From assembly GCF_000296775.1 (NCBI RefSeq), contig NZ_AJLE01000001.1:124001-188000 (forward strand): a DNA stretch of 64,000 nt, written 5' to 3'. How positions within the stretch are numbered: the first letter of the stretch is position 1; each line of letters begins with the position of its first letter. The notes under the pieces were generated by a model. It searched no databases and had not been told where the DNA came from. It saw nothing but the letters and a program-made list of their open reading frames with translations. Shown here in pieces: positions 1 to 64,000 of this stretch. The stretch comes from Sulfurovum sp. AR. Lineage in GTDB: Bacteria; Campylobacterota; Campylobacteria; Campylobacterales; Sulfurovaceae. Both the position numbers and the translations under genes were made by a program.

Positions 1-1
1 G

Positions 2-598
2 AAAGAGAATTTGGACATACGAACCAAAGAAGCTGCTCCTGAGTATATCGTAGAAGATGTCCAGGCAACACTGGACAGTACAAGTTTTACACTGAATGGG
101 GTAAAGTACTCTGCAAGTATCCTTGGGGCATTTAACGCGATGAATTTAGCAGCGGCAGTACTTGTAGCCAAAGAACTGGGCCTCAGTGATGAGCAGATAC
201 AAGAAGGCCTTTCTACACTCAAAGCGGTTGATCATAGACTACAGCGTATCGATGCCGGCGGAAAGGTGATCCTTGATGACAGTTTCAACGGAAATATCGA
301 TGGTATGATGGCCTCTTTTGATCTGGCAACTACCTACGAAGGACGTAAAGTGGTGATCACTCCAGGACTTGTGGAAGTGGATGATGATCTGAATGTTCAA
401 GTGGCACAAAGAGCCAATGAAGTGTTTGATGTCGTCGTGGTGACAGGAGATTTGAACTATGCGATATTTAAAGAGTATGTAGATCCTGACAAATTAGTAA
501 AACTTGTTAGTAAAAGCGAGATGGAAGCGATGCTTGTAGAACAAACACGCCCAGGAGACCTGATACTCTTTGCGAATGATGCGCCGAGTTTCGTCTAA
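2..598 (+). CDS. murF: MurF, UDP-MurNAc-tripeptide D-alanyl-D-alanine ligase (3' part)
   Basis: This is the C-terminal part of a Mur ligase; the open frame runs in from the left edge, so the true start lies outside the window. The segment GAFNAMNLAAAVLVAKELG is the typical Mur ligase stretch after the ATP-binding domain. It is followed by the DHRLQRI motif, by DDSFNGN (the family's D-x-Y/F-N-x-N signature) and by a C-terminal Rossmann-like domain with VVITPGLVE. MurF adds D-Ala-D-Ala to the UDP-MurNAc-tripeptide in the cytoplasm, the last soluble step of peptidoglycan precursor synthesis. About 197 residues are visible, less than half of the usual 450 or so. MurF rather than MurE or MurC is inferred from similarity to epsilonproteobacterial MurF C-termini. 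Confidence 0.88.
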   Translation, partial: KENLDIRTKEAAPEYIVEDVQATLDSTSFTLNGVKYSASILGAFNAMNLAAAVLVAKELGLSDEQIQEGLSTLKAVDHRLQRIDAGGKVILDDSFNGNIDGMMASFDLATTYEGRKVVITPGLVEVDDDLNVQVAQRANEVFDVVVVTGDLNYAIFKEYVDPDKLVKLVSKSEMEAMLVEQTRPGDLILFANDAPSFV

Positions 599-602
599 CC
601 GC

Positions 603-1034
603 TTAGGAGCTCATCCATTTTAAAAAGAGCTCATGGCTTGCACTCTTTATAAGGATGCCTTCGACACCGTTTTGCTTCGCTTTGGTAACCGTAAAACCTT
701 CTTTTACGGTTTTATGCAATCGTTTACGCACGTATCGGTGTATAGACTGTCTGCATTCACTTGGTGTTGTAGAAAGTTTTGAAAAGATGCGTGTGTCAGC
801 ACTTTTTTTTAATTCACCTGAGATAGGGTTACATCCATCAAATCCGCTCAATCTCATGTGCTTTGCATCAAAATCCAAAATAGCTCTTGCCTTTCGTACC
901 TCTTTACCATCCATAGTACGTAAGTGCCAGTTTCCATCTATCTCATCAAGATCAACACTCTTCGTTTGAGCTGTGAGATAACTGGTACATAATGATACCA
1001 ATAGTGTAGTAATAAGTGTTTTACTAGTAAGCAT
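603..1034 (-). CDS. META-domain (HslJ-like) secreted protein
   Basis: A 143-residue protein with an N-terminal signal peptide (hydrophobic residues 7-22, likely cleavage after the TAQ at 21-23). The mature part matches the META/HslJ domain: an IDGNWHLRTMDGK opening (the family's 'L.G.W.L..ldG'), the GFDGCNPISGEL core corresponding to 'G..GCN...G.y', and a conserved second cysteine in the TTPSECRQ stretch. Proteins of this family are periplasmic or lipoprotein factors linked in E. coli to heat-shock or novobiocin resistance, but the molecular role is unknown. The start ATG has a strong GGGGAG ribosome binding site. The gene converges on murF with four bases between stops and shares its upstream region with a divergent secreted protein. 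Confidence 0.8.
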   Translation of the reverse strand: MLTSKTLITTLLVSLCTSYLTAQTKSVDLDEIDGNWHLRTMDGKEVRKARAILDFDAKHMRLSGFDGCNPISGELKKSADTRIFSKLSTTPSECRQSIHRYVRKRLHKTVKEGFTVTKAKQNGVEGILIKSASHELFLKWMSS

Positions 1035-1057
1035 TGATAACTCCCCATATTATATAG

Positions 1058-1063
1058 TATAAT
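1058..1063 (+). promoter_or_regulatory. -10 box TATAAT before the secreted 268-aa protein
   Basis: A consensus TATAAT lies 34 bases before the chosen start at 1098, in the short AT-rich divergent region between the META gene and the next gene. Its position supports the start at 1098 over the ATG at 1062, which would lie upstream of the expected transcription start. Confidence 0.5.
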
Positions 1064-1097
1064 GGAATTTTACATTGAAATGATTAACGGAGTATGT

Positions 1098-1904
1098 ATG
1101 AGAACGATTTTATATTTTATTTTACTGTTATCGCTATTACAGTCGACACTTTTTGCCGCAGATATCAAGCTCACAGAGAAACAAGCCAATTACATTGCCC
1201 AGAAAGTATGGCAAAATGAAGGTGCAGGGCTTGACAAGTATCTGGTACATTGGAATGAAGGTGAAGCTTTTGCCTCTGTAGGGATAGGACACTTTATCTG
1301 GTTTTCTAAAGGGCATACAGAACGTTTCAGAGAGGTGTTCCCGATGGTACTAGCCTTTATGGAAGAAGGGGGTGTCATGATGCCAGAGTGGCTTAACTCC
1401 AAAACACCCCTGCCGTGGGATACCAAAGAAGCATTTTACGAGGCAAAGAGGACACAGAGTAAAAAGTATGTAGAGTTGTTTACATTTCTTAAAACTACAA
1501 TGCCAGAACAGGCAGCGTTTATGGCTCAACGTTTAAGTGAAGCCTTGCCTCAAATGCTAGAAGCGATTGAGAACCCTGAAAAGCAGGAATATATCAAAGA
1601 ACGGTTTTATGAAGTGATGTACAACAAAGATGGCTCAGTCAACGAAAGAGGGCTCTATGTCCTTTTGGACTATACCAACTTTAAAGGTGAAGGGACACTC
1701 AAGAGTGAACGTTACAAAGGTCAGGGATGGGGACTTCTCCAGGTGCTTGAACATATGGACCCTGAAGAACCGAACAGATTGAAAGCATTTGCCGAATCTG
1801 CCAAATCGATGTTAAGCAGACGTATCAAAAATTCTCCCCCTGAACGTGGCGAAGAACGTTGGAGAAAAGGGTGGAATGTTCGGCTGGATACTTACTGGAA
1901 ATAG
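1098..1904 (+). CDS. Secreted conserved protein, lysozyme-like N-terminal motif, function unknown
   Basis: A 268-residue protein with a clear signal peptide (MRTILYFILLLSLLQS, cleavage near LFAAD). The start at 1098 is preceded by ACGGAG at good spacing; an in-frame ATG at 1062 is unlikely because the -10 box at 1058 overlaps it. The mature protein has the block VWQNEGAG...WNEGEAFASVGIGHFIW and, near the C-terminus, DYTNFKGEG...GQGWGLLQVLEHM and NSPPERGEERW. I recognise this as a conserved proteobacterial family without an assigned function. The E followed by a G-I-G-H turn is reminiscent of lysozyme-like active sites, but this is inference. It converges with the CHAD gene, with one base between the stops. 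Confidence 0.7.
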   Translation: MRTILYFILLLSLLQSTLFAADIKLTEKQANYIAQKVWQNEGAGLDKYLVHWNEGEAFASVGIGHFIWFSKGHTERFREVFPMVLAFMEEGGVMMPEWLNSKTPLPWDTKEAFYEAKRTQSKKYVELFTFLKTTMPEQAAFMAQRLSEALPQMLEAIENPEKQEYIKERFYEVMYNKDGSVNERGLYVLLDYTNFKGEGTLKSERYKGQGWGLLQVLEHMDPEEPNRLKAFAESAKSMLSRRIKNSPPERGEERWRKGWNVRLDTYWK

Positions 1905-1905
1905 C

Positions 1906-2850
1906 TTAGAGTTCGATCGTATGTTTTTTAAACTTATGCAGCTTTTTTTGAGCTTTATGCAGTAATTTCTTTTGCTTCTTGGATGTTTTACCTAGAAGTC
2001 TCTTTTCTAGTTCCCGGCACTGCGATATACTTTTTTTCTTCGTGTTAAAATAATCGTGTAGCAGTGTGTTCTGATTCACCATATCATTGAAATCTCCAAG
2101 TATCGTTTGTAGCTTTTTACCTTTTTCGATCATCTTTTCAATCTTTTTCTCTCCAAAGATATGCTGGAACTCTTCAAGGAGATAACGAAGTTTTTTCAGT
2201 GATATTCTGATCTTATGGAGTTTTTTATCACTAAATTCCTTTTCCAAAGTATCGATTTTTTGTATGATCTTCAAGTGTAGCTCTTTGATCACCTTTTTGG
2301 CGGTTTTTTTTATGGTTCCACTCATATTCTCCGGCGTACAAAGGGTTTCACTTTGCAGAGCAAGTTGGTACGCATGCACAAAATCTTCAAATGCTTTTCC
2401 TTTTAACATCTCCTCTATGAGATGTTGTTCTTGGTCTTGCTGTGCTTGAATGTCTTCTTGAATCACATCATGATCTGTATCGACTTCTTTTAAACGTCCT
2501 TTGATGACATCTAGATCACGTTTCCGGTTCGTCTGTGTTGCAAAATTGCTTAGATTTTGATAGAAGTATGTAAATTGATCTTCGGGAAAGAGAAAGCCGA
2601 ACTCTTTTAAAAAAGCTCTGGATTTTCTGATATTGACTCTAAACTGGTGCAGGTCCTCTTCCTCATCATTGAAAATGATGCGTTCTTTGTAAAAGAGTAT
2701 AGAGAGGAGATATTTGTAGAGGATGACGCGGAGCGCATCAATGGGTGAGAGATCAGAGATGAAATAGGCATCAAGCTCCTGCATGCTTTTTGCCTCAAGC
2801 TCCTTAAAGACGGAATCATCAAGCAGATACTCTTTTTCTATCTTTTTCAC
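1906..2850 (-). CDS. CHAD domain protein
   Basis: A 314-residue all-helical protein with the CHAD (conserved histidine alpha-helical) signature: HQFRVNIRKSRAFLKEF around residues 67-83 and the second half KLHKIRISLKKLRYLLEEF around 210-228, followed by the KLQTILGDFND motif. CHAD proteins bind inorganic polyphosphate through conserved histidines and basic residues, and many associate with polyphosphate granules. The C-terminus is very lysine-rich. The gene starts with GTG, preceded by AAGGAAACGA. It stands alone here, without the CYTH domain often fused to or encoded next to CHAD. A decayed copy of its 5' end lies about 1.2 kb further along, at about 3950-4126. Confidence 0.85.
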   Translation of the reverse strand: MKKIEKEYLLDDSVFKELEAKSMQELDAYFISDLSPIDALRVILYKYLLSILFYKERIIFNDEEEDLHQFRVNIRKSRAFLKEFGFLFPEDQFTYFYQNLSNFATQTNRKRDLDVIKGRLKEVDTDHDVIQEDIQAQQDQEQHLIEEMLKGKAFEDFVHAYQLALQSETLCTPENMSGTIKKTAKKVIKELHLKIIQKIDTLEKEFSDKKLHKIRISLKKLRYLLEEFQHIFGEKKIEKMIEKGKKLQTILGDFNDMVNQNTLLHDYFNTKKKSISQCRELEKRLLGKTSKKQKKLLHKAQKKLHKFKKHTIEL

Positions 2851-2975
2851 TCGTTTCCTTGGGTAAGCTTTTATAAATTTACTTTTTCCATTTAAAGGTA
2901 AAAAACCTCACTGCAACCTAATATCAATTCTTTACTTTCGTTTTTATTTATTATCATTGCACATGCATACACGGC

Positions 2976-3764
2976 TTATTTAAACTGCATATTAAGACCG
3001 ACAAATACCTGCCAAAGTGTCTGTCTGTCTCCTTCATGCGCTACAGAAAACTGGGGTTCTATGAAAATGTTATAGACGACTTTGTCTTTTTTGATCACTT
3101 TTCCCATACCAATGCCAAGAGGTACATTGTAATCGTTGTTTTTAAAATTATATATCCAGATAGGCGCTGCACGAAGATAGTTTCCCTGACCGAGCTGGAG
3201 AAATGCAAAGGGCTGGAATGCTCCGACATTCACATCACTGCGGTCATCATCGCCTGCAAAACTGCCCTGCCAGGTCAATAGGTACCCGTATTGAAACTTT
3301 CGTGAAGTGGCATTAAAAAGAACATTCGCTAAACCAGCTGACCATTTTTCACTTCCCAGTGCATCGTTACTTGCTGTGGGCATAGTGATCTGAGGACCGA
3401 TCCCAAAGCTCAATCCAGGTTTTCCAGTATCTATCAGATACGCTGCAACAATGTTAAAGTCACCCACACCGGTTTTTTTATCTCCATTTGGAAATGTGGG
3501 GAAGGTATTAATAGGCAATGAAGCACGCATAATCCAATTGGTTTCTCCAATAGAAAACGGTTTTGCATAGCGAAACCAAAATTGATTGGAAGTCTCATCT
3601 GTTCCACTAAGATCACCCATATAGTAATCATGGAGATTGAATACGGTCAAGTTCGCTAAGGGGTTGTTGGCTTGGGCTGCAGCATTGTCTTCCTTTTGAG
3701 CACACAAGCCCGTGAACAAAGCAGCAATGGTTAAAGGTACTCCGATGATTTTACGTAGTTTCAT
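2976..3764 (-). CDS. Outer-membrane beta-barrel protein ('neuromedin U'-type annotation family)
   Basis: A 262-residue protein with a signal peptide (about residues 1-22) and alternating amphipathic strands ending in an aromatic-rich C-terminus ([12 protein letters not shown]), as expected for an outer-membrane barrel. The blocks [57 protein letters not shown] and [14 protein letters not shown] match a conserved bacterial family that databases misleadingly call neuromedin U. The function is unknown; a barrel for small-molecule uptake or for lipid binding is possible. The ribosome binding site is AAAGAGGG. It is monocistronic with about 370 bases of upstream sequence. Confidence 0.7.
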
Positions 3765-3949
3765 AGTATCACCCTCTTTATGTTGATTAAGTTTATTTTA
3801 TGTTCCCATCAAACTCATCAAAAGTACGCAATCCATAGAATGGTTTTTTGTCAGGGAAAAGCTGCAACCTTTATATTAAAAGATCACAAAAAGTTCCATT
3901 TTTTATAGTATATATAGTTATATATTTTTAATGTAGCACTTTCAAACTT

Positions 3950-4126
3950 TAACCGTTCTGAGTGCATCTATGGGATCAACATAAAATTCTGTGAACATAC
4001 ATTCATGTTTTGTTTGGCGCCGGATTTCTTCATTTGGAAATAGAGTATACATTTTTGGGGGTCTTGTGAAATTTTTTCAGATGACTCTCTTTATTTCTAT
4101 CTTTTCACTTCTTTTCCTGGGTAGGC
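3950..4126 (-). pseudogene. Decayed copy of the 5' end of the CHAD gene
   Basis: Read on the minus strand, a ribosome binding site and GTG start at 4108 closely match those of the CHAD gene at 2850 (AGGAAAAGAAGTGAAAAGAT against AAGGAAACGAGTGAAAAAGA), and similarity continues upstream of the start. The frame hits TAG at its third codon after the start. About 130 bases further on another frame reads EFYVDPIDALR, against YFISDLSPIDALR at residues 29-41 of the intact protein. Nothing recognisable of the rest remains. I read this as a truncated, frameshifted duplicate. The alignment was made by eye. Confidence 0.5.
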
Positions 4127-4136
4127 TTATATAATT

Positions 4137-4400
4137 TCACTTTTTTAATTTAAACACAGAAGGGTCTTCAACTCCTATAAATATATTATAAGCAGGACCA
4201 TGCTCTCCAGAGATTTCATATTCATGTTTACACTCTAGACCGAGGTTTTTAGCATAGGATTCTATAAGTTCAACGACATCTTTTTTTTTCGTGATGAACT
4301 CAAGCACTTTGTCACCTTCATATCCTAGGAAACTCTCAATATAATCGATGTCAAGCTCAATCGCGTACTTAATGACACTCTTCATATGTGCTTGTAACAT
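4137..4400 (-). CDS. Small conserved-looking protein, unknown function
   Basis: An 87-residue acidic protein with no membrane segment and no family I recognise. An AAGGA ribosome binding site five to six bases before the ATG and balanced codon use support it being real. The N-terminal half (SVIKYAIELDIDYIESFLGYEGDKVLEFI) looks helical; the C-terminal half is more polar and ends FKLKK. Its 3' end runs straight into the decayed CHAD copy, so the copy's former promoter region now overlaps this gene's end. Confidence 0.55.
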   Translation of the reverse strand: MLQAHMKSVIKYAIELDIDYIESFLGYEGDKVLEFITKKKDVVELIESYAKNLGLECKHEYEISGEHGPAYNIFIGVEDPSVFKLKK

Positions 4401-4546
4401 AAAAATCCTTTTTTATTCAATTGTATCATAATTTATCAGAGATACATTGACCTCATAGAGTGAGTATGAGGGATATAGCTGAAGTCAAGCAATCCCTCAT
4501 CACAAAAAAGATAAAATTTAAAAAAATATGAAAAAGGGACACCTTA

Positions 4547-6439
4547 ATGTACCTACAATCTTCCTTCTATCTGGATCGTATCTCTAAATATGCAGGATCT
4601 ATAGCGGCATTTCTAGTGGTACTGCTCTCTTTGTTGGTAGCGTACGATGCAGTGATGCGTTACCTTTTTTCAGAAGGTTCGATCGCACTTCAGGAAGTGG
4701 AATGGCATCTATTTGATGTGATATTCCTCCTGGGATTGACGTATGCGCTCAAACATGACAAACATGTAAGGGTAGATATCTTTTTTGAACGTTACAGCAA
4801 AGAGGGCAGGGGTATTGTACAGATACTCTCGATGCTGCTTTTGGTGATTCCTTTTTCTCTGGTTTTTTTGTCTGATGCCATCGATATGCTGATGCAGAGT
4901 TATCTGCAACATGAGATATCAAGTGATCCGGGCGGATTGACGCATCGTTACTTGATCAAAGGAGTATTGGTCCTCTCCTTCGTATTGCTTATGCTACAGG
5001 CACTGAGCGAAGTGCTGAAAGCTTTTGGCAGACTGGAGAGTAAAAAAACATTGTTACGTATTTTGGGAATCGTGATGGTTCTTGGGGGACTTGTCTATAC
5101 TGCAGACCACTATGATATGGCCTATTGGTTCGATCCTATACTTCTGATGTTCGCTTTGACACTGTTTCTGTTGATGGCTGGTTTTCAAGTCGCTTTTGTA
5201 TTTGCCGGAGTGGCACTACTTTTTGCCACTATCTCCAATGAAGTAGGCTTGAGCGTACTTGAGATGCTGCCTTACCGAACCTATGGTATCATGGGTAATG
5301 CTACACTGATGGCTGTTCCCCTCTTCATCTTTATGGGGTTGATACTGGAAAAATCCAAGATGGCAGAGGGTCTGCTGCTCTCTATGGGTAAACTCTTTGG
5401 GTCGATCAGGGGCGGTCTGGCGATCTCTGTAGTGTTGGTGGGAGCTATACTCGCTGCAAGTACAGGTATTGTCGGTGCATCCGTGGTGATGATGAGTTTG
5501 ATCGCGCTTCCTTTGATGCTTAAACATCATTATTCACCAGCATTGGCTTCTGGTTCTATTGCTGCAAGCGGTACACTGGGACAGCTTATTCCTCCCTCTA
5601 TCATTCTCATCATTTTAGGCGATCAAATGTATCTCTCTGTGGGCGACCTGTTCCGTGCGGCTGTAGTACCAGGGGTTTTACTGATCGGTCTGTATATCAT
5701 TTACATCTTTCTCATCTCATACCTGAACAAAGAGATTGCACCTGCTATTGTCTCAGAGGAAGCATATGGTGAGGTGTGTAAAGAAGCGTTTAAAGAGATC
5801 ATCCCTCCTTTACTGCTTATAGGTGTAGTGCTGGGTTCTATCTTTACAGGTATTGCATCACCTTCAGAATCAGCGGCCATAGGTGTTTTGGGTGCGATGA
5901 TATTGGCGTGGGGTAAAAAGAACTTTTCTTATGAAACACTACGTTATGCAGCGATAGAGACAGTCAAGCTCACGGCAATGATCTTTATGATACTCATAGG
6001 AGCCACAGCCTTTTCACTGGTATTTAACGAGCTGGGTGGCGGAGATATGGCGATGGCATTCTTTTCATCTGATGGAGGATTGGGAGAGATGGATGATAAA
6101 TGGATGTTCATTCTTATTGCTATGCTGGTTATTTTCCTACTGGGCTTCTTTATTGATTTTATTGAGATCGCTTTTGTGGTGGTACCTATATTGGTGCCTA
6201 TCGTGGCATCTTTGGGTATAGATCCTGTATGGTTTGCCATACTTATAGCGATGAACCTGCAGGCATCATTTCTGACGCCGCCATTTGGTTTTGCACTTTT
6301 TTATCTCAAGGGTGCTGCGGGTGAAAAAGTGAGTACAGGAGCCATATACAAGGGTGTCATACCGTTTATAGGATTACAGCTTTTAGCACTGTTGATCATC
6401 ATCTTTTATCCCGATCTGATCTATCTGTTTGGGAAGTAG
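4547..6439 (+). CDS. TRAP transporter, fused small (DctQ) and large (DctM) membrane subunits
   Basis: A 630-residue integral membrane protein. Residues 1-165 are a four-helix DctQ domain with the typical LQEVEWHLFDVIFLLGLTYA and DKHVRVDIF segments. Residues about 170-630 are a DctM domain with the family's ALTLFLLMAGFQVAFVFAG opening, the 'MAVPLFIFMG' segment, ASGTLGQLIPPSIILI and the late NLQASFLTPPFGFALFY motif. TRAP transporters are sodium-driven uptake systems for organic acids that depend on a periplasmic DctP protein, which determines the substrate. No DctP gene is visible within the window, so the substrate cannot be predicted. The ribosome binding site is AAGGGA. The moxR gene follows 43 bases downstream. 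Confidence 0.9.
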   Translation: MYLQSSFYLDRISKYAGSIAAFLVVLLSLLVAYDAVMRYLFSEGSIALQEVEWHLFDVIFLLGLTYALKHDKHVRVDIFFERYSKEGRGIVQILSMLLLVIPFSLVFLSDAIDMLMQSYLQHEISSDPGGLTHRYLIKGVLVLSFVLLMLQALSEVLKAFGRLESKKTLLRILGIVMVLGGLVYTADHYDMAYWFDPILLMFALTLFLLMAGFQVAFVFAGVALLFATISNEVGLSVLEMLPYRTYGIMGNATLMAVPLFIFMGLILEKSKMAEGLLLSMGKLFGSIRGGLAISVVLVGAILAASTGIVGASVVMMSLIALPLMLKHHYSPALASGSIAASGTLGQLIPPSIILIILGDQMYLSVGDLFRAAVVPGVLLIGLYIIYIFLISYLNKEIAPAIVSEEAYGEVCKEAFKEIIPPLLLIGVVLGSIFTGIASPSESAAIGVLGAMILAWGKKNFSYETLRYAAIETVKLTAMIFMILIGATAFSLVFNELGGGDMAMAFFSSDGGLGEMDDKWMFILIAMLVIFLLGFFIDFIEIAFVVVPILVPIVASLGIDPVWFAILIAMNLQASFLTPPFGFALFYLKGAAGEKVSTGAIYKGVIPFIGLQLLALLIIIFYPDLIYLFGK

Positions 6440-6482
6440 AGAAGGGGTATGCGATGATGAAGAATGAGAGAGAAGGATAAAG

Positions 6483-7448
6483 ATGACGGCAAGAGAAGCC
6501 ATTACAATATTAGAAGATAGAATGAATGCAGCTGTTTTAGGGCAGGAACATATCGTTTCGAGACTGATCATGGGCTTGCTTGCTGATGGTAATATACTTG
6601 TGGAAGGGTTGCCAGGACTGGCTAAGACCAGGGCTGTACGTGCGATGGCAGATGCGATAGAAGGTAAATTTTCACGTATACAGTTCACGCCTGATCTTCT
6701 GCCTTCAGATGTGATAGGATCTCAATTGTTACAGGAAGAGAAGGGTAAACAGACATTCCATTTTCACCCGGGCCCGATCTTCGGAAATATTATCTTGGCA
6801 GATGAGATCAACCGTGCCCCGGCTAAAATACAATCGGCCATGCTTGAAGCGATGGAAGAACGACAGGTGACCGTGGCAGGGAAAACCTATAAACTTCCTG
6901 AACTCTTCATCGTGATGGCTACACAAAACCCTTTGGAGCAGGAGGGGACTTTCCCTTTGTCTGAAGCACAGAAAGACCGTTTTTTTATGCATGTGAAGAT
7001 CGACTATGCGAAGATGGATGCAGAGTTTGAAATGATCAAAATGATACAAGAGGAGAGGTTCAGTGAACCTGCACCTCAGGCAAAGATCTCTCAGGAGTTG
7101 ATCTTTGCTGCACGCCGTGAGGTGGCAAAAGTGAAGTTCAGTGATGCCCTTGGGCATTATATGGTAGATCTTGTATTTGCGACACGTTATCCGCTCAGAT
7201 ATAGTAAACAGCTTGATGTGATGATCGATGTCGGGGTAAGCCCGCGGGCAACCCTGGCATTGACTCAATGTGCACAGGCCAATGCATGGATGCATGGCAG
7301 AGATGAAATGACAGTACAAGATGTAAAAGCTGTCATCCATGATGTCTTTCATCACCGCTTGGTCATCAGTGAACATGCCCTACAGAATAAAAGAACTGCA
7401 GAGGGCATCATCAATATTATCCTCGAACAAGTACCGCTCCCAAAATAG
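6483..7448 (+). CDS. MoxR family AAA+ ATPase
   Basis: A 321-residue MoxR-type AAA+ ATPase. It has Walker A EGLPGLAKT (about 41-49), the pre-sensor FTPDLLPSDVIG, Walker B NIILADEINRAP (about 102-113), sensor 1 VMATQNPLEQEGTFPLSEAQ DRF and a C-terminal lid with the SPRA sensor 2 arginine. MoxR proteins act as chaperones that activate or assemble cofactor-containing or von Willebrand factor A proteins. They are usually encoded directly before a DUF58 protein and a VWA protein. Here the next gene is a thioredoxin on the opposite strand, so this is an orphan copy. The ribosome binding site is AAGGATAA, just before the start. Confidence 0.9.
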   Translation: MTAREAITILEDRMNAAVLGQEHIVSRLIMGLLADGNILVEGLPGLAKTRAVRAMADAIEGKFSRIQFTPDLLPSDVIGSQLLQEEKGKQTFHFHPGPIFGNIILADEINRAPAKIQSAMLEAMEERQVTVAGKTYKLPELFIVMATQNPLEQEGTFPLSEAQKDRFFMHVKIDYAKMDAEFEMIKMIQEERFSEPAPQAKISQELIFAARREVAKVKFSDALGHYMVDLVFATRYPLRYSKQLDVMIDVGVSPRATLALTQCAQANAWMHGRDEMTVQDVKAVIHDVFHHRLVISEHALQNKRTAEGIINIILEQVPLPK

Positions 7449-7449
7449 T

Positions 7450-7803
7450 TTAAGTGAAGAGCCTACTGAAGAATGATCCTTTACCTGAGAGTTTGTCTAT
7501 CAATTCAAAATAGTATGTTTCGTGCTTGAGTCCTATTTCGGGGTATTTGAATTTTTCATCTTTGAGTACTGCAATGGTAAAGGGTACAGAACGTATTTTG
7601 AATGCAGATGCGAGTTTGGGATTTTTTGATACATTACACTTCACCACCTTCACCCCATTCTCTTCTCCATACTTTTCCAGTCTCTCATCTATGAGTTGAA
7701 TGAGCATTTGACAAGGCCCGCAGGTCGGTGAGTAGAAGTCTATTAAGACCGGTATTTTATTGTTCTTTATGATCTTTTCATAATTTGTATCTGTAAGTTC
7801 CAT
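7450..7803 (-). CDS. Thioredoxin-like protein
   Basis: A 117-residue cytoplasmic thioredoxin-fold protein. The redox motif CGPC is at residues 28-31 in the standard context 'IDFYSPTCGPC'. The cis-proline loop is present as IRSVPFTIAV. The C-terminal helix differs from housekeeping thioredoxin and ends in an extra GSFFSRLFT tail. It probably reduces disulfides in a specific partner rather than acting as the main thioredoxin; this is inference. It converges on moxR with a single base between the stops. The ribosome binding site is weak. Confidence 0.85.
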   Translation of the reverse strand: MELTDTNYEKIIKNNKIPVLIDFYSPTCGPCQMLIQLIDERLEKYGEENGVKVVKCNVSKNPKLASAFKIRSVPFTIAVLKDEKFKYPEIGLKHETYYFELIDKLSGKGSFFSRLFT

Positions 7804-7845
7804 ATGTTATTCTACTTATGCTTTCTTGGTACCATGACCACTATC

Positions 7846-8235
7846 TTATCCTGCTCTTGGTTTCCAACGGTGAGGCAAGAGTTCATCCAGGCTCATATAG
7901 TGCTCTTCAGAGAGATAGACTTTGGTATGGATGTTCTGGGCATCAACCTGATATAAGAGTTCTCTGCATCGTCCGCATGGCGGTCTGATGGAGTCAACAC
8001 TGACCGCAACGATCATTTCTATCTGTGTTTCTCTGTTTTTTAGCATCTCTGCAATGGCCGAGTGTTCTGCACAAAATCCAATACCACAGGCGATATCGAT
8101 ATTGATCCCCGTGTAGACATTTCCCTGACTTGTTAAAAGTGCAGCAGCAACGGACCCTGCAGAATAATGGTCACTACTTAGCGTATATTCTCCAAGTATT
8201 TTGTGTGCTTCTTCTATCAATTTTTTTGCGCTCAC
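7846..8235 (-). CDS. Cytidine/blasticidin deaminase-like zinc enzyme
   Basis: A 129-residue protein of the cytidine deaminase superfamily. The zinc-binding motifs are complete: the first is CAEHSAIAEM (the family's H/C-A-E, using cysteine as in cytidine deaminases) and the second is PPCGRCREL (PCxxC). GINIDIACGIGFCAEHSA matches the substrate loop of free-nucleoside deaminases. The length is that of small tetrameric cytidine or blasticidin-S deaminases. It probably deaminates cytidine or a related nucleoside for pyrimidine salvage; the exact substrate is uncertain. The start is GTG with a good AAAGGGA ribosome binding site. The thioredoxin gene follows on the same strand after 42 bases. Confidence 0.82.
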   Translation of the reverse strand: MSAKKLIEEAHKILGEYTLSSDHYSAGSVAAALLTSQGNVYTGINIDIACGIGFCAEHSAIAEMLKNRETQIEMIVAVSVDSIRPPCGRCRELLYQVDAQNIHTKVYLSEEHYMSLDELLPHRWKPRAG

Positions 8236-8324
8236 ACTATCCCTTTGTATCTATAGTTCTACTCTTGTCAGTATAGCAAAATATTCGTACGATCTGTAAA
8301 AAGAAGAAAACAGAGTAGTTAGAG

Positions 8325-8330
8325 TAAAAT
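8325..8330 (+). promoter_or_regulatory. -10 box TAAAAT directly before a start codon (leaderless candidate)
   Basis: TAAAAT ends six bases before the ATG at 8337 and there is no purine-rich ribosome binding site between them. A transcript from this box would begin at or next to the ATG. Confidence 0.4.
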
Positions 8331-8336
8331 ACAAAT

Positions 8337-8555
8337 ATGGAACAGAATATAAAAATAGAACTCAAGCACACTACGGTGGAAAACCTCAAAAGTTTTTCAG
8401 AGATACTGGGAAAAGACATCAACACAATGCTCGAAGAAGCACTGGAAGAGTACTTCGAATCTCAGCAGCAGAAGCTCATGGAGAAAAATCTTTTCGATGA
8501 GAATGCGATGACGAACCTGGACTTTGATGAATTTTGGGATGATCTGGATATTTAG
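8337..8555 (+). CDS. Small ribbon-helix-helix-like protein
   Basis: A 72-residue protein. The N-terminal part (IKIELKHTTVENLKSFSEI, LGKDINTMLEEALEEYFES) has the strand-helix-helix pattern of ribbon-helix-helix DNA-binding proteins, followed by a very acidic tail (FDEFWDDLDI). There is no ribosome binding site; the -10-like box sits six bases upstream. The stop codon TAG is immediately followed by the GTG of the fructosamine-kinase-like gene, so the two are almost certainly co-translated. It could be a regulator of the pair or an antitoxin-like partner. The fold call is from pattern only. Confidence 0.55.
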   Translation: MEQNIKIELKHTTVENLKSFSEILGKDINTMLEEALEEYFESQQQKLMEKNLFDENAMTNLDFDEFWDDLDI

Positions 8556-9401
8556 GTGCAAGAAGAACTCAGTGAAGCATTAGGCCAGGATGTCAAGCGT
8601 TTAGAGTTGCTTCAACAAGGTCAGATAGGCGATATCTACATGGCTAGAGTTGAAGATCAAAGATACGTCGTAAAGACTTCTGAAGAGAAAGAAAAACTGG
8701 CCATTGAAGCACATATGCTTAAGGATCTGTATGAATCTAAGATACGTGTGCCAAATGTGATCCTCTCTAAAGGGTCTTTTTTGGTACTTGAACATATTGA
8801 AACCATGGATCAAGACAAAACGACACAAGAGAGAGAAGCGGCTAAACTTTTAAGCAGATTGCATTCTGTGACAAATGAAAGCCGTATGTATGGCTATTAT
8901 TACGATACGACCATCGGTCCTTTCCCCCAAAAGAATGAGCAAACCCAATATAATTGGACACTTTTCTTAGGACAGATGCGTATTATGCCCATGGCACGTC
9001 ACTGCTATGATAAAGGAAAGGTACCAAAAGAGATGGTTGACCGATTGGAAGGTTTGTGTCGAGATCTGTATCAGCGGATCGATATGCGTACCATTTATCC
9101 TTCACTGCTGCATGGAGATGTCTGGAGCGGGAATATACTTTTTGAAAGAGAGGGGGCTTGTCTCATCGATCCTGCCATTTACTATGGGGACAAAGAGATG
9201 GAATTGGCTTTCATACGGCTCTTTGGTACGTTTGGAGAGTTGTTCTTCAATACCTATCAGGAGATACACCCTTTAAGTGATGATTTTTATGAAAGCAAAG
9301 AACTGATCTATCAGATATACCCGCTTTTGGTACATGTTGCACTATATGGTGGAAGCTATATAGGAGCGCTTGAACGTACACTCAAAAGGTTAAAGATATG
9401 A
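8556..9401 (+). CDS. Fructosamine kinase family protein
   Basis: A 281-residue kinase-like protein of the fructosamine kinase / aminoglycoside phosphotransferase fold. The catalytic loop LLHGDVWSGNILF carries the expected H-G-D-x-W-x-x-N, and the metal-binding LIDPAIYYGDKEMELAF follows. The family phosphorylates protein-bound fructosamines or ribulosamines, which destabilises and repairs the glycation adduct. The start is GTG directly after the preceding gene's TAG, with no own ribosome binding site, so translation by re-initiation is likely. It overlaps the next gene by four bases (ATGA-type junction), giving a three-gene unit with a membrane-anchored thioredoxin. Confidence 0.82.
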   Translation: MQEELSEALGQDVKRLELLQQGQIGDIYMARVEDQRYVVKTSEEKEKLAIEAHMLKDLYESKIRVPNVILSKGSFLVLEHIETMDQDKTTQEREAAKLLSRLHSVTNESRMYGYYYDTTIGPFPQKNEQTQYNWTLFLGQMRIMPMARHCYDKGKVPKEMVDRLEGLCRDLYQRIDMRTIYPSLLHGDVWSGNILFEREGACLIDPAIYYGDKEMELAFIRLFGTFGELFFNTYQEIHPLSDDFYESKELIYQIYPLLVHVALYGGSYIGALERTLKRLKI

Positions 9402-9895
9402 ATAGAGAGAAGATAAGATCTACTATCAAAGAGATCACTATAGCCTTGGTACTCTTGGTTATAGTGAGTCAACTCATCAGTTATATTCGTGCGCCTGATC
9501 TGGGATCAAACCAGTTGCCACAGATAAAAGAAAGGCTTATAGACGGCAGTACTTTTAGTACTGAAAATGGGAAACCGTTACTTATCCACTTTTGGGCTAT
9601 CTCCTGTCCGATTTGTAAACTTGAAGCCTCCAATATAGAAACCGTATCTAAAGAGTATGAAGTATTAACGATTGCTATCAATTCAGGAAGCAATGCAAAT
9701 GTACAAGCCTATATGCAAGAGAATGGATTGAGTTTCAAAGTGCTCAATGATACAGAGGGTGTTTGGTCAAAGGCGTTTAAAATAGAAGTATTTCCTACGA
9801 CATTCATTTATGATGCTAAAGGTAAGTTGAGGTTTACTGAAGTAGGGTATATGACAATTGCAGGATTGTTAGCACGGATGGAATGGATACAATAA
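9398..9895 (+). CDS. Membrane-anchored TlpA/ScsD-like thioredoxin
   Basis: A 165-residue protein with one N-terminal transmembrane segment (about residues 14-29) and a periplasmic thioredoxin fold. The redox motif CPIC is at residues 70-73 in 'LLIHFWAISCPICKLE', and the cis-proline loop is FPTTFIYDAKG. Such proteins (TlpA, ResA, ScsD) reduce specific disulfides in the periplasm, for example in cytochrome c maturation or copper stress. It overlaps the kinase gene by four bases. The substrate is unknown; reduction would need a CcdA/DsbD-type electron donor, and one such gene is present at 44064. Confidence 0.8.
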   Translation: MNREKIRSTIKEITIALVLLVIVSQLISYIRAPDLGSNQLPQIKERLIDGSTFSTENGKPLLIHFWAISCPICKLEASNIETVSKEYEVLTIAINSGSNANVQAYMQENGLSFKVLNDTEGVWSKAFKIEVFPTTFIYDAKGKLRFTEVGYMTIAGLLARMEWIQ

Positions 9896-9977
9896 TAAAT
9901 GTTAATGTATAAAGAAGTCTATTACAGATAAGAATTTGTGTTATAATAAGATTAAATAAACAAATAGGAGTAGTGTG

Positions 9978-10220
9978 ATGAAACGATTCACTATGAAAAA
10001 TATGTTGGTAGTTGCTGCAGTGTTCTCATTCATAACTGGATGTGCTCAGCCAGGTCCTGAAGCGCAAAAAGGTGCTCTCATTGGTGCTGCAGGTGCTGCA
10101 GGTGTGACTGCATTGGTCGGTGGTTCCGGAAGATCCGTTGCGACAGCTGCTGCTATAGGTGCTGTGGCAGGCGGACTCTATGGAGATAGCAAAGACAAAG
10201 CAGGCGAAAAAATATACTAA
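9978..10220 (+). CDS. Glycine-zipper lipoprotein
   Basis: An 80-residue protein with a signal peptide ending in the lipobox ITGC (C about residue 20), so it should be lipid-anchored. The mature part is an alanine/glycine zipper (GALIGAAGAAGVTALVGGSGR...AAAIGAVAGGLYGD), as seen in small outer-membrane glycine-zipper lipoproteins such as SlyB/OsmB relatives. The ATG at 9978 is preceded by ATAGGAG at seven bases; the GTG at 9975 is too close. TATAAT at 9942-9947 is a probable -10 box. The function is unknown, presumably envelope integrity. Confidence 0.75.
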   Translation: MKRFTMKNMLVVAAVFSFITGCAQPGPEAQKGALIGAAGAAGVTALVGGSGRSVATAAAIGAVAGGLYGDSKDKAGEKIY

Positions 10221-10230
10221 AGTATCCACC

Positions 10231-10259
10231 CGCTCCAATTCTTTATAAGCATTGGAGCG
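10231..10259. terminator. Perfect 9-bp hairpin downstream of the glycine-zipper gene
   Basis: CGCTCCAAT and ATTGGAGCG form a perfect nine-base-pair stem around an 11-base loop that can itself pair three bases. It lies 11 bases after the stop codon. No T-run follows, so it may terminate weakly or protect the mRNA 3' end. Confidence 0.45.
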
Positions 10260-10342
10260 AGTGTCTCTCCCCTTCACTATACTACGCTAAATATCTACAT
10301 CCATTATCAATGATACATTCTTGTATATAGAGTTTCTCCTCT

Positions 10343-10362
10343 TTATATATTTAAGTATATAA
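10343..10362. promoter_or_regulatory. ModE-type operator 1
   Basis: TTATATA, six bases, then TATATAA. This contains TATAT-N7-TATAT, which fits the known E. coli ModE consensus TATAT-N7-TAYAT. It lies just upstream of the -10 box TATAAT at 10366-10371 of the modE operon. Confidence 0.6.
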
Positions 10363-10365
10363 CGC

Positions 10366-10371
10366 TATAAT
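10366..10371 (+). promoter_or_regulatory. -10 box of the modE operon
   Basis: TATAAT between the two ModE-type operators, 33 bases before the modE start codon. The perfect nine-base inverted repeat TATATAACG / CGTTATATA (10356-10364 and 10375-10383) brackets it, so repressor bound at either site would cover the promoter. Confidence 0.55.
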
Positions 10372-10376
10372 CCTCG

Positions 10377-10396
10377 TTATATATATGAGTATATAA
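10377..10396. promoter_or_regulatory. ModE-type operator 2, overlapping the modE ribosome binding site
   Basis: A second TTATATA, six bases, TATATAA with the same geometry, centred 34 bases after the first. Its right arm runs into the AAGGAA ribosome binding site of modE. It should lie downstream of the transcription start, so binding would block elongation or occlude the promoter. Confidence 0.6.
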
Positions 10397-10404
10397 GGAA
10401 AGAG

Positions 10405-11184
10405 ATGGAACTTTCATCAAAGCTTACATTAGAAATGTTAGGTAAACCTTTTTTGCTTGAGAAACGTATAGAACTGCTTCATGCCATTGAAGAACACGGA
10501 TCCATTTCTAAAGCGGCAAAAGCTGTACCTATGAGTTACAAAAGTGCCTGGGAAGCAGTAGATAGCATGAATGCACTTTCACCTGAACCCATCGTATGCA
10601 GAGAGACAGGAGGCAGAGATGGTGGCGGTACGACGATCACAGCGTATGGTCAACAACTCCTAAAAAACTATGGAGTTCTCAAAGAAGAGCACAGACGTTT
10701 TTTGGAAAAGCTATCAGAACTGACAGATATTCAAAGTGGTGCATTTAAGACCATTGGAAGATTAGCCATGCAAATTTCTGCACGCAATCAGATACAAGCA
10801 GAGGTCGTTTCCGTAGAGTCTCAAAATGTCAATGCAAAAATACGTTTAAAATTCAAAAGCGGAAAAGAATTGCTTTCTGTGATCACCAAAGAAGCAGTAG
10901 AAGATTTGCATATCGAGGAACATCAAACTGTGATAGCGATATTTAAATCTAGTGCAGTGATCTTATCTAAGAAAGCAGATGACAGAAGCAAAGAGAATAG
11001 ACTCGAAGGTATCATTAGAAAGATAGATAAAGATGTAGAGAATACTAAAATAGTGGTGGATATAGGAAATCATGACACCCTTGTATCTGTCATGCCTACA
11101 TCTGTTGTAGAAAAGATGGAAATTATCGAAGGAAGTTCTGTGATCGTTATGATCAAAGCCAATGATATTATGATAGGGAAATAA
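10405..11184 (+). CDS. modE: ModE-family molybdate-responsive regulator
   Basis: A 259-residue protein. Residues 1-115 are the ModE winged-helix DNA-binding domain (LLHAIEEHGSISKAAKAVPMSYKSAWEAVDSMN, then ETGGRDGGGTTITAYGQQLLKNY). The C-terminal half carries two Mop/TOBE-like molybdate-binding modules: SARNQIQAEVVSVESQNVNAKIRLKF and LEGIIRKIDKDVENTKIVVDIG. ModE represses molybdate uptake genes when molybdate is bound. It is the first gene of a tightly packed operon with modA, modB and modC (one-base overlap with modA), and the two ModE-type operators in its promoter point to autoregulation. The ribosome binding site is AAGGAA. Confidence 0.9.
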   Translation: MELSSKLTLEMLGKPFLLEKRIELLHAIEEHGSISKAAKAVPMSYKSAWEAVDSMNALSPEPIVCRETGGRDGGGTTITAYGQQLLKNYGVLKEEHRRFLEKLSELTDIQSGAFKTIGRLAMQISARNQIQAEVVSVESQNVNAKIRLKFKSGKELLSVITKEAVEDLHIEEHQTVIAIFKSSAVILSKKADDRSKENRLEGIIRKIDKDVENTKIVVDIGNHDTLVSVMPTSVVEKMEIIEGSSVIVMIKANDIMIGK

Positions 11185-11936
11185 TGTTTATGAAGAAAAT
11201 TATATTAGTTATGATGCTAAGTTTCGCTCTGTTAAGAGCAGGCGAGATCAAGATCGCTGTTGCTGCCAATGTTAGTTATGCCATAGAACCACTCAAAAAA
11301 GCTTTTAATGTGTTATATCCAAAGACAAACATAGAAGTGATCCTTGGGAGTTCTGGAAAACTTACGGCTCAGATAAAGAATGGTGCCCCTTATGAACTAT
11401 TTATGTCGGCAAATATGAAATACCCAGAAGTACTTTATAAAGAGGGTATAGCTGTTACAAAACCGATTGTATATGCACAGGGTGCATTGGCTTACTTGTC
11501 GGTAAATCCGCAGGAGTTTGATCAAGGTATGATGCTTTTAACACATGATAAGATCAAGAAAATAGCCATAGCAAATCCTAAAACGGCACCTTATGGTGTC
11601 GCAGCTGTAGAAGCTCTGAAAAATGCTCATCTTTATGATGCAGTTAAAAAGAAGTTTGTCTATGGGGAATCCATTTCACAGACCGTTACCTATGCAACTA
11701 CTGCAGCAGATATCGGGTTTATAGCAAAATCTTCACTTTTCAGCCCACACATGGCACATTTTAAAGAGGGGGTAAACTGGAGTGATGTGGATGAGACCCT
11801 TTACACTCCTATTGACCAGGGAATGGTCATTTTGAAAAGAGCTGAAAGTAATCCTGAAGTAAAGGCTTTTTATGATTTTGTCTTAAGTGCAAAAGCCAAA
11901 GAGATATTGCAAAACTTTGGGTATAAGGTAGAATAA
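11184..11936 (+). CDS. modA: ModA, periplasmic molybdate-binding protein
   Basis: A 250-residue periplasmic binding protein with a signal peptide (about residues 3-19, ALLRA). The mature start KIAVAANVSYAIEPLKKAF and the following VILGSSGKLTAQIKNGAPYELFMSANMKYP are the ModA signature with the oxyanion-binding serines. Later blocks KKIAIANPKTAPYGVAA and the 'DIGFIAKSS' stretch are also typical. It captures molybdate or tungstate for the ModBC transporter. The start overlaps the modE stop (TAATG); an alternative ATG lies six bases further on. Confidence 0.93.
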   Translation: MFMKKIILVMMLSFALLRAGEIKIAVAANVSYAIEPLKKAFNVLYPKTNIEVILGSSGKLTAQIKNGAPYELFMSANMKYPEVLYKEGIAVTKPIVYAQGALAYLSVNPQEFDQGMMLLTHDKIKKIAIANPKTAPYGVAAVEALKNAHLYDAVKKKFVYGESISQTVTYATTAADIGFIAKSSLFSPHMAHFKEGVNWSDVDETLYTPIDQGMVILKRAESNPEVKAFYDFVLSAKAKEILQNFGYKVE

Positions 11937-12620
11937 ATGTTAGAAAACCTGGATTTGACACCTTTTATCCTTTCATTTAAACTTGCAGGTGTGACCACAG
12001 TGATACTGTTTATACTTTCTCTGCCTTTGGCATGGTACCTCTCTCAAAGCACTGCAAAGACAAAACCTTTTTTAGAAGCCATTACGGCATTACCGATCGT
12101 GCTTCCTCCTTCTGTGTTGGGGTTTTATATTTTAGTCGTACTCTCTCCGAACTCTACGGTGGGAGCTTTTTTTGAAGACCTTTTTGGTGTGAAATTGGTT
12201 TTCTCTTTTACCGGTTTGGTTGTGGCAAGTTGTTTTTACTCACTTCCTTTTATGGTGCAGCCTTTACAAAGTGGGTTTGAGTCTTTGAACAAGCATATGC
12301 TAGAGGCATCTTACCTTGCAGGAAAGAGTAAGTTACAGACTGTTCTCAGGGTTGCATTACCAAATATCAAACCTTCACTTATCACGGCACTGATCATTAC
12401 TTTTGCACATACAGTGGGTGAGTTTGGTGTAGTGCTCATGGTTGGGGGAAGCATCCCCGGTGAGACGAAAGTTGCTTCAGTGGCTATTTATGAGATGGTT
12501 GAAGTGATGGAGTATGGTACAGCACATATATACAGTGCCTTCATGGTTTTGATAAGTTTTATAGTACTTTTGTCAGTGTATATCTTTAACCAGAGTCAGC
12601 GTAAAATAGGTGTACTTTAA
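11937..12620 (+). CDS. modB: ModB, molybdate ABC transporter permease
   Basis: A 227-residue permease with five or six transmembrane helices. The coupling-loop motif is EASYLAGKSKLQTVLRVALPNIKPSL (the EAA-x(3)-G region), and the family motif ALPIVLPPSVLGFY is present, with TFAHTVGEFGVVLMVGG near the C-terminus. It forms the membrane channel for molybdate import with ModC. Its ATG directly follows the modA stop and its own stop overlaps modC by one base, so the genes are translationally coupled. Confidence 0.93.
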   Translation: MLENLDLTPFILSFKLAGVTTVILFILSLPLAWYLSQSTAKTKPFLEAITALPIVLPPSVLGFYILVVLSPNSTVGAFFEDLFGVKLVFSFTGLVVASCFYSLPFMVQPLQSGFESLNKHMLEASYLAGKSKLQTVLRVALPNIKPSLITALIITFAHTVGEFGVVLMVGGSIPGETKVASVAIYEMVEVMEYGTAHIYSAFMVLISFIVLLSVYIFNQSQRKIGVL

Positions 12621-13306
12621 TGATAGAGATAGATATACATAAAAGACTGCATGGTGCTCATGGTGAGATGAATCTTGATGTCACTCTAGAGATACAAAAA
12701 GGTGAGTTCATTGCATTGATGGGTGAAAGCGGTTCTGGTAAAACAACGCTTCTTAGAGTCTTAGCAGGTCTGGAAAATGCAGAAGGTGATATCAATGTGG
12801 AAGATGTGGTTTGGTTAGGTGATCAAAAAAAGCTTCCTCCACAACAAAGAGAGATAGGGTTTATATTTCAGGACTATGCACTGTTTGATCATATGAATGT
12901 AGAAGAAAACTTGCTTTTTGTGAATGATGATAAAGCGCTGGCCCAAAGACTTCTTGAGATGACAGAACTGAGTAGATTATCACACCGTAATGTAAAAGGT
13001 ATCAGTGGTGGTCAGAAACAAAGGGTCAGTCTCTGTCGTGCGTTGATGAAACAGCCCAAGCTTCTATTGATGGATGAGCCTTTGTCTGCCCTTGATCCGA
13101 AGATGCGGATTAAATTACAAGATGAGATACTGAAGCTACATAAGACATTTGGTATCACAACGATCATGGTAAGCCATGATACCGATGCTTCTTACCATCT
13201 TGCAGATCGTATACTGGTTCTTGACCATGGAAAGATCATAGCTGATGGCACTCCGGAAGAGATACTATGCAAAACGTCTACTGTAACGTATACACTTTCA
13301 GTATAA
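12620..13306 (+). CDS. modC: ModC, molybdate ABC transporter ATPase (short form without TOBE domain)
   Basis: A 228-residue ABC ATPase: Walker A GESGSGKTT (about 35-43), Q-loop FIFQDYALFDHM, signature ISGGQKQRVSLCRAL, Walker B LLLMDEPLSALD and the switch histidine MVSHD. Canonical ModC is about 350 residues because it carries a C-terminal TOBE/Mop domain that senses molybdate; here the protein ends directly after the ATPase domain. Molybdate sensing may therefore rest only with ModE. It is the last gene of the operon and converges on a histidine kinase gene 40 bases away. Confidence 0.9.
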   Translation: MIEIDIHKRLHGAHGEMNLDVTLEIQKGEFIALMGESGSGKTTLLRVLAGLENAEGDINVEDVVWLGDQKKLPPQQREIGFIFQDYALFDHMNVEENLLFVNDDKALAQRLLEMTELSRLSHRNVKGISGGQKQRVSLCRALMKQPKLLLMDEPLSALDPKMRIKLQDEILKLHKTFGITTIMVSHDTDASYHLADRILVLDHGKIIADGTPEEILCKTSTVTYTLSV

Positions 13307-13345
13307 GGTATTTAGAGTAGACTTGCGGGCGTATACTTTTAGATA

Positions 13346-15976
13346 CTACGCATCTTGCTGGATGATCCTATCCTCAAAATAGGTTTCAAAGAGATGATTC
13401 AATGCTCCCAGGTCTATAGGTTTTGAAAGATAGCTGTCCATACCTGCACTCATATACTTTTCTCTATCTCCTGCAAGTGCGTTTGCGGTCAATGCAACGA
13501 TCGGTATATGTGATTTATGGTTCTTCCTTTCATAGCTGATGATCTGACCCGTTGCTTCCATACCACCCATAACAGGCATTTCGATATCCATGAATATCAT
13601 ATCATACTCATGTTTCATACGCTGTTCAAGTGCCTCTTGTCCATTATTAGCGATAGTGACCTCTATACCGAGTCGACCGAGTACATTGAGTATCAGCTTT
13701 TGGTTGATTTTATTATCTTCTGCAACCAGTACATGTACATTTTTAAAGGTAAGATTCTCTTTTGTCTCAGAACTATCCTCTTTCTCATTCAGCATGCGCA
13801 GTGTTTTTGTAAAGTTCACAGGCTTATAGAGTATCTTATCTATCTGCGATGTGTATCGCTTTAGATTTTTTTTCTGGTCTCCTGTTGACAGCACAACGAT
13901 CTTTGTATCAAGGTCCAGGAACGGCTTAAGTTCATCATCCCTCTGACGGAATTTATGATCAACAAAAAGGATATCAGGGAGTTGAGAGGTGCCTTTTAAC
14001 GCCAAGAGTGAATCATCGGTATAACGCTTGATAGTGGCTCCGGTGTAAGCGATATAGGTCTCAAGGTTTTCGTTAATATAATACTCTGTATCGATATGCG
14101 AATTCAGAATACCAACCGTGTAGGCACTCATATCATTCACTTCTCTTTTTGTCGCACTTTTAGGTTTTTGAAGTGCCAGGGTGAAATAGAAGGTAGAGCC
14201 TTCATCTTTGACACTTCTAATGCTCAATTTTCCTCCCATATGGTCTATGAATTTACCAGATATCGAGAGTCCCAGACCGGTCCCTCCGTACTTTCTACTT
14301 GTACTGACATCTGCCTGTGAAAATGCTTCAAATATTTTTCCCTGCTGCTCTTTGGTAAGACCGATACCTGTATCAGACACTTCAAAATTGACGTTTACTT
14401 TATTCTCATCTTCAAAAAGCTTCTTGATAGATACACTCACTTCACCATTCGTGGAAGTAAATTTGATGGCATTACTAACGAGATTCACGATGACCTGGGA
14501 GATCTTCGTAGGATCGCCTATCAGTAGCGTAGGTAGTGTCGGGTCTAAAAAGATATTAAAGTCAATATGATTTTCTGCCGCTTTTGCCGCATAAGATTCG
14601 ACAGCAGATTCAAAGGCATCTACAGGATCAAACTCTATGGCTTCCAGTTCTATCTTCTGTGCTTTGATCTTGGAAAGGTCAAGGATATCATTGACGATGG
14701 TCAAAAGGTTTTCAGAACTCTTCTCTATGACTGAAATAAACTCAGCTTGTTCCTCTGACACATCCGTCTCTTTGAGCAGTTGTGTAAATCCAAGGATACC
14801 GTTGAGAGGGGTACGTATCTCATGGGACATACTAGCAAGAAAGAGGTCTTTGGTCTGGTTCCCGTCTTTAATGGTCTTGAGCAAAAACCGATAGATATGA
14901 TCAAATTTACCATTACGAATCAATCTTTGAAGTTCACTTTGTTGGTTTTCATTCAATACCAGTTTGATATCTCTTAATGTCTCCTCAGAGATCTGTGTAT
15001 TATCTTCGATCTTGGAAAATAAACTGAAAAGTTTAAGCAGTACAAGCACTAGGAGTAATGTCGCTCCTCCATACCATGCCAGAACTTCTCCTTGTTGTGT
15101 AATTGTTTCTTTATTGATCGTTTGGATCTGGTCACGCAGTAGGGATTGTACTTTCTTAAAATAATCCATCTTTATATCTATCTGGTTTGACCAACCAAGA
15201 GGAGAGACAGAGTATTTCCCTGATCTTGATTCATAGGAGATCATGTCACGCTCATCAGACATGATACTCTTATACTTTTCAACCGAAAACAGTTCACTGA
15301 GTTTTAATGCTATGTCATTGTCTGCCAGTGTATAAAACTGGGGTAAGGTATCTTTGTCTATAAACTGTTCCCATAGTTCTCTCTTTTCGTAGCTTATAGT
15401 TCTGGATCCAAGTAAGATAGAGGAGATCAGTATATTTTCTTGAACCGTATTCTCCTTAAGTAGTGTATAGTTTTGATACATCATCAGATAGCTTTTCTTT
15501 ATCTCAGATTGTTCAGCCGTTGTAACGTCTTGCAAGATTGTGAATAATGGGATAAAGACCTTGTCATGGTACATTTCGCTAGAGTTATCATACAGATCAT
15601 CTACATCTCTACGAATAAGCTCTAACGCCTCAGTAGCTTGTTTACTATAGGTACGATAACGTGTAAAATGCTCATTCTGTTTGTTAAATGCATCTAATTC
15701 CAAGAGATTCTGATCGGTCTTAACTCTTGACTCTTTGAGTTTTCTCAAGTCATCTTTATTATGTGTGACCAAGTACGTAGCACTTTGTACTCTTTCATCT
15801 ATAATATTTTTCATGACAGACTCAAAATGCTTCATAAATAAAGAAACCTGTGCATTGTTTTGTGCAGCTACATATCTTTGATAAGAGAGATAAGTATAAT
15901 ACGATGTCACTGCTGATATCCCTATAATGACTAGCATGAACAGAGTAAGTATCAGTTTGTTTTTTAATATCTTCAT
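13346..15976 (-). CDS. Hybrid sensor histidine kinase with NIT-like sensor and two receiver domains
   Basis: An 876-residue membrane kinase. Residues 7-29 and about 300-318 are transmembrane segments; between them is a helical periplasmic domain of about 270 residues (DERVQSATYLV early, IDILIS-type helix later) that resembles the NIT nitrate/nitrite-sensing fold. HisKA follows with SHEIRTPLNGI (His385), then HATPase_c with NLVSNAIKF (N-box), SDTGIGL and GGTGLGLSIS. The first receiver-like domain (about 618-730) is degenerate in sequence but keeps FVDHK (Asp673) and KPV (Lys718). The second (747-868) is complete, with Asp797 in MDIEMP, T830 and Lys852. The ribosome binding site is AAAAGGA. No separate response regulator is adjacent. 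Nitrate sensing is inference. Confidence 0.87.
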   Translation of the reverse strand: MKILKNKLILTLFMLVIIGISAVTSYYTYLSYQRYVAAQNNAQVSLFMKHFESVMKNIIDERVQSATYLVTHNKDDLRKLKESRVKTDQNLLELDAFNKQNEHFTRYRTYSKQATEALELIRRDVDDLYDNSSEMYHDKVFIPLFTILQDVTTAEQSEIKKSYLMMYQNYTLLKENTVQENILISSILLGSRTISYEKRELWEQFIDKDTLPQFYTLADNDIALKLSELFSVEKYKSIMSDERDMISYESRSGKYSVSPLGWSNQIDIKMDYFKKVQSLLRDQIQTINKETITQQGEVLAWYGGATLLLVLVLLKLFSLFSKIEDNTQISEETLRDIKLVLNENQQSELQRLIRNGKFDHIYRFLLKTIKDGNQTKDLFLASMSHEIRTPLNGILGFTQLLKETDVSEEQAEFISVIEKSSENLLTIVNDILDLSKIKAQKIELEAIEFDPVDAFESAVESYAAKAAENHIDFNIFLDPTLPTLLIGDPTKISQVIVNLVSNAIKFTSTNGEVSVSIKKLFEDENKVNVNFEVSDTGIGLTKEQQGKIFEAFSQADVSTSRKYGGTGLGLSISGKFIDHMGGKLSIRSVKDEGSTFYFTLALQKPKSATKREVNDMSAYTVGILNSHIDTEYYINENLETYIAYTGATIKRYTDDSLLALKGTSQLPDILFVDHKFRQRDDELKPFLDLDTKIVVLSTGDQKKNLKRYTSQIDKILYKPVNFTKTLRMLNEKEDSSETKENLTFKNVHVLVAEDNKINQKLILNVLGRLGIEVTIANNGQEALEQRMKHEYDMIFMDIEMPVMGGMEATGQIISYERKNHKSHIPIVALTANALAGDREKYMSAGMDSYLSKPIDLGALNHLFETYFEDRIIQQDA

Positions 15977-16438
15977 GTAAATCCTTTTAGCAGCTTCTGC
16001 TACGATAAAGCGTTAGTGGTATGCGTATCAATAAAGAGAACTGAAATAGATCTTTTATGGTGTTTTTGACACGATAATCCATAGGAAGCCCCTTTATTTT
16101 TTAAAAGAATTGAAGCATTAAAGTGTAGTATAGAATTACGTAGAATAGTCCAAAGGTATATTCTATTGTGCAGTCTGGCGATCTTTTTCATCAAGACCCA
16201 TGACTTTCTGTCCTTGCTTCACAACAAGTTTAGCTTTTCAATCTTTTTACCTTCATGGATTATACTAAGATAAGATTTAAAAAGAGTTATAAGTGATCAT
16301 TTTAATTTTTGATTTAAAGTTATACAATAGAGAAAAGGTTGTAGATGACAATGTTTAGAGTCTGTAATATCTAGCTTTTTTGGGCTATATTAAACCTAAT
16401 AGAGTAAAATATCGATACTTATAGAGTAAAGGAAAAAT
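15977..16438. other. Gene-free stretch between the kinase and the PhnA-like gene
   Basis: About 460 bases with no convincing gene. A 64-codon minus-strand frame (16000-16194) has no homology I recognise, no good ribosome binding site and unusual composition, so I do not call it. A 6-bp hairpin TAGCAG/CTGCTA lies just upstream of the kinase's ribosome binding site. The part nearest 16439 is AT-rich and should hold the phnA promoter. Confidence 0.5.
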
Positions 16439-16978
16439 ATGAGTATAGATAAAGCATTAATGGACAGAAGTGGTGGGAAATGTGAGTTATGTGGTTCTGA
16501 AGAGGGACTGACTGCCTACGTAGTATCACCAAAAGATGAGGCTATTGTGATCTGTAGTACTTGTGCAGGCTCTATAGAAGATCCGACAAAGGATGAAAAA
16601 CACTGGAACTGCCTTCATGACAGTATGTGGAGTGCAGAGCCTGCAGTACAGGTTATGGCATTCAGACTCTTTACACAACTTGGTGCACAGGACCAGCTTG
16701 ATATGATGTATCTTGAAGATGATGTACGTGCATGGGCAGAGGAAGGTTTAGCCACTGAAGAACAAGAGCCTACACGTGATGCCAATGGTACGATCCTACA
16801 AGAGGGTGATTCTGTCAGCATTATCAAAGACCTGCCGGTAAAGGGTGCAGGTTTTACAGCAAAGCAGGGAACGACTGTGAAAAATATCCGTATGGTACCA
16901 GGTGATCCTACCCATATACAAGGTCGTGTCAATGGAACAATGATCTTTATTATTTCGGCATTTTTAAAGAAGTTGTAG
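16439..16978 (+). CDS. PhnA-like (YjdM) zinc-ribbon protein
   Basis: A 179-residue cytoplasmic protein. The N-terminal zinc ribbon has the pairs CELC and CSTC (residues about 15-18 and 38-41) in the PhnA context 'RSGGKCELCGSEEGL'. The C-terminal half (residues about 115-179, RDANGTILQEGDSVSIIKDLPVKGAG, TVKNIRMV...I.GRVNG..I.I...FLKK) is the PhnA domain. The family name comes from a historic link to alkylphosphonate use that is not supported functionally; the real role is unknown. This is a longer version than E. coli YjdM (111 residues), with an extra helical middle region (WSAEPAVQVMAFRLFTQLGAQD). The ribosome binding site is AAAGGA. Confidence 0.85.
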   Translation: MSIDKALMDRSGGKCELCGSEEGLTAYVVSPKDEAIVICSTCAGSIEDPTKDEKHWNCLHDSMWSAEPAVQVMAFRLFTQLGAQDQLDMMYLEDDVRAWAEEGLATEEQEPTRDANGTILQEGDSVSIIKDLPVKGAGFTAKQGTTVKNIRMVPGDPTHIQGRVNGTMIFIISAFLKKL

Positions 16979-17048
16979 TATTTTTTATTTATATGACTAT
17001 GATTTACATCACAAACACATCATTTAAGACGTTCAACAAGGATATATC

Positions 17049-20000
17049 ATGATGAGGATCATCAACTACTTTATAGAGAATAAAAGTCTGAATTATGTGT
17101 TACTTGTTTTTATCCTTTTTTTGGGTATAAACTCCTATTACAATATTCCTAAAGAACTTTTCCCTGAAATTGCCTTAGATAAGATTGCGATCAGGGGTTC
17201 GTATGCCGGTGCGAGTGCCGATAATCTTGATAAAATGGCAGTGCGTGACATCGAAGATGAACTGGGCAATATACAGGGTATTGAGAAGATAGAGACAGTG
17301 ATCAAATCAGGTACGTTTTCCATCGTCATTGACCTTAATGAGGGAGCAGACAAAACAGATGCTCTCAATAAAGCCAAGGATGCAATAGCACGCAGCAGAC
17401 AATATCTTCCTTCAGATATGACGGAACCAACGGCAGAGTTACTGATGCACAATCGACCTCTGATCAGACTTTCTCTCTCTTCTGAACATATGACCAAAGG
17501 CCAATTGATAGAAACGGCCAAAGACGTCAAAGCTAAAATTGCCAGAAATCCTTATGTCAGTGAAGTCCAGATCTATGGTGATGCAGATCAGGAAGTCTCT
17601 GTACAGATCAATGAAGAGGCCGTAAGAGCGTACGGGTTGGATCCTGCTGCTGTTATCACTGCCATCTCTAAAACCTCTTATATCTATCCTATAGGAGATA
17701 TCAAACAAAGTGGGAATTATATTTTCCTCTCTACGGTAAACGGTAAAGAAAATAAAGAAGCGTGGGAATCAGTGCTCATTAAGATCGGTGAACAGCAAGT
17801 AAGGCTTGGTGATGTTGCCAAAGTCGATATCACCTATCCTCAAGATACGACACTTTCGACATTTAATGGACGGAATAACATCACATTGGTGATCTCAAAA
17901 GGGCCTGAAGGAAACTCTATGCATATCTCCAGAGATCTGCAAACATATGCTAAAGAAAAACTCTCCAAAGAGTTTCCTGATGTTTATTTCGATTTTTATC
18001 AGGACAGCTCTAAGCCTGTTAAGGACAGGCTCAATACGGTTATCTCAAACCTGATGTTTGGACTGGTTTTGGTATTCCTCTCCATGGCCTTGCTGATCAA
18101 TGTGCGTATTGCATCTATTGTAGCGATGGGTATTCCTATCTCTTTTGCCATAGGGATCATGTTCCTTTATTTTACGGGCTATTCGATCAATATTGTTTCC
18201 CTGCTTGGAGGATTGATCGTGATCGGTATCGTGGTGGATGATGCGATCGTTGTTTCAGAGAACATCCAACGTCATATTAATGAGGGTATGGAGAGAAAAG
18301 AGGCTGTCTATCAAGGGTTAAAAGAGATGGTTTTGCCTGTCACCTTGGCAACATTGACAACTATCGCTGCGTTTCTTCCTCTGTTCATGCTCACCGGAGA
18401 GATTAAAAATTTTATTATACTCATTCCTATTACTGTAATCATGATCCTTTTGGGTTCTCTTCTTGAAAGTTTTTTCTTTCTGCCTCTACATGCAGATGAG
18501 GTTCTCAAAAAGCAGAAGAATGTTATCAATTGGGAACCACTGCAGGAGAAGTATGAAGCCCTGCTGCATCTTGTGATCCGTTTTAAATATATCTTTTTAT
18601 TTACTTTTGTCATAGTGATACCTATTTTAACGGTACTTACGATCAAGATGCTCAATTTTCAGTTTTTCCCTAGTTTTGACGGTAATTATCTCTACATCAC
18701 AGGTAAAAGCAATATGGATACGACCATTGAAGAGACAGATAAGATAGCCAAGGAGATAGAACAGTATGTGATCTCACAAAAAGAGACCTATGCACTTAAA
18801 TCTACATCTACCGTTGTTGGATACCGAAAATCACTTGCTGGTGCGGATGAAAATGGAGACAATATGCTCTACATCACCATGGAACTCTATGATATGGAAC
18901 CGCAGAGTTTTATCGATGCCTATATCAATCCTATTTTGAATTTTAGTTTTATGTTCAATGATCCTGAGAAGGTCAGAAAGAAACATACCTATGACCTTGC
19001 ACAGCAGTTGAGAGAAGAGATCGCACCTATGATGACAAAGTATCAGCTTGAAGAGCTTGGCGTACGTGAAGACAAACCGGGTTTGATCAAAAATGATATA
19101 CAAATCAACCTTTCAGGAAAAGATGGTGAGCAGATAGCAGATGCAATGCAGAGAATTGAAGACAATCTTTCGGTTATTCCGTATGTGAAAGATGTAGGTA
19201 ACAATGCACAGCTTGGAAAGATGGAGTACAAGTTACGTATCAATGCCTATGGTGAACAGCTGGGTATGAGTGAGGTAGAAATAGCACAGACCCTTTCGGG
19301 CTATTTCCTTGACAGCCGTAAAGCGATGACCTTTAGTGAGAATGGTGTGATGGAGATCAGAACCAAATCCATCGTTAAAGATTCTGAAAAGACGTTAATG
19401 AATTTTATGATCCCTACACCTTCTGGAAGTGTGGTCAAGTTGACCGATGTTGTGGATATCGAAAAGATAAGAGCCTATGAAAAGATTGAAAAAAGGGATG
19501 GAAATACAGTCAAGTCGGTCTTTGCCAATATCGACAAGAAAAAGACCACAGCTGTGGCTGTACTTAAGAAGATCAAGCCTTTACTAGATACGATACAGGA
19601 TGAGGGAGTTGACGTCAGTCTTTTGGGAGAACAGGAAAAAAACCAGCAATTTAAAAATGATATGATACGCTCTCTGATCATTGCAGTCTTTTTGATTTTG
19701 ATCACACTTCTGTTTATTTTTCCGAAAATTCGTTATGCATTGATGGTCATGTCCGTCATACCATTCAGTTTATTGGGTGCATTAGTGGGGCATATGCTGA
19801 TTGGAATCAACCTTTCCATGCCTTCGGTCATAGGGATGTTGGGACTCGCCGGGGTTGTGATCAATGATGGTATCATCATGCTTGATTTTCTGCATGGCAC
19901 GCATAATGCAGAGACATTCTATGAAAGGGCGAAGTTAAGACTCCGTCCTATTTTGATCACTTCGATCACAACCTTCCTTGGGCTTTTTACCCTGATTTTT

Positions 20001-20144
20001 TATGCAACGGGACAGGCAGTGATCCTTCAGCCTATTGCCATTTCGATAGGATTTGGTCTTATTTGGGGTACAGTCTTGAACCTCGTTTACCTGCCGTCAC
20101 TGTATGCGGTGGTCAATAAGATCCAACCAGGAAGAGAGAGTTAG
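17049..20144 (+). CDS. RND family efflux transporter (inner-membrane pump)
   Basis: A 1031-residue RND protein with the duplicated layout: N-terminal helix, a large periplasmic loop (about 30-320), six helices (about 330-530), a second loop and six further helices. The helix-4 motif GGLIVIGIVVDDAIVVSENIQ carries the two proton-relay aspartates, and the helix-10 counterpart reads GLAGVVINDGIIMLDFL. Class HAE/AcrB-like is likely from NIPKELFPEI near the N-terminus. No membrane-fusion protein or TolC-like gene is adjacent, so partners must be encoded elsewhere or are shared. ATG 17049 and 17052 are both possible after AAGGATATATC. The 3' end overlaps the convergent mscS gene by four bases. Confidence 0.9.
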   Translation: MMRIINYFIENKSLNYVLLVFILFLGINSYYNIPKELFPEIALDKIAIRGSYAGASADNLDKMAVRDIEDELGNIQGIEKIETVIKSGTFSIVIDLNEGADKTDALNKAKDAIARSRQYLPSDMTEPTAELLMHNRPLIRLSLSSEHMTKGQLIETAKDVKAKIARNPYVSEVQIYGDADQEVSVQINEEAVRAYGLDPAAVITAISKTSYIYPIGDIKQSGNYIFLSTVNGKENKEAWESVLIKIGEQQVRLGDVAKVDITYPQDTTLSTFNGRNNITLVISKGPEGNSMHISRDLQTYAKEKLSKEFPDVYFDFYQDSSKPVKDRLNTVISNLMFGLVLVFLSMALLINVRIASIVAMGIPISFAIGIMFLYFTGYSINIVSLLGGLIVIGIVVDDAIVVSENIQRHINEGMERKEAVYQGLKEMVLPVTLATLTTIAAFLPLFMLTGEIKNFIILIPITVIMILLGSLLESFFFLPLHADEVLKKQKNVINWEPLQEKYEALLHLVIRFKYIFLFTFVIVIPILTVLTIKMLNFQFFPSFDGNYLYITGKSNMDTTIEETDKIAKEIEQYVISQKETYALKSTSTVVGYRKSLAGADENGDNMLYITMELYDMEPQSFIDAYINPILNFSFMFNDPEKVRKKHTYDLAQQLREEIAPMMTKYQLEELGVREDKPGLIKNDIQINLSGKDGEQIADAMQRIEDNLSVIPYVKDVGNNAQLGKMEYKLRINAYGEQLGMSEVEIAQTLSGYFLDSRKAMTFSENGVMEIRTKSIVKDSEKTLMNFMIPTPSGSVVKLTDVVDIEKIRAYEKIEKRDGNTVKSVFANIDKKKTTAVAVLKKIKPLLDTIQDEGVDVSLLGEQEKNQQFKNDMIRSLIIAVFLILITLLFIFPKIRYALMVMSVIPFSLLGALVGHMLIGINLSMPSVIGMLGLAGVVINDGIIMLDFLHGTHNAETFYERAKLRLRPILITSITTFLGLFTLIFYATGQAVILQPIAISIGFGLIWGTVLNLVYLPSLYAVVNKIQPGRES

Positions 20145-22021
20145 AGCATTTTTGGCTCCGTCTCTTCTTTTTTTTCTTCATTGTGCTCTTTTGGGGATTC
20201 ATTTCGTTTGACATGTAGATCCAATTGAGGGAAAGGTATCTCAATATGGTGTTTGTTGAGCGTCGCATAAATGAATTTTAGAAAATCTGATTTTGTTCCT
20301 GCAGGTTTGAGGGTGGATTGCCCTCTGACCCAGACGATGAGTTCATAATCTACCGAACTTGACCCCATAGCGGTCATCCAGATAAGCGTAGGATATTTGG
20401 CATTTTTCTTCACATAATTGATAGAACTGTTTCTCAGCTCTTCCAGAATGACCTTTTCCACTTTATCATTGCTTGTTCCATACGCAACAGAGAAAGGGAT
20501 ATGTATACGTCTGATATCATTTTCCAATGTCCAGTTGATCACATTGTTCTGGATAAAAGAGGAGTTTGGAATAACGACATCGATGTTGTCATTGGTGGTG
20601 ACAGTGGTTGAACGCATTCTCATATCACTGACCGTACCCCGGATAGTATCTGAGATCTCTATATAATCTCCCAAACGGATAGTACGCTCAAACATTAAGA
20701 TGATTCCTGCCGCAAAATTGGAAACAAGTGTTTGGAGACCAAAACCGATACCTATAGAGAGTGCTCCAGCAACTAGTCCAAGATTGGAAAGATCCAATCC
20801 GATACTTTTAAGTGCAACAAGTAAAGTGATAAATACAAGAATATAGTAGCCGGCATTGGAGATGGCTTTAGCTGAAGAGAGTGAGATTTTTTCTCGTTGA
20901 GTAGCAAGATTAATGATCTTTCGTTTGTAAAATGAAGCAATCATAAATCCAAGAATAATGATCAAAATGACTTTGAGGATATCAAGAATGGAAATACCCT
21001 TTTCATTGAATACAAACAGGGCTTCAGTCAGCTTGCTATAGGTGAAATCATAGATACTTTCAGCACTCTGTTCTACACTTGAGAGTGCCAGTGCGACATT
21101 CCCTGCCACCTCTTTGAATACTGTTTTGAGGATCGTACGCTTGTAAGTATAGTAATCTATGAGATCCGGCGTGAGTCCCTGCAACGTTTCTGTATCGGCA
21201 TTGAAAAGGTCGAGGGCTTTTTGCGTCTCATTTTTTTGTAGATAGGCCAGAGAAAGCATGAGTGTTAGATCAATCTTTGTGGTGAGGAGACTCATCATAT
21301 CCATATCGTTGGATAGAAATTTTTTACTTAAAGACTCTGAAATCGTTTCACGGACGATCAGTTCACGCTCTTTCGCCAGTTTCAGTGCGACGGCTTCTTG
21401 TTCTACGGGAGCAAACTTTGTATTGATGTGTGTAAGTTTTTTTTCGAGTGCGGGAATATCAAAGGTGACTTGATTCAGTTTTTGTTTGAAGCGTGCTTCG
21501 CCTTTGGTTATTAAAGTCTCATAGGCTTGTATCGTTTGTTCCTGATTGTCCCCTTTGAGTTTATAAAAGGCGTATTGCAATTGGTAAAGCAACAGGTTTT
21601 TTTTATCTTCGACGGTAATGTCATTGATACTTTTTTTCAAATAATGCCGTTTGGATTGCATCGCAGACTGTTCTTTTTTCAACGTATCGATCTTTGCATA
21701 GGTATCTGTAAGTGCATTCAAATAGGACTGATAGTTTTCTGTGCTTATATTTTTATCATCAGGTAAAAGTGAATCCGGCATAGGATCCACCTTTAAAGTA
21801 AAGGAGAGCATATTTGACAGTTTGCCTAAGATCATACGCTCTGTTGCAATACGTTCCGTATCTTCTTTTGTCTGGTTCTGATCTGATGTTTGTGCCGTCT
21901 CAATACGTTTTGAAATCTCTTTATAATAGTTTATGGTATTGTTGCCGTCATAGAGTTTTGTGTCTATTTCAGCAGAGCACAAAAAGAGAGAGAAAGAGAA
22001 CAGGAGTAAGAAGGATTTCAT
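20141..22021 (-). CDS. MscS-family mechanosensitive channel with long N-terminal extension
   Basis: A 626-residue protein. A signal peptide (residues 1-17) precedes a long helical periplasmic region (about 20-340) rich in coiled-coil patterns. The MscS core follows: helices near 345-365 and 385-405, the pore helix AGALSIGIGFGLQTLVSNFAAGIILMFE, and the beta domain RLGDYIEISDTIRGTVSDMRMRSTTVTTNDNIDVVIPNSSF. The C-terminal domain ends with a charged tail (ESPKEHNEEKKEETEP). These channels open under membrane tension to release solutes during hypo-osmotic shock. The long periplasmic extension resembles the MscK/YbdG-like larger forms. Monocistronic. Confidence 0.9.
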   Translation of the reverse strand: MKSFLLLFSFSLFLCSAEIDTKLYDGNNTINYYKEISKRIETAQTSDQNQTKEDTERIATERMILGKLSNMLSFTLKVDPMPDSLLPDDKNISTENYQSYLNALTDTYAKIDTLKKEQSAMQSKRHYLKKSINDITVEDKKNLLLYQLQYAFYKLKGDNQEQTIQAYETLITKGEARFKQKLNQVTFDIPALEKKLTHINTKFAPVEQEAVALKLAKERELIVRETISESLSKKFLSNDMDMMSLLTTKIDLTLMLSLAYLQKNETQKALDLFNADTETLQGLTPDLIDYYTYKRTILKTVFKEVAGNVALALSSVEQSAESIYDFTYSKLTEALFVFNEKGISILDILKVILIIILGFMIASFYKRKIINLATQREKISLSSAKAISNAGYYILVFITLLVALKSIGLDLSNLGLVAGALSIGIGFGLQTLVSNFAAGIILMFERTIRLGDYIEISDTIRGTVSDMRMRSTTVTTNDNIDVVIPNSSFIQNNVINWTLENDIRRIHIPFSVAYGTSNDKVEKVILEELRNSSINYVKKNAKYPTLIWMTAMGSSSVDYELIVWVRGQSTLKPAGTKSDFLKFIYATLNKHHIEIPFPQLDLHVKRNESPKEHNEEKKEETEPKML

Positions 22022-22175
22022 GAAATTGTCACTTTTTTCAGATTATAACATATCTGTGAAAGTAAAGTTCATACAAGTATCAGCTCTTTTTATAGGATCT
22101 GTAAGGGGTTAAGAATTACTCTTTATAATAGTTTAAGAGTATAATCATATAAAAATATCATCTTGAGGAAATTAC

Positions 22176-23492
22176 ATGTATGACATTATCTATATCGGTG
22201 GCGGTTTGAACTATGCAGGAGCCATTGTGGCTTCGAAACAGGGGCTTAAAGTAGCGCTGGTTGAAACTTCACGAGGACACTTGGGCGGGACTTGTCTGCA
22301 TGAAGGATGTATCCCTTCCAAAATGTTTTTGCATCATGCCAATACGGTACGGCAAAGCAACGAGAGCGTGTTTAGAGGTGAACTCGTACTGGATATGCCG
22401 ACTTTGACAGCTCAAAAAACTGAACTCCTTGCCAGTGCATCCAAATCGATAAGGGCACAATGTAAAGATGTGGAACTGATCGAAGGTAAAGGAAAGCTCA
22501 TTGCACCGCACAAAGTGGAGGTAGAAGGGAAGATCTATGAGGGGGAGTACATTGTGATAGGGACAGGATCTACCCCTTTCATACCAGAAGGCATAGTGTA
22601 TGACAAAAAGGCGATCATCACCAGCAATGAGCTGCTTTATCTGCAGAAACTGCCTCAAACTATAGCCATCTACGGGGATGGTGCCATCGGTCTGGAGATG
22701 GCAAGTTTTTTTGCCTCTGCAGGTGTAGAAGTAACACTCATTTCACGTCATGACAGACTTTTGCCTCATACACACTCATCGATACAGAATGCCATGACCA
22801 AAGAGCTTGAGAGACAGGGGATCATCTATTTGAAAGAGCATGCTATCTCCAAAGCTGAACCTACAGAGAAAGGGGTGCATATCACCTTTGAGAATGGTGC
22901 ATCAAGCATGTATGAACAGATGCTTGTTGCGACTGGACGTCAGCCAAATACGGATGTGGTAGCAACAGATCAGATTACTGTAAAGAGGGGCATAGAGACA
23001 GATGATTTTTTTCAGACAACACTGGAAAAACATTTTGCGATCGGTGACTGTAATGGGAAACTGCAACTGGCCCATGCGGCGAGAGTACAGGCTTTGAACG
23101 TGACAAAGCAGATCATGGGCAAACAACCTGGCAAATTGAACCTTGATCATGTGGTAAGGTTTATACACACCTTGCCTATGAGCTATGCAACCGTGGGACA
23201 AAACAGACAGAGACTGGAAGAAGACGGTATGGAGTTTAAAGAGAGTAGCATCATGCTGAGCCAATTTAAACCTGCTGCATTCCATCAGGCTGGGAACGGC
23301 GTATTGATCGTCTATGCAGATATGTCAGGGCTTATACTGGGTGCAGAGCTCTTTGCCCCTAATGCCGAAGAGCTCATCTCATCTGTGGCTATGGCACTTG
23401 CAGGTGAAATGACGGTTTCCATGGCCCAACAGACCATTATGGCACATCCCACTTTTTCTGAAGCGCTGGAGAGGGTTTATTCCCGACTATAA
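22176..23492 (+). CDS. Dihydrolipoamide-dehydrogenase-like flavoprotein disulfide reductase
   Basis: A 438-residue class I pyridine nucleotide-disulfide oxidoreductase. It has an N-terminal FAD motif YIGGGLNYAGAIVASK, the redox cysteines in GGTCLHEGCIPSK (Cys-x4-Cys), the NAD-binding YGDGAIGLEMASFFASAG, the second FAD motif FAIGDCNGKLQLAHAA and a C-terminal dimerisation domain with the catalytic MAHPTFSEALERVY (His-x-x-x-x-E). The first FAD glycine motif is slightly unusual (GGGLNYAG). No 2-oxoacid dehydrogenase subunit genes are nearby, so the partner is unknown; a role with a lipoyl-protein elsewhere is possible. The promoter has two TATAAT boxes (22124-22129 and 22140-22145), and the ribosome binding site is GAGGAA. 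Three-prime end faces recO, six bases away. Confidence 0.85.
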   Translation: MYDIIYIGGGLNYAGAIVASKQGLKVALVETSRGHLGGTCLHEGCIPSKMFLHHANTVRQSNESVFRGELVLDMPTLTAQKTELLASASKSIRAQCKDVELIEGKGKLIAPHKVEVEGKIYEGEYIVIGTGSTPFIPEGIVYDKKAIITSNELLYLQKLPQTIAIYGDGAIGLEMASFFASAGVEVTLISRHDRLLPHTHSSIQNAMTKELERQGIIYLKEHAISKAEPTEKGVHITFENGASSMYEQMLVATGRQPNTDVVATDQITVKRGIETDDFFQTTLEKHFAIGDCNGKLQLAHAARVQALNVTKQIMGKQPGKLNLDHVVRFIHTLPMSYATVGQNRQRLEEDGMEFKESSIMLSQFKPAAFHQAGNGVLIVYADMSGLILGAELFAPNAEELISSVAMALAGEMTVSMAQQTIMAHPTFSEALERVYSRL

Positions 23493-23497
23493 AGGTA

Positions 23498-24115
23498 TTA
23501 CAAGCCTTTCATCACAATTTCAAAGAGATAATCCACTTCATGGTCTTCTAAAAATACCGTCTTTTTGGTTTTAAAAAAGTCTAGTACTTTTTTGGTAGGA
23601 AGTGCAGCAGTATAAAGGCATGCAGGGTGTGCAGGGATGAACGACTGCATGAGCGCTATCTCCTCTTCTATACGGTTTTCGCAGATGTAGCAGTGCTCAT
23701 CATGATGCAATCTGCCTTCATATTCGAGTAGCGTGATATACGACTCACAGACAATGCGTTTAGGGTTTTGTTTATCCCATTTTTGGGCTGCAGAGAGAAG
23801 CAGATCAAAGTAAAAAGAGTCTATCTCTTCTGTATCTTTGAGATGCGGTTCAAAGCGTTTGATAAAGTTGTGCCAGAGCAGAAGTCTGTTTTTGTCAAAG
23901 AGCCAAGGAAATCCCATATGAGAGAGTGAACGCAGTCTGGGAAGAAAGCTGCCTCCTTCACCTTCTACTTCAAAATCTATCAGGTTACCTAGTTGTAAAA
24001 TGGAGTGTCGTGCGCCAAAAAAACGGTAATAGGTTCTTACTTCTGTGGGACTCAGTACCAGTGCTATCGTGTCTTCATTTTTAGCTTTTCTGACAGAAAG
24101 TATAAAACCTTTGAT
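23498..24115 (-). CDS. recO: RecO, recombination mediator protein (non-canonical ATC start)
   Basis: A 205-residue protein in the epsilonproteobacterial RecO style. The N-terminal OB-fold reads KGFILSVRKAKNEDTIALVL and then VRTYYRFFGARHSILQLG; the C-terminal half carries CYICENRI and ends DYLFEIVMKGL. RecO loads RecA on SSB-coated DNA with RecR. From the stop upstream to the in-frame TAG at 24137-24139 there is no ATG, GTG or TTG until codon 67 (23917), which would remove the whole OB-fold. AAAGGA (24122-24127) sits six bases before ATC at 24113-24115, exactly where homologues begin (M-x-GFIL). I therefore place the start at ATC; ATT two codons upstream is the alternative. Confidence 0.8.
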   Translation of the reverse strand: MKGFILSVRKAKNEDTIALVLSPTEVRTYYRFFGARHSILQLGNLIDFEVEGEGGSFLPRLRSLSHMGFPWLFDKNRLLLWHNFIKRFEPHLKDTEEIDSFYFDLLLSAAQKWDKQNPKRIVCESYITLLEYEGRLHHDEHCYICENRIEEEIALMQSFIPAHPACLYTAALPTKKVLDFFKTKKTVFLEDHEVDYLFEIVMKGL

Positions 24116-24130
24116 GGTAATTCCTTTAAT

Positions 24131-24153
24131 TTTTGCCTAAATTATAGGCAAAA
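24131..24153. promoter_or_regulatory. Perfect palindrome over the recO promoter
   Basis: TTTTGCCTA, five bases, TAGGCAAAA: a perfect nine-base inverted repeat. On the minus strand the recO -10 box TATAAT (24141-24146) lies at its centre, so a dimeric repressor bound here would block recO transcription. Its core GCCTA-N5-TAGGC recurs at 46280-46294. Confidence 0.5.
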
Positions 24154-24254
24154 GCAAGTTAAAATATCCAAATATCGCCCTCTTGAGGGTAGAGTTGGTA
24201 AACTAAGCTTAACAACCTTTTAGCTATAATCCCTCCAATTACGAGGAGCGCTAT

Positions 24255-24281
24255 ATGATGTTCCGATTAGATCATTTTTAA
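24255..24281 (+). CDS. Possible 8-residue leader peptide upstream of gltB
   Basis: ATG ATG TTC CGA TTA GAT CAT TTT TAA encodes MMFRLDHF. It has a stronger ribosome binding site (GAGGAG, six bases before the ATG) than gltB itself. Its stop TAA overlaps the AAGG that serves as the gltB ribosome binding site, and gltB starts ten bases after the stop. TATAAT at 24225-24230 is a likely -10 box, which would put the peptide inside the gltB leader. Coding is inferred from arrangement only. Confidence 0.35.
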   Translation: MMFRLDHF

Positions 24282-24290
24282 GGTTGGTAT

Positions 24291-27200
24291 ATGCAAGATT
24301 TATTTACTTCTTTTAAGGACAACTGTGGGTTTGGGCTCTTAGCCTCTATCGATAACACACCTTCACACAAAAATTTGGAAGATGCGATTACATCTCTTTC
24401 ACGTATGATGCACAGAGGAGCGGTAGCTGCGGATGGTAAAACAGGAGATGGTGCAGGTCTGCTTCTCTCTATGCCAAAATCATTCTTTGCAAAAGAAGCA
24501 ACAGCCAATGGTGTACACCTTCCAGAGAATTATGCAGTTGCAATGGTATTCTCAAACAATCCAACTGATTTTGATGTGATCCATAAGATCTGTGATAACA
24601 ATGACCTGAAGATCATTTACACACGTACGGTACCGGTTGATACAAATGCACTCGGTAAGCAGGCACTTGCTTCACTTCCAACCATGAAGCAAGTATTTGT
24701 TGCACCGAATTCACCTGTAGCGATCAACCGTTTTGAGGCACTAGTGTATCTTTCCCGTAAAGAGATCGAAGCAGCACTGATAGACGATAAAACATTCTAT
24801 ATCCCTTCATTCTCAACCTCTGTGATCTCTTATAAAGGGCTTGTCATGCCTACCCATATCAAAGAGTTTTACAAAGACCTTGCCGATGAAGATTTTGAGA
24901 TCTCTTTCTGTCTTTTCCATCAACGTTTCTCTACCAATACCCTTCCTCAATGGAAACTTGCACAGCCGTTCAGAATGATCGCCCATAATGGTGAGATCAA
25001 CTCTGTAACTGCGAACAGATTTAACGTGAAAGCGAAAATGGCAGCAGCAAAATCTGTCATCTATACAGATGAAGAGATGGATAGACTCAGAAATGTGATT
25101 CAAGACGATATGTCAGATTCAGCGAGTTTAGATAACTTTATGGAGTTCCTACGTGTGAATGGTGTCGATTTCTTTAAAGCAGCACGTTCACTTATACCGG
25201 CACCTTGGCATAATAATCCACAGATGGATACTGAACTCAGAGCATTCTATGAGTATGCGAGTGCAACATTTGAACCGTGGGATGGTCCAGCTGCTGTGAG
25301 TATGACAGATGGTCGTTACATCGGTTGTGTACTTGACAGAAACGGATTGAGACCTTCAAAATACATTAGAACAAAAGACAACAGGCTACTTATCTCTTCT
25401 GAGTATGGTGTACTTAAGTTGCCTGATGAAGAGATCGTTGAGCGTGGTAGACTTCAATCCGGTGAGATGATGGGGATTGATCTTAAGCACGGGAAGGTGC
25501 TTAAAAACAGTGATATCAATGATTATCTCAAAGCAGGTAATGCCTATGATAAGTGGTTGACCGCAAACCTCTCTTATTTACAGGAACATGTACCTGAAAC
25601 TGATGTAAGTACTTCTGAAGTGAACTATGGAGATATGAATGCTAAACAGCGTTATTTTAATTTTACATCTGAGGTGATCAGAGAAGTGATCAGACCTATG
25701 ATCAACGAGGGGAAAGAGACAACAGGTGCTATGGGTGATGATACACCGCTTGCGGCATTCTCAACAGAGCAACGTAACTTTACTGACTTTTTCAAACAGA
25801 AGTTCGCTCAGGTCACCAATCCACCGATCGACCCGATCCGTGAGAAAACAGTGATGAGCCTTAACACAGGTTTTGGAGAGAGCCACAATGTTTTAAGTGA
25901 TAGTCCGGAACATGCAAAGCGTCTGAAAACGGTACTTCCACTCATGTCTGCAGAGAAGTTCTGTTTGCTTCAAGAGTTTGGTACAAAAGGGAATGAGAAG
26001 TATGATCCAAGCTATAAATGTGAGAAATATGATACAACCTATAAGGGTGATCTCAAAGAGAGTCTTTATGCACTGACTGAGCGTATCATCGAAGATGTAA
26101 GAAGAAATGACGTTAGAACCATTATCTTAGATGACAGAAATCTCAATGCAGAGAATAAAGTGATTCCTATGCTGATGGTTGTGGGACGCTTGAACCAAGA
26201 GCTTCTCAAAGCGAAAATCAGACATTTGACCAGCATAGTGGCAGTGACAGGTGAAGTATTTGATCCACACTCTGCAGCATGTCTTCTTAGCTTTGGTGCT
26301 GCAGCTATCTTCCCTTACTTACTCTACCATACAGTGGAAGAGTTGGAAGAGGGGAATGAAGCAATCAAACCACTTTTAAAGCAATTTAGAAGATCAATGG
26401 GTGCGGGATTGATGAAGATCATGTCCAAGATGGGTATCTCTACACTTGCATCATACAGAAACTCGAGACTCTTTGATGTGATCGGTTTAAGTACAGAGAT
26501 CGTTGATGATTGTTTCTCTGGTGCCAAAGGATTACTCCCGGGACTTGGATATGAAGATATCGATGCACGTCTGAATTCAAACCATGAACGTGCCTTTACG
26601 GATGCATTTGATGGTAAAAGAAATGCACTTTACAAGGGTGGTTTCTACAAGTATAAAAAAGGTGAAGAGTTCCATGACTTCTCACGTCCGACCATCTCTG
26701 CTATGCAAAAAGCTTCAGAGAGCGGAAAAGCTGAAGATTATGAAGAGGTAAAGAAGCTTGTCAATGGCCGTGACAAAAAGTTCATACGTGACTTCTATGA
26801 ACTCAAAAGTGATAGAGAACCAATCAGTATCGATGAAGTCGAGCCGCTTAGTGAGATCTTTAAACGTTTCTCTACAGCGGCGATGTCTATGGGGTCTATC
26901 TCCCAGGAAGCGCATGAGACACTTGCAGTAGCGATGAACAGAATTGGCGCGAAGTCAAACTCTGGTGAAGGTGGAGAGTCTCCATTACGTTACGGTACAG
27001 AGAAGAACTCGAGTATCAAGCAGGTTGCATCAGGACGTTTCGGTGTCACACCGGAGTATTTGAGATCTGCGACAGAACTTCAGATCAAAGTAGCACAAGG
27101 GGCAAAACCTGGTGAAGGTGGACAGCTTCCAGGAAGTAAAGTATCTCCGTTGATCGCGGAACTTAGATTTACGAAGCCGGGAGTGACACTGATCTCACCA

Positions 27201-28706
27201 CCGCCACACCATGATATTTACTCTATTGAGGATTTGGCACAGCTTATCTTTGACTTGAAGCAGGTGAACCCGCATGCAAGGGTTGCAGTGAAACTTGTAT
27301 CGACTGCGGGTGTAGGTACGATCGCAGCAGGTGTTGCTAAATCTTATGCAGATAAGATCATTATTTCAGGAGCAGATGGTGGTACAGGTGCTGCACCGAT
27401 CGGTTCTATAAGATTTGCAGGTAACTCTTGGGAACTAGGTCTTATCGAAGCACATAATGCATTGAAAGCAAACCATTTAAGAGGTCAGGTAACCGTTGAG
27501 ACCGATGGTGGACTTAAAACAGGTCTGGATATCGTTAAAGCGGCTATTATGGGTGCAGAGGAGTATGCATTTGGTACAGGTGCACTTGTACTTGTAGGTT
27601 GTATTATGCTTCGTGTATGTCACTTGAATACCTGTGGTGTGGGTGTTGCAACACAAGATGAACACTTGAGAAAAAGATTCACAGGAAATGTGGAAAAAGT
27701 CGTCAATTACTTTACCTTGGTAGCAACGGAAGTAAGAGAGATCCTTGCTGAACTTGGATATAGATCACTCGAAGAGATCATCGGTAAGAACGAATTGTTT
27801 AAAGTGATAGATGATGAGTTTGCCAAGAAGTTCAATTTTGAAGAACTGCTTTATGATATCGAGGGTGATAACACTTGCCAGGTACCGTTCAACGAACCAT
27901 ATGATCAAAATGAGTATGAAAAAGAGATACTTGAAGAGTTGATAGAAACGATCAAGGATCCAAGACAAAAGATCGTACTGAACAAAGAGATCTCAAACCT
28001 CAATAGAAGTTTTGCGACACGTATTTCAGGAGAAATTGCTGCACTTCACGGAAATGCAGGTCTACCGGATGGTACGATCACATTGAATGTGAAAGGTACA
28101 ACAGGACAATCACTTGGTGCATTCCTGGCACAAGGTATTAACATCAATGTACATGGTGCAGGGAATGACTATATCGGTAAAGGTATGAGCGGTGGTCAGA
28201 TCGTGATCTCTTCTGATAATGCGGGTCATGAGTTTGCGCTTGGTGGGAACACCTGTCTGTATGGTGCAACAGGCGGAAAACTCTACATTCACGGTAAAGT
28301 AGGTGAGCGTTTCTGTGTCCGTAACTCCGGAGCAACAACGGTGGTTGAAGGTACGGGAGACCATCCATGTGAATATATGACCGGTGGGGTTGCCGTGATC
28401 CTTGGTGAGACCGGTGTGAACTTTGGTGCAGGTATGACGGGTGGTAAGGCATTTGTCTATGACATGGAAGGTAAATTCTATGAGAAAGTAAACCCTGAGC
28501 TTGTTGAACCACTACGTATCGATACGGATGAGTGGGATACAGAGATGTTTGAACTTAAAGCACTTCTGAAAGACTATGTCGCAAAAACAGGATCTAAGAG
28601 AGCAGCCTATATCTTGAATAACTTCAGAAGTGAAATACGCAAGTTCTGGATGGTAGCGCCACGTGGTATAAAACCTACGATCGTTACGGGTGCAAAAGGC
28701 GAATAA
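24291..28706 (+). CDS. gltB: Glutamate synthase large subunit (GOGAT)
   Basis: A 1471-residue glutamate synthase alpha subunit. The N-terminal glutaminase domain should begin at Cys12 (DNCGFGLLA) after removal of an 11-residue propeptide, and shows CLFHQRFSTNTLPQW and AHNGEINSV. The central and FMN-binding domains contain SMGSISQEAHETLAVAMNR, the GEGGQLPGSKVSP loop, the SGADGGTGAAPIGS phosphate-binding segment and the cysteine cluster CIMLRVCHLNTCGVGVATQ that binds a 3Fe-4S cluster. The C-terminal GXGXG helix domain includes GAGNDYIGKGMSGGQIVI. It makes glutamate from glutamine and 2-oxoglutarate. The small subunit gene gltD, often adjacent, is not in the window. Confidence 0.96.
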   Translation: MQDLFTSFKDNCGFGLLASIDNTPSHKNLEDAITSLSRMMHRGAVAADGKTGDGAGLLLSMPKSFFAKEATANGVHLPENYAVAMVFSNNPTDFDVIHKICDNNDLKIIYTRTVPVDTNALGKQALASLPTMKQVFVAPNSPVAINRFEALVYLSRKEIEAALIDDKTFYIPSFSTSVISYKGLVMPTHIKEFYKDLADEDFEISFCLFHQRFSTNTLPQWKLAQPFRMIAHNGEINSVTANRFNVKAKMAAAKSVIYTDEEMDRLRNVIQDDMSDSASLDNFMEFLRVNGVDFFKAARSLIPAPWHNNPQMDTELRAFYEYASATFEPWDGPAAVSMTDGRYIGCVLDRNGLRPSKYIRTKDNRLLISSEYGVLKLPDEEIVERGRLQSGEMMGIDLKHGKVLKNSDINDYLKAGNAYDKWLTANLSYLQEHVPETDVSTSEVNYGDMNAKQRYFNFTSEVIREVIRPMINEGKETTGAMGDDTPLAAFSTEQRNFTDFFKQKFAQVTNPPIDPIREKTVMSLNTGFGESHNVLSDSPEHAKRLKTVLPLMSAEKFCLLQEFGTKGNEKYDPSYKCEKYDTTYKGDLKESLYALTERIIEDVRRNDVRTIILDDRNLNAENKVIPMLMVVGRLNQELLKAKIRHLTSIVAVTGEVFDPHSAACLLSFGAAAIFPYLLYHTVEELEEGNEAIKPLLKQFRRSMGAGLMKIMSKMGISTLASYRNSRLFDVIGLSTEIVDDCFSGAKGLLPGLGYEDIDARLNSNHERAFTDAFDGKRNALYKGGFYKYKKGEEFHDFSRPTISAMQKASESGKAEDYEEVKKLVNGRDKKFIRDFYELKSDREPISIDEVEPLSEIFKRFSTAAMSMGSISQEAHETLAVAMNRIGAKSNSGEGGESPLRYGTEKNSSIKQVASGRFGVTPEYLRSATELQIKVAQGAKPGEGGQLPGSKVSPLIAELRFTKPGVTLISPPPHHDIYSIEDLAQLIFDLKQVNPHARVAVKLVSTAGVGTIAAGVAKSYADKIIISGADGGTGAAPIGSIRFAGNSWELGLIEAHNALKANHLRGQVTVETDGGLKTGLDIVKAAIMGAEEYAFGTGALVLVGCIMLRVCHLNTCGVGVATQDEHLRKRFTGNVEKVVNYFTLVATEVREILAELGYRSLEEIIGKNELFKVIDDEFAKKFNFEELLYDIEGDNTCQVPFNEPYDQNEYEKEILEELIETIKDPRQKIVLNKEISNLNRSFATRISGEIAALHGNAGLPDGTITLNVKGTTGQSLGAFLAQGININVHGAGNDYIGKGMSGGQIVISSDNAGHEFALGGNTCLYGATGGKLYIHGKVGERFCVRNSGATTVVEGTGDHPCEYMTGGVAVILGETGVNFGAGMTGGKAFVYDMEGKFYEKVNPELVEPLRIDTDEWDTEMFELKALLKDYVAKTGSKRAAYILNNFRSEIRKFWMVAPRGIKPTIVTGAKGE

Positions 28707-28713
28707 AAGCTTT

Positions 28714-29439
28714 ATGACCCCTTTCATTCAAGCCTGTATCAAAGCGAACGAAGAGATCAGTTCTACCTTAAAAGATGGCTTTGATACCTCGTGGTTTGAA
28801 AAGACCGAAGTGGGTGCGGGTGGTGATATCAGTTCTAAACTTGACCTTTTTGCCGAAGAGATATTTGTAAAGCACTTAAGTGCTTTTGGAAAGATAGAGT
28901 CTGAAGAGAGTGGCATTATAGGTGAGGGTGAGGAACAGATCATCATTGATCCTATAGACGGTTCAGCCAATGCCCTTTCCCTTTTTCCTTTTTACGGTAC
29001 CTCTGTTGCAAAAGTGAACGCTGAAGGTATTTTAGATGCTGCAGTTGTCTGTAATCTTGCCAATAAAGATATCTTTTTCAAGTCTTCTACGTGTAAAGTT
29101 CAACAAGGCAAACTTTTTTCAAATACATTTCATGACCCTCATAGCAGTGAGAAGGCTGAGATAGGACTTTTCGAAAAAGCCTATGCAAATCCTGAATTGG
29201 TTGCAGCATTGGATAAGGAAAAGCTGAAGTTCAGGTCCCCTGGCGCTATAGCACTCTCATTGGCATATGCCCATACTGTGAATTATGTACTTTTTATGGG
29301 TGAGTTTCGAATTTACGATTTTGCCGCAGGTTTAGCACTTTGTGAGGGCTTAGAAGTAATTGTTGAGGCGGATTATGTTATAGTATCGAAAGAAAAAAGC
29401 ATAGCAATGCAAATAGAGTCGTTAATCAATAAATTATAG
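28714..29439 (+). CDS. Inositol monophosphatase family protein
   Basis: A 241-residue phosphatase of the inositol monophosphatase/CysQ superfamily. Metal-binding motifs are present: SEESG (the first Glu site, around residue 69) and DPIDGSANAL (D-P-I/L-D-G-S/T), with the late IYDFAAGLALCEG in place of the usual WDxAAG. The family removes phosphate from inositol phosphates, PAP or fructose-1,6-bisphosphate. The WD-to-YD change and small size make the substrate unclear. It starts eight bases after gltB; an in-frame GTG at 28690 inside gltB is also possible. No strong ribosome binding site is seen, so coupling to gltB is likely. Confidence 0.82.
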   Translation: MTPFIQACIKANEEISSTLKDGFDTSWFEKTEVGAGGDISSKLDLFAEEIFVKHLSAFGKIESEESGIIGEGEEQIIIDPIDGSANALSLFPFYGTSVAKVNAEGILDAAVVCNLANKDIFFKSSTCKVQQGKLFSNTFHDPHSSEKAEIGLFEKAYANPELVAALDKEKLKFRSPGAIALSLAYAHTVNYVLFMGEFRIYDFAAGLALCEGLEVIVEADYVIVSKEKSIAMQIESLINKL

Positions 29440-29455
29440 GCATGCAGGAGTAAGA

Positions 29456-30295
29456 ATGTTTGGAAATATTTTTAAAAAAGCCACAACAGGATCAACACAA
29501 GAGACACCTAATCAGTGGATTAAATGTCCAAAATGTACCTCTTTGATGTATTATAAAGAGGTAGAAGCCAAGCAAAATGTATGTCCTAAATGTAACCATC
29601 ATTTCAGAATATCTGCTGAAAAGCGTATAGCCTCCATTGTAGATGAGGGATCTTTTGTAGAGTGTGATGCTACTTTGGCACCTATAGACCCATTGAAGTT
29701 TTCAGATAAAAAAAGTTATAAAAAGCGTATAGAAGAAGCCAAAGCCCAAACAGGGAAAACTTCTTCTGTCATGAGCGGTTCTTGTACGATCGGTGGTCAA
29801 CCCGTTGAGATCGTAGTATTTGACTTCTCATTCATGGGGGGTAGTTTGGGTTCAGTTGAAGGTGAAAAGATCGTTCGCGGTATCAACAGAGCGATAGAAA
29901 AAGAGTGTGGATTTATCATCGTTTCTGCTTCTGGTGGTGCACGTATGCAAGAGAGTACCTACTCACTGCTTCAAATGAGCAAAACATCTGCAGCACTCAA
30001 CAGACTGCACCAAAAAGGTTTGCCTTTTATCTCTATTTTGACAGACCCTACGATGGGTGGTGTATCTGCTTCATTTGCCATGCTGGGTGATATTATCATG
30101 GCGGAACCGGGTGCACTTATAGGATTTGCAGGTCAAAGGGTGATCAAACAGACTGTTGGAGTGGATCTTCCTGAAGGTTTCCAGCGTTCAGAATTCCTAC
30201 TGGAGCATGGACTCATCGATATGATCGTAGATCGTCCTGATATGCATCAAACGCTTTCTGATCTCTTTAAACTTTTTAACAAGAAGGCAAGTTAA
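29456..30295 (+). CDS. accD: AccD, acetyl-CoA carboxylase carboxyltransferase beta subunit
   Basis: A 279-residue AccD. The N-terminal zinc ribbon has CPKC and CPKC (residues about 24-27 and 43-46), followed by the crotonase-fold carboxyltransferase with VVFDFSFMGGSLGSVEGEK, SASGGARMQES and LTDPTMGGVSASFAMLGD, and GFAGQRVIKQT. With AccA it transfers the carboxyl group from biotin to acetyl-CoA, the committed step of fatty acid synthesis. The ribosome binding site is GGAG. It lies between the inositol phosphatase-like gene and thiE with short spacings, so these are probably co-transcribed. Confidence 0.95.
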   Translation: MFGNIFKKATTGSTQETPNQWIKCPKCTSLMYYKEVEAKQNVCPKCNHHFRISAEKRIASIVDEGSFVECDATLAPIDPLKFSDKKSYKKRIEEAKAQTGKTSSVMSGSCTIGGQPVEIVVFDFSFMGGSLGSVEGEKIVRGINRAIEKECGFIIVSASGGARMQESTYSLLQMSKTSAALNRLHQKGLPFISILTDPTMGGVSASFAMLGDIIMAEPGALIGFAGQRVIKQTVGVDLPEGFQRSEFLLEHGLIDMIVDRPDMHQTLSDLFKLFNKKAS

Positions 30296-30303
30296 AACAG
30301 CGT

Positions 30304-30873
30304 ATGATCTATGCACTTGTAGACAAGGAGACACTGAAGCAAAAGGGTGTCTCTTTAGAAGTACTTCTTCAGCATATCTCTACTTTTCCCAATATACCTA
30401 TTCTCCAATACCGCAATAAATTGGCTGCTATTGAAGAGAAAAAAGAAGATCTTGAGATTATCCGGGCATATTATCATGGTATAGTCATCATCAATGATAC
30501 GATTGAGCTTATTGCCCATGCGGACGGATTGCATCTTGGCCAGGAAGACCTTAGAGAGTACAGTCATGATCTGAAAGAAGCAGTTGACCTGGTACGTCAA
30601 AAGATAGGAAAGAAGATCCTCGGACTTTCAACCCATGATAAAGAAGAGATACTTTCGGCAAATGCTTTGGACCTTGATTATATAGGTTTAGGAGCCTACA
30701 GAGCGACTGACACGAAAAGTGAAGCCCATGTCGGAGGGACAACACTCCTTGAGGCAGCGAAATTATCTAAACATCCTGTGGGTATCATAGGAGGTGTTCG
30801 TATGGATGATGTGTTTGAAGCACCGATTGTCTATAAAGTGATAGGAAGTGGACTTTACGACGGTATAAAGTAG
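30304..30873 (+). CDS. thiE: ThiE/TenI-like thiamine phosphate synthase
   Basis: A 189-residue TIM-barrel protein with thiamine phosphate synthase motifs in order: ILQYRNK (pyrophosphate/pyrimidine binding), IVIINDTIELIAHADGLHLGQEDL, KKILGLSTHDKEEI, DYIGLGAYRATDTKSEA and GIIGGV. ThiE joins HMP pyrophosphate and thiazole phosphate to make thiamine phosphate. The GAYRATDTK segment replaces the common GP-x-FPT-x-TK; this variation is what I expect in Campylobacterota, though TenI-like divergence cannot be excluded. It follows accD after eight bases. I see no TPP riboswitch upstream. Confidence 0.78.
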   Translation: MIYALVDKETLKQKGVSLEVLLQHISTFPNIPILQYRNKLAAIEEKKEDLEIIRAYYHGIVIINDTIELIAHADGLHLGQEDLREYSHDLKEAVDLVRQKIGKKILGLSTHDKEEILSANALDLDYIGLGAYRATDTKSEAHVGGTTLLEAAKLSKHPVGIIGGVRMDDVFEAPIVYKVIGSGLYDGIK

Positions 30874-30969
30874 TCTCTGAGAATATTTCAGATTGATATG
30901 TTAGAGTAAAGAAGAGCGCCTCCTGATCCAGGCAGTAATATAATGAAAAAAATAAGTGAGAGTAAGAGT

Positions 30970-31764
30970 ATGACAGATAAAGATGAGAATTATGCATTTC
31001 CATGGGGATTTCATATAGGAGATCTATACAAAGACAATGAGAGCCTCCCTTTATATACGCTCAGCAGTGACGGTGGATTCTGTCTATTGTATGACAGTGT
31101 CTCTGAAGCAAAGGCTGATAGGTTGCTGGAGAGTCTTTGTCTGGAACTTCTCTCAACCATGCCACATGAGAGTTTGAAAGTAGATCTTTTTGATTTTGGT
31201 AGAAAGAAGTTTTACAATCTTTCTCCTTTACAGTATGTTCAACTCTATAGAACAGCATATGATCCTAAGCTGATGTCAGCGCTTTTTGAGGAGCTTGAAG
31301 AGATGGTCATCTCCCGTCATAAAGAGCTGTTGTGCTGCAACAGGCCTACGATAAGCGAACATAATCAAAAATCAAAACTGAAACAGGTTTATCATCTGGT
31401 ACTGATCAATTTGGAAAACTTCCCCACAGAAGAACTTGAGTTGAGAAGAATCAAGAATTTTGTAGAATCTGCTGTCCAGGCGGGTGTCTATGTGATTGCA
31501 TTCGGTAATCAGGATATAGAACAAAGTGAAAATCAAACAACACAGACCATTCTGGAACATTTTAAGAAGCTGAGAGTCACCGAAGGTGAGTTTGCCATCA
31601 CCAAAGAGATCTTTGAATTTGTTGAACTTTTGGAAGATCACACGTTTAAGTCGCTTGATCTTGACAAAGGTGCCCTCATGCAAAAAGCACTGACCAATGC
31701 AGACATTGAAAGTCTTATCAACCCTGAGAATATCAAACTGGAAGAGAATACAAAAGTCAACTAA
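30970..31764 (+). CDS. Degenerate FtsK/SpoIIIE-like protein without Walker A
   Basis: A protein of about 264 residues. Its layout follows the FtsK/SpoIIIE ATPase core: LPLYTLSSDGGFCLLYD (where FtsK has its Walker A GTTGSGKS), LKVDLFDFGRKKFYNL (FtsK's IDPKR segment), AYDPKLMSALFEELEEMVISRHKELL, VYHLVLINLENFPTEEL (Walker B region, IDELADL in FtsK) and ESAVQAGVYVIAFGNQD. The P-loop lysine and the Walker B acidic pair are lost, so it should not hydrolyse ATP. This is inference from pattern. TATAAT at 30939-30944 overlaps an ATG at 30943; I prefer the ATG at 30970, though the longer form is possible. An alpha/beta-hydrolase-like gene follows immediately. Confidence 0.5.
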   Translation: MTDKDENYAFPWGFHIGDLYKDNESLPLYTLSSDGGFCLLYDSVSEAKADRLLESLCLELLSTMPHESLKVDLFDFGRKKFYNLSPLQYVQLYRTAYDPKLMSALFEELEEMVISRHKELLCCNRPTISEHNQKSKLKQVYHLVLINLENFPTEELELRRIKNFVESAVQAGVYVIAFGNQDIEQSENQTTQTILEHFKKLRVTEGEFAITKEIFEFVELLEDHTFKSLDLDKGALMQKALTNADIESLINPENIKLEENTKVN

Positions 31765-31766
31765 CA

Positions 31767-32372
31767 ATGATGTCTAATGAAGCGATTTTAACTATTGAAG
31801 ATGACAACAATGAAAAACTCTTTTATCGTTTCACCCCTGCAGCTTTAATCTCTAATTTTGTGCCCCTGATCGTTATCTTAGATGAGAAAGCAACACACTT
31901 TGAACACAAGATGTGGAATGTACTCACACCTTTGGATCATTTTGGATCTCAAAATAAAGATCTTTTACAAGAGTTGATAGAAAAAATCGCCGAAGAGTAT
32001 GAGTGTGAAGATCATATTTATTTCTATGGGAGCGGTATGGGTGGCTATGATGCTATTTTGCAGGGTATTTTGTGCAGGGCCAATGCAGTCTATGCAGATG
32101 CACCCCGTATAAGATTACCACAAACAAGTGATAACGACACATCTACTAGGGAACATGATCTTACCAATTTTTTAAATGCCACCGATCCTTTTCCTGTGTT
32201 TTACCTGTGTGAAGATGAGAACACTTTGGAAGAGGAAACGGCATATTTTGTAGATGCCTGTCAACAACATGGTATCAAAGTGCATTTTGATTTTTGTCCG
32301 AAGTCAGACGATGAAACCGAGGTCATCAAAGAGGTTTTAGGTTTCTTTGAACGGATGGCTTCTGAAGGATAA
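31767..32372 (+). CDS. Alpha/beta-hydrolase-like protein
   Basis: A 201-residue cytoplasmic protein. The central segment IYFYGSGMGGYDAILQGILCRANAVYADAP matches a nucleophile elbow of the alpha/beta hydrolase fold (G-x-S-x-G-G), with Ser in position GSG. A possible acid lies in FYLCEDENTLEEE and the C-terminal part (GIKVHFDFCPKSDDETEVI) resembles the region before the catalytic histidine, but no clear catalytic histidine is present, so activity is doubtful. It starts three bases after the degenerate FtsK-like gene and the two are probably expressed together. Function unknown. Confidence 0.55.
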   Translation: MMSNEAILTIEDDNNEKLFYRFTPAALISNFVPLIVILDEKATHFEHKMWNVLTPLDHFGSQNKDLLQELIEKIAEEYECEDHIYFYGSGMGGYDAILQGILCRANAVYADAPRIRLPQTSDNDTSTREHDLTNFLNATDPFPVFYLCEDENTLEEETAYFVDACQQHGIKVHFDFCPKSDDETEVIKEVLGFFERMASEG

Positions 32373-32385
32373 AAGGGGATGATTA

Positions 32386-32421
32386 ATGAATATTGATGTA
32401 GACTACTACAAAAAAGGATAA
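32386..32421 (+). CDS. Possible 11-residue peptide before the 73-aa gene
   Basis: ATG to TAA encodes MNIDVDYYKKG, preceded by AGGGG at eight bases. Its last codons and stop form the AAAGGATAA that serves as ribosome binding site for the next gene, which starts two bases after the stop. The arrangement may be coincidence, since AAAGGA followed by TAA is easily produced in this AT-rich genome. Confidence 0.2.
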   Translation: MNIDVDYYKKG

Positions 32422-32423
32422 GT

Positions 32424-32645
32424 ATGGATATGAGTATGCATATGGAGCCGATCAATCTAGTGAAGTCATTGAGAGGCACGTATAAAAAAGAAGATAAAGA
32501 GATGGTGGTAGAAGTACTTAATGCCTATAAGGAAAAGAATAACTGCAGCTATAAACATGCATACGACATGATGGTTGAGGAAAATCCATCCTATTCAGCA
32601 TATACCGCATGGAGACGTAAGTTAGCATCCGGCCAAACCCTATAA
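32424..32645 (+). CDS. Small conserved-looking helical protein
   Basis: A 73-residue protein with no recognised domain. The segment KEMVVEVLNAYKEKNNCSYKHAYDMMVEENPSYSAYTAWRRKL reads as two or three helices, with a helix-turn-helix-like spacing ending in a basic stretch (AWRRKLASGQ). It could bind nucleic acid, but this is inference. AAAGGA lies five bases before the chosen ATG; the ATG at 32430 is less well placed. Its end overlaps the convergent 100-aa gene by six bases. Confidence 0.5.
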   Translation: MDMSMHMEPINLVKSLRGTYKKEDKEMVVEVLNAYKEKNNCSYKHAYDMMVEENPSYSAYTAWRRKLASGQTL

Positions 32646-32942
32646 GTAGGTTTTGACGATCTTCTCCCCAAGGTTGTTAGCCATTTGGTGCATCTCCCAC
32701 CAGTATGCAAGTTCACGTGCTTTTTCTGACTCTTTGTTGTTCATTATCTTATCGAAAGTGTCACTATCCAAGTTTTCGATCTCATTAGACAATTGTGGAA
32801 CACAGTCGACAAGAAAGTCAAAATCATACGAATCTGCACACTCTTGGACCTCTTCTGGGACCTCTTTACCTTGTGATACCAGTAGATAGACATATAGCTG
32901 ACAGTTCTTACGTAGTTGTAGCTCTTTATTTGTAGGGCTCAT
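32640..32942 (-). CDS. Small acidic protein, unknown function
   Basis: A 100-residue acidic, helical protein without membrane segments or recognised domain. Repeated polar helices (RKNCQLYVYLLVSQGKEVPEEVQE, FDKIMNNKESEKARELAYWWEMHQM) suggest a small alpha-helical fold. AAAGGA nine bases before the ATG supports translation. The 224 bases between it and the Sel1 gene contain only a 22-codon plus-strand frame at 33094-33159 that I do not call. Confidence 0.5.
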   Translation of the reverse strand: MSPTNKELQLRKNCQLYVYLLVSQGKEVPEEVQECADSYDFDFLVDCVPQLSNEIENLDSDTFDKIMNNKESEKARELAYWWEMHQMANNLGEKIVKTYL

Positions 32943-33166
32943 GATCTGCTATCCTTTTTGAACATTCATAATGATCTATTTTTTGTTACTTTACCTTAGT
33001 AATGTTAAAGTTGCTTGAAGCTATTTGAAAACAGTTATTTTTTGAGTATAAGAAGCCTGCTTCAATTTCTTATTATTATTTTATAGGGTTATTATGCTCA
33101 TACTTTTTAATCAAGTCAATGTTTCTAAGTTAAGTGACTGTTCGATAGGGAACACCTAAAGTACTA

Positions 33167-35290
33167 TTAACGTATATGCAACTTCCTTTTGAGCTTTTCT
33201 AATCTTGTTTTACCATTATTATATCCTTGCACTACAGATTTTTCATACCAGTAAAGTGCCTTTTTATAATTTATTCCCACTCCCCATCCATATTCGTAAC
33301 GTGCACCTAGCATTCCTTGAGCTACACCCAGTCCGCCGATTGCAGCTTTTTCACACCACATAAAAGCTTTTTTCTCATCTTTTGGTATCTCTTTATTTGC
33401 ATAATACAATTTACTGATTTCATAGTAAGCGTATACATCGTTTTGTGCAGCAGCCTTTTTGAACCAATACAAAGATTTATGATGATTCTGTTGAGTGCCT
33501 TTACCTTGTTGATAAAACCTTCCAACTTTATATTGTGCTTGAATATGACCTCGATTTGCAGCATTCAAATAGTGTTGTAATGCTTTTTTTTCATCTTTTT
33601 GTATCCCATTTATACCGTATTCCAGACTTCTGGCAATATGATATTGTTCACTTGCATCAATTTGTTGAGAAGTAACAGGATCAAAGGATCTTGAAGCCCA
33701 TGTCTCATTGTACTTAGGAACTTTATTGGTATTATTTTTATTTTTTAAATAGGATATTCTCTCTTTTGCAGCTTTATAACCCTGCTGATCGGCCTTTTCA
33801 TACCAGTGAAGTGCTTTTTGATGATCAACATGAACTCCTTTACCATTTTCATATATAAATCCCAATGCATATTGTGAAGAGGCATCACCTTTTTGGGCAT
33901 TTTTAAGGAAGAGGTTATATCCGCTTTTAAAGTCTTTTTCTCCTTCAGCAAAGACCATAAGATATGCTGCTTGCTTTTGGGCATATGCATCTCCATTTTT
34001 AGCAAGATCAAGATACAGTTCAAGTGCTTTCTTCTTATTTTTTTGTTCAATATATATTTGGGCAAGCTCTATTTTGGCTTTTTTACTATTTTGTTTAGAA
34101 GCATTGGTTAACCAATAAATAGACCGATGATCATCTTTTATAGAGATAGAACCCTTATGATAGATCTCTCCAAGATGAAGTTGTGAGAAAACATCTCCAT
34201 TTTTAGCTGCCTTTTCATACCACTCTAAGGCCCTGGCTTTATCCTGTTCAACACTGTAACCTCTTTCATAGATCTGTCCAAGTGCCCGCAGTGCTTCAGA
34301 ATTTCCAAAATATGCAACCAAATGGTAACGAAAAGTATCAAATACTGTAACATCTTCTACACGCATTTTTTGAGGTTGCGTAAAGAGTAGATAGATAGAA
34401 AAAAGCATGATGGCCGTAAGTGCTCCTAATCTTAGTTTTAAAGAAATTAAATCTGTTTTTGGTTTATTTGGAACTATAGGTTGAACCCTCTCTACAGGTT
34501 CACTAAAAATATTATGAAGCAGTGCTTTGATCTCTTGAAGTGTTTTGGGTCTATTATTAAGATCAGTAGATACCATACTGTTGATAAGCTCACATAAAAG
34601 TATAGAGTAACTGCTATTTGGCGTAAGTAGCTTAATGGAGTTTGCTGTTACAGGTACATTGTTATTTACCATAGTGTACATCAACAATCCAAGCCCATAT
34701 ATTATTTGAGTAGTACCATCTTTGGAATAGGGAACAAACTCATTATATCCGGCAAGCAGTACTTTAAAATCTTTCGAGATGTATAGCATATCCGCCTGTA
34801 TGCTATTGATCATTATTCCATTATGTTGTAATGCTAGAAGTAGTTCTGTGAGCGATGTAGCAAACTTACAAATTTGCTCTTCTGTATATGAAGAGGTGAC
34901 ATTATCCTGTAAGCTCTTTTGCAGTACTTGTCCCTCAATATAGTTTGAGACTGTATATACAGTTCCATTAGCTTCAAAAATACCAGTTACGCGCGACATA
35001 TATGGATGGCTAAAGTCTTTAAGTTTACCAGCAGTATCTGTCCATATTGTTTTACGACTATTAAAGGATTTATTTTTTGTTGGATGAACATAAACCATAA
35101 ATGTATCATCCTCTTCCATAAATCGTTTAGCAATATCTTTTGGAAAAAATTCAGTTAAAAACATATGACGATTTAAACGCATATCTTCGACATGGTATGT
35201 AATTGTATCGTTACTGCTTGCTACTACACTCTTTATCCAATAATGCCTAACTTGCGTACCTTGCGATAGTGCATACAGATTATCAATCAT
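33167..35290 (-). CDS. Pseudokinase - transmembrane - Sel1 repeat protein
   Basis: A 707-residue protein in three parts. Residues 8-265 follow the layout of bacterial Ser/Thr kinases of the type 'V.G.L....FFP' (LTEFFPKDIAKRF, HPYMSRVTGIFEANGTVYTVSNYIEG), but every catalytic residue is gone: the VAIK lysine is T46, the HRD-aspartate position is S163 (INSIQADML) and DFG reads AGY. Residues 287-303 form a transmembrane helix. Residues about 325-700 hold roughly ten Sel1 repeats with the A-x-x-x-LG-x-x-Y-x-x-G pattern (e.g. QYALGFIYENGKGVHVDHQKALHWYEKA). I infer a cytoplasmic pseudokinase tethered to periplasmic protein-binding repeats. It is divergently transcribed from the envelope genes that follow. 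Confidence 0.78.
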   Translation of the reverse strand: MIDNLYALSQGTQVRHYWIKSVVASSNDTITYHVEDMRLNRHMFLTEFFPKDIAKRFMEEDDTFMVYVHPTKNKSFNSRKTIWTDTAGKLKDFSHPYMSRVTGIFEANGTVYTVSNYIEGQVLQKSLQDNVTSSYTEEQICKFATSLTELLLALQHNGIMINSIQADMLYISKDFKVLLAGYNEFVPYSKDGTTQIIYGLGLLMYTMVNNNVPVTANSIKLLTPNSSYSILLCELINSMVSTDLNNRPKTLQEIKALLHNIFSEPVERVQPIVPNKPKTDLISLKLRLGALTAIMLFSIYLLFTQPQKMRVEDVTVFDTFRYHLVAYFGNSEALRALGQIYERGYSVEQDKARALEWYEKAAKNGDVFSQLHLGEIYHKGSISIKDDHRSIYWLTNASKQNSKKAKIELAQIYIEQKNKKKALELYLDLAKNGDAYAQKQAAYLMVFAEGEKDFKSGYNLFLKNAQKGDASSQYALGFIYENGKGVHVDHQKALHWYEKADQQGYKAAKERISYLKNKNNTNKVPKYNETWASRSFDPVTSQQIDASEQYHIARSLEYGINGIQKDEKKALQHYLNAANRGHIQAQYKVGRFYQQGKGTQQNHHKSLYWFKKAAAQNDVYAYYEISKLYYANKEIPKDEKKAFMWCEKAAIGGLGVAQGMLGARYEYGWGVGINYKKALYWYEKSVVQGYNNGKTRLEKLKRKLHIR

Positions 35291-35436
35291 TCTATATCCT
35301 TGAAAACAAAAGAAGTAAATATCATTTATCTTTTTAGTTTTATATATAAAAAAAATTATTATATAGGATTAGTATATGAGAAAGCTTAATTAAATCTTAA
35401 TATCGATAGAATCAAAAAACTAAAAAAAGGGGACAC

Positions 35437-36861
35437 ATGAAACAGATTAAGAAGTATTTCTACATGTTTTTAACCATTTTCATACTTCTTAATGTAGTTG
35501 TCTATACAAATGTTTATACGCGATATGTCTCACATGCTCCTATGAACTTAAAGGAAGCAAGAACAGATCTTGTAAATGCAACTATGTTCCATGTGTATTA
35601 CACATTTTTTGTCAAAACCGTACGTATAGATTTTCTTAACCCCATACTGTATCCGTTAAAGGCTCCCCGAGATCATTTTTATCATAAGGGCATAAATAAG
35701 ATTCCGGACAATGAAGCGGAAAGAGCGATATGGTTTGATATGTTTGAAGTAAGACCCTACAACTTTTCTGTCCGTGCAAGATATGGTTCTATGGCTCGAA
35801 TATATGGAAAAGAGGTTTCAAAAAACTTTATCGATAAAGTGTATGAGAATATCAAGTTGTTATCACTGTATGAGTTGAGTGACAAGAATACACCCGATAT
35901 CAGTGAAGACATCTTAGAAGTTTATATAGATCTCATTCATCTATATATTTATGATTTTCATTTACATCCTAAAGGATTTTTGTTTAATAAAGAAAATATG
36001 GAAAAAGTCAGCACCGATTTTAATCTATATCAACGGTTTGAAAATATATATAAATGGCAAAATAGTTTAGTAGAACATTATGCTAAGGAACACAAAAATC
36101 AATACAAACGTGTCCTTGATCCCAATAAAGGCTGGTATAGTCCTTATAGAAACCTCATTGACAACAAGTTTATTCTTTCATCCTTTATCTTGTTTTATAA
36201 AGTGAATAATAAGCTATTTGATTGTGCAAAAGACAAGAAGTATCTGGTAGATCAGGAAGAAGGTATTAGAAAGTATAAAAAGCTTTTAAAAGCTCATTCC
36301 AAAAAATCAAAACAAAAACAGGTAACAAGCCGAATGGTTTCTTATCTTATTATGCCTAATAGTTTAGATACAAAAAACTCTCACTTAAATTTTGAGAATA
36401 CGTTAGGGCTTACTGTAACTTGTAATGACTCAAACCAAAATCAAATATCTACACAAAACAAACTCTTAAAAAATACTCAAGCGCCAATTCGAGATAAACA
36501 AATTCATAGCTATTCTACTGAGTATAGAGGACTTAGGGTTGGGAGTTCAACCCTATCTGATGTTGTCAATGTTTTAGGTGAAATAATAGCCAAGATTAAT
36601 AACAGTAACAACGTAAACTATAGATTTGATAAAGTAGATGTTACGATTCAAGATGCTACAGGTCATATAAACACGATTATTATTTATGATGAAGATTATG
36701 TAGATGTTAATGGATATAAGATTGGTACTTCATATGATGTGATAAGTAAGGACTTAAATGTTGAAGGTACTCACCAAGTATTAATAGAACGATCAAATGG
36801 AGTTATATACTGGTTTAAGAATCAACGTGTTTCAAGAATAGTATATGCTGCACAGTTGTAA
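35437..36861 (+). CDS. Membrane-anchored protein with two C-terminal repeat modules
   Basis: A 474-residue protein with one N-terminal transmembrane segment (about residues 7-25, FYMFLTIFILLNVVVYTNVYT) that probably leaves the rest in the periplasm. The middle is charged, helical and unrecognised. The C-terminus contains two short related modules, GLRVGSSTLSDVVNVLGE and later NGYKIGTSYDVISKDLN, each followed by beta-strand-like sequence (IIIYDEDYVDV, VIYWFKNQRVSRIV). The pattern is like BamE/SmpA-type or related 'G.x.G.s..dV...LG' domains, which is only a weak resemblance. AAGGGG precedes the ATG. It is the first of a five-gene AT-rich run. Confidence 0.6.
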   Translation: MKQIKKYFYMFLTIFILLNVVVYTNVYTRYVSHAPMNLKEARTDLVNATMFHVYYTFFVKTVRIDFLNPILYPLKAPRDHFYHKGINKIPDNEAERAIWFDMFEVRPYNFSVRARYGSMARIYGKEVSKNFIDKVYENIKLLSLYELSDKNTPDISEDILEVYIDLIHLYIYDFHLHPKGFLFNKENMEKVSTDFNLYQRFENIYKWQNSLVEHYAKEHKNQYKRVLDPNKGWYSPYRNLIDNKFILSSFILFYKVNNKLFDCAKDKKYLVDQEEGIRKYKKLLKAHSKKSKQKQVTSRMVSYLIMPNSLDTKNSHLNFENTLGLTVTCNDSNQNQISTQNKLLKNTQAPIRDKQIHSYSTEYRGLRVGSSTLSDVVNVLGEIIAKINNSNNVNYRFDKVDVTIQDATGHINTIIIYDEDYVDVNGYKIGTSYDVISKDLNVEGTHQVLIERSNGVIYWFKNQRVSRIVYAAQL

Positions 36862-36923
36862 TTTTTGTGATAAAAAACTTTACAAATGATGAATTTAAAA
36901 TATTTATAGAAGTAGGAATGTGT

Positions 36924-39900
36924 ATGTTAATTAAAAAGATTTTATGGATTTTAGCTTTGTTGATTTCAACTTTGTTTGGATCGGTAGATTTTCCACAGGT
37001 TTATACTGTTTTTAAAAAAACGGACGATGCCGATAGAATTAAGAAAATAGTACTGAGTAAAGATCAAAAGCGCCTTTTGGTAATGCGTCATAACTCTGTG
37101 AGTCTCATGGATGCAAAAAATTTCAAAGTGATTAAAAAGATAACTTTTAAAGGTAGCGCTTGGGATTGTGACTTTGCAGAAGAAGGGTTTGTGCTTTTAA
37201 CCCATCATGATTTTACTTACTATGATGATACAGGTACAAATCGTCTCTATTATACAGAGCGAAGGGACGGTGGACAAATAGCCAAAATGGATATGCGTAA
37301 AAACGGCTACATTGTCAATCTTATCAAAGAAATAGACAGGCCTAAAAAAGATGACATCGTCAAACGTATTTTAGAAATGCAGCGAACAGGGAACACAGCT
37401 AATATAGCGCATTTAAATCAGAGTGAAAAAAGGCTTGTAACATTAAACCTTAGAACCAAAGAGTACAAAGAGACAATTTACAAGACAGATTTCAAAGCTA
37501 AACATTATCTCAATGACATACGAGATAATGTTTTAAAAATTTCAACTGGAAGTCATACATATGACTATATCAATGTCCTCACTGGAACAAAAGTAAAGGA
37601 TTTCCCAGGTGAAAATATTCTTCCAAATGGCAAACAAATTATTGATGCAAAAGAGCTCATTCTACAAGATATTACACAAAAGAAAGTGATTCAGTCCTAT
37701 ACTAAACCAGCAGGGCGTTTTAAATTTGGATGCATGGACCCCTCAGGAAAAAGATTTGCTATTCTGACTATAAATGAGCCTGTCTATGTATATGATATAA
37801 ATAAAAGCGAACCGATTTTTTCACTTCCACGGAATCTTAATACATCTAAAACACGTAATTGCCTCTTGTATGATGACACTTTAATTCTGTGGGGAAAATC
37901 GATGCAGGCTTATAACATTAAAGATGCAAACAAGATAGAAAATGCTGTGAGCCGTTCGTTAGAAGTGATGCCTATTATAGGCAGCTGTACAGATGCATCA
38001 TATGGTGTCAGTTTGTGGGTAAACACTATGTATGGCTGGGATGTAGAAAAGGGTCAGATGCTCTGGTACTCAATAGGCCCTGAATTTAACCGAAGTCATT
38101 GGGAAAATGCAAGTTACCTTATAAAGATGCAAAGTGATGACAAAATTGCCTTTGTTCAACCCTATGGGCAACGTGCTTTTAAAGAGTTAAGAGTGAATTT
38201 AGAGAATGGAACCTTTATAGAACAGGGAAACAAAAAACGTGAAAAATCTACAGGTAAATCAATCATATGTGATCCTGGAAGTGGCGAGGTGTGGTTAGAA
38301 AAAGAGTTTAGTTTTACTCATAACGGGGTAAGTTTTTATGCTTTGAGCCAAGGAGAATGGCTGGTCATTAGTAATAATGACGGGTATTTTAATGCTTCCA
38401 GCAAAGATGCTCTTTCCCTACTGCATAAAGACCATAAAGCACTCACAGATGAAGACATAGAAAAATGGTACAGACCCGATATCATTCAAGCAAAATTATC
38501 AAATAAAATAATTGAAGAACTATCGAAAAGAAAAACAAATTTTAAATTACCTGAAAAATCACAACTTACAAATCAGTATTTTGCAAGTATATTGCAAGGA
38601 GTTAAAACTGGGAATAATTACGACAGACTTATGCAGTTACTGAAACTAGCAACTCTTGATCAGATCAGTCAAATTGTCGATGCCATTCCAAATGATGAAA
38701 AAGGTTATTTCTACTTTTATAGAGCATTGAGTGTCAAAAAGTTTCGTCACAAGCAACCAGAGCTTTTTAGTTTTCTAGATAAACGGGTAGAGAACCTTTC
38801 TTCATACTCAAATGAAGTTCCAGCCTTACTAGAGTATCTCATGAGATTTAGGGTGTATAAAAAAACTCCTGAATTTAGGAAAAAGAAAGAAATATTAATT
38901 GAAAGTATTTGGACAAAATATAAGGATAATGAGCGTGTTAAACTTATGATTGCATCAATGCGTAAAACTGATGAAGCATACACAACAATTTATTGGGATG
39001 TGTGGGAGCAAGAAGACTATATCACAAAAGAACATTTGGAGATTTTATATGAAGAAAACCCTTTAAGGGCTCAGAAGTTAGCAGTTCAATCATTAACAAA
39101 CTTGTTAAAGAAACTTGATCAATTGGGGTGTAAAGAGGATCAGTTAAATACAAATATTTGTCAGGATGACTTTGAGATGAAAACATATGGAACTTTTAGG
39201 ACACGTATTAGCACTCTGTATGACTTTTTAATAACAGATAAAACAGCTGTACCTTTGGATCCATTAAAAAGAATTACAGCACAAAAGGTAAAAACATTTT
39301 ATGCAGATAATGAGGCTGATAGATGGGGAATAAATGCTCAATATATAAAATTTTATGCAAAGTATAGTAATGAAGTTGAAAAGAAAGAGTTAATAAAATC
39401 AACTAAAGACTTTTTAGAAAAAGCAATTTTTCAAACTGACTGGAAGCAATACTGGAACAGTAGTTATTTTCGAGATAAAAACTCAAAAATAAAAGCAATT
39501 CACAAGGGCATGCTAGAAACCATGCCAAAATATTTTTTGCAATTAGAATCAAGAATAATTGCTTCTGACAATCGATATTTACATGAACATTTAGACTACC
39601 TCATAACCGATATAGAAAAAAATCCTTTTGTTCAGAAAGCAATGATCCAAAGTATCTTAGAAGAATTTCATGACAATGGATATGTAGACTACCAATATAT
39701 TGGTAGATTATTAAATACAAATAGCAAAGAAATTCATTTACAAGTTATAGATATGTTTAATCAATTCAAAGATTGCAATAAAATAAGGGATAATTACCGA
39801 TATAAGCTCAAACGTGTTTTATCTCTAAAAGAATATATGCGTCTTGAATGTGATCCGTTATCTAATGAAAGTATCCCATATAACAAGCAAGAAGAGTACG

Positions 39901-39929
39901 CACCATTGTATAAGACAATGCAAAAATAA
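36924..39929 (+). CDS. Secreted propeller/helical-repeat protein, unknown function
   Basis: A 1001-residue protein. I place the start at 36924, where AGGA lies six bases upstream and the N-terminus is a good signal peptide (MLIKKILWILALLISTLFGS); an ATG at 36867 would add 19 polar residues before it. Residues about 20-470 are beta-propeller-like, with repeats such as VLSKDQKRLLVMRHNSVSLMDAKNF and FAILTINEPVYVYDINKSEP. Residues about 475-520 read GEWLVISNNDGYFNASSKDA and then IEKWYRPDIIQAKL, a motif I know from WD40 proteins that usually precede a caspase-like peptidase. Here the peptidase is missing; residues about 530-1001 are predicted helical repeats. Confidence 0.65.
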   Translation: MLIKKILWILALLISTLFGSVDFPQVYTVFKKTDDADRIKKIVLSKDQKRLLVMRHNSVSLMDAKNFKVIKKITFKGSAWDCDFAEEGFVLLTHHDFTYYDDTGTNRLYYTERRDGGQIAKMDMRKNGYIVNLIKEIDRPKKDDIVKRILEMQRTGNTANIAHLNQSEKRLVTLNLRTKEYKETIYKTDFKAKHYLNDIRDNVLKISTGSHTYDYINVLTGTKVKDFPGENILPNGKQIIDAKELILQDITQKKVIQSYTKPAGRFKFGCMDPSGKRFAILTINEPVYVYDINKSEPIFSLPRNLNTSKTRNCLLYDDTLILWGKSMQAYNIKDANKIENAVSRSLEVMPIIGSCTDASYGVSLWVNTMYGWDVEKGQMLWYSIGPEFNRSHWENASYLIKMQSDDKIAFVQPYGQRAFKELRVNLENGTFIEQGNKKREKSTGKSIICDPGSGEVWLEKEFSFTHNGVSFYALSQGEWLVISNNDGYFNASSKDALSLLHKDHKALTDEDIEKWYRPDIIQAKLSNKIIEELSKRKTNFKLPEKSQLTNQYFASILQGVKTGNNYDRLMQLLKLATLDQISQIVDAIPNDEKGYFYFYRALSVKKFRHKQPELFSFLDKRVENLSSYSNEVPALLEYLMRFRVYKKTPEFRKKKEILIESIWTKYKDNERVKLMIASMRKTDEAYTTIYWDVWEQEDYITKEHLEILYEENPLRAQKLAVQSLTNLLKKLDQLGCKEDQLNTNICQDDFEMKTYGTFRTRISTLYDFLITDKTAVPLDPLKRITAQKVKTFYADNEADRWGINAQYIKFYAKYSNEVEKKELIKSTKDFLEKAIFQTDWKQYWNSSYFRDKNSKIKAIHKGMLETMPKYFLQLESRIIASDNRYLHEHLDYLITDIEKNPFVQKAMIQSILEEFHDNGYVDYQYIGRLLNTNSKEIHLQVIDMFNQFKDCNKIRDNYRYKLKRVLSLKEYMRLECDPLSNESIPYNKQEEYAPLYKTMQK

Positions 39930-39953
39930 TAATTGGAATGGAGAAGGGAAGTA

Positions 39954-40232
39954 ATGCATTACATAGGAATTATTGGTATTCTTTTTATAGGGGTAGGAGT
40001 ATTTTTATTTGTTGTTCAAACAATTTATGCTGGTTGTCACTTAAATAGCACTCAGTTTAAAGATTACGAAAACATTTCTAAAAAACCTTTAGATATACGT
40101 ACAGAAGATGAAAAAAAACTAATGAAAGATAGTTGGGCTAGATACTATTTTACAAAGGTTAGGAATATTGGCTATAAAGTTGGACTACCATTATTGGGTT
40201 TAGCGTTATTGTTTGATTACATTATAAAATAA
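39954..40232 (+). CDS. Small membrane protein with two transmembrane helices (A)
   Basis: A 92-residue protein with helices at about residues 3-22 and 72-88, separated by a charged loop of about 50 residues. The start at 39954 follows AAGGGAAG at good spacing; the ATG at 39933 would add seven charged residues before the first helix. It belongs to no family I recognise. It resembles the next gene in layout (helix, acidic/basic loop with a KK...D segment, helix), so the pair may be distant paralogues. Confidence 0.55.
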   Translation: MHYIGIIGILFIGVGVFLFVVQTIYAGCHLNSTQFKDYENISKKPLDIRTEDEKKLMKDSWARYYFTKVRNIGYKVGLPLLGLALLFDYIIK

Positions 40233-40241
40233 AGGATACTG

Positions 40242-40511
40242 ATGTTTGACCTACGGTATTTATGTGTTGTTGGGATTATTTTAATAATATTTGGTCTGTG
40301 GCTACATGCAACCATTTATTGGGATCTTAGAAATGCTCCTGCTTTTAAAAAGAAGTTAGAAGATCTTGCACTGAAGAATAAAAAAGATATTAGTTTTGGA
40401 GATAGGGTTAATTTAAATATACCAAGGTTCGGGAAGAAAATTGCAAAAGTATCTACATTGAGTGGCTTGATTATTGTTTTTATAAGTTGCATTAGTAAAA
40501 TGGTTTTTTAA
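40242..40511 (+). CDS. Small membrane protein with two transmembrane helices (B)
   Basis: An 89-residue protein with helices at about residues 7-23 and 72-88 and a basic loop between. It has the same layout as the preceding gene and lies nine bases downstream. AAAGGA-like sequence precedes the start. Function unknown; co-occurrence with the secreted propeller protein suggests a shared envelope complex, which is inference. Confidence 0.55.
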   Translation: MFDLRYLCVVGIILIIFGLWLHATIYWDLRNAPAFKKKLEDLALKNKKDISFGDRVNLNIPRFGKKIAKVSTLSGLIIVFISCISKMVF

Positions 40512-40540
40512 CAATAAATTGATTTAAAAGGAATAATTTT

Positions 40541-40633
40541 ATGAAAGAATGTCCAAGTTGTAATGAAAATCTCATAAAATATTCTATCTATGGTATCATT
40601 TATAAAGATAATACTTTCAGATGGGAAAAGTAG
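40541..40633 (+). CDS. 30-residue peptide with a CxxC knuckle
   Basis: An open frame from ATG 40541 to TAG 40631-40633 encodes 30 residues starting MKECPSCNENLIKY. AAAAGGA lies eight bases before the ATG. CPSC is a single zinc knuckle, as at the start of many small zinc-ribbon proteins, so this may be a truncated member (half of the ribbon is missing) or a real micro-protein. The next gene starts three bases after the stop. Confidence 0.4.
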   Translation: MKECPSCNENLIKYSIYGIIYKDNTFRWEK

Positions 40634-40636
40634 ATA

Positions 40637-40987
40637 ATGAACTTTGAACAGTTAGATACATATATACGTGCTAAGCAGGGTGTGACTTTTGATTATCCTT
40701 TTGATGAAAAGGTTCGTGTTTATCGCATTGCTGAAAAAATGTTTGCTTTGACCTCAGAGGATAGACCTATATCAGTCAATCTCAAATTTGACCCGCTTTA
40801 TGCTTTAGAGCTACGTTCTCTCTATAAAGGTATCATAGCAGGGTACCATATGAATAAAAAGCATTGGAACACAGTAACAGTAGAGGATTCCGATGTAGAT
40901 GATGAAACAGTGAAAGAGCTGATAGACCACTCTTATGATCTGGTGTATGAGAAATTGACCAAGAAACAAAAAGCCTTACTGGGTTAA
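40637..40987 (+). CDS. MmcQ/YjbR family protein
   Basis: A 116-residue cytoplasmic protein of the MmcQ/YjbR family. Typical motifs are present: GVTFDYPFDEKVRVYRIAEKMFALTSED, SVNLKFDPLYALELRSLYKGIIAGYHMNKKHWNTV and LIDHSYDLVYEKLTKKQK. The fold is CyaY-like and the family is often annotated as DNA-binding; its actual function is unknown. It is directly followed (two bases) by ogt, so the pair is probably one unit separate from the AT-rich island. Confidence 0.88.
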   Translation: MNFEQLDTYIRAKQGVTFDYPFDEKVRVYRIAEKMFALTSEDRPISVNLKFDPLYALELRSLYKGIIAGYHMNKKHWNTVTVEDSDVDDETVKELIDHSYDLVYEKLTKKQKALLG

Positions 40988-40989
40988 AG

Positions 40990-41505
40990 ATGAATACGAT
41001 AAGTATACAATACTTCCAAACACCTGTCGGAGAAATGATCTTAGGTTCCTATGACGATAAACTCTGTATGGCTGACTGGCGATACAGAAAGGGTAGAGAA
41101 AGTATAGATAGAAGAGTGCAAAAGGGTCTTCATGCCATTTTTGTCGAAGAAGAGAGTGAGGTGTTGAATTTGGCTAAAGAGGAACTGGAAGCGTATTTTA
41201 AAGGCTTACGTCAAAAATTTGATATTCCTTTGTTGTTGGTTGGCACAGAGTTTCAAAAGTCTGTTTGGAAGGGACTTCTTCAAATTTCTTTTGGTACCAC
41301 TGTTTCTTATAAGGATTTGGCGCAAAATATTGACAACAAAACAGCAGTAAGAGCTGTAGCCTCAGCTGTAGGTGCCAATGCTATGTCTATTTTCATACCT
41401 TGTCATCGTGTTGTCGGATCTGATAGTTCTTTGAGGGGCTATGCTGGTGGTTTGGAAGCAAAGAAAAAGCTATTGGCACTTGAACAAAATATCTTTACGA
41501 TATAA
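40990..41505 (+). CDS. ogt: Methylated-DNA-[protein]-cysteine S-methyltransferase
   Basis: A 171-residue O6-alkylguanine-DNA alkyltransferase. The active-site motif is IPCHRVVGSDSSLRGYAGGLEAKK (PCHR, about residues 137-140), preceded by the helix-turn-helix with GTTVSYKDLAQ. The N-terminal ribonuclease-like domain is present (NTISIQYFQTPVGEMILG). It removes alkyl groups from guanine O6 by irreversible transfer to its cysteine. Length is the family's usual. It starts two bases after the MmcQ/YjbR gene. Confidence 0.94.
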   Translation: MNTISIQYFQTPVGEMILGSYDDKLCMADWRYRKGRESIDRRVQKGLHAIFVEEESEVLNLAKEELEAYFKGLRQKFDIPLLLVGTEFQKSVWKGLLQISFGTTVSYKDLAQNIDNKTAVRAVASAVGANAMSIFIPCHRVVGSDSSLRGYAGGLEAKKKLLALEQNIFTI

Positions 41506-41532
41506 TCATTTTATATTTTAAAGTAGGTAAAA

Positions 41533-42138
41533 ATGGAAAAGAAAAACTTTTTTGAGTCTGTCTATGAGAATGCAGACCATGATGATCTTTCATCTATCCC
41601 ATGGGCGACACTTGCGCCTAACGTCTATTTGGAAAAACACTTAGCCATGCAAGGACCTGTTGTAGGTAAAAAAGCACTGGTTATCGGATGCGGGTTAGGT
41701 GATGATGCACTGATCTTGGAAAAATATGGCTATGAGGTAGAAGCATTGGATATCTCTCCTTCGGCTATAGCTCTGGCGAAGAAGAGACACTCTGATAGCA
41801 AGGTTGATTTTCATGTAGGCGATATCTATGATATGCCGTCATCTTCTGTGGGGAAATATGATTTTGTTTATGAAGGGCTGACCATTCAGTCTTTACCTCC
41901 TTCAGATAGAGAAAAATTGGTGGGTATCATCGTTTCTCTTGTGGCCAAAGAGGGAGAACTGTTTGTCTATGCGCATGCACAGGATGATACAGATAATTAT
42001 GGTGGACCACCATGGCCATTGTATGCAGATGAATTTACGCTTTTTGAAAAAGAAGGGCTGGAACAAGTGTATATTGAGAAAGAAACAGAGAGTAAACCCG
42101 TAGCACCCTATAAGTGTTGTGCACTGTACAGAAAATAG
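41533..42138 (+). CDS. Class I SAM-dependent methyltransferase (thiopurine methyltransferase-like)
   Basis: A 201-residue methyltransferase. The SAM-binding motif I is KALVIGCGLGDDALILEKYGYEVEALDISPSAIALAKKR, with the motif II acidic residue in DFVYEGLTIQSL. It has the WATLAPN start and the ELFVYAHAQDD... WPLYADEFTLFEKEGL segments typical of the TPMT/TehB-like group. The substrate is unknown, perhaps a metalloid or small thiol compound. AAGTAGG precedes the start. It is followed by an alpha/beta hydrolase gene eight bases downstream. Confidence 0.82.
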   Translation: MEKKNFFESVYENADHDDLSSIPWATLAPNVYLEKHLAMQGPVVGKKALVIGCGLGDDALILEKYGYEVEALDISPSAIALAKKRHSDSKVDFHVGDIYDMPSSSVGKYDFVYEGLTIQSLPPSDREKLVGIIVSLVAKEGELFVYAHAQDDTDNYGGPPWPLYADEFTLFEKEGLEQVYIEKETESKPVAPYKCCALYRK

Positions 42139-42146
42139 GATAACAC

Positions 42147-43079
42147 ATGTCGATCCAAAAGATCATCCTTATTCTCCTAATTGCAGTGTTGAGTTTGACG
42201 ACGGACAGTGCAACAAAACTCTACAGTATGGTGATGCATTATGAACGTTACACTGCAGAGTTGGAGAAAAAATGTATCACTTTGGATTTTGGAAAGATAG
42301 TCTACCTTGAAAATAGTGTCAAAAGTGATAAAACACTGCTGTTCGTTCACGGTTTTGGCGGGAACAAGGATACATGGAACAGACTGATCGAAGCAATGGA
42401 TGAAAAGTATCATGTCATTGTGATAGACCTTCCTGGACATGGGGAGAGTATTTCAGAAAAGACGTTGGGATATACGATGTCGGAGCAGGCAAAAAGAGTG
42501 TATGCCTTTATAGAGGCTAAACATTTGAAAGGCTTTTACCTTTTTGGTCACTCTATGGGAGGGTCCATTGCTCTACACTATACAATAAACCATCCAGAGA
42601 CACTCAAAGCACTTATCCTCATAGATACTATGGGTATGGTGAAAACAAAAAGCGACGGTGTGAAACTCGTAGAAAGATCCGATAAAAACCCGCTTTATGA
42701 TGTCTGCACGGAAGAGCGGCTGGAAACACTTTTACGCTATTCTCTCTACAAGCCTCCCTATATCCCGGATATCATTAAAGAGGCCATGCTCAAAGAGAAG
42801 TGTGAAAGACGTGATCTGGAAAAAATACTCTATGAGGATATGTATAAAGATGTCTGTTGTTTCAATGAGCTTGCAAAAAAGATCGATATCCCCACACTGA
42901 TATTATGGGGAGACAAAGACAGGATGACACATATAGACAATGCAACACTGTTTCATGAGACCATTAAGAACAGTAAACTGGTCATTTTGCAAGAGATAGG
43001 ACATGTACCGATACTGGAAGATCCTGAAAGAACGGCTGATGAGGTTGAAAAGTTCATCAAACAAGTGCATCATCCTTAG
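42147..43079 (+). CDS. Alpha/beta hydrolase
   Basis: A 310-residue alpha/beta hydrolase. The oxyanion loop is LLFVHGFGGNKDTWNRL, the nucleophile elbow is LFGHSMGGSIALHYT (Ser in GHSMG), a likely acid lies in LILWGDKDRMTH and the histidine in EIGHVPILEDPE. An N-terminal hydrophobic segment (residues 1-20, SIQKIILILLIAVLSLTT) may anchor it in the membrane. The family includes esterases, lipases and C-C hydrolases; the substrate is not clear. AGGATAA precedes the start. It converges with a DMT transporter gene. Confidence 0.87.
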   Translation: MSIQKIILILLIAVLSLTTDSATKLYSMVMHYERYTAELEKKCITLDFGKIVYLENSVKSDKTLLFVHGFGGNKDTWNRLIEAMDEKYHVIVIDLPGHGESISEKTLGYTMSEQAKRVYAFIEAKHLKGFYLFGHSMGGSIALHYTINHPETLKALILIDTMGMVKTKSDGVKLVERSDKNPLYDVCTEERLETLLRYSLYKPPYIPDIIKEAMLKEKCERRDLEKILYEDMYKDVCCFNELAKKIDIPTLILWGDKDRMTHIDNATLFHETIKNSKLVILQEIGHVPILEDPERTADEVEKFIKQVHHP

Positions 43080-43090
43080 TGCCGGAATGC

Positions 43091-43960
43091 TCATATTTCA
43101 TTTAACGGCTTCGTTAGAAGATACCCACCTACAAGTATAGGAATGATACCTAAGACTTGACGAAGTTCTGGCACTTCATGGAGGTAGAAGTAGGCAAAGA
43201 TAAGCGTCATCATAGGGACCAGTCCCAGCATGGCAGAAAGTTTGGTGATGGATGTACGGTGCAAGGCTTCTATCCACATGATCTTTGAAACGACATAGAT
43301 CAAAATACCGATAAACAGTAATGAAGGCAGAGCCGCCACAAATGCATCGTACTCTACAGCAGGTTCAAAGGCCCATGCCATAAGGGCTATAAAAGGCAGA
43401 CCAACGAATGTTCTAAATCCCAGAATGGTCTCTGAAGAACAAAATTCACGCGCTCTTTTCTGGTAGAGATTGGCAATAGGTGCAATGGCAGCTGCAACCA
43501 AGATAAGCAGATCACCTTTATTGAATCTCAGTTCATCAGGAATGAGGATGATGAGCGCTCCAATCCCCATAATAAAAGCACCCCATAGATGTAAAGTATG
43601 CATCTTCTCTTTTCCAAAGAGATTGAAGTAGAGGTAAGAGAAAAGCAGCTGCAGGAATATAATGACTGCCATATTTCCAGCCGTAGTGTATCGCATTCCT
43701 ATGAAAACAAATGCAAAGAGTGAAGTGATCCAAAAGCTTGTCAGCAGCAGGTCTTTGTAGGCTTCTTTGTTCTTAAGCTCTTTAAATCTATCCCGTTTGA
43801 ACATGATTACGATAAAAAAGATTAAAGCGATGAAAAGAGAATAGGTATAGGTATGCAGTGCCCCTATGTAGGACATAGCGACGATAGAGAATATGGGAAA
43901 CCAGGACTCAAGTATAGCAAGGCCAACCATGAGTATTTCACCTTCTCTTTCCTTTGTCAT
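43091..43960 (-). CDS. EamA/DMT family transporter
   Basis: A 289-residue membrane protein with about ten transmembrane helices and the internal duplication of the drug/metabolite transporter (EamA) family. The first repeat ends near the FIMGIGALIIL helix; the second shows the SITKLSAMLGLVPMMTLIFAYFYLHEVPELRQVLGIIPILVGGYLL segment that closes EamA repeats. Such carriers export or import metabolites such as amino acids or nucleotides. The substrate is unknown. AAAGGGAA precedes the ATG. Confidence 0.87.
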   Translation of the reverse strand: MTKEREGEILMVGLAILESWFPIFSIVAMSYIGALHTYTYSLFIALIFFIVIMFKRDRFKELKNKEAYKDLLLTSFWITSLFAFVFIGMRYTTAGNMAVIIFLQLLFSYLYFNLFGKEKMHTLHLWGAFIMGIGALIILIPDELRFNKGDLLILVAAAIAPIANLYQKRAREFCSSETILGFRTFVGLPFIALMAWAFEPAVEYDAFVAALPSLLFIGILIYVVSKIMWIEALHRTSITKLSAMLGLVPMMTLIFAYFYLHEVPELRQVLGIIPILVGGYLLTKPLNEI

Positions 43961-44063
43961 CTGTTCCCTTTGTTTTTTAACTTATTGTATCGAAACTCTA
44001 CTACACATAAAGTACAGCCTAAATAGAGTAAGATAATAAGTATAAATCATCAAGGCAGGGTAT

Positions 44064-45434
44064 ATGTATCAGAAAAATTCTAAAAAAACGGTTCTCATTC
44101 TCTTTTTTCTACTCTCTAGTACCTCTCTTTTTGCCGGAGAGAGTATGTTTGTACAAAGTACGATTCATATGATGTTGAGTGCATTTGTCGCGGGGATCTT
44201 ACTGACCTTCACACCCTGTGTTCTACCGATGGTACCGATAGTCTCCAGTGTTATTGCAGGTCAGGGGGAAAATATTACCAAGACAAAAGCGGTGATACTC
44301 TCTGTCTCTTATGTTCTGGGTACGGCAGTGACCTACGCGCTTATGGGTGCACTGGCAGGAGCGACAGGTGAACAGTTACAGTCCTATTTTCAAAATATCT
44401 GGGCTATCAGTGCGATGAGTATGGTCTTTGTTGTTATGTCATTGTCCATGTTCGGACTTTTTACGATAGAGCTTCCCTCCTTCATACAGTCTAAACTAAA
44501 TGCAGAGTCACAAGGTCTCAAAGGTGGAAAATTGGGTATGGTCTTCCTGCTTGGAATGATCTCAGCACTGATCCTGGGTGCCTGTGTCTCACCTATACTG
44601 ATCTCGTTCTTATCTGTAGCGATCTCTTCAAGTGATCCTGTACTGGGTGCCATGACGATGTTCTTTTTGGCTTTAGGTATGGGAGTACCGCTCATTTTAT
44701 TGGGTGTGGGTGCCGGATATATACTGCCTAAATCCGGTGCATGGATGGAGAAGGTGAAATATGTCTTCGGGGCACTGCTTCTTGGTGTAGCTATAGAGAT
44801 ATTTTCTACGCTTGAACTTGTGAATACCCTCTTACTCTGGGGTATCTATGCCGTGGGTATCAGTATCTATCTTGGTGCGACACAGGCACTTGACAGTGAG
44901 AGCAGCGGATGGAAAAAACTTCAAAAAGCATTGGCTACAGTGTTACTGATATGGGGTACCATACTGATGGTAGGTGCAGGGTATGGAGAACAAGATATCT
45001 ATTATCCTCTTCCTAAAACCTCTGTAACATATCTGCAGGATGGTAAGGTCAAACTCTCCGGTGCATTGCCTTTTGAGGAGATCGCCAATATTACAGCTTA
45101 TGATATAAAACGACGACAGGCGATGGATGAAAACAAAACGATGGTCGTCTTTTTCCATACCGATACATGTCCGGTCTGTAAACACTTAAGGGACACGACT
45201 TTTAAAGACCAAAGAGTACAAGAAAAACTTCAAAAAGACTATGTAGCCGTGAGTGTCAACATGAGTGAGAAAACAGATATAAAGATAGAAGAGATCAAAC
45301 AAATGTTCCAAGTTTTTGGACCTCCAGGTTTTGTCTTCATCGGTCCTAATGGTAAAGAGATAAAAGATGCAAAGTTTTACGGGTATCAAGAACCTGAAGA
45401 ATTTTATGATACATTAGATCTTATAGCAGAGTAA
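44064..45434 (+). CDS. DsbD-like thiol:disulfide interchange protein (no N-terminal domain)
   Basis: A 456-residue protein. After a signal-like start (TVLILFFLLSSTSLFAGE), eight transmembrane helices form a CcdA/DsbD beta domain with FTPCVLPMVPIVSSV (first redox cysteine) and LILGACVSPILISFL (second). The C-terminal about 120 residues are a thioredoxin domain with CPVC at 369-372 in FFHTDTCPVCKHLRDTTF. DsbD carries electrons from cytoplasmic thioredoxin to the periplasm. The N-terminal DsbD alpha domain is absent, as is common in Campylobacterota-type versions. It could feed electrons to periplasmic thioredoxins such as the one at 9398. Confidence 0.9.
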   Translation: MYQKNSKKTVLILFFLLSSTSLFAGESMFVQSTIHMMLSAFVAGILLTFTPCVLPMVPIVSSVIAGQGENITKTKAVILSVSYVLGTAVTYALMGALAGATGEQLQSYFQNIWAISAMSMVFVVMSLSMFGLFTIELPSFIQSKLNAESQGLKGGKLGMVFLLGMISALILGACVSPILISFLSVAISSSDPVLGAMTMFFLALGMGVPLILLGVGAGYILPKSGAWMEKVKYVFGALLLGVAIEIFSTLELVNTLLLWGIYAVGISIYLGATQALDSESSGWKKLQKALATVLLIWGTILMVGAGYGEQDIYYPLPKTSVTYLQDGKVKLSGALPFEEIANITAYDIKRRQAMDENKTMVVFFHTDTCPVCKHLRDTTFKDQRVQEKLQKDYVAVSVNMSEKTDIKIEEIKQMFQVFGPPGFVFIGPNGKEIKDAKFYGYQEPEEFYDTLDLIAE

Positions 45435-45461
45435 AAAAGGTTTCAAACGCATCAAATGTAC

Positions 45462-45494
45462 ACCTCTCTTTGTAAATGTTTTGGAAAGAGAGGT
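45462..45494 (+). terminator. 10-bp stem hairpin after the dsbD-like gene
   Basis: ACCTCTCTTT and AAAGAGAGGT form a perfect ten-base stem around a 13-base loop, 27 bases after the stop codon. Only ATTGTT follows instead of a T-run, so it is a moderate terminator candidate. The DUF2237 gene begins 62 bases later with its own AAAGGA. Confidence 0.5.
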
Positions 45495-45556
45495 ATTGTT
45501 GCCAAGTGACTGTGCATTTTAGTTATAATTTTTCAAATAAGAACAAAGGACAGATC

Positions 45557-45928
45557 ATGATGGAAGAATCATTAAATGTTTTGGGTGAACCCTTAGAGCC
45601 GTGCAGTTTGAAGCCTCTCACTGGCTTTCATAGAGATGGCTATTGCAATACAGGTGATCATAATCCTGCGGTGCATGCGGTGTGTATCTATGCGACAGAG
45701 GAATTTTTAGAATACTCCAAAAAAGTGGGAAATGATCTCTCTACGCCCATACCGGAGTATAATTTTGCAGGGGTTAAACCCGGACAAAGCTGGTGTCTGG
45801 GCGGTCATAGTTTTGTGAAAGCACACCTGGATGGTATGGCACCACAGATCTTTATCCATGCAACACATAAAAAAATGCTTGAACTGATCGATCTGGAAAC
45901 GTTGAAACAATATGCTATAGATCTATAG
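45557..45928 (+). CDS. DUF2237 family protein
   Basis: A 123-residue protein of the DUF2237 family, recognised by LNVLGEPLEPCSLKPLTGFHRDGYCNTGDHNPAVHAVC and PGQSWCLGGHSFVKAHLDGMAPQI. Function is unknown; homologues are conserved in bacteria and plants. The start at 45557 follows AAAGGA by six bases; a longer open frame reaching 45476 would run through the terminator and lacks a ribosome binding site. Four conserved cysteines could bind metal. Confidence 0.88.
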   Translation: MMEESLNVLGEPLEPCSLKPLTGFHRDGYCNTGDHNPAVHAVCIYATEEFLEYSKKVGNDLSTPIPEYNFAGVKPGQSWCLGGHSFVKAHLDGMAPQIFIHATHKKMLELIDLETLKQYAIDL

Positions 45929-46092
45929 TCGTCTACCACATACAAATTTTATGATAATAGATTTGGGAGAGTTGATACTTATCTCGTACGCTTTTCTCCT
46001 GAACAGAAGAATGACTTTCTGCTTAAAACAAGAGACGTAAGCGCACGATCTTAAAAGTGACAGTTACATAGTGCATCCACAGAGAAGGAAGA

Positions 46093-46281
46093 CTAAATAG
46101 TAGCCCCCTTGAAGGAAGTGTTACTAGAAATGATTTCGTAGCTCTCTGTGTGCAAAACGTGATAAGTACGTTGGTCTATGCGTGTCACCTGGATTTCCAG
46201 ATTTTCACTTAGTCGTCGCATTTCTGCGATGCCTCCGTAACTCTTACCAAGTTTGAGACATGAAGACCCATTACCTATCGC
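46093..46281 (-). pseudogene. Protein-like 62-codon frame without a start, in a hairpin-rich stretch
   Basis: Between two in-frame stops the minus strand reads 62 codons (AIGNGSSCLKLG... ending SFKGATI) with protein-like composition, but it has no start codon until Met21 at 46221. I cannot identify it. The same DNA can fold into several small hairpins: TCGCA-GAAA-TGCGA with a GNRA tetraloop, CTGG-AAAT-CCAG, and a long-range CACAGAGA/TCTCTGTG pair. A 3' remnant of a transposon gene such as tnpB with its overlapping guide-like RNA would explain both, but this is speculative. The rest of 45929-46353 shows no gene. Confidence 0.3.
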
Positions 46282-46294
46282 CTAAACTTTAGGC
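46280..46294. repeat. Palindrome GCCTA-N5-TAGGC
   Basis: GCCTAAA, C, TTTAGGC: a perfect 15-base palindrome. Its ends match the core of the palindrome at the recO promoter (24135-24149, GCCTA-N5-TAGGC). It lies between the end of the DCC gene and the protein-like fragment and may be an operator or a hairpin. Confidence 0.35.
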
Positions 46295-46353
46295 TTATTG
46301 TCACTGTCATATAGTAACAAATTTGTGTGTAATGAGTGTGTAGTTAAATAGCA

Positions 46354-46785
46354 TTAATCGATAAATAAATCCTGTTCATCTTTTTTAGGCATCCGACAAT
46401 GCTCCATCTTTCCAAATATCCTATAACGGTGTTTAGCTATAAGGTCATAGATATAGTCTCTTATTACTTTTGGAATGAGATAAAAGATATTTGTCAAGAT
46501 CCATATGCCACCCAAACTTCTTAGTATTCTTAAGATAGCAGTGGACTTATAATAGAGTGCTCCATCTTCATACAAGATTATGCTTTGTAGATCTTGTTCT
46601 ACATTCAGCGTTTTCATAAATGCACCCTGTAAAGAGGTGTATTTTAAAGTTTTATTTTTGTCTAGTTTCATGAGGATATCTATGCACTTGTTACAAAAAA
46701 AACACACTCCATCGAAGACAACAACCCTCTTCTTTTTTTGAACTTTGAACCAGCTGGGATTATAAGAAGGATAGGTGAGTCCCAT
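46354..46785 (-). CDS. DCC family (DUF393) thiol-disulfide protein
   Basis: A 143-residue protein of the DUF393/DCC family, named after its D-x-x-C-x-x-C motif, here VVVFDGVCFFCNKCIDIL (about residues 22-39). STAILRILRSLGGIW and the later PKVIRDYIYDLIAKHRYRIFG are also characteristic. The fold is thioredoxin-like and the family is thought to be redox-active, but its role is unknown. It is the last gene of a same-strand run with DUF2461, YdcF-like and carboxynorspermidine dehydrogenase genes (10-base gap to DUF2461). Confidence 0.88.
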   Translation of the reverse strand: MGLTYPSYNPSWFKVQKKKRVVVFDGVCFFCNKCIDILMKLDKNKTLKYTSLQGAFMKTLNVEQDLQSIILYEDGALYYKSTAILRILRSLGGIWILTNIFYLIPKVIRDYIYDLIAKHRYRIFGKMEHCRMPKKDEQDLFID

Positions 46786-46794
46786 TTTTTATCT

Positions 46795-47523
46795 TTAAAT
46801 AGAAAAAGGTACAGTTTGGTAGTGTGCTTCTGAAGTACTCTCTGTCACACAAGTCAGTTCATAGACCCATTGGTGTAGGTCAAGCATATCTTCATAGATC
46901 TTGAAATTTCTCTCTATGATCGCTTCAGAGTGGAATGTTTCATCAGGCGGGAAGGTCGTATATGCATACATTGCACCATAGAGGTAGAGATAGGCATAGG
47001 TATCCTCTTTGTCCAGTCCCACAGGGTAACGTTTGAATTGGGGTTCGGGTACTGTATAGCCTTTTTTCTTGAGCTCTTTTAGGATGTGATGTAAACTTTC
47101 TCTCTTTGCATTATTTTTGATGTACACTCTGTATTTTGCAAGTAAGGGCGGCTTGAAATTCCGTATACCTGTTGTGATAAAGACCTCAAAAGGGTCATAA
47201 TGCATATAAAAAGAGCTGCTTTGCATACGATGCGTTGCACCCTGCCAAAATATGATCCCGATACGTTCTTTGATCGGGTCAAGTCTGTGAAATCTTGCAT
47301 CACGATAGATACGAAAGAGAGACTTGTTTATTTTGGGTATGGCGTGAATATGGGGCACCAGTACTTGTAGATGCTCACCCATCTCTTCCACATACGCTTT
47401 ATTGGGTGCAACGATATACTTCTCATACTCCTCTTTATGGTCATCAAGCCACTCTTTGGAATTGTTGATAATAATATTACTGAGGAAGGTTAGTCCTTCT
47501 TTGGGAAAACCATTGAAAACCAT
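46795..47523 (-). CDS. DUF2461 family protein
   Basis: A 242-residue protein of the DUF2461 (TIGR02453-type) family. Recognised from FPKEGLTFLSNIIINNSKEWLDDHKEEYEKYIVAPN, SLFRIYRDARFHRLDPIKERIGIIFWQG and the central F-x-P-P-LLAKYRVYIKNN. The function is not known. Its ATG overlaps the stop of the upstream YdcF-like gene by one base (TAATG) with AAAGGA upstream, so the two are translationally coupled. The C-terminal half differs from the usual 220-residue form only in small insertions. Confidence 0.85.
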   Translation of the reverse strand: MVFNGFPKEGLTFLSNIIINNSKEWLDDHKEEYEKYIVAPNKAYVEEMGEHLQVLVPHIHAIPKINKSLFRIYRDARFHRLDPIKERIGIIFWQGATHRMQSSSFYMHYDPFEVFITTGIRNFKPPLLAKYRVYIKNNAKRESLHHILKELKKKGYTVPEPQFKRYPVGLDKEDTYAYLYLYGAMYAYTTFPPDETFHSEAIIERNFKIYEDMLDLHQWVYELTCVTESTSEAHYQTVPFSI

Positions 47524-48278
47524 TAGATTCCTTTGATCTTTTGCCAGAGTAGGCCTAGATATTCATGAAATACAATACGTGATTTCATGAGTGCTTCAGA
47601 TGAAAAGAAGTCGGTATAATTTAAGTGCTGTATACTTGCCAAATGATTCGTTGGCGCAGGTATGGGATTGAGCCCTTCATTCCTAAAAAAGTTTAGTGCA
47701 CGCGTCATATGTGATGCTGAAGTAACCAATATAAATAGTTCCTGTGCCAATAACTTTTTGCTTGCTTGTGCTTCTTCTTCCGTATCTCTAGTACCTAGAT
47801 ATAAAATGATATCATCTTTATTGACACCTAGTGATATAGCCAGTCTTTGTTGTATTACAGCATGTTCTGTAGTGTCATATAGACTATGATTCCCAGAAAG
47901 GATGATCTTTGCATATTTATGTAGCTTCAGGTAATGACGTATCCCTTCATTTAACCTAACAACAGAGGCATCACGTACCTGAGATGTAATGGGTAAACTT
48001 TCATCCGAATAGTGACCACCACCTAGAACATAGATATATTTGACATTTTTAGGCGCATTATTCAGTGTCGGAGTATTTGACTCAAGACTGTATAAAAGCG
48101 TGTTAGCAACAGGTGGATAGGAGAAGAAAAATAGCCATAAGATACTCAATGTAAGCATCCATTTTGCTGGTTTTATTTTGTCTCTGCTGAGTAAGAGTAA
48201 AGCCAAAACGATGAAAAATACCCCAAGAGGAAGGGGCATTAAAAACATAGAGATAAATTTTTTGAGTAAAAAATCCAT
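47523..48278 (-). CDS. YdcF/ElyC-like DUF218 membrane protein
   Basis: A 251-residue protein with two N-terminal transmembrane segments (about residues 10-30 and 36-55) and a periplasmic or cytoplasmic DUF218 domain. The signature is IYVLGGGHYSDESLP, RLNEGIRHYLKLHKYAKIILSGNHS, SLGVNKDDIILYLGTRDTEEEAQ and FILVTSASHMTRALNFFRNEGLNPIPAPTNH. E. coli relatives ElyC and SanA act in envelope biogenesis, so a role in cell wall or lipid-carrier metabolism is likely but not shown here. It overlaps the downstream DUF2461 gene by one base. Confidence 0.87.
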   Translation of the reverse strand: MDFLLKKFISMFLMPLPLGVFFIVLALLLLSRDKIKPAKWMLTLSILWLFFFSYPPVANTLLYSLESNTPTLNNAPKNVKYIYVLGGGHYSDESLPITSQVRDASVVRLNEGIRHYLKLHKYAKIILSGNHSLYDTTEHAVIQQRLAISLGVNKDDIILYLGTRDTEEEAQASKKLLAQELFILVTSASHMTRALNFFRNEGLNPIPAPTNHLASIQHLNYTDFFSSEALMKSRIVFHEYLGLLWQKIKGI

Positions 48279-48281
48279 TAT

Positions 48282-49499
48282 CTACTCAACGGCCCTTGTT
48301 TCATCAGCACCAAGTTCCATGACTTTCCAAGGTAAGCCTTGCTTATTCATCTCTTCCATAAATGGATCAGGATCAAGTTCTTCCATGTTAAAGACACCTT
48401 TGCCTTCCCATTTGCCTTCGAGCATCAGTTTTGCTCCGATCATTGCAGGTACACCCGTTGTATAACTGACTCCCTGGCTCATCACTTCTGCATAACACTC
48501 TTCATGGTCACTCACTTGATAAATGTAGATGGTTCTCTCTTTACCATCTTTGAGTCCTTTGGCAAAGATACCGATATTCGTTTTACCTTTCGTACGTGGT
48601 CCTAAACTTGCAGGGTCAGGCAGCAGAGTAGAAAGGAATTCCATTGGAACGATCTTCATACCTTTGTGTTCGACCTCTTTGATTCCCAACATTCCCACAT
48701 TTTCCAGACACTTCATATGGGTCAGATAACTTTGTCCGAATGTCATGAAAAATCTGATTCTTTTGAGCCCCTTGATATGTTTGACCAATGATTCCATCTC
48801 TTCATGGTAGAGCAGGTAGCTGTCTTTTGGTCCCACTTCAGGATAATCCCACACCTGCATGATCTCCATAGGTTCTGTCTCTATCCACTCTCCATTTTCC
48901 CAGTATCGTCCCTTTGCGGAGACTTCACGAAGATTGATCTCAGGGTTGAAATTGGTGGCAAAAGGATAGCCATGATCTCCTGCATTACAGTCAAGAATGT
49001 CTATGGTGTGGATCTCATCGAAATAGTGTTTTTGCGCATAAGCACAAAATACGTTGGTGGCTCCAGGGTCAAAACCTGATCCAAGAAGTCCCATGATGTT
49101 CGCTTTTCTGAACTCTTCATGTCTGGCCCACTGTTCCTTGTACTCAAATTTAGCCGTATCAGGATGCTCGTAGTTCGCTGTATCGAGGTAATCTACCTGC
49201 ATTTCCTCACAGGCATCCATGATGGTAAGATCCTGGTAAGGAAGTGCCACATTGATCACAATACTTGCACCCGTAGCAGCAATAAGTTCTTTCAGTTCAG
49301 GTATAGAATCTGCATCGACTGCCCGTGTCTGTATCTGCACGCCTGTTTTCTCTTTGACATTTGCAGCGATGGCATCACACTTACTGAGCGTACGGCTTGC
49401 CAACGTGATATTCCCAAAGGTATCGTCATTCATTGCACACTTAAAAGCAACAACATTTCCGACACCACCGGCACCGATGATAAGGGTATTTTTAGACAT
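48282..49499 (-). CDS. Carboxynorspermidine dehydrogenase (saccharopine dehydrogenase family)
   Basis: A 405-residue NADP-dependent enzyme. The Rossmann motif LIIGAGGVGNVVAFKCAMN is followed by the substrate motifs GLLGSGFDPGATNVFCAYAQ and DCNAGDHGYPFATNFNPEINLREVSAKGRYWENG, which distinguish carboxynorspermidine synthases from true saccharopine dehydrogenases. It condenses putrescine (or diaminopropane) with aspartate semialdehyde to carboxy(nor)spermidine, which a decarboxylase not seen here converts to spermidine. SpeA, the arginine decarboxylase of the same route, lies at 53076. The ribosome binding site is AGGAG. Confidence 0.9.
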   Translation of the reverse strand: MSKNTLIIGAGGVGNVVAFKCAMNDDTFGNITLASRTLSKCDAIAANVKEKTGVQIQTRAVDADSIPELKELIAATGASIVINVALPYQDLTIMDACEEMQVDYLDTANYEHPDTAKFEYKEQWARHEEFRKANIMGLLGSGFDPGATNVFCAYAQKHYFDEIHTIDILDCNAGDHGYPFATNFNPEINLREVSAKGRYWENGEWIETEPMEIMQVWDYPEVGPKDSYLLYHEEMESLVKHIKGLKRIRFFMTFGQSYLTHMKCLENVGMLGIKEVEHKGMKIVPMEFLSTLLPDPASLGPRTKGKTNIGIFAKGLKDGKERTIYIYQVSDHEECYAEVMSQGVSYTTGVPAMIGAKLMLEGKWEGKGVFNMEELDPDPFMEEMNKQGLPWKVMELGADETRAVE

Positions 49500-49532
49500 A
49501 AGAACTCCTAGTTAAGTTATTTGGTTATTTTA

Positions 49533-50447
49533 TCACAAATAGTAGTGATTTATGACATAGCTAAGTCCAAATAAGAGTGGCATAAACAAAAGTGTACTCA
49601 GCAGTATAAGTGAAGTGACATCTTTAGGTTTGCAGTCATAGAGGGAAGCCAGATTGATATTGGCAACGGCCAAAGGTACCATCATCTCCATAAAGATCAC
49701 ACCCTGTACAAAAAGCGGCAAGTCTGTCAAAGAGAGTATGAGAGCAGTAGCCAACGGGACAATGATGAATTTCTGGCTTATCGTACCTATAAAGAGCTTT
49801 GGATGCAGCTCTTTGATGCATATACCCTGCAGGAATGTTCCCAGCAAGAAAAGCTGTAAGACGATACCAGCATACGCCCCCATTTTGAAAAACTCAATGA
49901 TCTCCGTACTCAGAGGCACTTCATAGATATTGATAAGTATCGCTACAATGGAAGCCGGGATAATAGGGATCCTGATAATGTTCAGAAGTGATTCTTTGAT
50001 ACTGAAAGAACCACGCGAGTAGATGTAGACACCGATGATGTAGACGACAAATACATTGGCGATGTTGATCAGGGTCGTGTAGATGACAGAGGCTTCTCCA
50101 AAGAGGGCGATACCCAATGGGATACCGATATTGCCCGTATTTCCTACAAATCCGGCAATGGAAAAGATGGCTCTTTCCTTGGGATCACTGAAAAGTGCTT
50201 TACCCAGCAGGATCGTAGGAAAGAGCAGGAGAAGGATAATGGCAAGATAGATCAGCGGAACATAGAGGTGCTCGCTGTGCAGTCTGGCTGTACTGAAACC
50301 CCAAATCGTGACAAAGGGCTGTAAAAAGTAGACAGACATCAGTGTCAGCGTTTTTGGATTCATCTCTTCTTTGAAGATGCGTTTAGCCATATAGCCTAAA
50401 AGTATAAAAACATAGACAAAGAGTATGCTCATTAGTGTTTCAATCAT
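49533..50447 (-). CDS. AEC family transporter (auxin efflux carrier-like)
   Basis: A 304-residue membrane protein with about ten transmembrane helices of the AEC/AuxE carrier family. The segments FVGNTGNIGIPLGIALFGEASVIYTTLINIANVFVVYIIG and LFLLGTFLQGICIK, then the late FMEMMVPLAVANINLASLYD, are typical. The family transports organic acids such as malonate or malate, but the substrate here is unknown. There is no ribosome binding site; a consensus TATAAT (50455-50460, minus strand) ends seven bases before the ATG, so the mRNA is probably leaderless. Confidence 0.85.
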   Translation of the reverse strand: MIETLMSILFVYVFILLGYMAKRIFKEEMNPKTLTLMSVYFLQPFVTIWGFSTARLHSEHLYVPLIYLAIILLLLFPTILLGKALFSDPKERAIFSIAGFVGNTGNIGIPLGIALFGEASVIYTTLINIANVFVVYIIGVYIYSRGSFSIKESLLNIIRIPIIPASIVAILINIYEVPLSTEIIEFFKMGAYAGIVLQLFLLGTFLQGICIKELHPKLFIGTISQKFIIVPLATALILSLTDLPLFVQGVIFMEMMVPLAVANINLASLYDCKPKDVTSLILLSTLLFMPLLFGLSYVINHYYL

Positions 50448-50454
50448 GAGAAGG

Positions 50455-50460
50455 ATTATA
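50455..50460 (-). promoter_or_regulatory. -10 box TATAAT seven bases before the AEC start codon
   Basis: On the minus strand TATAAT is followed by CCTTCTC and then ATG, with no ribosome binding site. A transcript would start next to the ATG. Confidence 0.5.
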
Positions 50461-50505
50461 ACTTATTTTGGGTATGATTCTTTAATAACATATTTAGGAT
50501 TTTTT

Positions 50506-51069
50506 ATGGATTTTTCTTCTTTAGAGACTTGGGGTTATTTGGCTATTGCATTTTTTGCATTTGGCGGTTCACTCTTTATCGTTGCAGCAGCAGGTGTATT
50601 TTCATTTATGGGTAATATGGACTTAAGTATTGCATTGGCTGTGGCAACAGTATCAAACTTTTTAGGAGATATCTTTTTATTTTATCTGGGAAAATACCAG
50701 AAAAAAGAGATACAGCCTTATTTTGCAAAACATAAACGTAAAATAGCCCTTGCAACGCTCATCATGCGTAAGTATGGAGTATGGGCCATTTTCATACAGA
50801 AGTTTCTTTATGGGATCAAAACCCTTGTACCGCTCTCTATGGCACTTGCCAAATATGACTTTAAAAAGTTCGCTTTCTATAACGTTTTTGCCTCTATTGT
50901 CTTTGTATTGACGATAGGATTGAGTGCGTATTATTCAAGTGAGGCTATCATTGCAGTGTTTGAGTATATTAAAATAAATCCATGGATCGCACCGGTGATC
51001 TTGTTTAGTATTATAGGTGCTGTATGGTTTGTTATGGAAAATATGACCAAGAAAAAAAGTAGTTTATAG
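50506..51069 (+). CDS. DedA/SNARE-associated family membrane protein
   Basis: A 187-residue membrane protein with about five helices of the DedA (VTT) family. LGDIFLFYLGKYQKKEI and the conserved RKYGVWAIFIQKFLYGIKTLVPLSMALAKYDFKKF carry the characteristic FxxR/K-F-x-x-G-x(4)-P pattern. DedA proteins flip lipids such as undecaprenyl phosphate and support membrane homeostasis. I chose the ATG at 50506, behind TTAGGA, because the longer frame from 50425 overlaps the divergent AEC gene. The flexible end KKKSSL is followed by a hairpin. Confidence 0.82.
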   Translation: MDFSSLETWGYLAIAFFAFGGSLFIVAAAGVFSFMGNMDLSIALAVATVSNFLGDIFLFYLGKYQKKEIQPYFAKHKRKIALATLIMRKYGVWAIFIQKFLYGIKTLVPLSMALAKYDFKKFAFYNVFASIVFVLTIGLSAYYSSEAIIAVFEYIKINPWIAPVILFSIIGAVWFVMENMTKKKSSL

Positions 51070-51093
51070 TAAGAAAAAGTAGTTTAAAGTGAA

Positions 51094-51122
51094 TGTAGAC
51101 CAAGATGTTCTCTTGATCTACA
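51094..51122. terminator. Hairpin between convergent dedA-like and aspC genes
   Basis: TGTAGA-C-CAAGA pairs with TCTTG-A-TCTACA: an approximately 12-bp stem with one C/A mismatch and a loop of about five bases. It lies 25 bases after the dedA stop and 15 before the aspC stop, and can serve both. The T-run is poor on the plus strand; ATGC-A-rich sequence before the aspC stop gives a short T-rich run on the minus strand. Confidence 0.45.
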
Positions 51123-51136
51123 GCATAAAAAGGGTC

Positions 51137-52303
51137 TTACTTTTTACTCTGTACAAACTTTTCGATACGTCTGATACCCTCACGGATCGTTGTGATATCA
51201 GTAGCAAATGAGAATCTGAAGTAACCTTCAGCTCCGAAACCTATACCTGGAACGACAGCAACACCTGTTGACTGAAGCAGTTCTTTACAGAACTCTATAG
51301 AGTCATTCGAGATATCTTTGATATTGACGAAGAGGTAAAATGCACCTTGTGGTTTAAGTACGGAAAGACCGTTGATCTCATTAAAGAGTTTCACTGCCTC
51401 TTCTGCTCTTCCTTCAAACGCTCTTCTCATCTGTTCTATTTCGGCATCGACTTCACCAAGCAGTGCAGGGATAGCCGCTTTTTGTGTAATAGAGTTGATG
51501 TTTGATGTACTTTGGCTTTGAAGTTTGTTCATGGCAGCTATGAGTTCTTTGTTCGGTGTTGCCAAGTATCCAAAACGCCATCCTGTCATCGCTACAGATT
51601 TACTGAGACCATTCACGGTGACAGTTCTTTGGAACATATCTTCACTGATACTTGCTGCAGCTACAAAGTCAATATCATAGACAAGCTTCTCATACATTTC
51701 ATCACTGACTACCATGATATCCGTACCTTCAAGTACTGCGGCCAGTGCTTCAAGTTCTTCTTTAGAATAGACTGAACCTGTAGGGTTGGATGGAGAAGTC
51801 AATATGACCATTTTTGTTTTAGGTGTAATAGCAGCACTGAGCTGATCAGCAGTCATTTTGAATCCACTTATCTCATTAGTTTCTACAATGACAGGTAGAG
51901 CGCTTGCATATTTAACCAATTCAGGATAGGTTACCCAATAAGGTGAAGGAATGATGACCTCATCACCTTCATTCAGCACCGCTTGAAAAAGATTGAAAAG
52001 GGACTGTTTCGCCCCATTGCTTACAATGATGTCTGAAGGTGCGTAGTCAAGGTTATTGTCTCTTTTTAGTTTGGATGCTACAGCTTCCAAAAGCTCGGGT
52101 ATACCCGGTACAGCAGTATATTGTGTAAACCCATCATTGATCGCTTTGATAGCCTCATCTTTGATACGTTGAGGTGTCCCGAAATCCGGTTCACCAGCAG
52201 AGAAAGAAAGAATATCTTTTCCTTGCGCTTTTAAATCACGAGCAAGTGAAGAGATAGCAATAGTCAGTGAAGGAGACAGTGTTTGTATACGGTCTGAAAG
52301 CAT
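51137..52303 (-). CDS. aspC: Aspartate aminotransferase (class I/II)
   Basis: A 388-residue PLP-dependent aminotransferase. Substrate and cofactor motifs: SFSAGEPDFGTP (N-terminal), VSNGAKQSLFNLFQA, SPYWVTYPELV, NPTGSVYSKEELE, VSDEMYEKLVYD and the PLP lysine in SVAMTGWRFGYLATP (lysine of VNGLSKSVAMTG). It converts aspartate and 2-oxoglutarate to oxaloacetate and glutamate. It is of the Ib (Thermus-like) subgroup by length and by the LSPS start. It follows cysE by 69 bases and shares that operon. SD is AAAGG. Confidence 0.92.
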   Translation of the reverse strand: MLSDRIQTLSPSLTIAISSLARDLKAQGKDILSFSAGEPDFGTPQRIKDEAIKAINDGFTQYTAVPGIPELLEAVASKLKRDNNLDYAPSDIIVSNGAKQSLFNLFQAVLNEGDEVIIPSPYWVTYPELVKYASALPVIVETNEISGFKMTADQLSAAITPKTKMVILTSPSNPTGSVYSKEELEALAAVLEGTDIMVVSDEMYEKLVYDIDFVAAASISEDMFQRTVTVNGLSKSVAMTGWRFGYLATPNKELIAAMNKLQSQSTSNINSITQKAAIPALLGEVDAEIEQMRRAFEGRAEEAVKLFNEINGLSVLKPQGAFYLFVNIKDISNDSIEFCKELLQSTGVAVVPGIGFGAEGYFRFSFATDITTIREGIRRIEKFVQSKK

Positions 52304-52371
52304 ATTAAAACCTTTGATTATAAATTGGATAATTGTAGCAAAAAATGCGTTAAAAAAAGCCGTCGAACTTT

Positions 52372-53079
52372 CTAATCCATAGAATGGATAAAGTTGTCAT
52401 AAAGTGCATCGAGCTCATGGTCTTTTTCTTTAATATGTGCATTGTCACCGGTTTCAATTGCGGTTTCAAGTACTGCAAGACGTTTGAGAAGATATTGAAA
52501 TATCTCTTTATTGACATCGGGGATCTTATCGTGACTGAGCGGGGTTTTATCGAATCCGCGTTTAATGACACGTGCGGGGATACCGACCGCTGTTGAATCA
52601 GCCGGTACATTTTTCACCACAACAGAATTTGCACCGACTTTGGAGTTGGTCCCAATGGTAATATTCCCCAGCACTTTAGCGCCTGCACCGATGACTGCAC
52701 CATTTTCTACCGTCGGGTGCCTTTTGCCTTTGGTAAGACTGACCCCACCAAGCGTGACCTGTTGATAGATGATCACATCATCCCCGATGATCGCTGTTTC
52801 TCCTATAACCACTCCAACACCATGGTCAATGAAAACCCTGCGGCCGATGGTTGCAGCGGGATGTATATCGATCACTGTGAGAAATTGTCCGATAGCAGAG
52901 ATAAGTCGTGGAAGGAATCGTAGTCCTTTTTTGTAAAGCGAGTGGGCGATACGATGAAACAAAAGTGCCCATAACCCAGGATAGTTAAAAAAGAGTTCAA
53001 AGGTTGAGTGCAGGGCAGGGTCATTCCTTTTTACATTAAGAAAATCTTCTTTGATAAGACTAAATGGGTTCAATTTCAA
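52372..53079 (-). CDS. cysE: Serine O-acetyltransferase
   Basis: A 235-residue left-handed beta-helix acetyltransferase. [43 protein letters not shown] carries the hexapeptide repeats and active-site DH, and later [24 protein letters not shown] completes the helix. It makes O-acetylserine for cysteine synthesis. The N-terminal region is the short EpsC-type form, without the long helical domain of E. coli CysE. It overlaps the speA stop by four bases, so polyamine and cysteine genes share a transcript. Confidence 0.94.
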
Positions 53080-54941
53080 CGCTCCTCGTCAATGGCTTGT
53101 ATCGTCTTAAGATAGCTGTTTTCACTTAAATAAAGGTAAAGTTTTCCTAAAAGTTCACGTTTCTCTTCATTATTAAGATGTACAGACTCTTCTATATTGT
53201 ATTTGAGTGTTTTATCCATGAGATAGGTATCATAATCCAGATCATCTAAAATATCCATAATGTTCTGTGCTTCGATCAGATTATCTATCGTATAATTCCC
53301 CTCTGCATCAAAGTTTATCACCGCTTCAGTAGGGTGGGTAAAGAGGTTGTGTTTCATCCCCAAGACCTCTTGGTAGGCCCCTGTTAGGAAAAAGGCTAAA
53401 AAGTACTCTTCTGTGTCCACATCGATATCATGTAGATACAATGGTAGATCACGGTTAAAGCCTATCTCACCATCGCTGTCACAAGTGATATCCCAAATGC
53501 TTGCAGGGTTGGTCGGTTTGGTATCCAAACGGTCTAGAGGCATGATAGGAAAGTGTTGTTCCAATCCCCAAAAATCAGGCAGTGACTGGAAAGCTGAGAA
53601 GTTGACAAGGTACTTTTCCTGTATACGGTCTTGCAGTTTTTTAAGTTCATCACTGTCTTCATTCTTGAGCAAGGCGATAGATTTCTTGATGATAAGGTTT
53701 ACAAGGATCTCTGTATTTGAACGGTCCTCAAGGTCAATGTAACCTAGATCAAAGAGTGTGAGAAGGCTCTCCATATGATCCAGTGCGTCATGTAGGTACT
53801 CTCTTGCACGAGCACGGCTTAAAGAGTTGTAAAGGTCATAGAGTTCTTGTATAAGCGGAGGATTGACCTCTTTTAGACGCAGTCCTTTCTCTGTATACTC
53901 TTGAGAGAAGAGTTCGAGTACAGGTGCAACAAGCACAGAGTGTGAAGCGGCAATATAACGTCCTGACTCGGTAAAAATATCCGGTTCTTCTACACCTTTT
54001 CTTTTAGAGATATCCTGCATAAGGAAAACCACATCATTGGCAAATTCTCGTAGAGAATAGTTTCTTTCCTGTTTATCTTCGTGTTGACTGTATTCAACAG
54101 CAAGACCTCCACCAAGATTGATCGCACCAAGTGCATCTGCCCCACGTTTTTTGAGATCTGCATAAATGTTTCCGGCTTCTCTCAATGCTTTTTTAAGTGG
54201 AGCAATGTCTCCCATCTGTGAACCTATATGAAAATGGATCATCCAGAGATAGTCTAAAAGCGCATGCTCTTTCAACATTTCATAGGCTTCAAGAAGCTCT
54301 GTAGAGGTAAGACCGAATTTGGAACCGTATCCTCCGCTTTTTGCCCAGATACCTATACCTGAACTGTGGAGACGTATACGTACACCAATCTTAGGTGAGA
54401 TAGGTGTTTCTGCATCCTCATTAAACTCTTTATTGACCTGTATGATCGTCTCTAACTCTGTCAGACCTTCTATAGTAACTGTGATGTTGTGTCCCATCTT
54501 TGCAGCAATGAAACAAAGTGATATCATCTCTTTGTCTTTAAACCCATTGACTGTAATAGGTGCACCCAGAGGGGTTTTGGTCATCGCAATGATAATTTCA
54601 GCCTTACTTCCCGCTTCGAGGCCATAGTTGTAATTTTTGGAAACATCCATCAGTGCATGCACAAAATTCGGGAATTGATTGACCTTGAGAGGAAAAACAG
54701 CTTGAAAGTTTCCTTTATATTTAAATTCCTGTTTGGCTTTTTCAAACGTCTTAAAGAGTGTGGAAATTTGTTTCTCCAGGAGATGAGGGAAACGAAGAAG
54801 AAGTGGTCCTTTATAGCCTTTTTCACGTATCTCTTGGGTAATGGAGAGCAGTGACGGCTTCGAGGCATGATTGATATTGATAGTATCACCCTGAATGATA
54901 AAGTTTTCATCACCCCAAATGTCTAGACCAAAATTTTTCAT
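53076..54941 (-). CDS. speA: Biosynthetic arginine decarboxylase
   Basis: A 621-residue arginine decarboxylase of the PLP-dependent alanine racemase fold. The PLP lysine is in [14 protein letters not shown], and [20 protein letters not shown] and the SNTEI region near the middle are typical. It makes agmatine from arginine, the first step to putrescine and then, with the enzyme at 48282, to spermidine. I chose the ATG at 54941 ([14 protein letters not shown]), behind AAGG; the frame extends further upstream but the extension is hydrophobic and short. The promoter TATAAT lies at 54970-54975 on the minus strand. Four-base overlap with cysE. Confidence 0.94.
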
Positions 54942-54998
54942 AGTAGTGCCTTGTTGTTTTATTATGATAATTATAGCCAAACTTAATCTAATCTTACC

Positions 54999-55004
54999 TA
55001 TAAT
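54999..55004 (+). promoter_or_regulatory. -10 box TATAAT seven bases before the mlaE start codon
   Basis: TATAAT then ATTTCTT then ATG (55012), with no ribosome binding site. The divergent speA promoter lies 24 bases away. Confidence 0.5.
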
Positions 55005-55011
55005 ATTTCTT

Positions 55012-56115
55012 ATGATGAAAGAGTTCTTAACGTATGAAACAGACCAAGATCAACTTAAGCTCATCTCTACCGGAGAATGGATGCTTGGTACTGTACTTCA
55101 AATAGAAAAAGAACTACTTCAAATTCCTTATGATAAAAAGATCGTTTGGGATGTCTCAGGTATCAGTGATTTTGACAGTGCTGGTGTCTTGCTTTTTATA
55201 GACTATTATGAACGATTTCAAAAAGAGACAGAGGTTGAGATTGTAGGGTATACAGAGAATCAAAAAGATATGTATACGCTGCTTCATAAACATATCCCGA
55301 AGATCGAACCTCCCAGAAAAAAAGGTATGCTCGAAAACTTGGGTAGAAGAACCTATGAAATATTGGATGAAATAAAGAGTTTCATTACCTTTTTGGGACA
55401 TCTTTTCTATGCGATGTTCCATACTTTTGTAAAACCTAAAGATATACGTTTTAAAGAGACCATATACCATATTCACCAATCAGGGTTCAATGCCCTGATC
55501 ATCATCGCCTTGACATCATTTTTAGTAGGGATGGTCATCTCCTATCAGGGGTCTGTTCAGTTGGCCAAGTTCGGCGCAGATATTTTCATCGTAGATACCG
55601 TTGCAATATCTATTACCAGGGAGTTGGGGCCTATGATCACTGCGATTGTCATTGCAGGGCGCAGCGGTTCTGCCTACACGGCTGAAATAGGGGCGATGAA
55701 AATTACAGAGGAGATAGCTGCGATGCGTACGATGGGGTTTGATCCTTATACTTTTTTGGTACTTCCGCGTATCTTCGCTTTAATGGTAGCACTGCCATTG
55801 TTGATCTTCTTTGCCGACCTTATAGGTATCTTAGGTGGTATGGTAGCTGCAAGTATGCAGCTGGATATTTCTATGGGACTCTTTACCCAAAGGCTTTATG
55901 AAGTGTTGGAAGTGAAACACTATCTACTCGGTATGATGAAGGGACCGGTATTTGCATTCCTGATTGCTGCTGTAGGATGTTTTAGAGGATTTCAAGTCTC
56001 TTATAATACAGAGAGTGTAGGACTTCATACGACAGCATCAGTGGTGAACTCGATCTTTTTAGTGATCGCATTTGATGCACTTTTCTCTGTGATCTTTACG
56101 GAGCTTGGACTATGA
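55012..56115 (+). CDS. mlaE: MlaE-type lipid ABC transporter permease with N-terminal STAS domain
   Basis: A 367-residue protein. Residues 1-95 form a STAS-like domain (IVWDVSGISDFDSAGVLLFIDYYERF, with the conserved DSAG), which is separate (MlaB) in E. coli. Residues about 145-367 are the MlaE permease with LTSFLVGMVISYQGSVQLAKFGADIFIVDTVAISITRELGPMITAIVIAGRSGSAYTAEIGAMK. The transporter moves phospholipids between inner and outer membrane. ATG 55012 or 55015 starts directly behind TATAAT. The next gene's ATG overlaps its stop (ATGA), and mlaF, mlaD and a lipoprotein follow. Confidence 0.9.
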   Translation: MMKEFLTYETDQDQLKLISTGEWMLGTVLQIEKELLQIPYDKKIVWDVSGISDFDSAGVLLFIDYYERFQKETEVEIVGYTENQKDMYTLLHKHIPKIEPPRKKGMLENLGRRTYEILDEIKSFITFLGHLFYAMFHTFVKPKDIRFKETIYHIHQSGFNALIIIALTSFLVGMVISYQGSVQLAKFGADIFIVDTVAISITRELGPMITAIVIAGRSGSAYTAEIGAMKITEEIAAMRTMGFDPYTFLVLPRIFALMVALPLLIFFADLIGILGGMVAASMQLDISMGLFTQRLYEVLEVKHYLLGMMKGPVFAFLIAAVGCFRGFQVSYNTESVGLHTTASVVNSIFLVIAFDALFSVIFTELGL

Positions 56116-56885
56116 AACGAGTTATTCAGGTAAATGATGTCGTTACACGGTTTGGAGAAAGAACAGTTCATGATGGCGTGAGCCTTCATATTGATGAAAA
56201 TGAGATCTATGCGATCTTGGGTGAAAGTGGTTCAGGAAAATCCGTACTGATGAAAGAGATGATCATGCTACTCGAACCCAGTGCAGGAGAAATAAGTATT
56301 TTGGGTAAATCATTAAGCCGAATAGGTTTTAAAGAGGCACAGGCCTTACGAAGTGACTGGGGTGTGCTTTTCCAGTTCGGGGCACTTTACTCCTCTTTGA
56401 CGGTCGCAGAAAATATAGAAGTACAGCTTAAGGAGTATACGGATATCTCAAAAGAGATGAGAGATAAACTGGTACGATCCAAGTTGGCACTTGTTGGATT
56501 AGAGCCTCATGTAGGCAGTTTATACCCTTCCGAGCTTAGTGGAGGGATGGTAAAACGTGCTGCCCTTGCAAGAGCATTGGCAATGGAACCGAAGCTCCTA
56601 TTTTTAGATGAGCCTACATCAGGACTGGATCCCATAGGTGCACGCAATTTTGATGCATTGATCGTGGAACTGCGTGATCTTCTGGGTATCACTGTCGTCA
56701 TGATCACCCATGACCTTGAGAGTATTTTCAGTATTGTAGATAGGATGGCCGTTTTGGCAGATAAAAAGGTCGTTGCACAGGGTTCGCTGGAAAATGTGTT
56801 ACAATCACAACATCCCTTTGTAGAAGAATTCTTTAAGAATGAGTACACTAAAGAGAGATTCAAGGATAAGGTTAAAGATGTATAG
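56112..56885 (+). CDS. mlaF: MlaF-type ABC ATPase
   Basis: A 257-residue ABC ATPase. Walker A LGESGSGKSVLMKEM (about 37-45), signature LSGGMVKRAALARAL with the Mla-typical GGM, Walker B LLFLDEPTSGLDP, and the H-loop MITHD. The Q-loop reads VLFQFGALYSSLTV. It powers the MlaE permease. It overlaps mlaE by four bases and mlaD by eight, giving tight translational coupling. A C-terminal tail (HPFVEEFFKNEYTKERFKDK) is typical for the MlaF family. Confidence 0.93.
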   Translation: MKRVIQVNDVVTRFGERTVHDGVSLHIDENEIYAILGESGSGKSVLMKEMIMLLEPSAGEISILGKSLSRIGFKEAQALRSDWGVLFQFGALYSSLTVAENIEVQLKEYTDISKEMRDKLVRSKLALVGLEPHVGSLYPSELSGGMVKRAALARALAMEPKLLFLDEPTSGLDPIGARNFDALIVELRDLLGITVVMITHDLESIFSIVDRMAVLADKKVVAQGSLENVLQSQHPFVEEFFKNEYTKERFKDKVKDV

Positions 56886-57789
56886 CAGAGTCAATTATAC
56901 CATTGTAGGTATCTTCGTACTACTCTTTGGCGCAGGTATGGTATGGTTTGGTTTTTGGCTTGCCAAATATGATCTGCAAGAAGAATTTGATATCTATAAA
57001 CTTGAAATATATGAGTCTGTTGCAGGTCTTTCTGTAGACTCCAATGTAAAATTACGTGGTGTAGATGTCGGGAGTGTCAGCAATATACGAATTAATCCTC
57101 AAGATATCGAAAAAGTTGAAATATTCGTCAAAATAAAAAAAGGCATACCCATCAAAGAGGATATGGTAGCGCATACTGCCATGTTTGGTGTGACGGGACT
57201 TTTGTCAATAGAGATCGAAGGTGGTACAAATGCAGCTAAAACCTTGGTTCCTACGGATGACTATATACCGCTGATTAAAACAAGACCTTCATTCCTTACA
57301 CAGTTAGCAGGTGACATCGGTGGCGCCAGTGGGAAAATTGAATCGCTTTTAGTACAGAGTCAAAAATTGCTTTCAGATGAGAACATTGAAACGTTGGGAA
57401 AGATTTTTGATAATATAGAACAAATGACAGCCAAAGGTGAAAAACTGGAAGATAAAGTCATAGTGACACTGGATGAATTTAGAGAATCTCTGGCAAGTAT
57501 GAATAGGGATTTTAAATTGATACAACAAGATTTTGCAGAAATTAAGCAAGTTTCTATACCTACCATCGATAAATTGATGGAAACAAGTAAGAATTTTAAT
57601 CGTGTAACACTCAAAGTGGAGAATACCATAGAAAGAGGGGATTATAATCTCAAACAGATCTTTGAACCTATGCTCATAGAGATACGCATACTGACCAATC
57701 AGCTCAATACAGTATCAAGACAACTCGAACAAAATCCTAGTGATTTGCTTTTTAAATCCAGAACTTTAAGAAAGGGACCGGGGGAATGA
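56878..57789 (+). CDS. mlaD: MlaD-type MCE domain protein
   Basis: A 303-residue protein with an N-terminal membrane anchor (YTIVGIFVLLFGAGMVWFGFWL) and an MCE domain: GLSVDSNVKLRGVDVGSVSNI (residues about 48-68), then VAHTAMFGVTGLLSIEIEGG. The C-terminal region (about 160-290) is helical with coiled-coil repeats, longer than E. coli MlaD (183 residues), as often in MCE proteins without a pore partner. It binds the lipid in the periplasm. The start at 56878 is within mlaF; the longer frame from 56839 is mostly mlaF sequence in another frame. Confidence 0.9.
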   Translation: MYSRVNYTIVGIFVLLFGAGMVWFGFWLAKYDLQEEFDIYKLEIYESVAGLSVDSNVKLRGVDVGSVSNIRINPQDIEKVEIFVKIKKGIPIKEDMVAHTAMFGVTGLLSIEIEGGTNAAKTLVPTDDYIPLIKTRPSFLTQLAGDIGGASGKIESLLVQSQKLLSDENIETLGKIFDNIEQMTAKGEKLEDKVIVTLDEFRESLASMNRDFKLIQQDFAEIKQVSIPTIDKLMETSKNFNRVTLKVENTIERGDYNLKQIFEPMLIEIRILTNQLNTVSRQLEQNPSDLLFKSRTLRKGPGE

Positions 57790-58373
57790 GAAAAAGTAGA
57801 CTTACCCATATAGTGAGTATGATGATAGTAGCAGGATTCATAGGATGTAGCAAAGCACCTGTAATTAACGTCTATAGTCTCAATGCACCTCAGATACCTA
57901 TAGAGAGTGCTAATGCCTATAAAGACAAAAGTATCAAAGTGACATTCCCACAAAGTATCAAAGAACCGATGTCTGAAAAAATGCGCTTTTCCTATACAAT
58001 GAATGATAGAGGAACCTACCAAAATTCCCAATGGTCCAATAACATGAGCAGGCTTTTGCAAGGTACGTTCATAGAAGTGTTAGATAGCAGCAGACTCTTT
58101 AAAGTCGTACTTTCAGATATGTCAACCCTTGAAGAGAACTATAGACTAGAAAGTACTATTTTTGATTTTGAACACCAGGTACGGGGCAGAGACTCTTATG
58201 CTGTGGTTTCCATACAGTTCACCTTTATTGATGAAGATAGGGGCAGACTGGTAAAAAGTAAAAGATTTTCTTACCAGGAACCTACTCTAACCACAGATGC
58301 TAAAGGCTATGCGATTGCAACCAATAGAATCATTGCCAAACTCAGTCAAGATCTCTTGAGGTGGCTTAAATAA
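57786..58373 (+). CDS. ABC-type transport auxiliary lipoprotein (PqiC/MlaC-side partner)
   Basis: A 195-residue protein whose N-terminus is a lipoprotein signal ending AGFIGC (Cys21). The mature sequence contains INVYSLNAPQIPIESANAYKDKSIKVTFPQSIKEP, KMRFSYTMNDRGTYQNSQWSNNMSRLLQGTFIEVLDSSRLFKVV and the later QFTFIDEDRGRLVKSKRF, typical of the ABC-type transport auxiliary component (PqiC-like) family. It presumably connects the inner-membrane lipid transporter to the outer membrane. It overlaps mlaD by four bases (ATGA) and closes the operon. Confidence 0.83.
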   Translation: MRKSRLTHIVSMMIVAGFIGCSKAPVINVYSLNAPQIPIESANAYKDKSIKVTFPQSIKEPMSEKMRFSYTMNDRGTYQNSQWSNNMSRLLQGTFIEVLDSSRLFKVVLSDMSTLEENYRLESTIFDFEHQVRGRDSYAVVSIQFTFIDEDRGRLVKSKRFSYQEPTLTTDAKGYAIATNRIIAKLSQDLLRWLK

Positions 58374-58378
58374 TATTG

Positions 58379-58398
58379 ATACATCTCATGTATTTTAT
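58379..58398 (+). terminator. Terminator of the mla operon
   Basis: ATACAT-CTC-ATGTAT forms a six-base stem with a three-base loop directly after the stop codon, followed by TTTTATT. A short but well-placed intrinsic terminator. Confidence 0.45.
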
Positions 58399-58544
58399 TG
58401 AGTGCAAAAGTGAAAAATCTTAGAATTATCAGGAAATTTGATCAAAAATTATTTTTTATCCAGTAAAAATTGTTTTTTTAAGTAAATACCTATTAACATT
58501 TATAATATTAATTATTTGATAGTATTCATAAAAAGGAAAAACAG

Positions 58545-59156
58545 ATGAAAAAAGCGTTGGTAGCAGCTGCACTTTCAGCACACTTGACAACACAACTTTT
58601 TGCCGGAGGAGATATCGCTCCTGTTGAGGTAAATGAACCAGCTTTAGAAGAAGTAGCACATGGACACCATGAAGAGTCAAAGTTTTATGTTGTAGTTGCC
58701 GGTATGATGTTGCTGGGTGATGAGATCCAACATGGTGAAGCACTCCTTGATGGTGATAATGACTATGGTTATGGCTTTGGTATCGATATAGGGTACAGAC
58801 TGGGTAATGGGTTTGCACTTGAGTATGACTATACCTATGGTAAGAATACGGTGTATGAGATCACAGCGCATGATGAAGTAAAAGCCACATCAACATACCA
58901 CACATCAGCATTAGACATCGTGTATACGTATGAAGCGACACATAAACTGGGTATTTTCGGTAAAGTAGGATATGAGTTCGAGTGGGAAGAGATCTCAGAA
59001 CTTAATATCGATGAGAGAGAAGATGATTTTGTATTTGGTGCAGGTATTGAATATGCACTCAATAAAAAGTATAAACTGCTCGCTGAGTATGAACATTCAC
59101 TAATAGAAGGACCACATGGAGATGCTATCCTTGCAGGTGTAATGTATAACTTCTAA
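58545..59156 (+). CDS. Outer-membrane beta-barrel protein (OmpA-like, 8-strand type)
   Basis: A 203-residue protein with a signal peptide (KALVAAALSAHLTTQLFA) and an acidic mature start. The rest alternates amphipathic strands with G-x-G-F-x-I-D-I-G-Y-R-LG, F-x-Y-D-Y-x-YG and a C-terminal AGVMYNF, an aromatic end required for barrel insertion. It resembles the small porin-like family with GIDIGYRLGNGFALEYDYTYG, FGKVGYEFEWE and ELLAEYEHS-type blocks. Function unknown; probably structural. AAAAGGA precedes the ATG. The 170 bases upstream are AT-rich. Confidence 0.75.
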   Translation: MKKALVAAALSAHLTTQLFAGGDIAPVEVNEPALEEVAHGHHEESKFYVVVAGMMLLGDEIQHGEALLDGDNDYGYGFGIDIGYRLGNGFALEYDYTYGKNTVYEITAHDEVKATSTYHTSALDIVYTYEATHKLGIFGKVGYEFEWEEISELNIDEREDDFVFGAGIEYALNKKYKLLAEYEHSLIEGPHGDAILAGVMYNF

Positions 59157-59169
59157 GAAGTAAAAATTG

Positions 59170-59193
59170 ATACGAAACCTATAGGTTTCGTAT
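59170..59193. terminator. Bidirectional terminator between omp and hisS
   Basis: ATACGAAACC and GGTTTCGTAT form a perfect ten-base stem around TATA, between the convergent outer-membrane protein gene (ends 59156) and hisS (ends 59200). T-rich sequence follows on the plus strand (TATCATTT) and the minus strand has a similar T-run past it. Confidence 0.7.
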
Positions 59194-59199
59194 TATCAT

Positions 59200-60411
59200 T
59201 TAGAGTTCATTGATAGTAATGACTCGCTCTTCTTTACTTTCAAGATCTTTTATCCATAGAGTTCCATTTTTCAGTTCATCTTCTCCAATGAGAACAGCAT
59301 ATTTAGCATTGGATCGGTCTACACCTTTCATATGGCTTTTAAAACCTTTGGAGTTGTACTCAATTGTTACTTTATCCGTAAGACGTTTTTTTGTTGCAAG
59401 TTGGAGCAGTGAGGGGATAGCCTCTGGAGTCATCGCACCCATATAGTAACCCTCAGCCTCTTTTTCAGGCATTTTCACAAGTTCCATAATACGTTCGATA
59501 CCTAGAGCAAATCCTACGGCAGGAGTCGGTTTCCCATCTAGGAACTCAACAAGCCTGTCATAACGTCCACCACCTGCGATAGCACTTTGTGCACCGATTT
59601 CACTGCTTACAAATTCAAAGGCTGTTTTTGAGTAGTAGTCCAAACCTCTTACTAGATTGTCATTCACGGTGTATTTAATACCTTCTTGATCCAGTAGCTC
59701 TTTAAGCTTTTTAAAGTCCGGGTCACACTCTTCACAAAGGTAGTTTTTAAGTTTAGGAGACTCTACAAGCAATGTTTGACATGTATCATTTTTACAGTCA
59801 AGAACACGGATAGGGTTGGTTCCTATTCTTCTGTTACAATCTTCACAAAGTTCCTCTTTGATTTCCGTTAACGAGCTAACCAGTGTCTCTTTATACTTTG
59901 GCATACATATTTTACAACCGAGTGAGTTGATCTGTAGTTCATAGCCTATACCCAATGCATCGAAGATCTGTGCGATCATGGTGATGATAGTAAAATCTTC
60001 GTAGACAGACCCTTCCCCAAAGCTCTCACATCCAAACTGGTGAAATTCTCTTAGACGGCCTTTTTGCGGTTTTTCATAACGGAACATCGGTCCATAGTAG
60101 TAGAACTTTTGTTTGACCGGCTGGCGGTCAAGCTTTGCAGAGATAAAGGCCCGAACCACACCTGCTGTACCTTCAGGACGCATACAGACATCATTTTCAC
60201 CTTTATCGATGAACTGGTACATCTCTTTCCCTACGATATCAGAGCTTTCTCCTACCGAACGCTTAAAGAGTGCGGTCTCTTCAAGAATAGGTGTCTCAAT
60301 ATATCCATAACCGTAACGCTTTGCGATAGTTGAAGCAGTGTTGATGATATGTTCAAAACGTTCGCTCTCTTCAAAAGTGAGGTCTTTCATTCCACGTAGC
60401 GGGTTGATCAT
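59200..60411 (-). CDS. hisS: Histidyl-tRNA synthetase
   Basis: A 403-residue class II synthetase. Motif 2 is FRYEKPQKGRLREFHQFGCE and motif 3 AVGFALGIERIMELV; the HisA histidine-binding loops appear in VRGLDYYSKTAFEF and GGGRYDRLVEFLDG. The N-terminus MINPLRGMKDLTFEESE is typical. It attaches histidine to tRNA-His. It starts four bases inside the tmk stop and is the last gene of the overlapping ubiX-coaD-tmk-hisS run. Confidence 0.96.
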   Translation of the reverse strand: MINPLRGMKDLTFEESERFEHIINTASTIAKRYGYGYIETPILEETALFKRSVGESSDIVGKEMYQFIDKGENDVCMRPEGTAGVVRAFISAKLDRQPVKQKFYYYGPMFRYEKPQKGRLREFHQFGCESFGEGSVYEDFTIITMIAQIFDALGIGYELQINSLGCKICMPKYKETLVSSLTEIKEELCEDCNRRIGTNPIRVLDCKNDTCQTLLVESPKLKNYLCEECDPDFKKLKELLDQEGIKYTVNDNLVRGLDYYSKTAFEFVSSEIGAQSAIAGGGRYDRLVEFLDGKPTPAVGFALGIERIMELVKMPEKEAEGYYMGAMTPEAIPSLLQLATKKRLTDKVTIEYNSKGFKSHMKGVDRSNAKYAVLIGEDELKNGTLWIKDLESKEERVITINEL

Positions 60412-60989
60412 AGTGTATTCCTTAAATAGTCTGTTATATGTGTGTGTATGGTCTCTATATCTTCTGTCGCATCTACAAAAAGATGAGGGATACCAAGTTT
60501 GAGTATACTTTCTTTCATATGCTCCTGTACCTGTAAAAGATACTCCAAGCCTCTCAGTTCAATGCCGTCTAAACTTTTGGCCGAAGTGCGTTCTTCCAGT
60601 GTTTTCATATCGGTCAAAAACAAGATGACCTTGTCCGGGAAATGCCCCTCTAGTGCAAATCGGTTCAGACTCACAAGCTCATCAAAATCAAAGTCACCGT
60701 TTGCCAATGCATACCCTATACCAGAGAGAAATCCTCTGTCAGAGATGATGACCTTATCTTGATTTGGGGAGATCACTTCCTGATAGTGTTCCGCTCTGTC
60801 TGCCAAGAAGAGCAGGAGTTCAGCACGTTTGGAAGCTAATGAATCAGAAAGGAGGATCTCTCTGGCCTTTTGACCGAATGCCGTGCCTCCGGGTTCATGT
60901 GTGACGATGATCTCAGGATGTTTTTGTGAGATCAGTTCGATCTGCGTACTTTTCCCACAGGTGTCTATACCTTCAAAAAGTACATACAT
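60408..60989 (-). CDS. tmk: Thymidylate kinase
   Basis: A 193-residue kinase. The P-loop is LFEGIDTCGKSTQIEL (GxD-T-C-G-K-S/T, a common Campylobacterota variant of GxDGxGKST), the DR-x motif is ISDRGFLSGIGYA and the dTMP-binding and lid region FLTDMKTLEERTSAK follows. It phosphorylates dTMP. I place the start at ATG 60989, which overlaps the coaD stop (TAATG); the longer frame from 61001 begins MCPLMYV and is less likely. The stop overlaps hisS by four bases. Confidence 0.94.
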   Translation of the reverse strand: MYVLFEGIDTCGKSTQIELISQKHPEIIVTHEPGGTAFGQKAREILLSDSLASKRAELLLFLADRAEHYQEVISPNQDKVIISDRGFLSGIGYALANGDFDFDELVSLNRFALEGHFPDKVILFLTDMKTLEERTSAKSLDGIELRGLEYLLQVQEHMKESILKLGIPHLFVDATEDIETIHTHITDYLRNTL

Positions 60990-61471
60990 TAAAGGACACA
61001 CTTTATGAGTTTAAATGCTTCAGCAGGCACAAGATGTCCTATCTTCCCATCGAAGTTTAAAATAGAACGAACCACGGATGAACTGACAAAAGCATGTTCC
61101 AGGCTCGGCATAAGATAAACGGTCTCTAACTCTTTTTTCAAAGAAGCATTCGCATACCCCATCTGAAGTTCATACTCGAAGTCACTGACTGCCCTCAGTC
61201 CTCTTACAATGATATTTGCTTCTAATTCATCTGAAAGATCCACAAGCAAACCTCGAAATCCTATGACTTTTACTGTAGGAAAGTCTTTTGTTGCAGCTTT
61301 TACCATATTGATGCGTTGTTCAAGTGTGAACATCGGTTTTTTGGCCTCTGAGTCTGCTACGGCGACGATGATCTCATCAAACATGTGAGATGCCCGACTG
61401 ATAATGTCTATATGCCCATTGGTTATAGGATCAAACGTTCCGGGGTATATTGCACGTCTATTTTCACTCAT
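60989..61471 (-). CDS. coaD: Phosphopantetheine adenylyltransferase
   Basis: A 160-residue CoaD with the nucleotidyltransferase motif [21 protein letters not shown] (T/HxGH type), [24 protein letters not shown] and [19 protein letters not shown]. It catalyses the penultimate step of CoA synthesis. The start at 61471 ([15 protein letters not shown]) lies in the ubiX 3' end (8-base overlap); the frame extends further upstream but with a non-typical N-terminus. The stop overlaps tmk by one base. Confidence 0.95.
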
Positions 61472-61994
61472 GTTCACTCCATCTTTCATATAGATTATTG
61501 TCAATACCTAATACATCATACCATTTTCCAATGATAAATTTCTCCATATCTTCCAAAGAAGAGGATTCAGAGTAGTATCCCATCACAGGAGGTGCGATGA
61601 TGACTCCCAGTGTGGCCAGTTTTTGCATATTCTCCAATGCTATGGCAGAAAACGGAAGTTCTCTGGGTGCAAGCAGTAACTTCTTCTGCTCTTTGATCGC
61701 TACAGCTGCGACACGTGTGGCAAGGTTGTCACTGATCCCGCAGGCTACCTTCGCTAAGGTATTCATACTACAAGGAATAATCACTGTTGCATCCACTCTA
61801 AATGAACCCGAAGAGACAGACGCTGCGATATTCTCACTGGAGTGTAAGGTCACATTTTTGTTTTCAAAAGACTCTACAGTGAGGGCATTATCTGAAACGA
61901 TCACATGGACATCGATGTGCTCAGGTAAAAAGTCGACAAACTTCTTACCCAATTGAACACCACTTGCACCGGTAATTGCCACAACGAGTTTCAT
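61464..61994 (-). CDS. ubiX: Flavin prenyltransferase UbiX
   Basis: A 176-residue protein of the UbiX/Pad1 family. [84 protein letters not shown] and the following [14 protein letters not shown] segments are the FMN-binding and active-site blocks. It prenylates FMN for UbiD-type decarboxylases, used in quinone synthesis. First gene of the overlapping operon; -10 TATAAT and AAGG lie upstream on the minus strand. Length is slightly shorter than E. coli UbiX (189). Confidence 0.94.
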
Positions 61995-62078
61995 ACTATC
62001 TATGCCTTATTTTTTATAAAAGGGATTATAGCAAAAGAAATTAAGAGTTTAGGACTTGGTTTCAAGATTGGATAGTTA

Positions 62079-62153
62079 TGGAGCGGGCGAACGGGTTCGA
62101 ACCGTCGACCCCAACCTTGGCAAGGTTATGCTCTACCACTGAGCTACGCCCGC
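62079..62153 (-). tRNA. tRNA-Gly (GCC)
   Basis: Read on the minus strand, a 75-base cloverleaf begins GCGGGCG and ends CGCCCGC-TCCA with CCA encoded. The D-arm is GCTCAGTGGTAGAGC, the anticodon loop TTGCCAA gives anticodon GCC, and the T-loop is TTCGAAC. First of three minus-strand tRNA genes. Confidence 0.95.
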
Positions 62154-62187
62154 ATATTGATCATGTGTGTAAAATAATTTGTGAAAG

Positions 62188-62263
62188 TGGAGCGGGCGAA
62201 GGGATTCGAACCCTCGACAGCCTGCTTGGAAGGCAGGAACTCTAGCCACTGAGCTACGCCCGC
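62188..62263 (-). tRNA. tRNA-Gly (UCC)
   Basis: A 76-base cloverleaf on the minus strand with the same acceptor stem as the neighbouring glycine tRNA (GCGGGCG / CGCCCGC), encoded CCA, anticodon stem CCTGC/GCAGG and loop CTTCCAA, giving anticodon TCC. Confidence 0.95.
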
Positions 62264-62284
62264 ATGTATTTATGTATATTTTGG

Positions 62285-62369
62285 TGGTACCGCAGGTCGG
62301 ATTCGAACCGACACGCCCGAAGGCAGAAGATTTTGAGTCTACCAAGTCTACCAGTTCCATCACTGCGGC
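62285..62369 (-). tRNA. tRNA-Leu (CAA) with unusual stems
   Basis: An 85-base class II tRNA on the minus strand: acceptor GCCGCAG / CTGCGGT with encoded ACCA, long variable arm with a GCC-TTCG-GGC hairpin, T-arm GTCGG/CCGAC with TTCGAAT. The anticodon loop CTCAAAA gives CAA. Two stems carry a U-U opposition (standard positions 11-24 and 28-42), where an A at position 24 and at 42 would make both stems perfect. A nine-base tandem repeat TGGTAGACT spans the junction between D-arm and anticodon arm. Confidence 0.85.
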
Positions 62370-62536
62370 ATCTGCATTATAAAACGCAGAAGGGATTTTA
62401 CTCCTAGGGAGCTTAAAGAAGGGTTATACATTACAAATATTATCAGATAAAATATCTATAAATAGTCCGTTCAAGCCGTTAGATTTATATTAAGAGTGTA
62501 AAATGGAGTGTAAAGCAACGCGGGGAGATAGGTATC

Positions 62537-63733
62537 ATGAAAAGAGTAGTGGTGATCGGTGGAGGATATGGTGGACTGAGAGCTGTCGAAAAACTATCTA
62601 AATATCAAGATATAGCTATCACACTGATCGATAAAAATCCCTATCATTATCTACAAACTGAGGCGTATGGCTATATCGCAGGCCAATTTGATATGCATGA
62701 CGTTGCGATCGATCTGCAGAATTGGTGTGAAGGATTTAAAGAGAGGGTAACATTCATCCATAAAGAAGCTACTTCTATTGATTTTGAGGAGAAGAGCGTA
62801 CACTTGGATGGGAGAGATCTCTTTTATGATTATCTCATCATTGCTACAGGTGCAAAAACAAACTTCTTTTCATTTATTGAGGGATTAAGAGAAAACAGTT
62901 ATGGTGTCAAAAATCTGGAGAGAGCACACAATTTTAGAATAAAGTTTGAAAATATTATCTACAAAAAATTGCAGCATGAAGAGGATTCTAGAGAAGGGAA
63001 ACTCAATATTGCTGTTGGAGGCGCGGGACTTAGTGGCGTGGAAGTCGCTGCTGAGATGGCTTATGTGTTGGACAGTTACAGTAAAACGATCGGAGATACA
63101 GCCAAAGAGATACATATTTATCTCATAGATGCAAGTGATACCATACTCCCAGGTATGGGACAATACAGTATTGACAATACCAAAAAGAGATTGGAGGCAC
63201 TGGGTGTCAAGATTCTCACAAGTACTTTTATCAACACGGTTGACGCTACACACGTACACTTTAGAAGTGGTGAAAAACTGCCCTATAGTTTCATGATCTT
63301 CACGGGTGGGATCAAAGCATCATCACTCAATGATACGATCGATAATGAGAAAAATAGTATCAATCAACTGATTACCACTCCAGAGCTTAATGTTCAAGGT
63401 CAAAAAGATGTCTTTGCCATAGGGGACTGTGTGGAGATAAAAGACGCAAAAGGTAACATTTTGCCTCCCACAGCACAGATTGCCGAAAAAAGTGCAGAGT
63501 ATGTGGCAAAAACCATTAGACAACGCATAGACGGTGTGGAATCCAAGCCATTTGATGCTGATGTCTCGGGTGTTTTTATCGCATTGGGTGGAAAGTATGC
63601 AGTAGGTGAAATGTTCAAGTATATCAAAGTGAAAGGGTATGTTGCATATGTACTTAAAAAAGCGATCACACATGCATATTATCTGGGACTACGCTTGCGT
63701 ATCAATACAGGATTTAAAAATCGTAACAGATAG
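62537..63733 (+). CDS. NADH dehydrogenase-like FAD oxidoreductase (NDH-2 type)
   Basis: A 398-residue flavoprotein with two dinucleotide folds: RVVVIGGGYGGLRAVEKL for FAD (residues 3-20) and IAVGGAGLSGVEVAAEMAYVL for NAD(P)H, and the second FAD motif DVFAIGDCVE. The C-terminal region (residues 330-398) has the amphipathic helices KVKGYVAYVLKKAITHAYYLGLRLRI typical for membrane attachment of type II NADH dehydrogenases. It should transfer electrons from NADH to quinone without pumping; related sulfide:quinone reductases lack the redox cysteines seen there. The ribosome binding site is weak (GGGGAGATA). Confidence 0.82.
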   Translation: MKRVVVIGGGYGGLRAVEKLSKYQDIAITLIDKNPYHYLQTEAYGYIAGQFDMHDVAIDLQNWCEGFKERVTFIHKEATSIDFEEKSVHLDGRDLFYDYLIIATGAKTNFFSFIEGLRENSYGVKNLERAHNFRIKFENIIYKKLQHEEDSREGKLNIAVGGAGLSGVEVAAEMAYVLDSYSKTIGDTAKEIHIYLIDASDTILPGMGQYSIDNTKKRLEALGVKILTSTFINTVDATHVHFRSGEKLPYSFMIFTGGIKASSLNDTIDNEKNSINQLITTPELNVQGQKDVFAIGDCVEIKDAKGNILPPTAQIAEKSAEYVAKTIRQRIDGVESKPFDADVSGVFIALGGKYAVGEMFKYIKVKGYVAYVLKKAITHAYYLGLRLRINTGFKNRNR

Positions 63734-63796
63734 AGGCCATTGTACAGAAGATGACACTGTCTTCAGCGCTTAGATAAGAATAAATATGTCATTTTG

Positions 63797-63820
63797 ACCC
63801 TTTTTTATAGGGTTTTATTT
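63797..63820 (+). terminator. Terminator after the NDH-2-like gene
   Basis: ACCCT, seven bases, AGGGT and then TTTTATTTT: a short five-base stem with a good T-run, about 60 bases after the stop. Confidence 0.55.
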
Positions 63821-63868
63821 TAATTTGTTATAATATCTTCATTATTTAATATTAATTTAGGAATAAAA

Positions 63869-64000
63869 TTGAAAATCACAATTATTATTACGGCTATACT
63901 TTTTATCTATGCTGCATTTTCTACTATCTTTCATGAAACAGCATTGGTGGGTGATATCGGGAAAACAATAGGAGATACCAATCTCTATCTATTTGGCTAC
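63869..64000 (+). CDS. ftsK: FtsK N-terminal segment (5' part, runs off the window)
   Basis: From TTG 63869, behind TTTAGGAATAAAA, 44 residues are read to the window end. The first transmembrane helix (IIITAILFIYAAFST) is followed by LVGDIGKTIGDTNLYLFGY, which matches the start of epsilonproteobacterial FtsK (helix, short loop with G-x-x-G..., second helix start LFGYLS). FtsK is the DNA translocase at the division septum. The rest lies outside. Confidence 0.65.
   Translation, partial: MKITIIITAILFIYAAFSTIFHETALVGDIGKTIGDTNLYLFGY

Follow-up and report, generated by a model that had tools for sequence, protein, structure and literature searches.

The recO gene of Sulfurovum and related genera probably starts at a conserved AUC-type codon

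In a 64,000-nucleotide stretch of the genome of Sulfurovum sp. AR (contig NZ_AJLE01000001.1, positions 124,001 to 188,000; hereafter the window), the reading frame of the DNA-repair gene recO raises the question of where its translation begins. On the minus strand the frame is preceded by a TAG at 24139-24137 and stays open from 24136 to the stop codon at 23498, and its first ATG, GTG or TTG (here called canonical) is the ATG at 23917-23915. An earlier note on this DNA had proposed that recO instead starts at an ATC preceded by a Shine-Dalgarno sequence and, some 25 bases ahead, a TATAAT, and that a model starting at the ATG would lose the OB-fold; both upstream elements and the long frame without any earlier canonical start are found where the note had placed them (Table 1).

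Table 1. Features of the recO region, with positions in the window
Feature	Position	Strand	Support
recO, 205 codons from ATC plus stop	23498..24115	-	NF010483 8.6e-84; PF13114; 7ymo chain A
ATC, putative start codon of recO	24113..24115	-	kept in relatives; sharp onset of conservation
139-codon ORF from first ATG (truncated recO model)	23498..23917	-	no PF13114 match
Shine-Dalgarno AAAGGA, six bases before ATC	24122..24127	-	Shine-Dalgarno core in 66/72 non-canonical rows
TATAAT, putative recO -10 box, 25 bases before ATC	24141..24146	-	exact TATAAT in relatives
Motif common to relatives	24209..24230	-	18/22 matches in window
Divergent large ORF, called gltB here	24291..28706	+	ORF listing

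With respect to domain content, the NCBIfam model NF010483 covers positions 2-204 of its 204 on the window protein, which makes this a RecO of the Campylobacterota type; it gives the long frame 280 bits and the short ORF 188, the latter still above the cut-off of 137. The Pfam family PF13114 (RecO_N_2) matches the long frame only (83.7 bits with a cut-off of 27; 7e-24; residues 9-78), and both profiles begin to match at their position 2, which corresponds to the codon directly after the ATC. Also the solved RecO structure of C. jejuni (7ymo chain A) aligns with window codons 2-205 (E 1.5e-56). As the PF13114 match is confined to the long frame, a start at 23917 would cost RecO its N-terminal domain, in agreement with the note. 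According to PMC9456098, a positive patch on this domain may help C. jejuni RecO to bind single-stranded DNA, and PMC2475510, which makes no mention of Sulfurovum or of a start codon, describes an OB-fold in D. radiodurans RecO and in a model of the H. pylori protein.

Comparison with related species points to the ATC itself. Searches for recO matched 70 of 78 genomes of the genus and 151 of 175 genomes of the family, and the homologous start codon could be read in 156 of the 159 loci fetched (a recO fragment without N-terminus in G065 was left out, and L068, L110 and L117 were dropped because the start is not covered), from which removal of 39 duplicates left 117 non-identical rows. These carry ATC (60), ATT (7), ATA (4), CTG (1), ATG (41) or GTG (4); the Sulfurovaceae account for 113 of them, 72 non-canonical and 41 canonical, while the remaining four canonical rows are Hydrogenimonas-like or from Helicobacter. 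Counted by genome, the start is non-canonical in 57 of the 67 members of the genus with a readable recO start (ATC 49, ATT 5, ATA 3, the other 10 having ATG), and in ten other Sulfurovaceae genera, where 40 genomes were read of 81 with a recO match, AUC, AUU or AUA was found in 13 (ATC 10, ATT 2, ATA 1) and CTG in one more, next to ATG in 24 and GTG in two. By contrast, non-canonical codons are absent from all 50 recO loci of 17 other Campylobacterales families (ATG 42, GTG 4, TTG 4), so that the window gene, for all its likeness to C. jejuni RecO, differs from its homologues outside the family in this respect. Since it is frequent inside and absent outside, the non-canonical start can be regarded as a trait of the Sulfurovaceae, and its retention across many species of the Sulfurovum family argues that it is real. 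The start proposed in the note is thus supported by the family models, by the C. jejuni structure and by dozens of related species, while the sequencing or assembly error at 24113-24115 that it had also considered, for which a one-base homopolymer difference (perhaps an error) in an acnB-like gene of the same assembly might be cited, is ruled out to within a negligible probability by the codons of near relatives, including G001, G002, G004 and G036, four members of the genus whose genomes are single contigs (ATC, ATT, ATC and ATC, respectively).

In a nearer clade of 49 rows, the first two bases of the start codon are invariant and the third is C in 43, T in four and A in two, and the columns upstream mostly show an identity of about 0.25-0.5, the exceptions being the GG of the Shine-Dalgarno sequence at -9/-8 (0.69 and 0.88) as well as some columns rich in A. 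Downstream of the start, codons 2-66 of the window differ from those of L003 (genome G036) by 11 synonymous and no non-synonymous codon differences, from L004 by 17 and none, and from L005 by 16 and two. Judged by these ratios, purifying selection acts strongly on codons 2-66, and this constraint speaks against the view that only a short RecO from ATG 23917 is made, or that recO is decaying, even though the short ORF exists and scores as a RecO. Moreover, amongst the relatives the first canonical codon inside recO lies at offsets varying from 4 to 77, so that they have no conserved internal start, and truncation or decay is accordingly considered extremely improbable.

A start farther upstream, at the ATT at 24121-24119 or, in some relatives, at a more distant codon, would add a short N-terminal extension to RecO. 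The window frame is indeed open for seven codons ahead of the ATC, but none of these is a canonical start and they are not conserved, and the ATT directly abuts the AAAGGA with zero spacing. Likewise, 10 of the 72 non-canonical rows have a canonical in-frame start farther upstream that could serve there, as against 62 in which none occurs between the upstream stop and the recO start codon, so that in these rows, as in the window, a canonical start cannot explain the N-terminus; in 15 of the 72 an in-frame stop even lies only 2-5 codons upstream. On the stop positions and the unconserved upstream codons this explanation was rejected as well, its probability being small.

If translation starts at the AUC in the cell, the question arises as to which tRNA reads it. 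A search of the genome with one anticodon-arm pattern, which a strongly diverged initiator would escape, returned two GGGCTCATAACCC initiator-type arms, both with the anticodon CAU (three further sites are palindromic and match both strands), and none whose anticodon would pair with AUC. As this one pattern showed only CAU arms, a variant initiator that would recode the start of recO was set aside. Because both arms carry CAU, the AUC would be read by the ordinary initiator tRNA with a mismatch at the third base, and fMet would be the first residue of RecO. The infC gene of E. coli is similar to recO in having an AUH start (AUC, AUU or AUA) with a third-base mismatch to the initiator tRNA, but it starts at AUU, encodes the initiation factor IF3 and is autoregulated. 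In Campylobacterales the aligned infC start is TTG in 30 of 30 loci (L165-L194), and since infC does not start at AUU here, an E. coli-style IF3 loop was discarded.

The sequences upstream of recO differ between the two classes of start codon. A Shine-Dalgarno core is found within 17 bases of the start in 66 of 72 non-canonical as compared to 21 of 39 canonical Sulfurovaceae rows, and in 13 of the 50 recO loci from other families. Of 71 non-canonical rows, 57 have an exact TATAAT 14-54 nt upstream, but of 41 canonical rows only 4 do, with shuffled sequences leading one to expect about 5 and 2.5, respectively. Over independent tree pairs, however, both associations are below significance (for the promoter, about 3.7 of 6 pairs go the same way and 0.1 the opposite way, p of about 0.125). 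The divergent ORF, by resemblance a putative gene for the glutamate synthase large subunit, has a counterpart upstream of recO in 61 of the 72 non-canonical rows and in 30 of the 41 canonical ones, the median intergenic distance being 179 in the former and 98.5 in the latter. The motif shared with relatives is located 93 nt before the ATC in the window and about 90-105 nt before the start in many AUC-type rows, while it sits 4-6 nt before the ATG in relatives of the compact type; its ATTATA, read as TATAAT on the plus strand, is perhaps part of the gltB promoter. We read these data as indicating two layouts, one combining a strong promoter and a good Shine-Dalgarno sequence with a weak start, and the other a compact region with an AUG. 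The -10 region of recO in the window (24131-24153) also forms a perfect inverted repeat, TTTTGCCTA, TAATT, TAGGCAAAA, which is imperfect or absent in L003 and in more distant relatives.

As the weak start accompanies a strong -10 box and Shine-Dalgarno sequence, and as the AUG relatives mostly lack the TATAAT and lie nearer to gltB, the AUC probably serves to offset strong transcription. The consensus-like promoter would give recO a short mRNA leader, and initiation at the AUC would be aided by the Shine-Dalgarno sequence six bases upstream; the third-base mismatch with the CAU anticodon would render the start weak, presumably through discrimination by IF3 if the analogy with the Streptomyces gene sigR holds, and would counterbalance transcription such that few RecO molecules are made per mRNA and their steady level is low. 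The AUC start, in other words, probably keeps RecO scarce. In theory, low translation per mRNA lowers noise, and a low-noise supply of RecO may be the advantage conferred. The link to IF3 that the note had suggested is plausible. Taken as a whole, initiation at AUC by the ordinary initiator tRNA, offsetting a strong promoter to give a low and steady level of RecO, is in our opinion a well-favoured account of this locus.

A further hypothesis, which we put forward tentatively and hold to be somewhat doubtful, assumes that the AUC is a regulatory switch repressed by IF3, so that lower IF3 activity or lower initiation fidelity would raise RecO. It would fit in with this that AUH codons depart from AUG at the third base only and that the codon class is kept, with all 72 non-canonical rows having ATC, ATT or ATA except for one CTG, whereas the TTG start of infC and the ATG regained or retained at recO in some relatives do not favour it. 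An experimental precedent is sigR: PMC5472188 describes that IF3 holds its GTC start down and that output rises once a canonical codon takes its place. According to the same source, sigR resembles recO in that a non-canonical start is kept across a genus together with a good Shine-Dalgarno sequence, but it codes for a sigma factor and its GTC start is confined to Streptomyces, while the AUC of recO spans several genera.

The history of the AUC-type start was followed on a tree that joins 165 RecO proteins and that was built by a quick method, with many open forks (L077 and L080 were omitted as short). At least 12 changes between canonical and non-canonical starts are required, compared to 44 or more with shuffled labels, a count that does not separate gain from loss. 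ATC is the codon of L158, the row that branches deepest in the Sulfurovaceae, and some relatives in the family either kept ATG or went back to it. The third base of the AUH starts changed at least 10 times, as compared to 18 and 20 changes in the two other isoleucine columns conserved in all 71 rows, yet the smaller isoleucine columns 5, 149 and 167 (52-56 rows) show only 4, 10 and 7 changes. Internal isoleucine codons of the recO genes are ATC, ATT and ATA at frequencies of 0.355, 0.267 and 0.379. It is therefore likely that the recO start favours AUC above AUU and AUA, but only modestly.

To what extent recO stands alone was addressed by scanning 464 kb (22%) of the genome with a dicodon model for coding signal ahead of the first canonical codon, an approach that is blind to genes with an ATG, GTG or TTG early inside them. 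Amongst 421 coding-like ORFs recO ranked first with 22.6 nats, by far the strongest signal; the dicodon model and a lower cut-off had been adopted after a single-codon scan (327 coding-like ORFs, no candidates) had missed recO itself. Also in a comparison of the window with G036 over 172 ORFs, recO came first with 26.7, the next ORF reaching 6.3. As a control, 400 kb of G188, a genome from another family, were scanned and gave 410 coding-like ORFs; the top five upstream signals (9.0-12.4) belonged to weak ORFs (total 12.5-16.9), and the best signal amongst strong ORFs (7.8) stands before a seemingly normal ATG gene. The runner-up of the dicodon scan, L245:2960-3391, has no Pfam or NCBIfam match and may be a shadow frame. 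In 160 kb scanned of G004, L333:3972-4622 showed a strong signal of 15.6 nats over 45 codons ahead of its first canonical codon; this ORF could be a broken gene or could likewise have a non-canonical start.

The third-ranked ORF (G000 C11 215234-215641; L252:5234-5641) lies outside the window and has no Pfam or NCBIfam match; by resemblance it is putatively globin-like. It contains an ATA at 215261-215263 after an AAAGGA, and in 30 related loci the same column holds ATA (6), CTG (5), ATG (1), TTG (2) or GTG (3), the remaining 13 starting at another column, so that by hand count ATA or CTG is present in 11 of 30; in L267 the ATA follows an in-frame stop at a distance of two codons. This ORF, too, appears to have a non-canonical start, which would mean that at least one other gene in the genus shares this property, and it suggests a wider set of such genes, possibly with a relaxed start-codon check in Sulfurovaceae. 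That the family uses AUH and CUG starts in several genes, recO being the clearest example, combining a strong promoter, a Shine-Dalgarno sequence and a near-cognate start for low-noise, IF3-sensitive expression, we consider speculative and rather unlikely. Just outside the window, an acnB-like gene (L251:196-2822; G000 C11 190196-192822) falls into two frames because one of its A runs has six bases and that of G036 seven; this difference of a single homopolymer base is either an assembly error or real.

To our knowledge, bacterial genes in which evolution has preserved a non-canonical start are few, and infC, one of the well-studied cases, is tied to IF3. The same applies to sigR (PMC5472188). 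A literature search, with most subscription journals outside it, returned no paper on the recO start of Sulfurovum or on an AUC-started recO, and PMC11497404 makes no mention of AUC or AUU. By the comparisons presented here, recO joins the known conserved non-canonical start codons, and does so with unusual breadth. For the annotation of Sulfurovaceae genomes this implies that start prediction limited to ATG, GTG and TTG would remove the N-terminal domain of RecO. An AUC in a DNA-repair gene over several genera, together with AUG-started relatives whose promoter region differs, further provides a set of natural experiments, and through the association with the promoter it becomes testable why a weak recO start is kept.

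What the first reader, a model, noticed from the sequence alone, without database searches (positions are those of the whole stretch)
33167..40633. AT-rich island with pseudokinase-Sel1 protein, secreted propeller protein and small membrane proteins
A single block of unfamiliar genes is embedded among housekeeping genes: on one strand a pseudokinase joined through a membrane helix to about ten Sel1 repeats, and on the other a membrane-anchored protein with two C-terminal modules, a 1001-residue secreted propeller/helical protein, and two small two-helix membrane proteins. All are predicted to sit in or face the envelope, share the divergent 146-base region as control point, and look more AT-rich than their neighbours. 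Sel1 repeats and propellers both bind proteins, so they could form a scaffold that a cytoplasmic pseudokinase reports on. This is the strongest candidate here for an undescribed envelope system. The functional link is inference.
Basis: partly seen in the sequence, partly recalled or inferred. Interest (0 to 1): 0.7.

Follow-up and report, generated by a model that had tools for sequence, protein, structure and literature searches.

The report
Acquired island of toxin-immunity-like genes
A 7.5-kb block of foreign, AT-rich genes has replaced other cargo at a variable spot in this bacterium's chromosome; it looks less like one machine than like a collection of acquired membrane proteins, one of which belongs to a family whose relatives sit directly beside giant RTX-type secreted toxins, and so it probably protects the cell from such toxins.

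Summary
The genes are there and all five large and small products have a membrane helix or signal peptide. The block is 32.3% GC against 38.3-42.5% for other 7.5-kb stretches. A close relative (G003, 81-88% DNA identity in the flanks) carries unrelated 2.8-kb cargo at the same site, so the unit is an acquired island, about 33054-40581.

The interpretation as one dedicated envelope system is not supported. The families are scattered. The pseudokinase-Sel1 gene travels with a small two-helix gene in G072, at another site, and stands alone in G215. The putative propeller protein stands alone in G024.

A different link emerged. The membrane-anchored protein at 35437-36861 is a divergent member of an unnamed family in 19 of 299 genomes. 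In 8 of 20 fetched loci (9 with a weaker case) its gene abuts a giant RTX/LysM toxin-family gene or a fragment of one, once beside type I secretion genes. Elsewhere it is an orphan. The window's genome has its own RTX and type I secretion genes. I read the island as a mosaic of orphan immunity-like genes against type I-secreted toxins. Immunity is inferred, not shown; the role of the pseudokinase and propeller proteins is open.

The parts
33054..40581 (.). acquired island (edges within about 30 bases); AT-rich; stands where G003 has unrelated 2.8-kb cargo
   Evidence: both flanks align to G003 at 81-88% DNA identity up to 33053 and from 40582; island GC 32.3%
33167..35290 (-). pseudokinase (about 1-270) - TM helix (281-299) - Sel1 repeats (about 326-700)
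   Evidence: relatives in G072 (87%) and G215 (37%)
35291..35436 (.). divergent intergenic control region, conserved with G072 up to the start codon of the right-hand gene
   Evidence: alignment 33080-35451 at 89.8%
35437..36861 (+). protein 2: N-terminal TM helix plus about 300-aa domain of a family found beside RTX toxin genes; extra C-terminal region (about 365-474)
36924..39929 (+). 1001-aa protein with signal peptide: putative beta-propeller N half, helical C half; relative only in G024, there split in two ORFs and alone
39954..40232 (+). small membrane protein 1 (92 aa from ATG; TTG 39933 gives 99 aa)
40242..40511 (+). small two-TM protein 2 (89 aa); relatives in G072 (62%), G172, G114
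40542..40634 (+). 30-codon remnant of the 147-aa MKECPSCNE membrane protein that is intact in G072, cut at the island's right edge

Best explanation
The block is a horizontally acquired cassette island at a variable chromosomal site, holding orphan immunity-like membrane proteins rather than one machine. Protein 2 is a divergent member of a membrane-anchored family whose relatives are coupled to genes for giant RTX/LysM proteins of the kind secreted by type I systems. The likely mechanism, inferred, is that protein 2, with one helix in the inner membrane and its domain in the periplasm, binds or blocks the membrane-attacking part of such a toxin when neighbours or kin deliver it. The small two-helix proteins would do the same for other membrane-targeting toxins, much as CdzI does in Caulobacter. 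The pseudokinase-Sel1 protein travels with the small genes. Its Sel1 domain could be a toxin-binding decoy, as with the Sel1E immunity protein, or a periplasmic sensor joined to a catalytically dead kinase domain. Shown: acquisition, alternative cargo at the site, scattered families, and adjacency of the protein-2 family to RTX genes. Inferred: immunity, mode of action, and any joint action.
For: Island edges and different cargo in G003. Same kinase gene and promoter region at another site in G072 with different right-hand cargo, and a gene intact there but truncated here. Protein-2 family in 19 of 299 genomes. In 8 of 20 fetched loci its gene abuts (overlap of about 14 to gap of about 14 bases) an RTX/LysM-family ORF: five with Pfam RTX repeats (L038, L069, L074, L078, L079) and three homologous fragments or LysM-bearing relatives (L075, L084, L086), with L087 a weaker ninth. 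RTX ORFs number only a few per genome, so adjacency by chance would be around or under 1% per locus (rough estimate). Type I secretion genes lie in the G359 locus and beside an RTX gene in the window's own genome. Other loci are orphans, and G215, G224, G245 and G282 have no RTX hit at all, as expected of immunity genes. G114 has protein 2 and the small two-TM gene close together. Precedents: CdzI, a small TM immunity protein of a type I-secreted toxin (PMC5380434); orphan immunity arrays left by cassette replacement (PMC5361080); Sel1E immunity (PMC7108748).
Against: No toxin gene lies in the island and no immunity assay exists. A gene next to an RTX gene could be a chaperone, secretion accessory or activator. 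The window's protein 2 is only about 26% identical to its nearest relative in G093 and has an extra C-terminal region. No relative of the 1001-aa protein itself was found beside an RTX gene, and beta-propellers were reported absent from known immunity proteins (PMC3482391). Kinase-Sel1 in G215 is alone and not near an RTX locus.
Confidence: 0.5

Rival explanations
1. Protein 2 and its family are accessory factors (chaperone, membrane tether or release factor) for export or retention of giant RTX proteins, not immunity proteins; the island copy is a leftover.
For: The family gene overlaps or abuts the RTX start, which suits co-translation and assembly; it lies in the G359 locus with type I export genes.
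Against: Many copies stand far from any RTX gene, and several genomes with the family have no RTX hit; tandem divergent copies in G093, G095 and G215 are typical of immunity genes.
Confidence: 0.25
2. Kinase-Sel1 is a stand-alone signalling receptor (PpkA-like pseudokinase, TM, periplasmic Sel1) unrelated to toxin immunity; the island is simply unrelated genes accumulated at a hotspot.
For: Best solved-structure match is PpkA of type VI secretion; G215 copy is alone; G003 has unrelated cargo at the same site.
Against: It moves together with the small two-TM gene in G000 and G072; protein 2 has a clear RTX association.
Confidence: 0.17
3. One reading: one dedicated envelope system in which Sel1 and propeller proteins form a scaffold that the pseudokinase reports on.
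For: Shared divergent control region; all proteins have a membrane helix or signal peptide; compact + strand gene order.
Against: No genome but this one was found with the set; propeller and kinase never co-occur elsewhere; G072 keeps the kinase without protein 2 or propeller.
Confidence: 0.08

Closest known systems
Cdz system of Caulobacter (CdzI immunity protein; PMC5380434)
   Same: type I secretion, small inner-membrane immunity protein, toxins with glycine-zipper motifs; the G093 and G359 RTX proteins carry glycine-rich hydrophobic segments near the N-terminus
   Different: Cdz toxins are under 100 aa, here giant RTX proteins; no sequence homology shown; no toxin in the island
Orphan immunity gene arrays of Vibrio cholerae T6SS clusters (PMC5361080)
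   Same: cassette replacement, immunity-like genes without a toxin
   Different: T6SS effectors there; here the relatives sit beside type I/RTX genes, and the island is not beside secretion genes
Sel1E immunity protein of Klebsiella (PMC7108748)
   Same: Sel1 repeats
   Different: no kinase domain reported for Sel1E; T6SS VgrG4 toxin
PpkA kinase of type VI secretion
   Same: kinase-like fold in the N-terminal region; one TM helix after it (PpkA topology from general knowledge)
   Different: catalytic Lys, HRD and DFG are absent here; the part after the TM helix is Sel1 repeats
RTX toxin operons (HlyCABD type)
   Same: relatives of protein 2 lie in such loci
   Different: protein 2 has no Pfam or NCBIfam match to an RTX acyltransferase

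Membership tests
Orphan immunity island of polymorphic toxins | homologues of its genes form toxin-immunity pairs elsewhere | tested here: inconclusive
   met in position for protein 2 only: 8-9 of 20 loci directly beside RTX/LysM-family ORFs; immunity activity not tested
Orphan immunity island of polymorphic toxins | no cognate toxin in the island | tested here: met
   no RTX motif in the window, no toxin domain in Pfam, PADLOC or NCBIfam scans
Orphan immunity island of polymorphic toxins | horizontal acquisition and cassette turnover | tested here: met
Orphan immunity island of polymorphic toxins | protects against a toxin | not testable with these tools
   needs an assay
Active protein kinase | catalytic Lys, HRD Asp, DFG Asp | tested here: not met
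   LTEFFP where active relatives have the Lys of IKEYFP (consensus from general knowledge); no HRD or DFG in G000, G072 or G215
Sel1-repeat protein | several Sel1 repeats over the Pfam cut-off | tested here: met
   Pfam PF08238 162.5 bits, 7 stretches
Beta-propeller protein (36924-39929) | propeller fold | tested here: inconclusive
   Pfam WD40-type E 0.029; single-sequence model mean pLDDT 39
Known anti-phage defence system | full-length match to a PADLOC model | tested here: not met
   only short kinase and Sel1 sub-matches
Dedicated four-gene envelope system | co-occurrence of the families across genomes | tested here: not met

The most novel reading that the evidence does not exclude
A pseudokinase receptor with a periplasmic Sel1 ectodomain senses incoming type I-secreted RTX toxins and, through the shared divergent promoter, controls a swappable set of membrane immunity proteins: a regulated, cassette-based defence against RTX toxins.
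Probability: 0.1. Interest if true: 0.75.

Novelty: new variant of a known kind. Interest (0 to 1): 0.45.

Why it matters
If right, giant RTX proteins in this bacterial order are in part weapons between bacteria with their own, so far unnamed, membrane immunity family. The family (no Pfam or NCBIfam match) marks both toxin loci and orphan islands, which makes interbacterial use of RTX proteins testable.

Tried and rejected
Anti-phage defence: only partial kinase/Sel1 matches in PADLOC. Plasmid carriage: no match for protein 2 or the propeller protein, only Sel1-region matches for the kinase gene. Viral contigs: none for protein 2. Genome-contig scans with the propeller and kinase proteins gave no confirmed relative, so organism names were not obtained. 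Island-end repeats: no convincing direct repeat or integrase. A strict RTX regular expression missed several RTX proteins that Pfam finds, so Pfam and all-against-all BLAST were used. Single-sequence structure models were too poor for fold searches. Calbindin hits for the helical half are weak and ignored.

Full report
Observation. The block is AT-rich: 32.3% GC against 38.3-42.5% for all other 7.5-kb segments of the window. The kinase-like protein has seven significant Sel1 stretches and a below-cut-off kinase match; the nearest solved structure is PpkA. The catalytic lysine, HRD and DFG motifs are missing in all three copies found, so 'pseudokinase' is fair. Hydropathy gives one TM helix in the kinase protein, an N-terminal helix in protein 2 and the 1001-aa protein, and one or two helices in the small proteins. 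The propeller assignment remains weak.

The island. In the close relative G003 the two flanks are joined by a different 2.8-kb insert; alignment stops at window 33053 and resumes at 40582. The window block therefore replaced, or alternates with, other cargo. In G072 the stretch 33080-35451 (kinase gene plus the divergent promoter up to the next start codon) is 89.8% identical at another chromosomal site, followed by a relative of the last small gene and by an intact 147-aa gene. The window holds only the start of that gene, cut at the island's right edge. These are marks of cassette turnover.

One system? Kinase-Sel1 relatives with the kinase part: G072 among 150 relatives and G215 among 249 order genomes. 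Propeller protein: only G024, alone and split into two ORFs. ORF5 small protein: clear matches in G000, G072, G172 and G114. Protein-2 family: 19 of 299.

What the protein-2 family is. In G093 two relatives precede a 2526-aa protein with RTX repeats, LysM and cadherin-like domains. In G359 a relative abuts a 2041-aa RTX/LysM protein, with ABC-exporter-like, HlyD-like and outer-membrane-like genes on its other side (these three named from sequence and size). An all-against-all comparison of neighbours of 20 loci recovers one dominant neighbour family, the RTX/LysM proteins and their fragments; the family gene abuts one in 8 loci, with a weaker case in a ninth. Repeat proteins with a C-terminal Lcl_C domain also recur in RTX loci (Sel1 in L075 and L086, ankyrin in the window's own genome), and a propeller-like protein sits in L079; none of these is shown to be a homologue of the window's propeller protein. 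The window's genome carries RTX ORFs of 2708 and 1298 aa at two contig ends and a type I export set beside the second. Four genomes with the family have no RTX hit.

Mechanism. Position beside toxin-like genes, membrane anchoring, orphan copies and cassette turnover fit immunity. A secretion accessory role is the main rival. CdzI of Caulobacter, an inner-membrane immunity protein of a type I-secreted toxin, is the nearest working precedent (PMC5380434); orphan immunity arrays formed by cassette replacement are known for T6SS (PMC5361080); a Sel1 protein serves as immunity in Klebsiella (PMC7108748). A polymorphic-toxin survey noted no beta-propellers among immunity proteins (PMC3482391), so the 1001-aa protein's inclusion is the weakest link.

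Limits. Loci from one genome (G185, G095) and near-identical loci (G139, G299) are not fully independent.

Noticed in passing
L110:1-8124 and L111:10113-14009 (G000:C3 start, G000:C4 end): The window's genome has RTX ORFs at two contig ends, one preceded by an ankyrin-Lcl_C protein and the other followed by a type I export set; they may be parts of one gene, which was not joined or tested.
   Followed up: partly
window 30943-31764: 273-aa protein with a partial match to the FtsK/EssC-type secretion ATPase model (NCBIfam 1.7e-6) but far below its cut-off, among housekeeping genes.
   Followed up: no
L134:4540-7348 (G003): Alternative cargo at the same site: a methyltransferase-like membrane protein, a 331-aa protein and a 208-aa zinc-ribbon-like protein.
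   Followed up: no
L003:8419-11261 (G024): The propeller relative is split into two ORFs, either a frameshift or two genes.
   Followed up: partly
L036:17531-17740 (G072): A 69-aa ORF from TTG follows the conserved promoter where the window has protein 2; the conserved ATG there opens only six codons, suggesting a broken gene.
   Followed up: no
L087:5979-8729 (G373): A lipase-like toxin-family protein and a 429-aa lipoprotein of unknown fold lie beside a protein-2 relative.
   Followed up: partly
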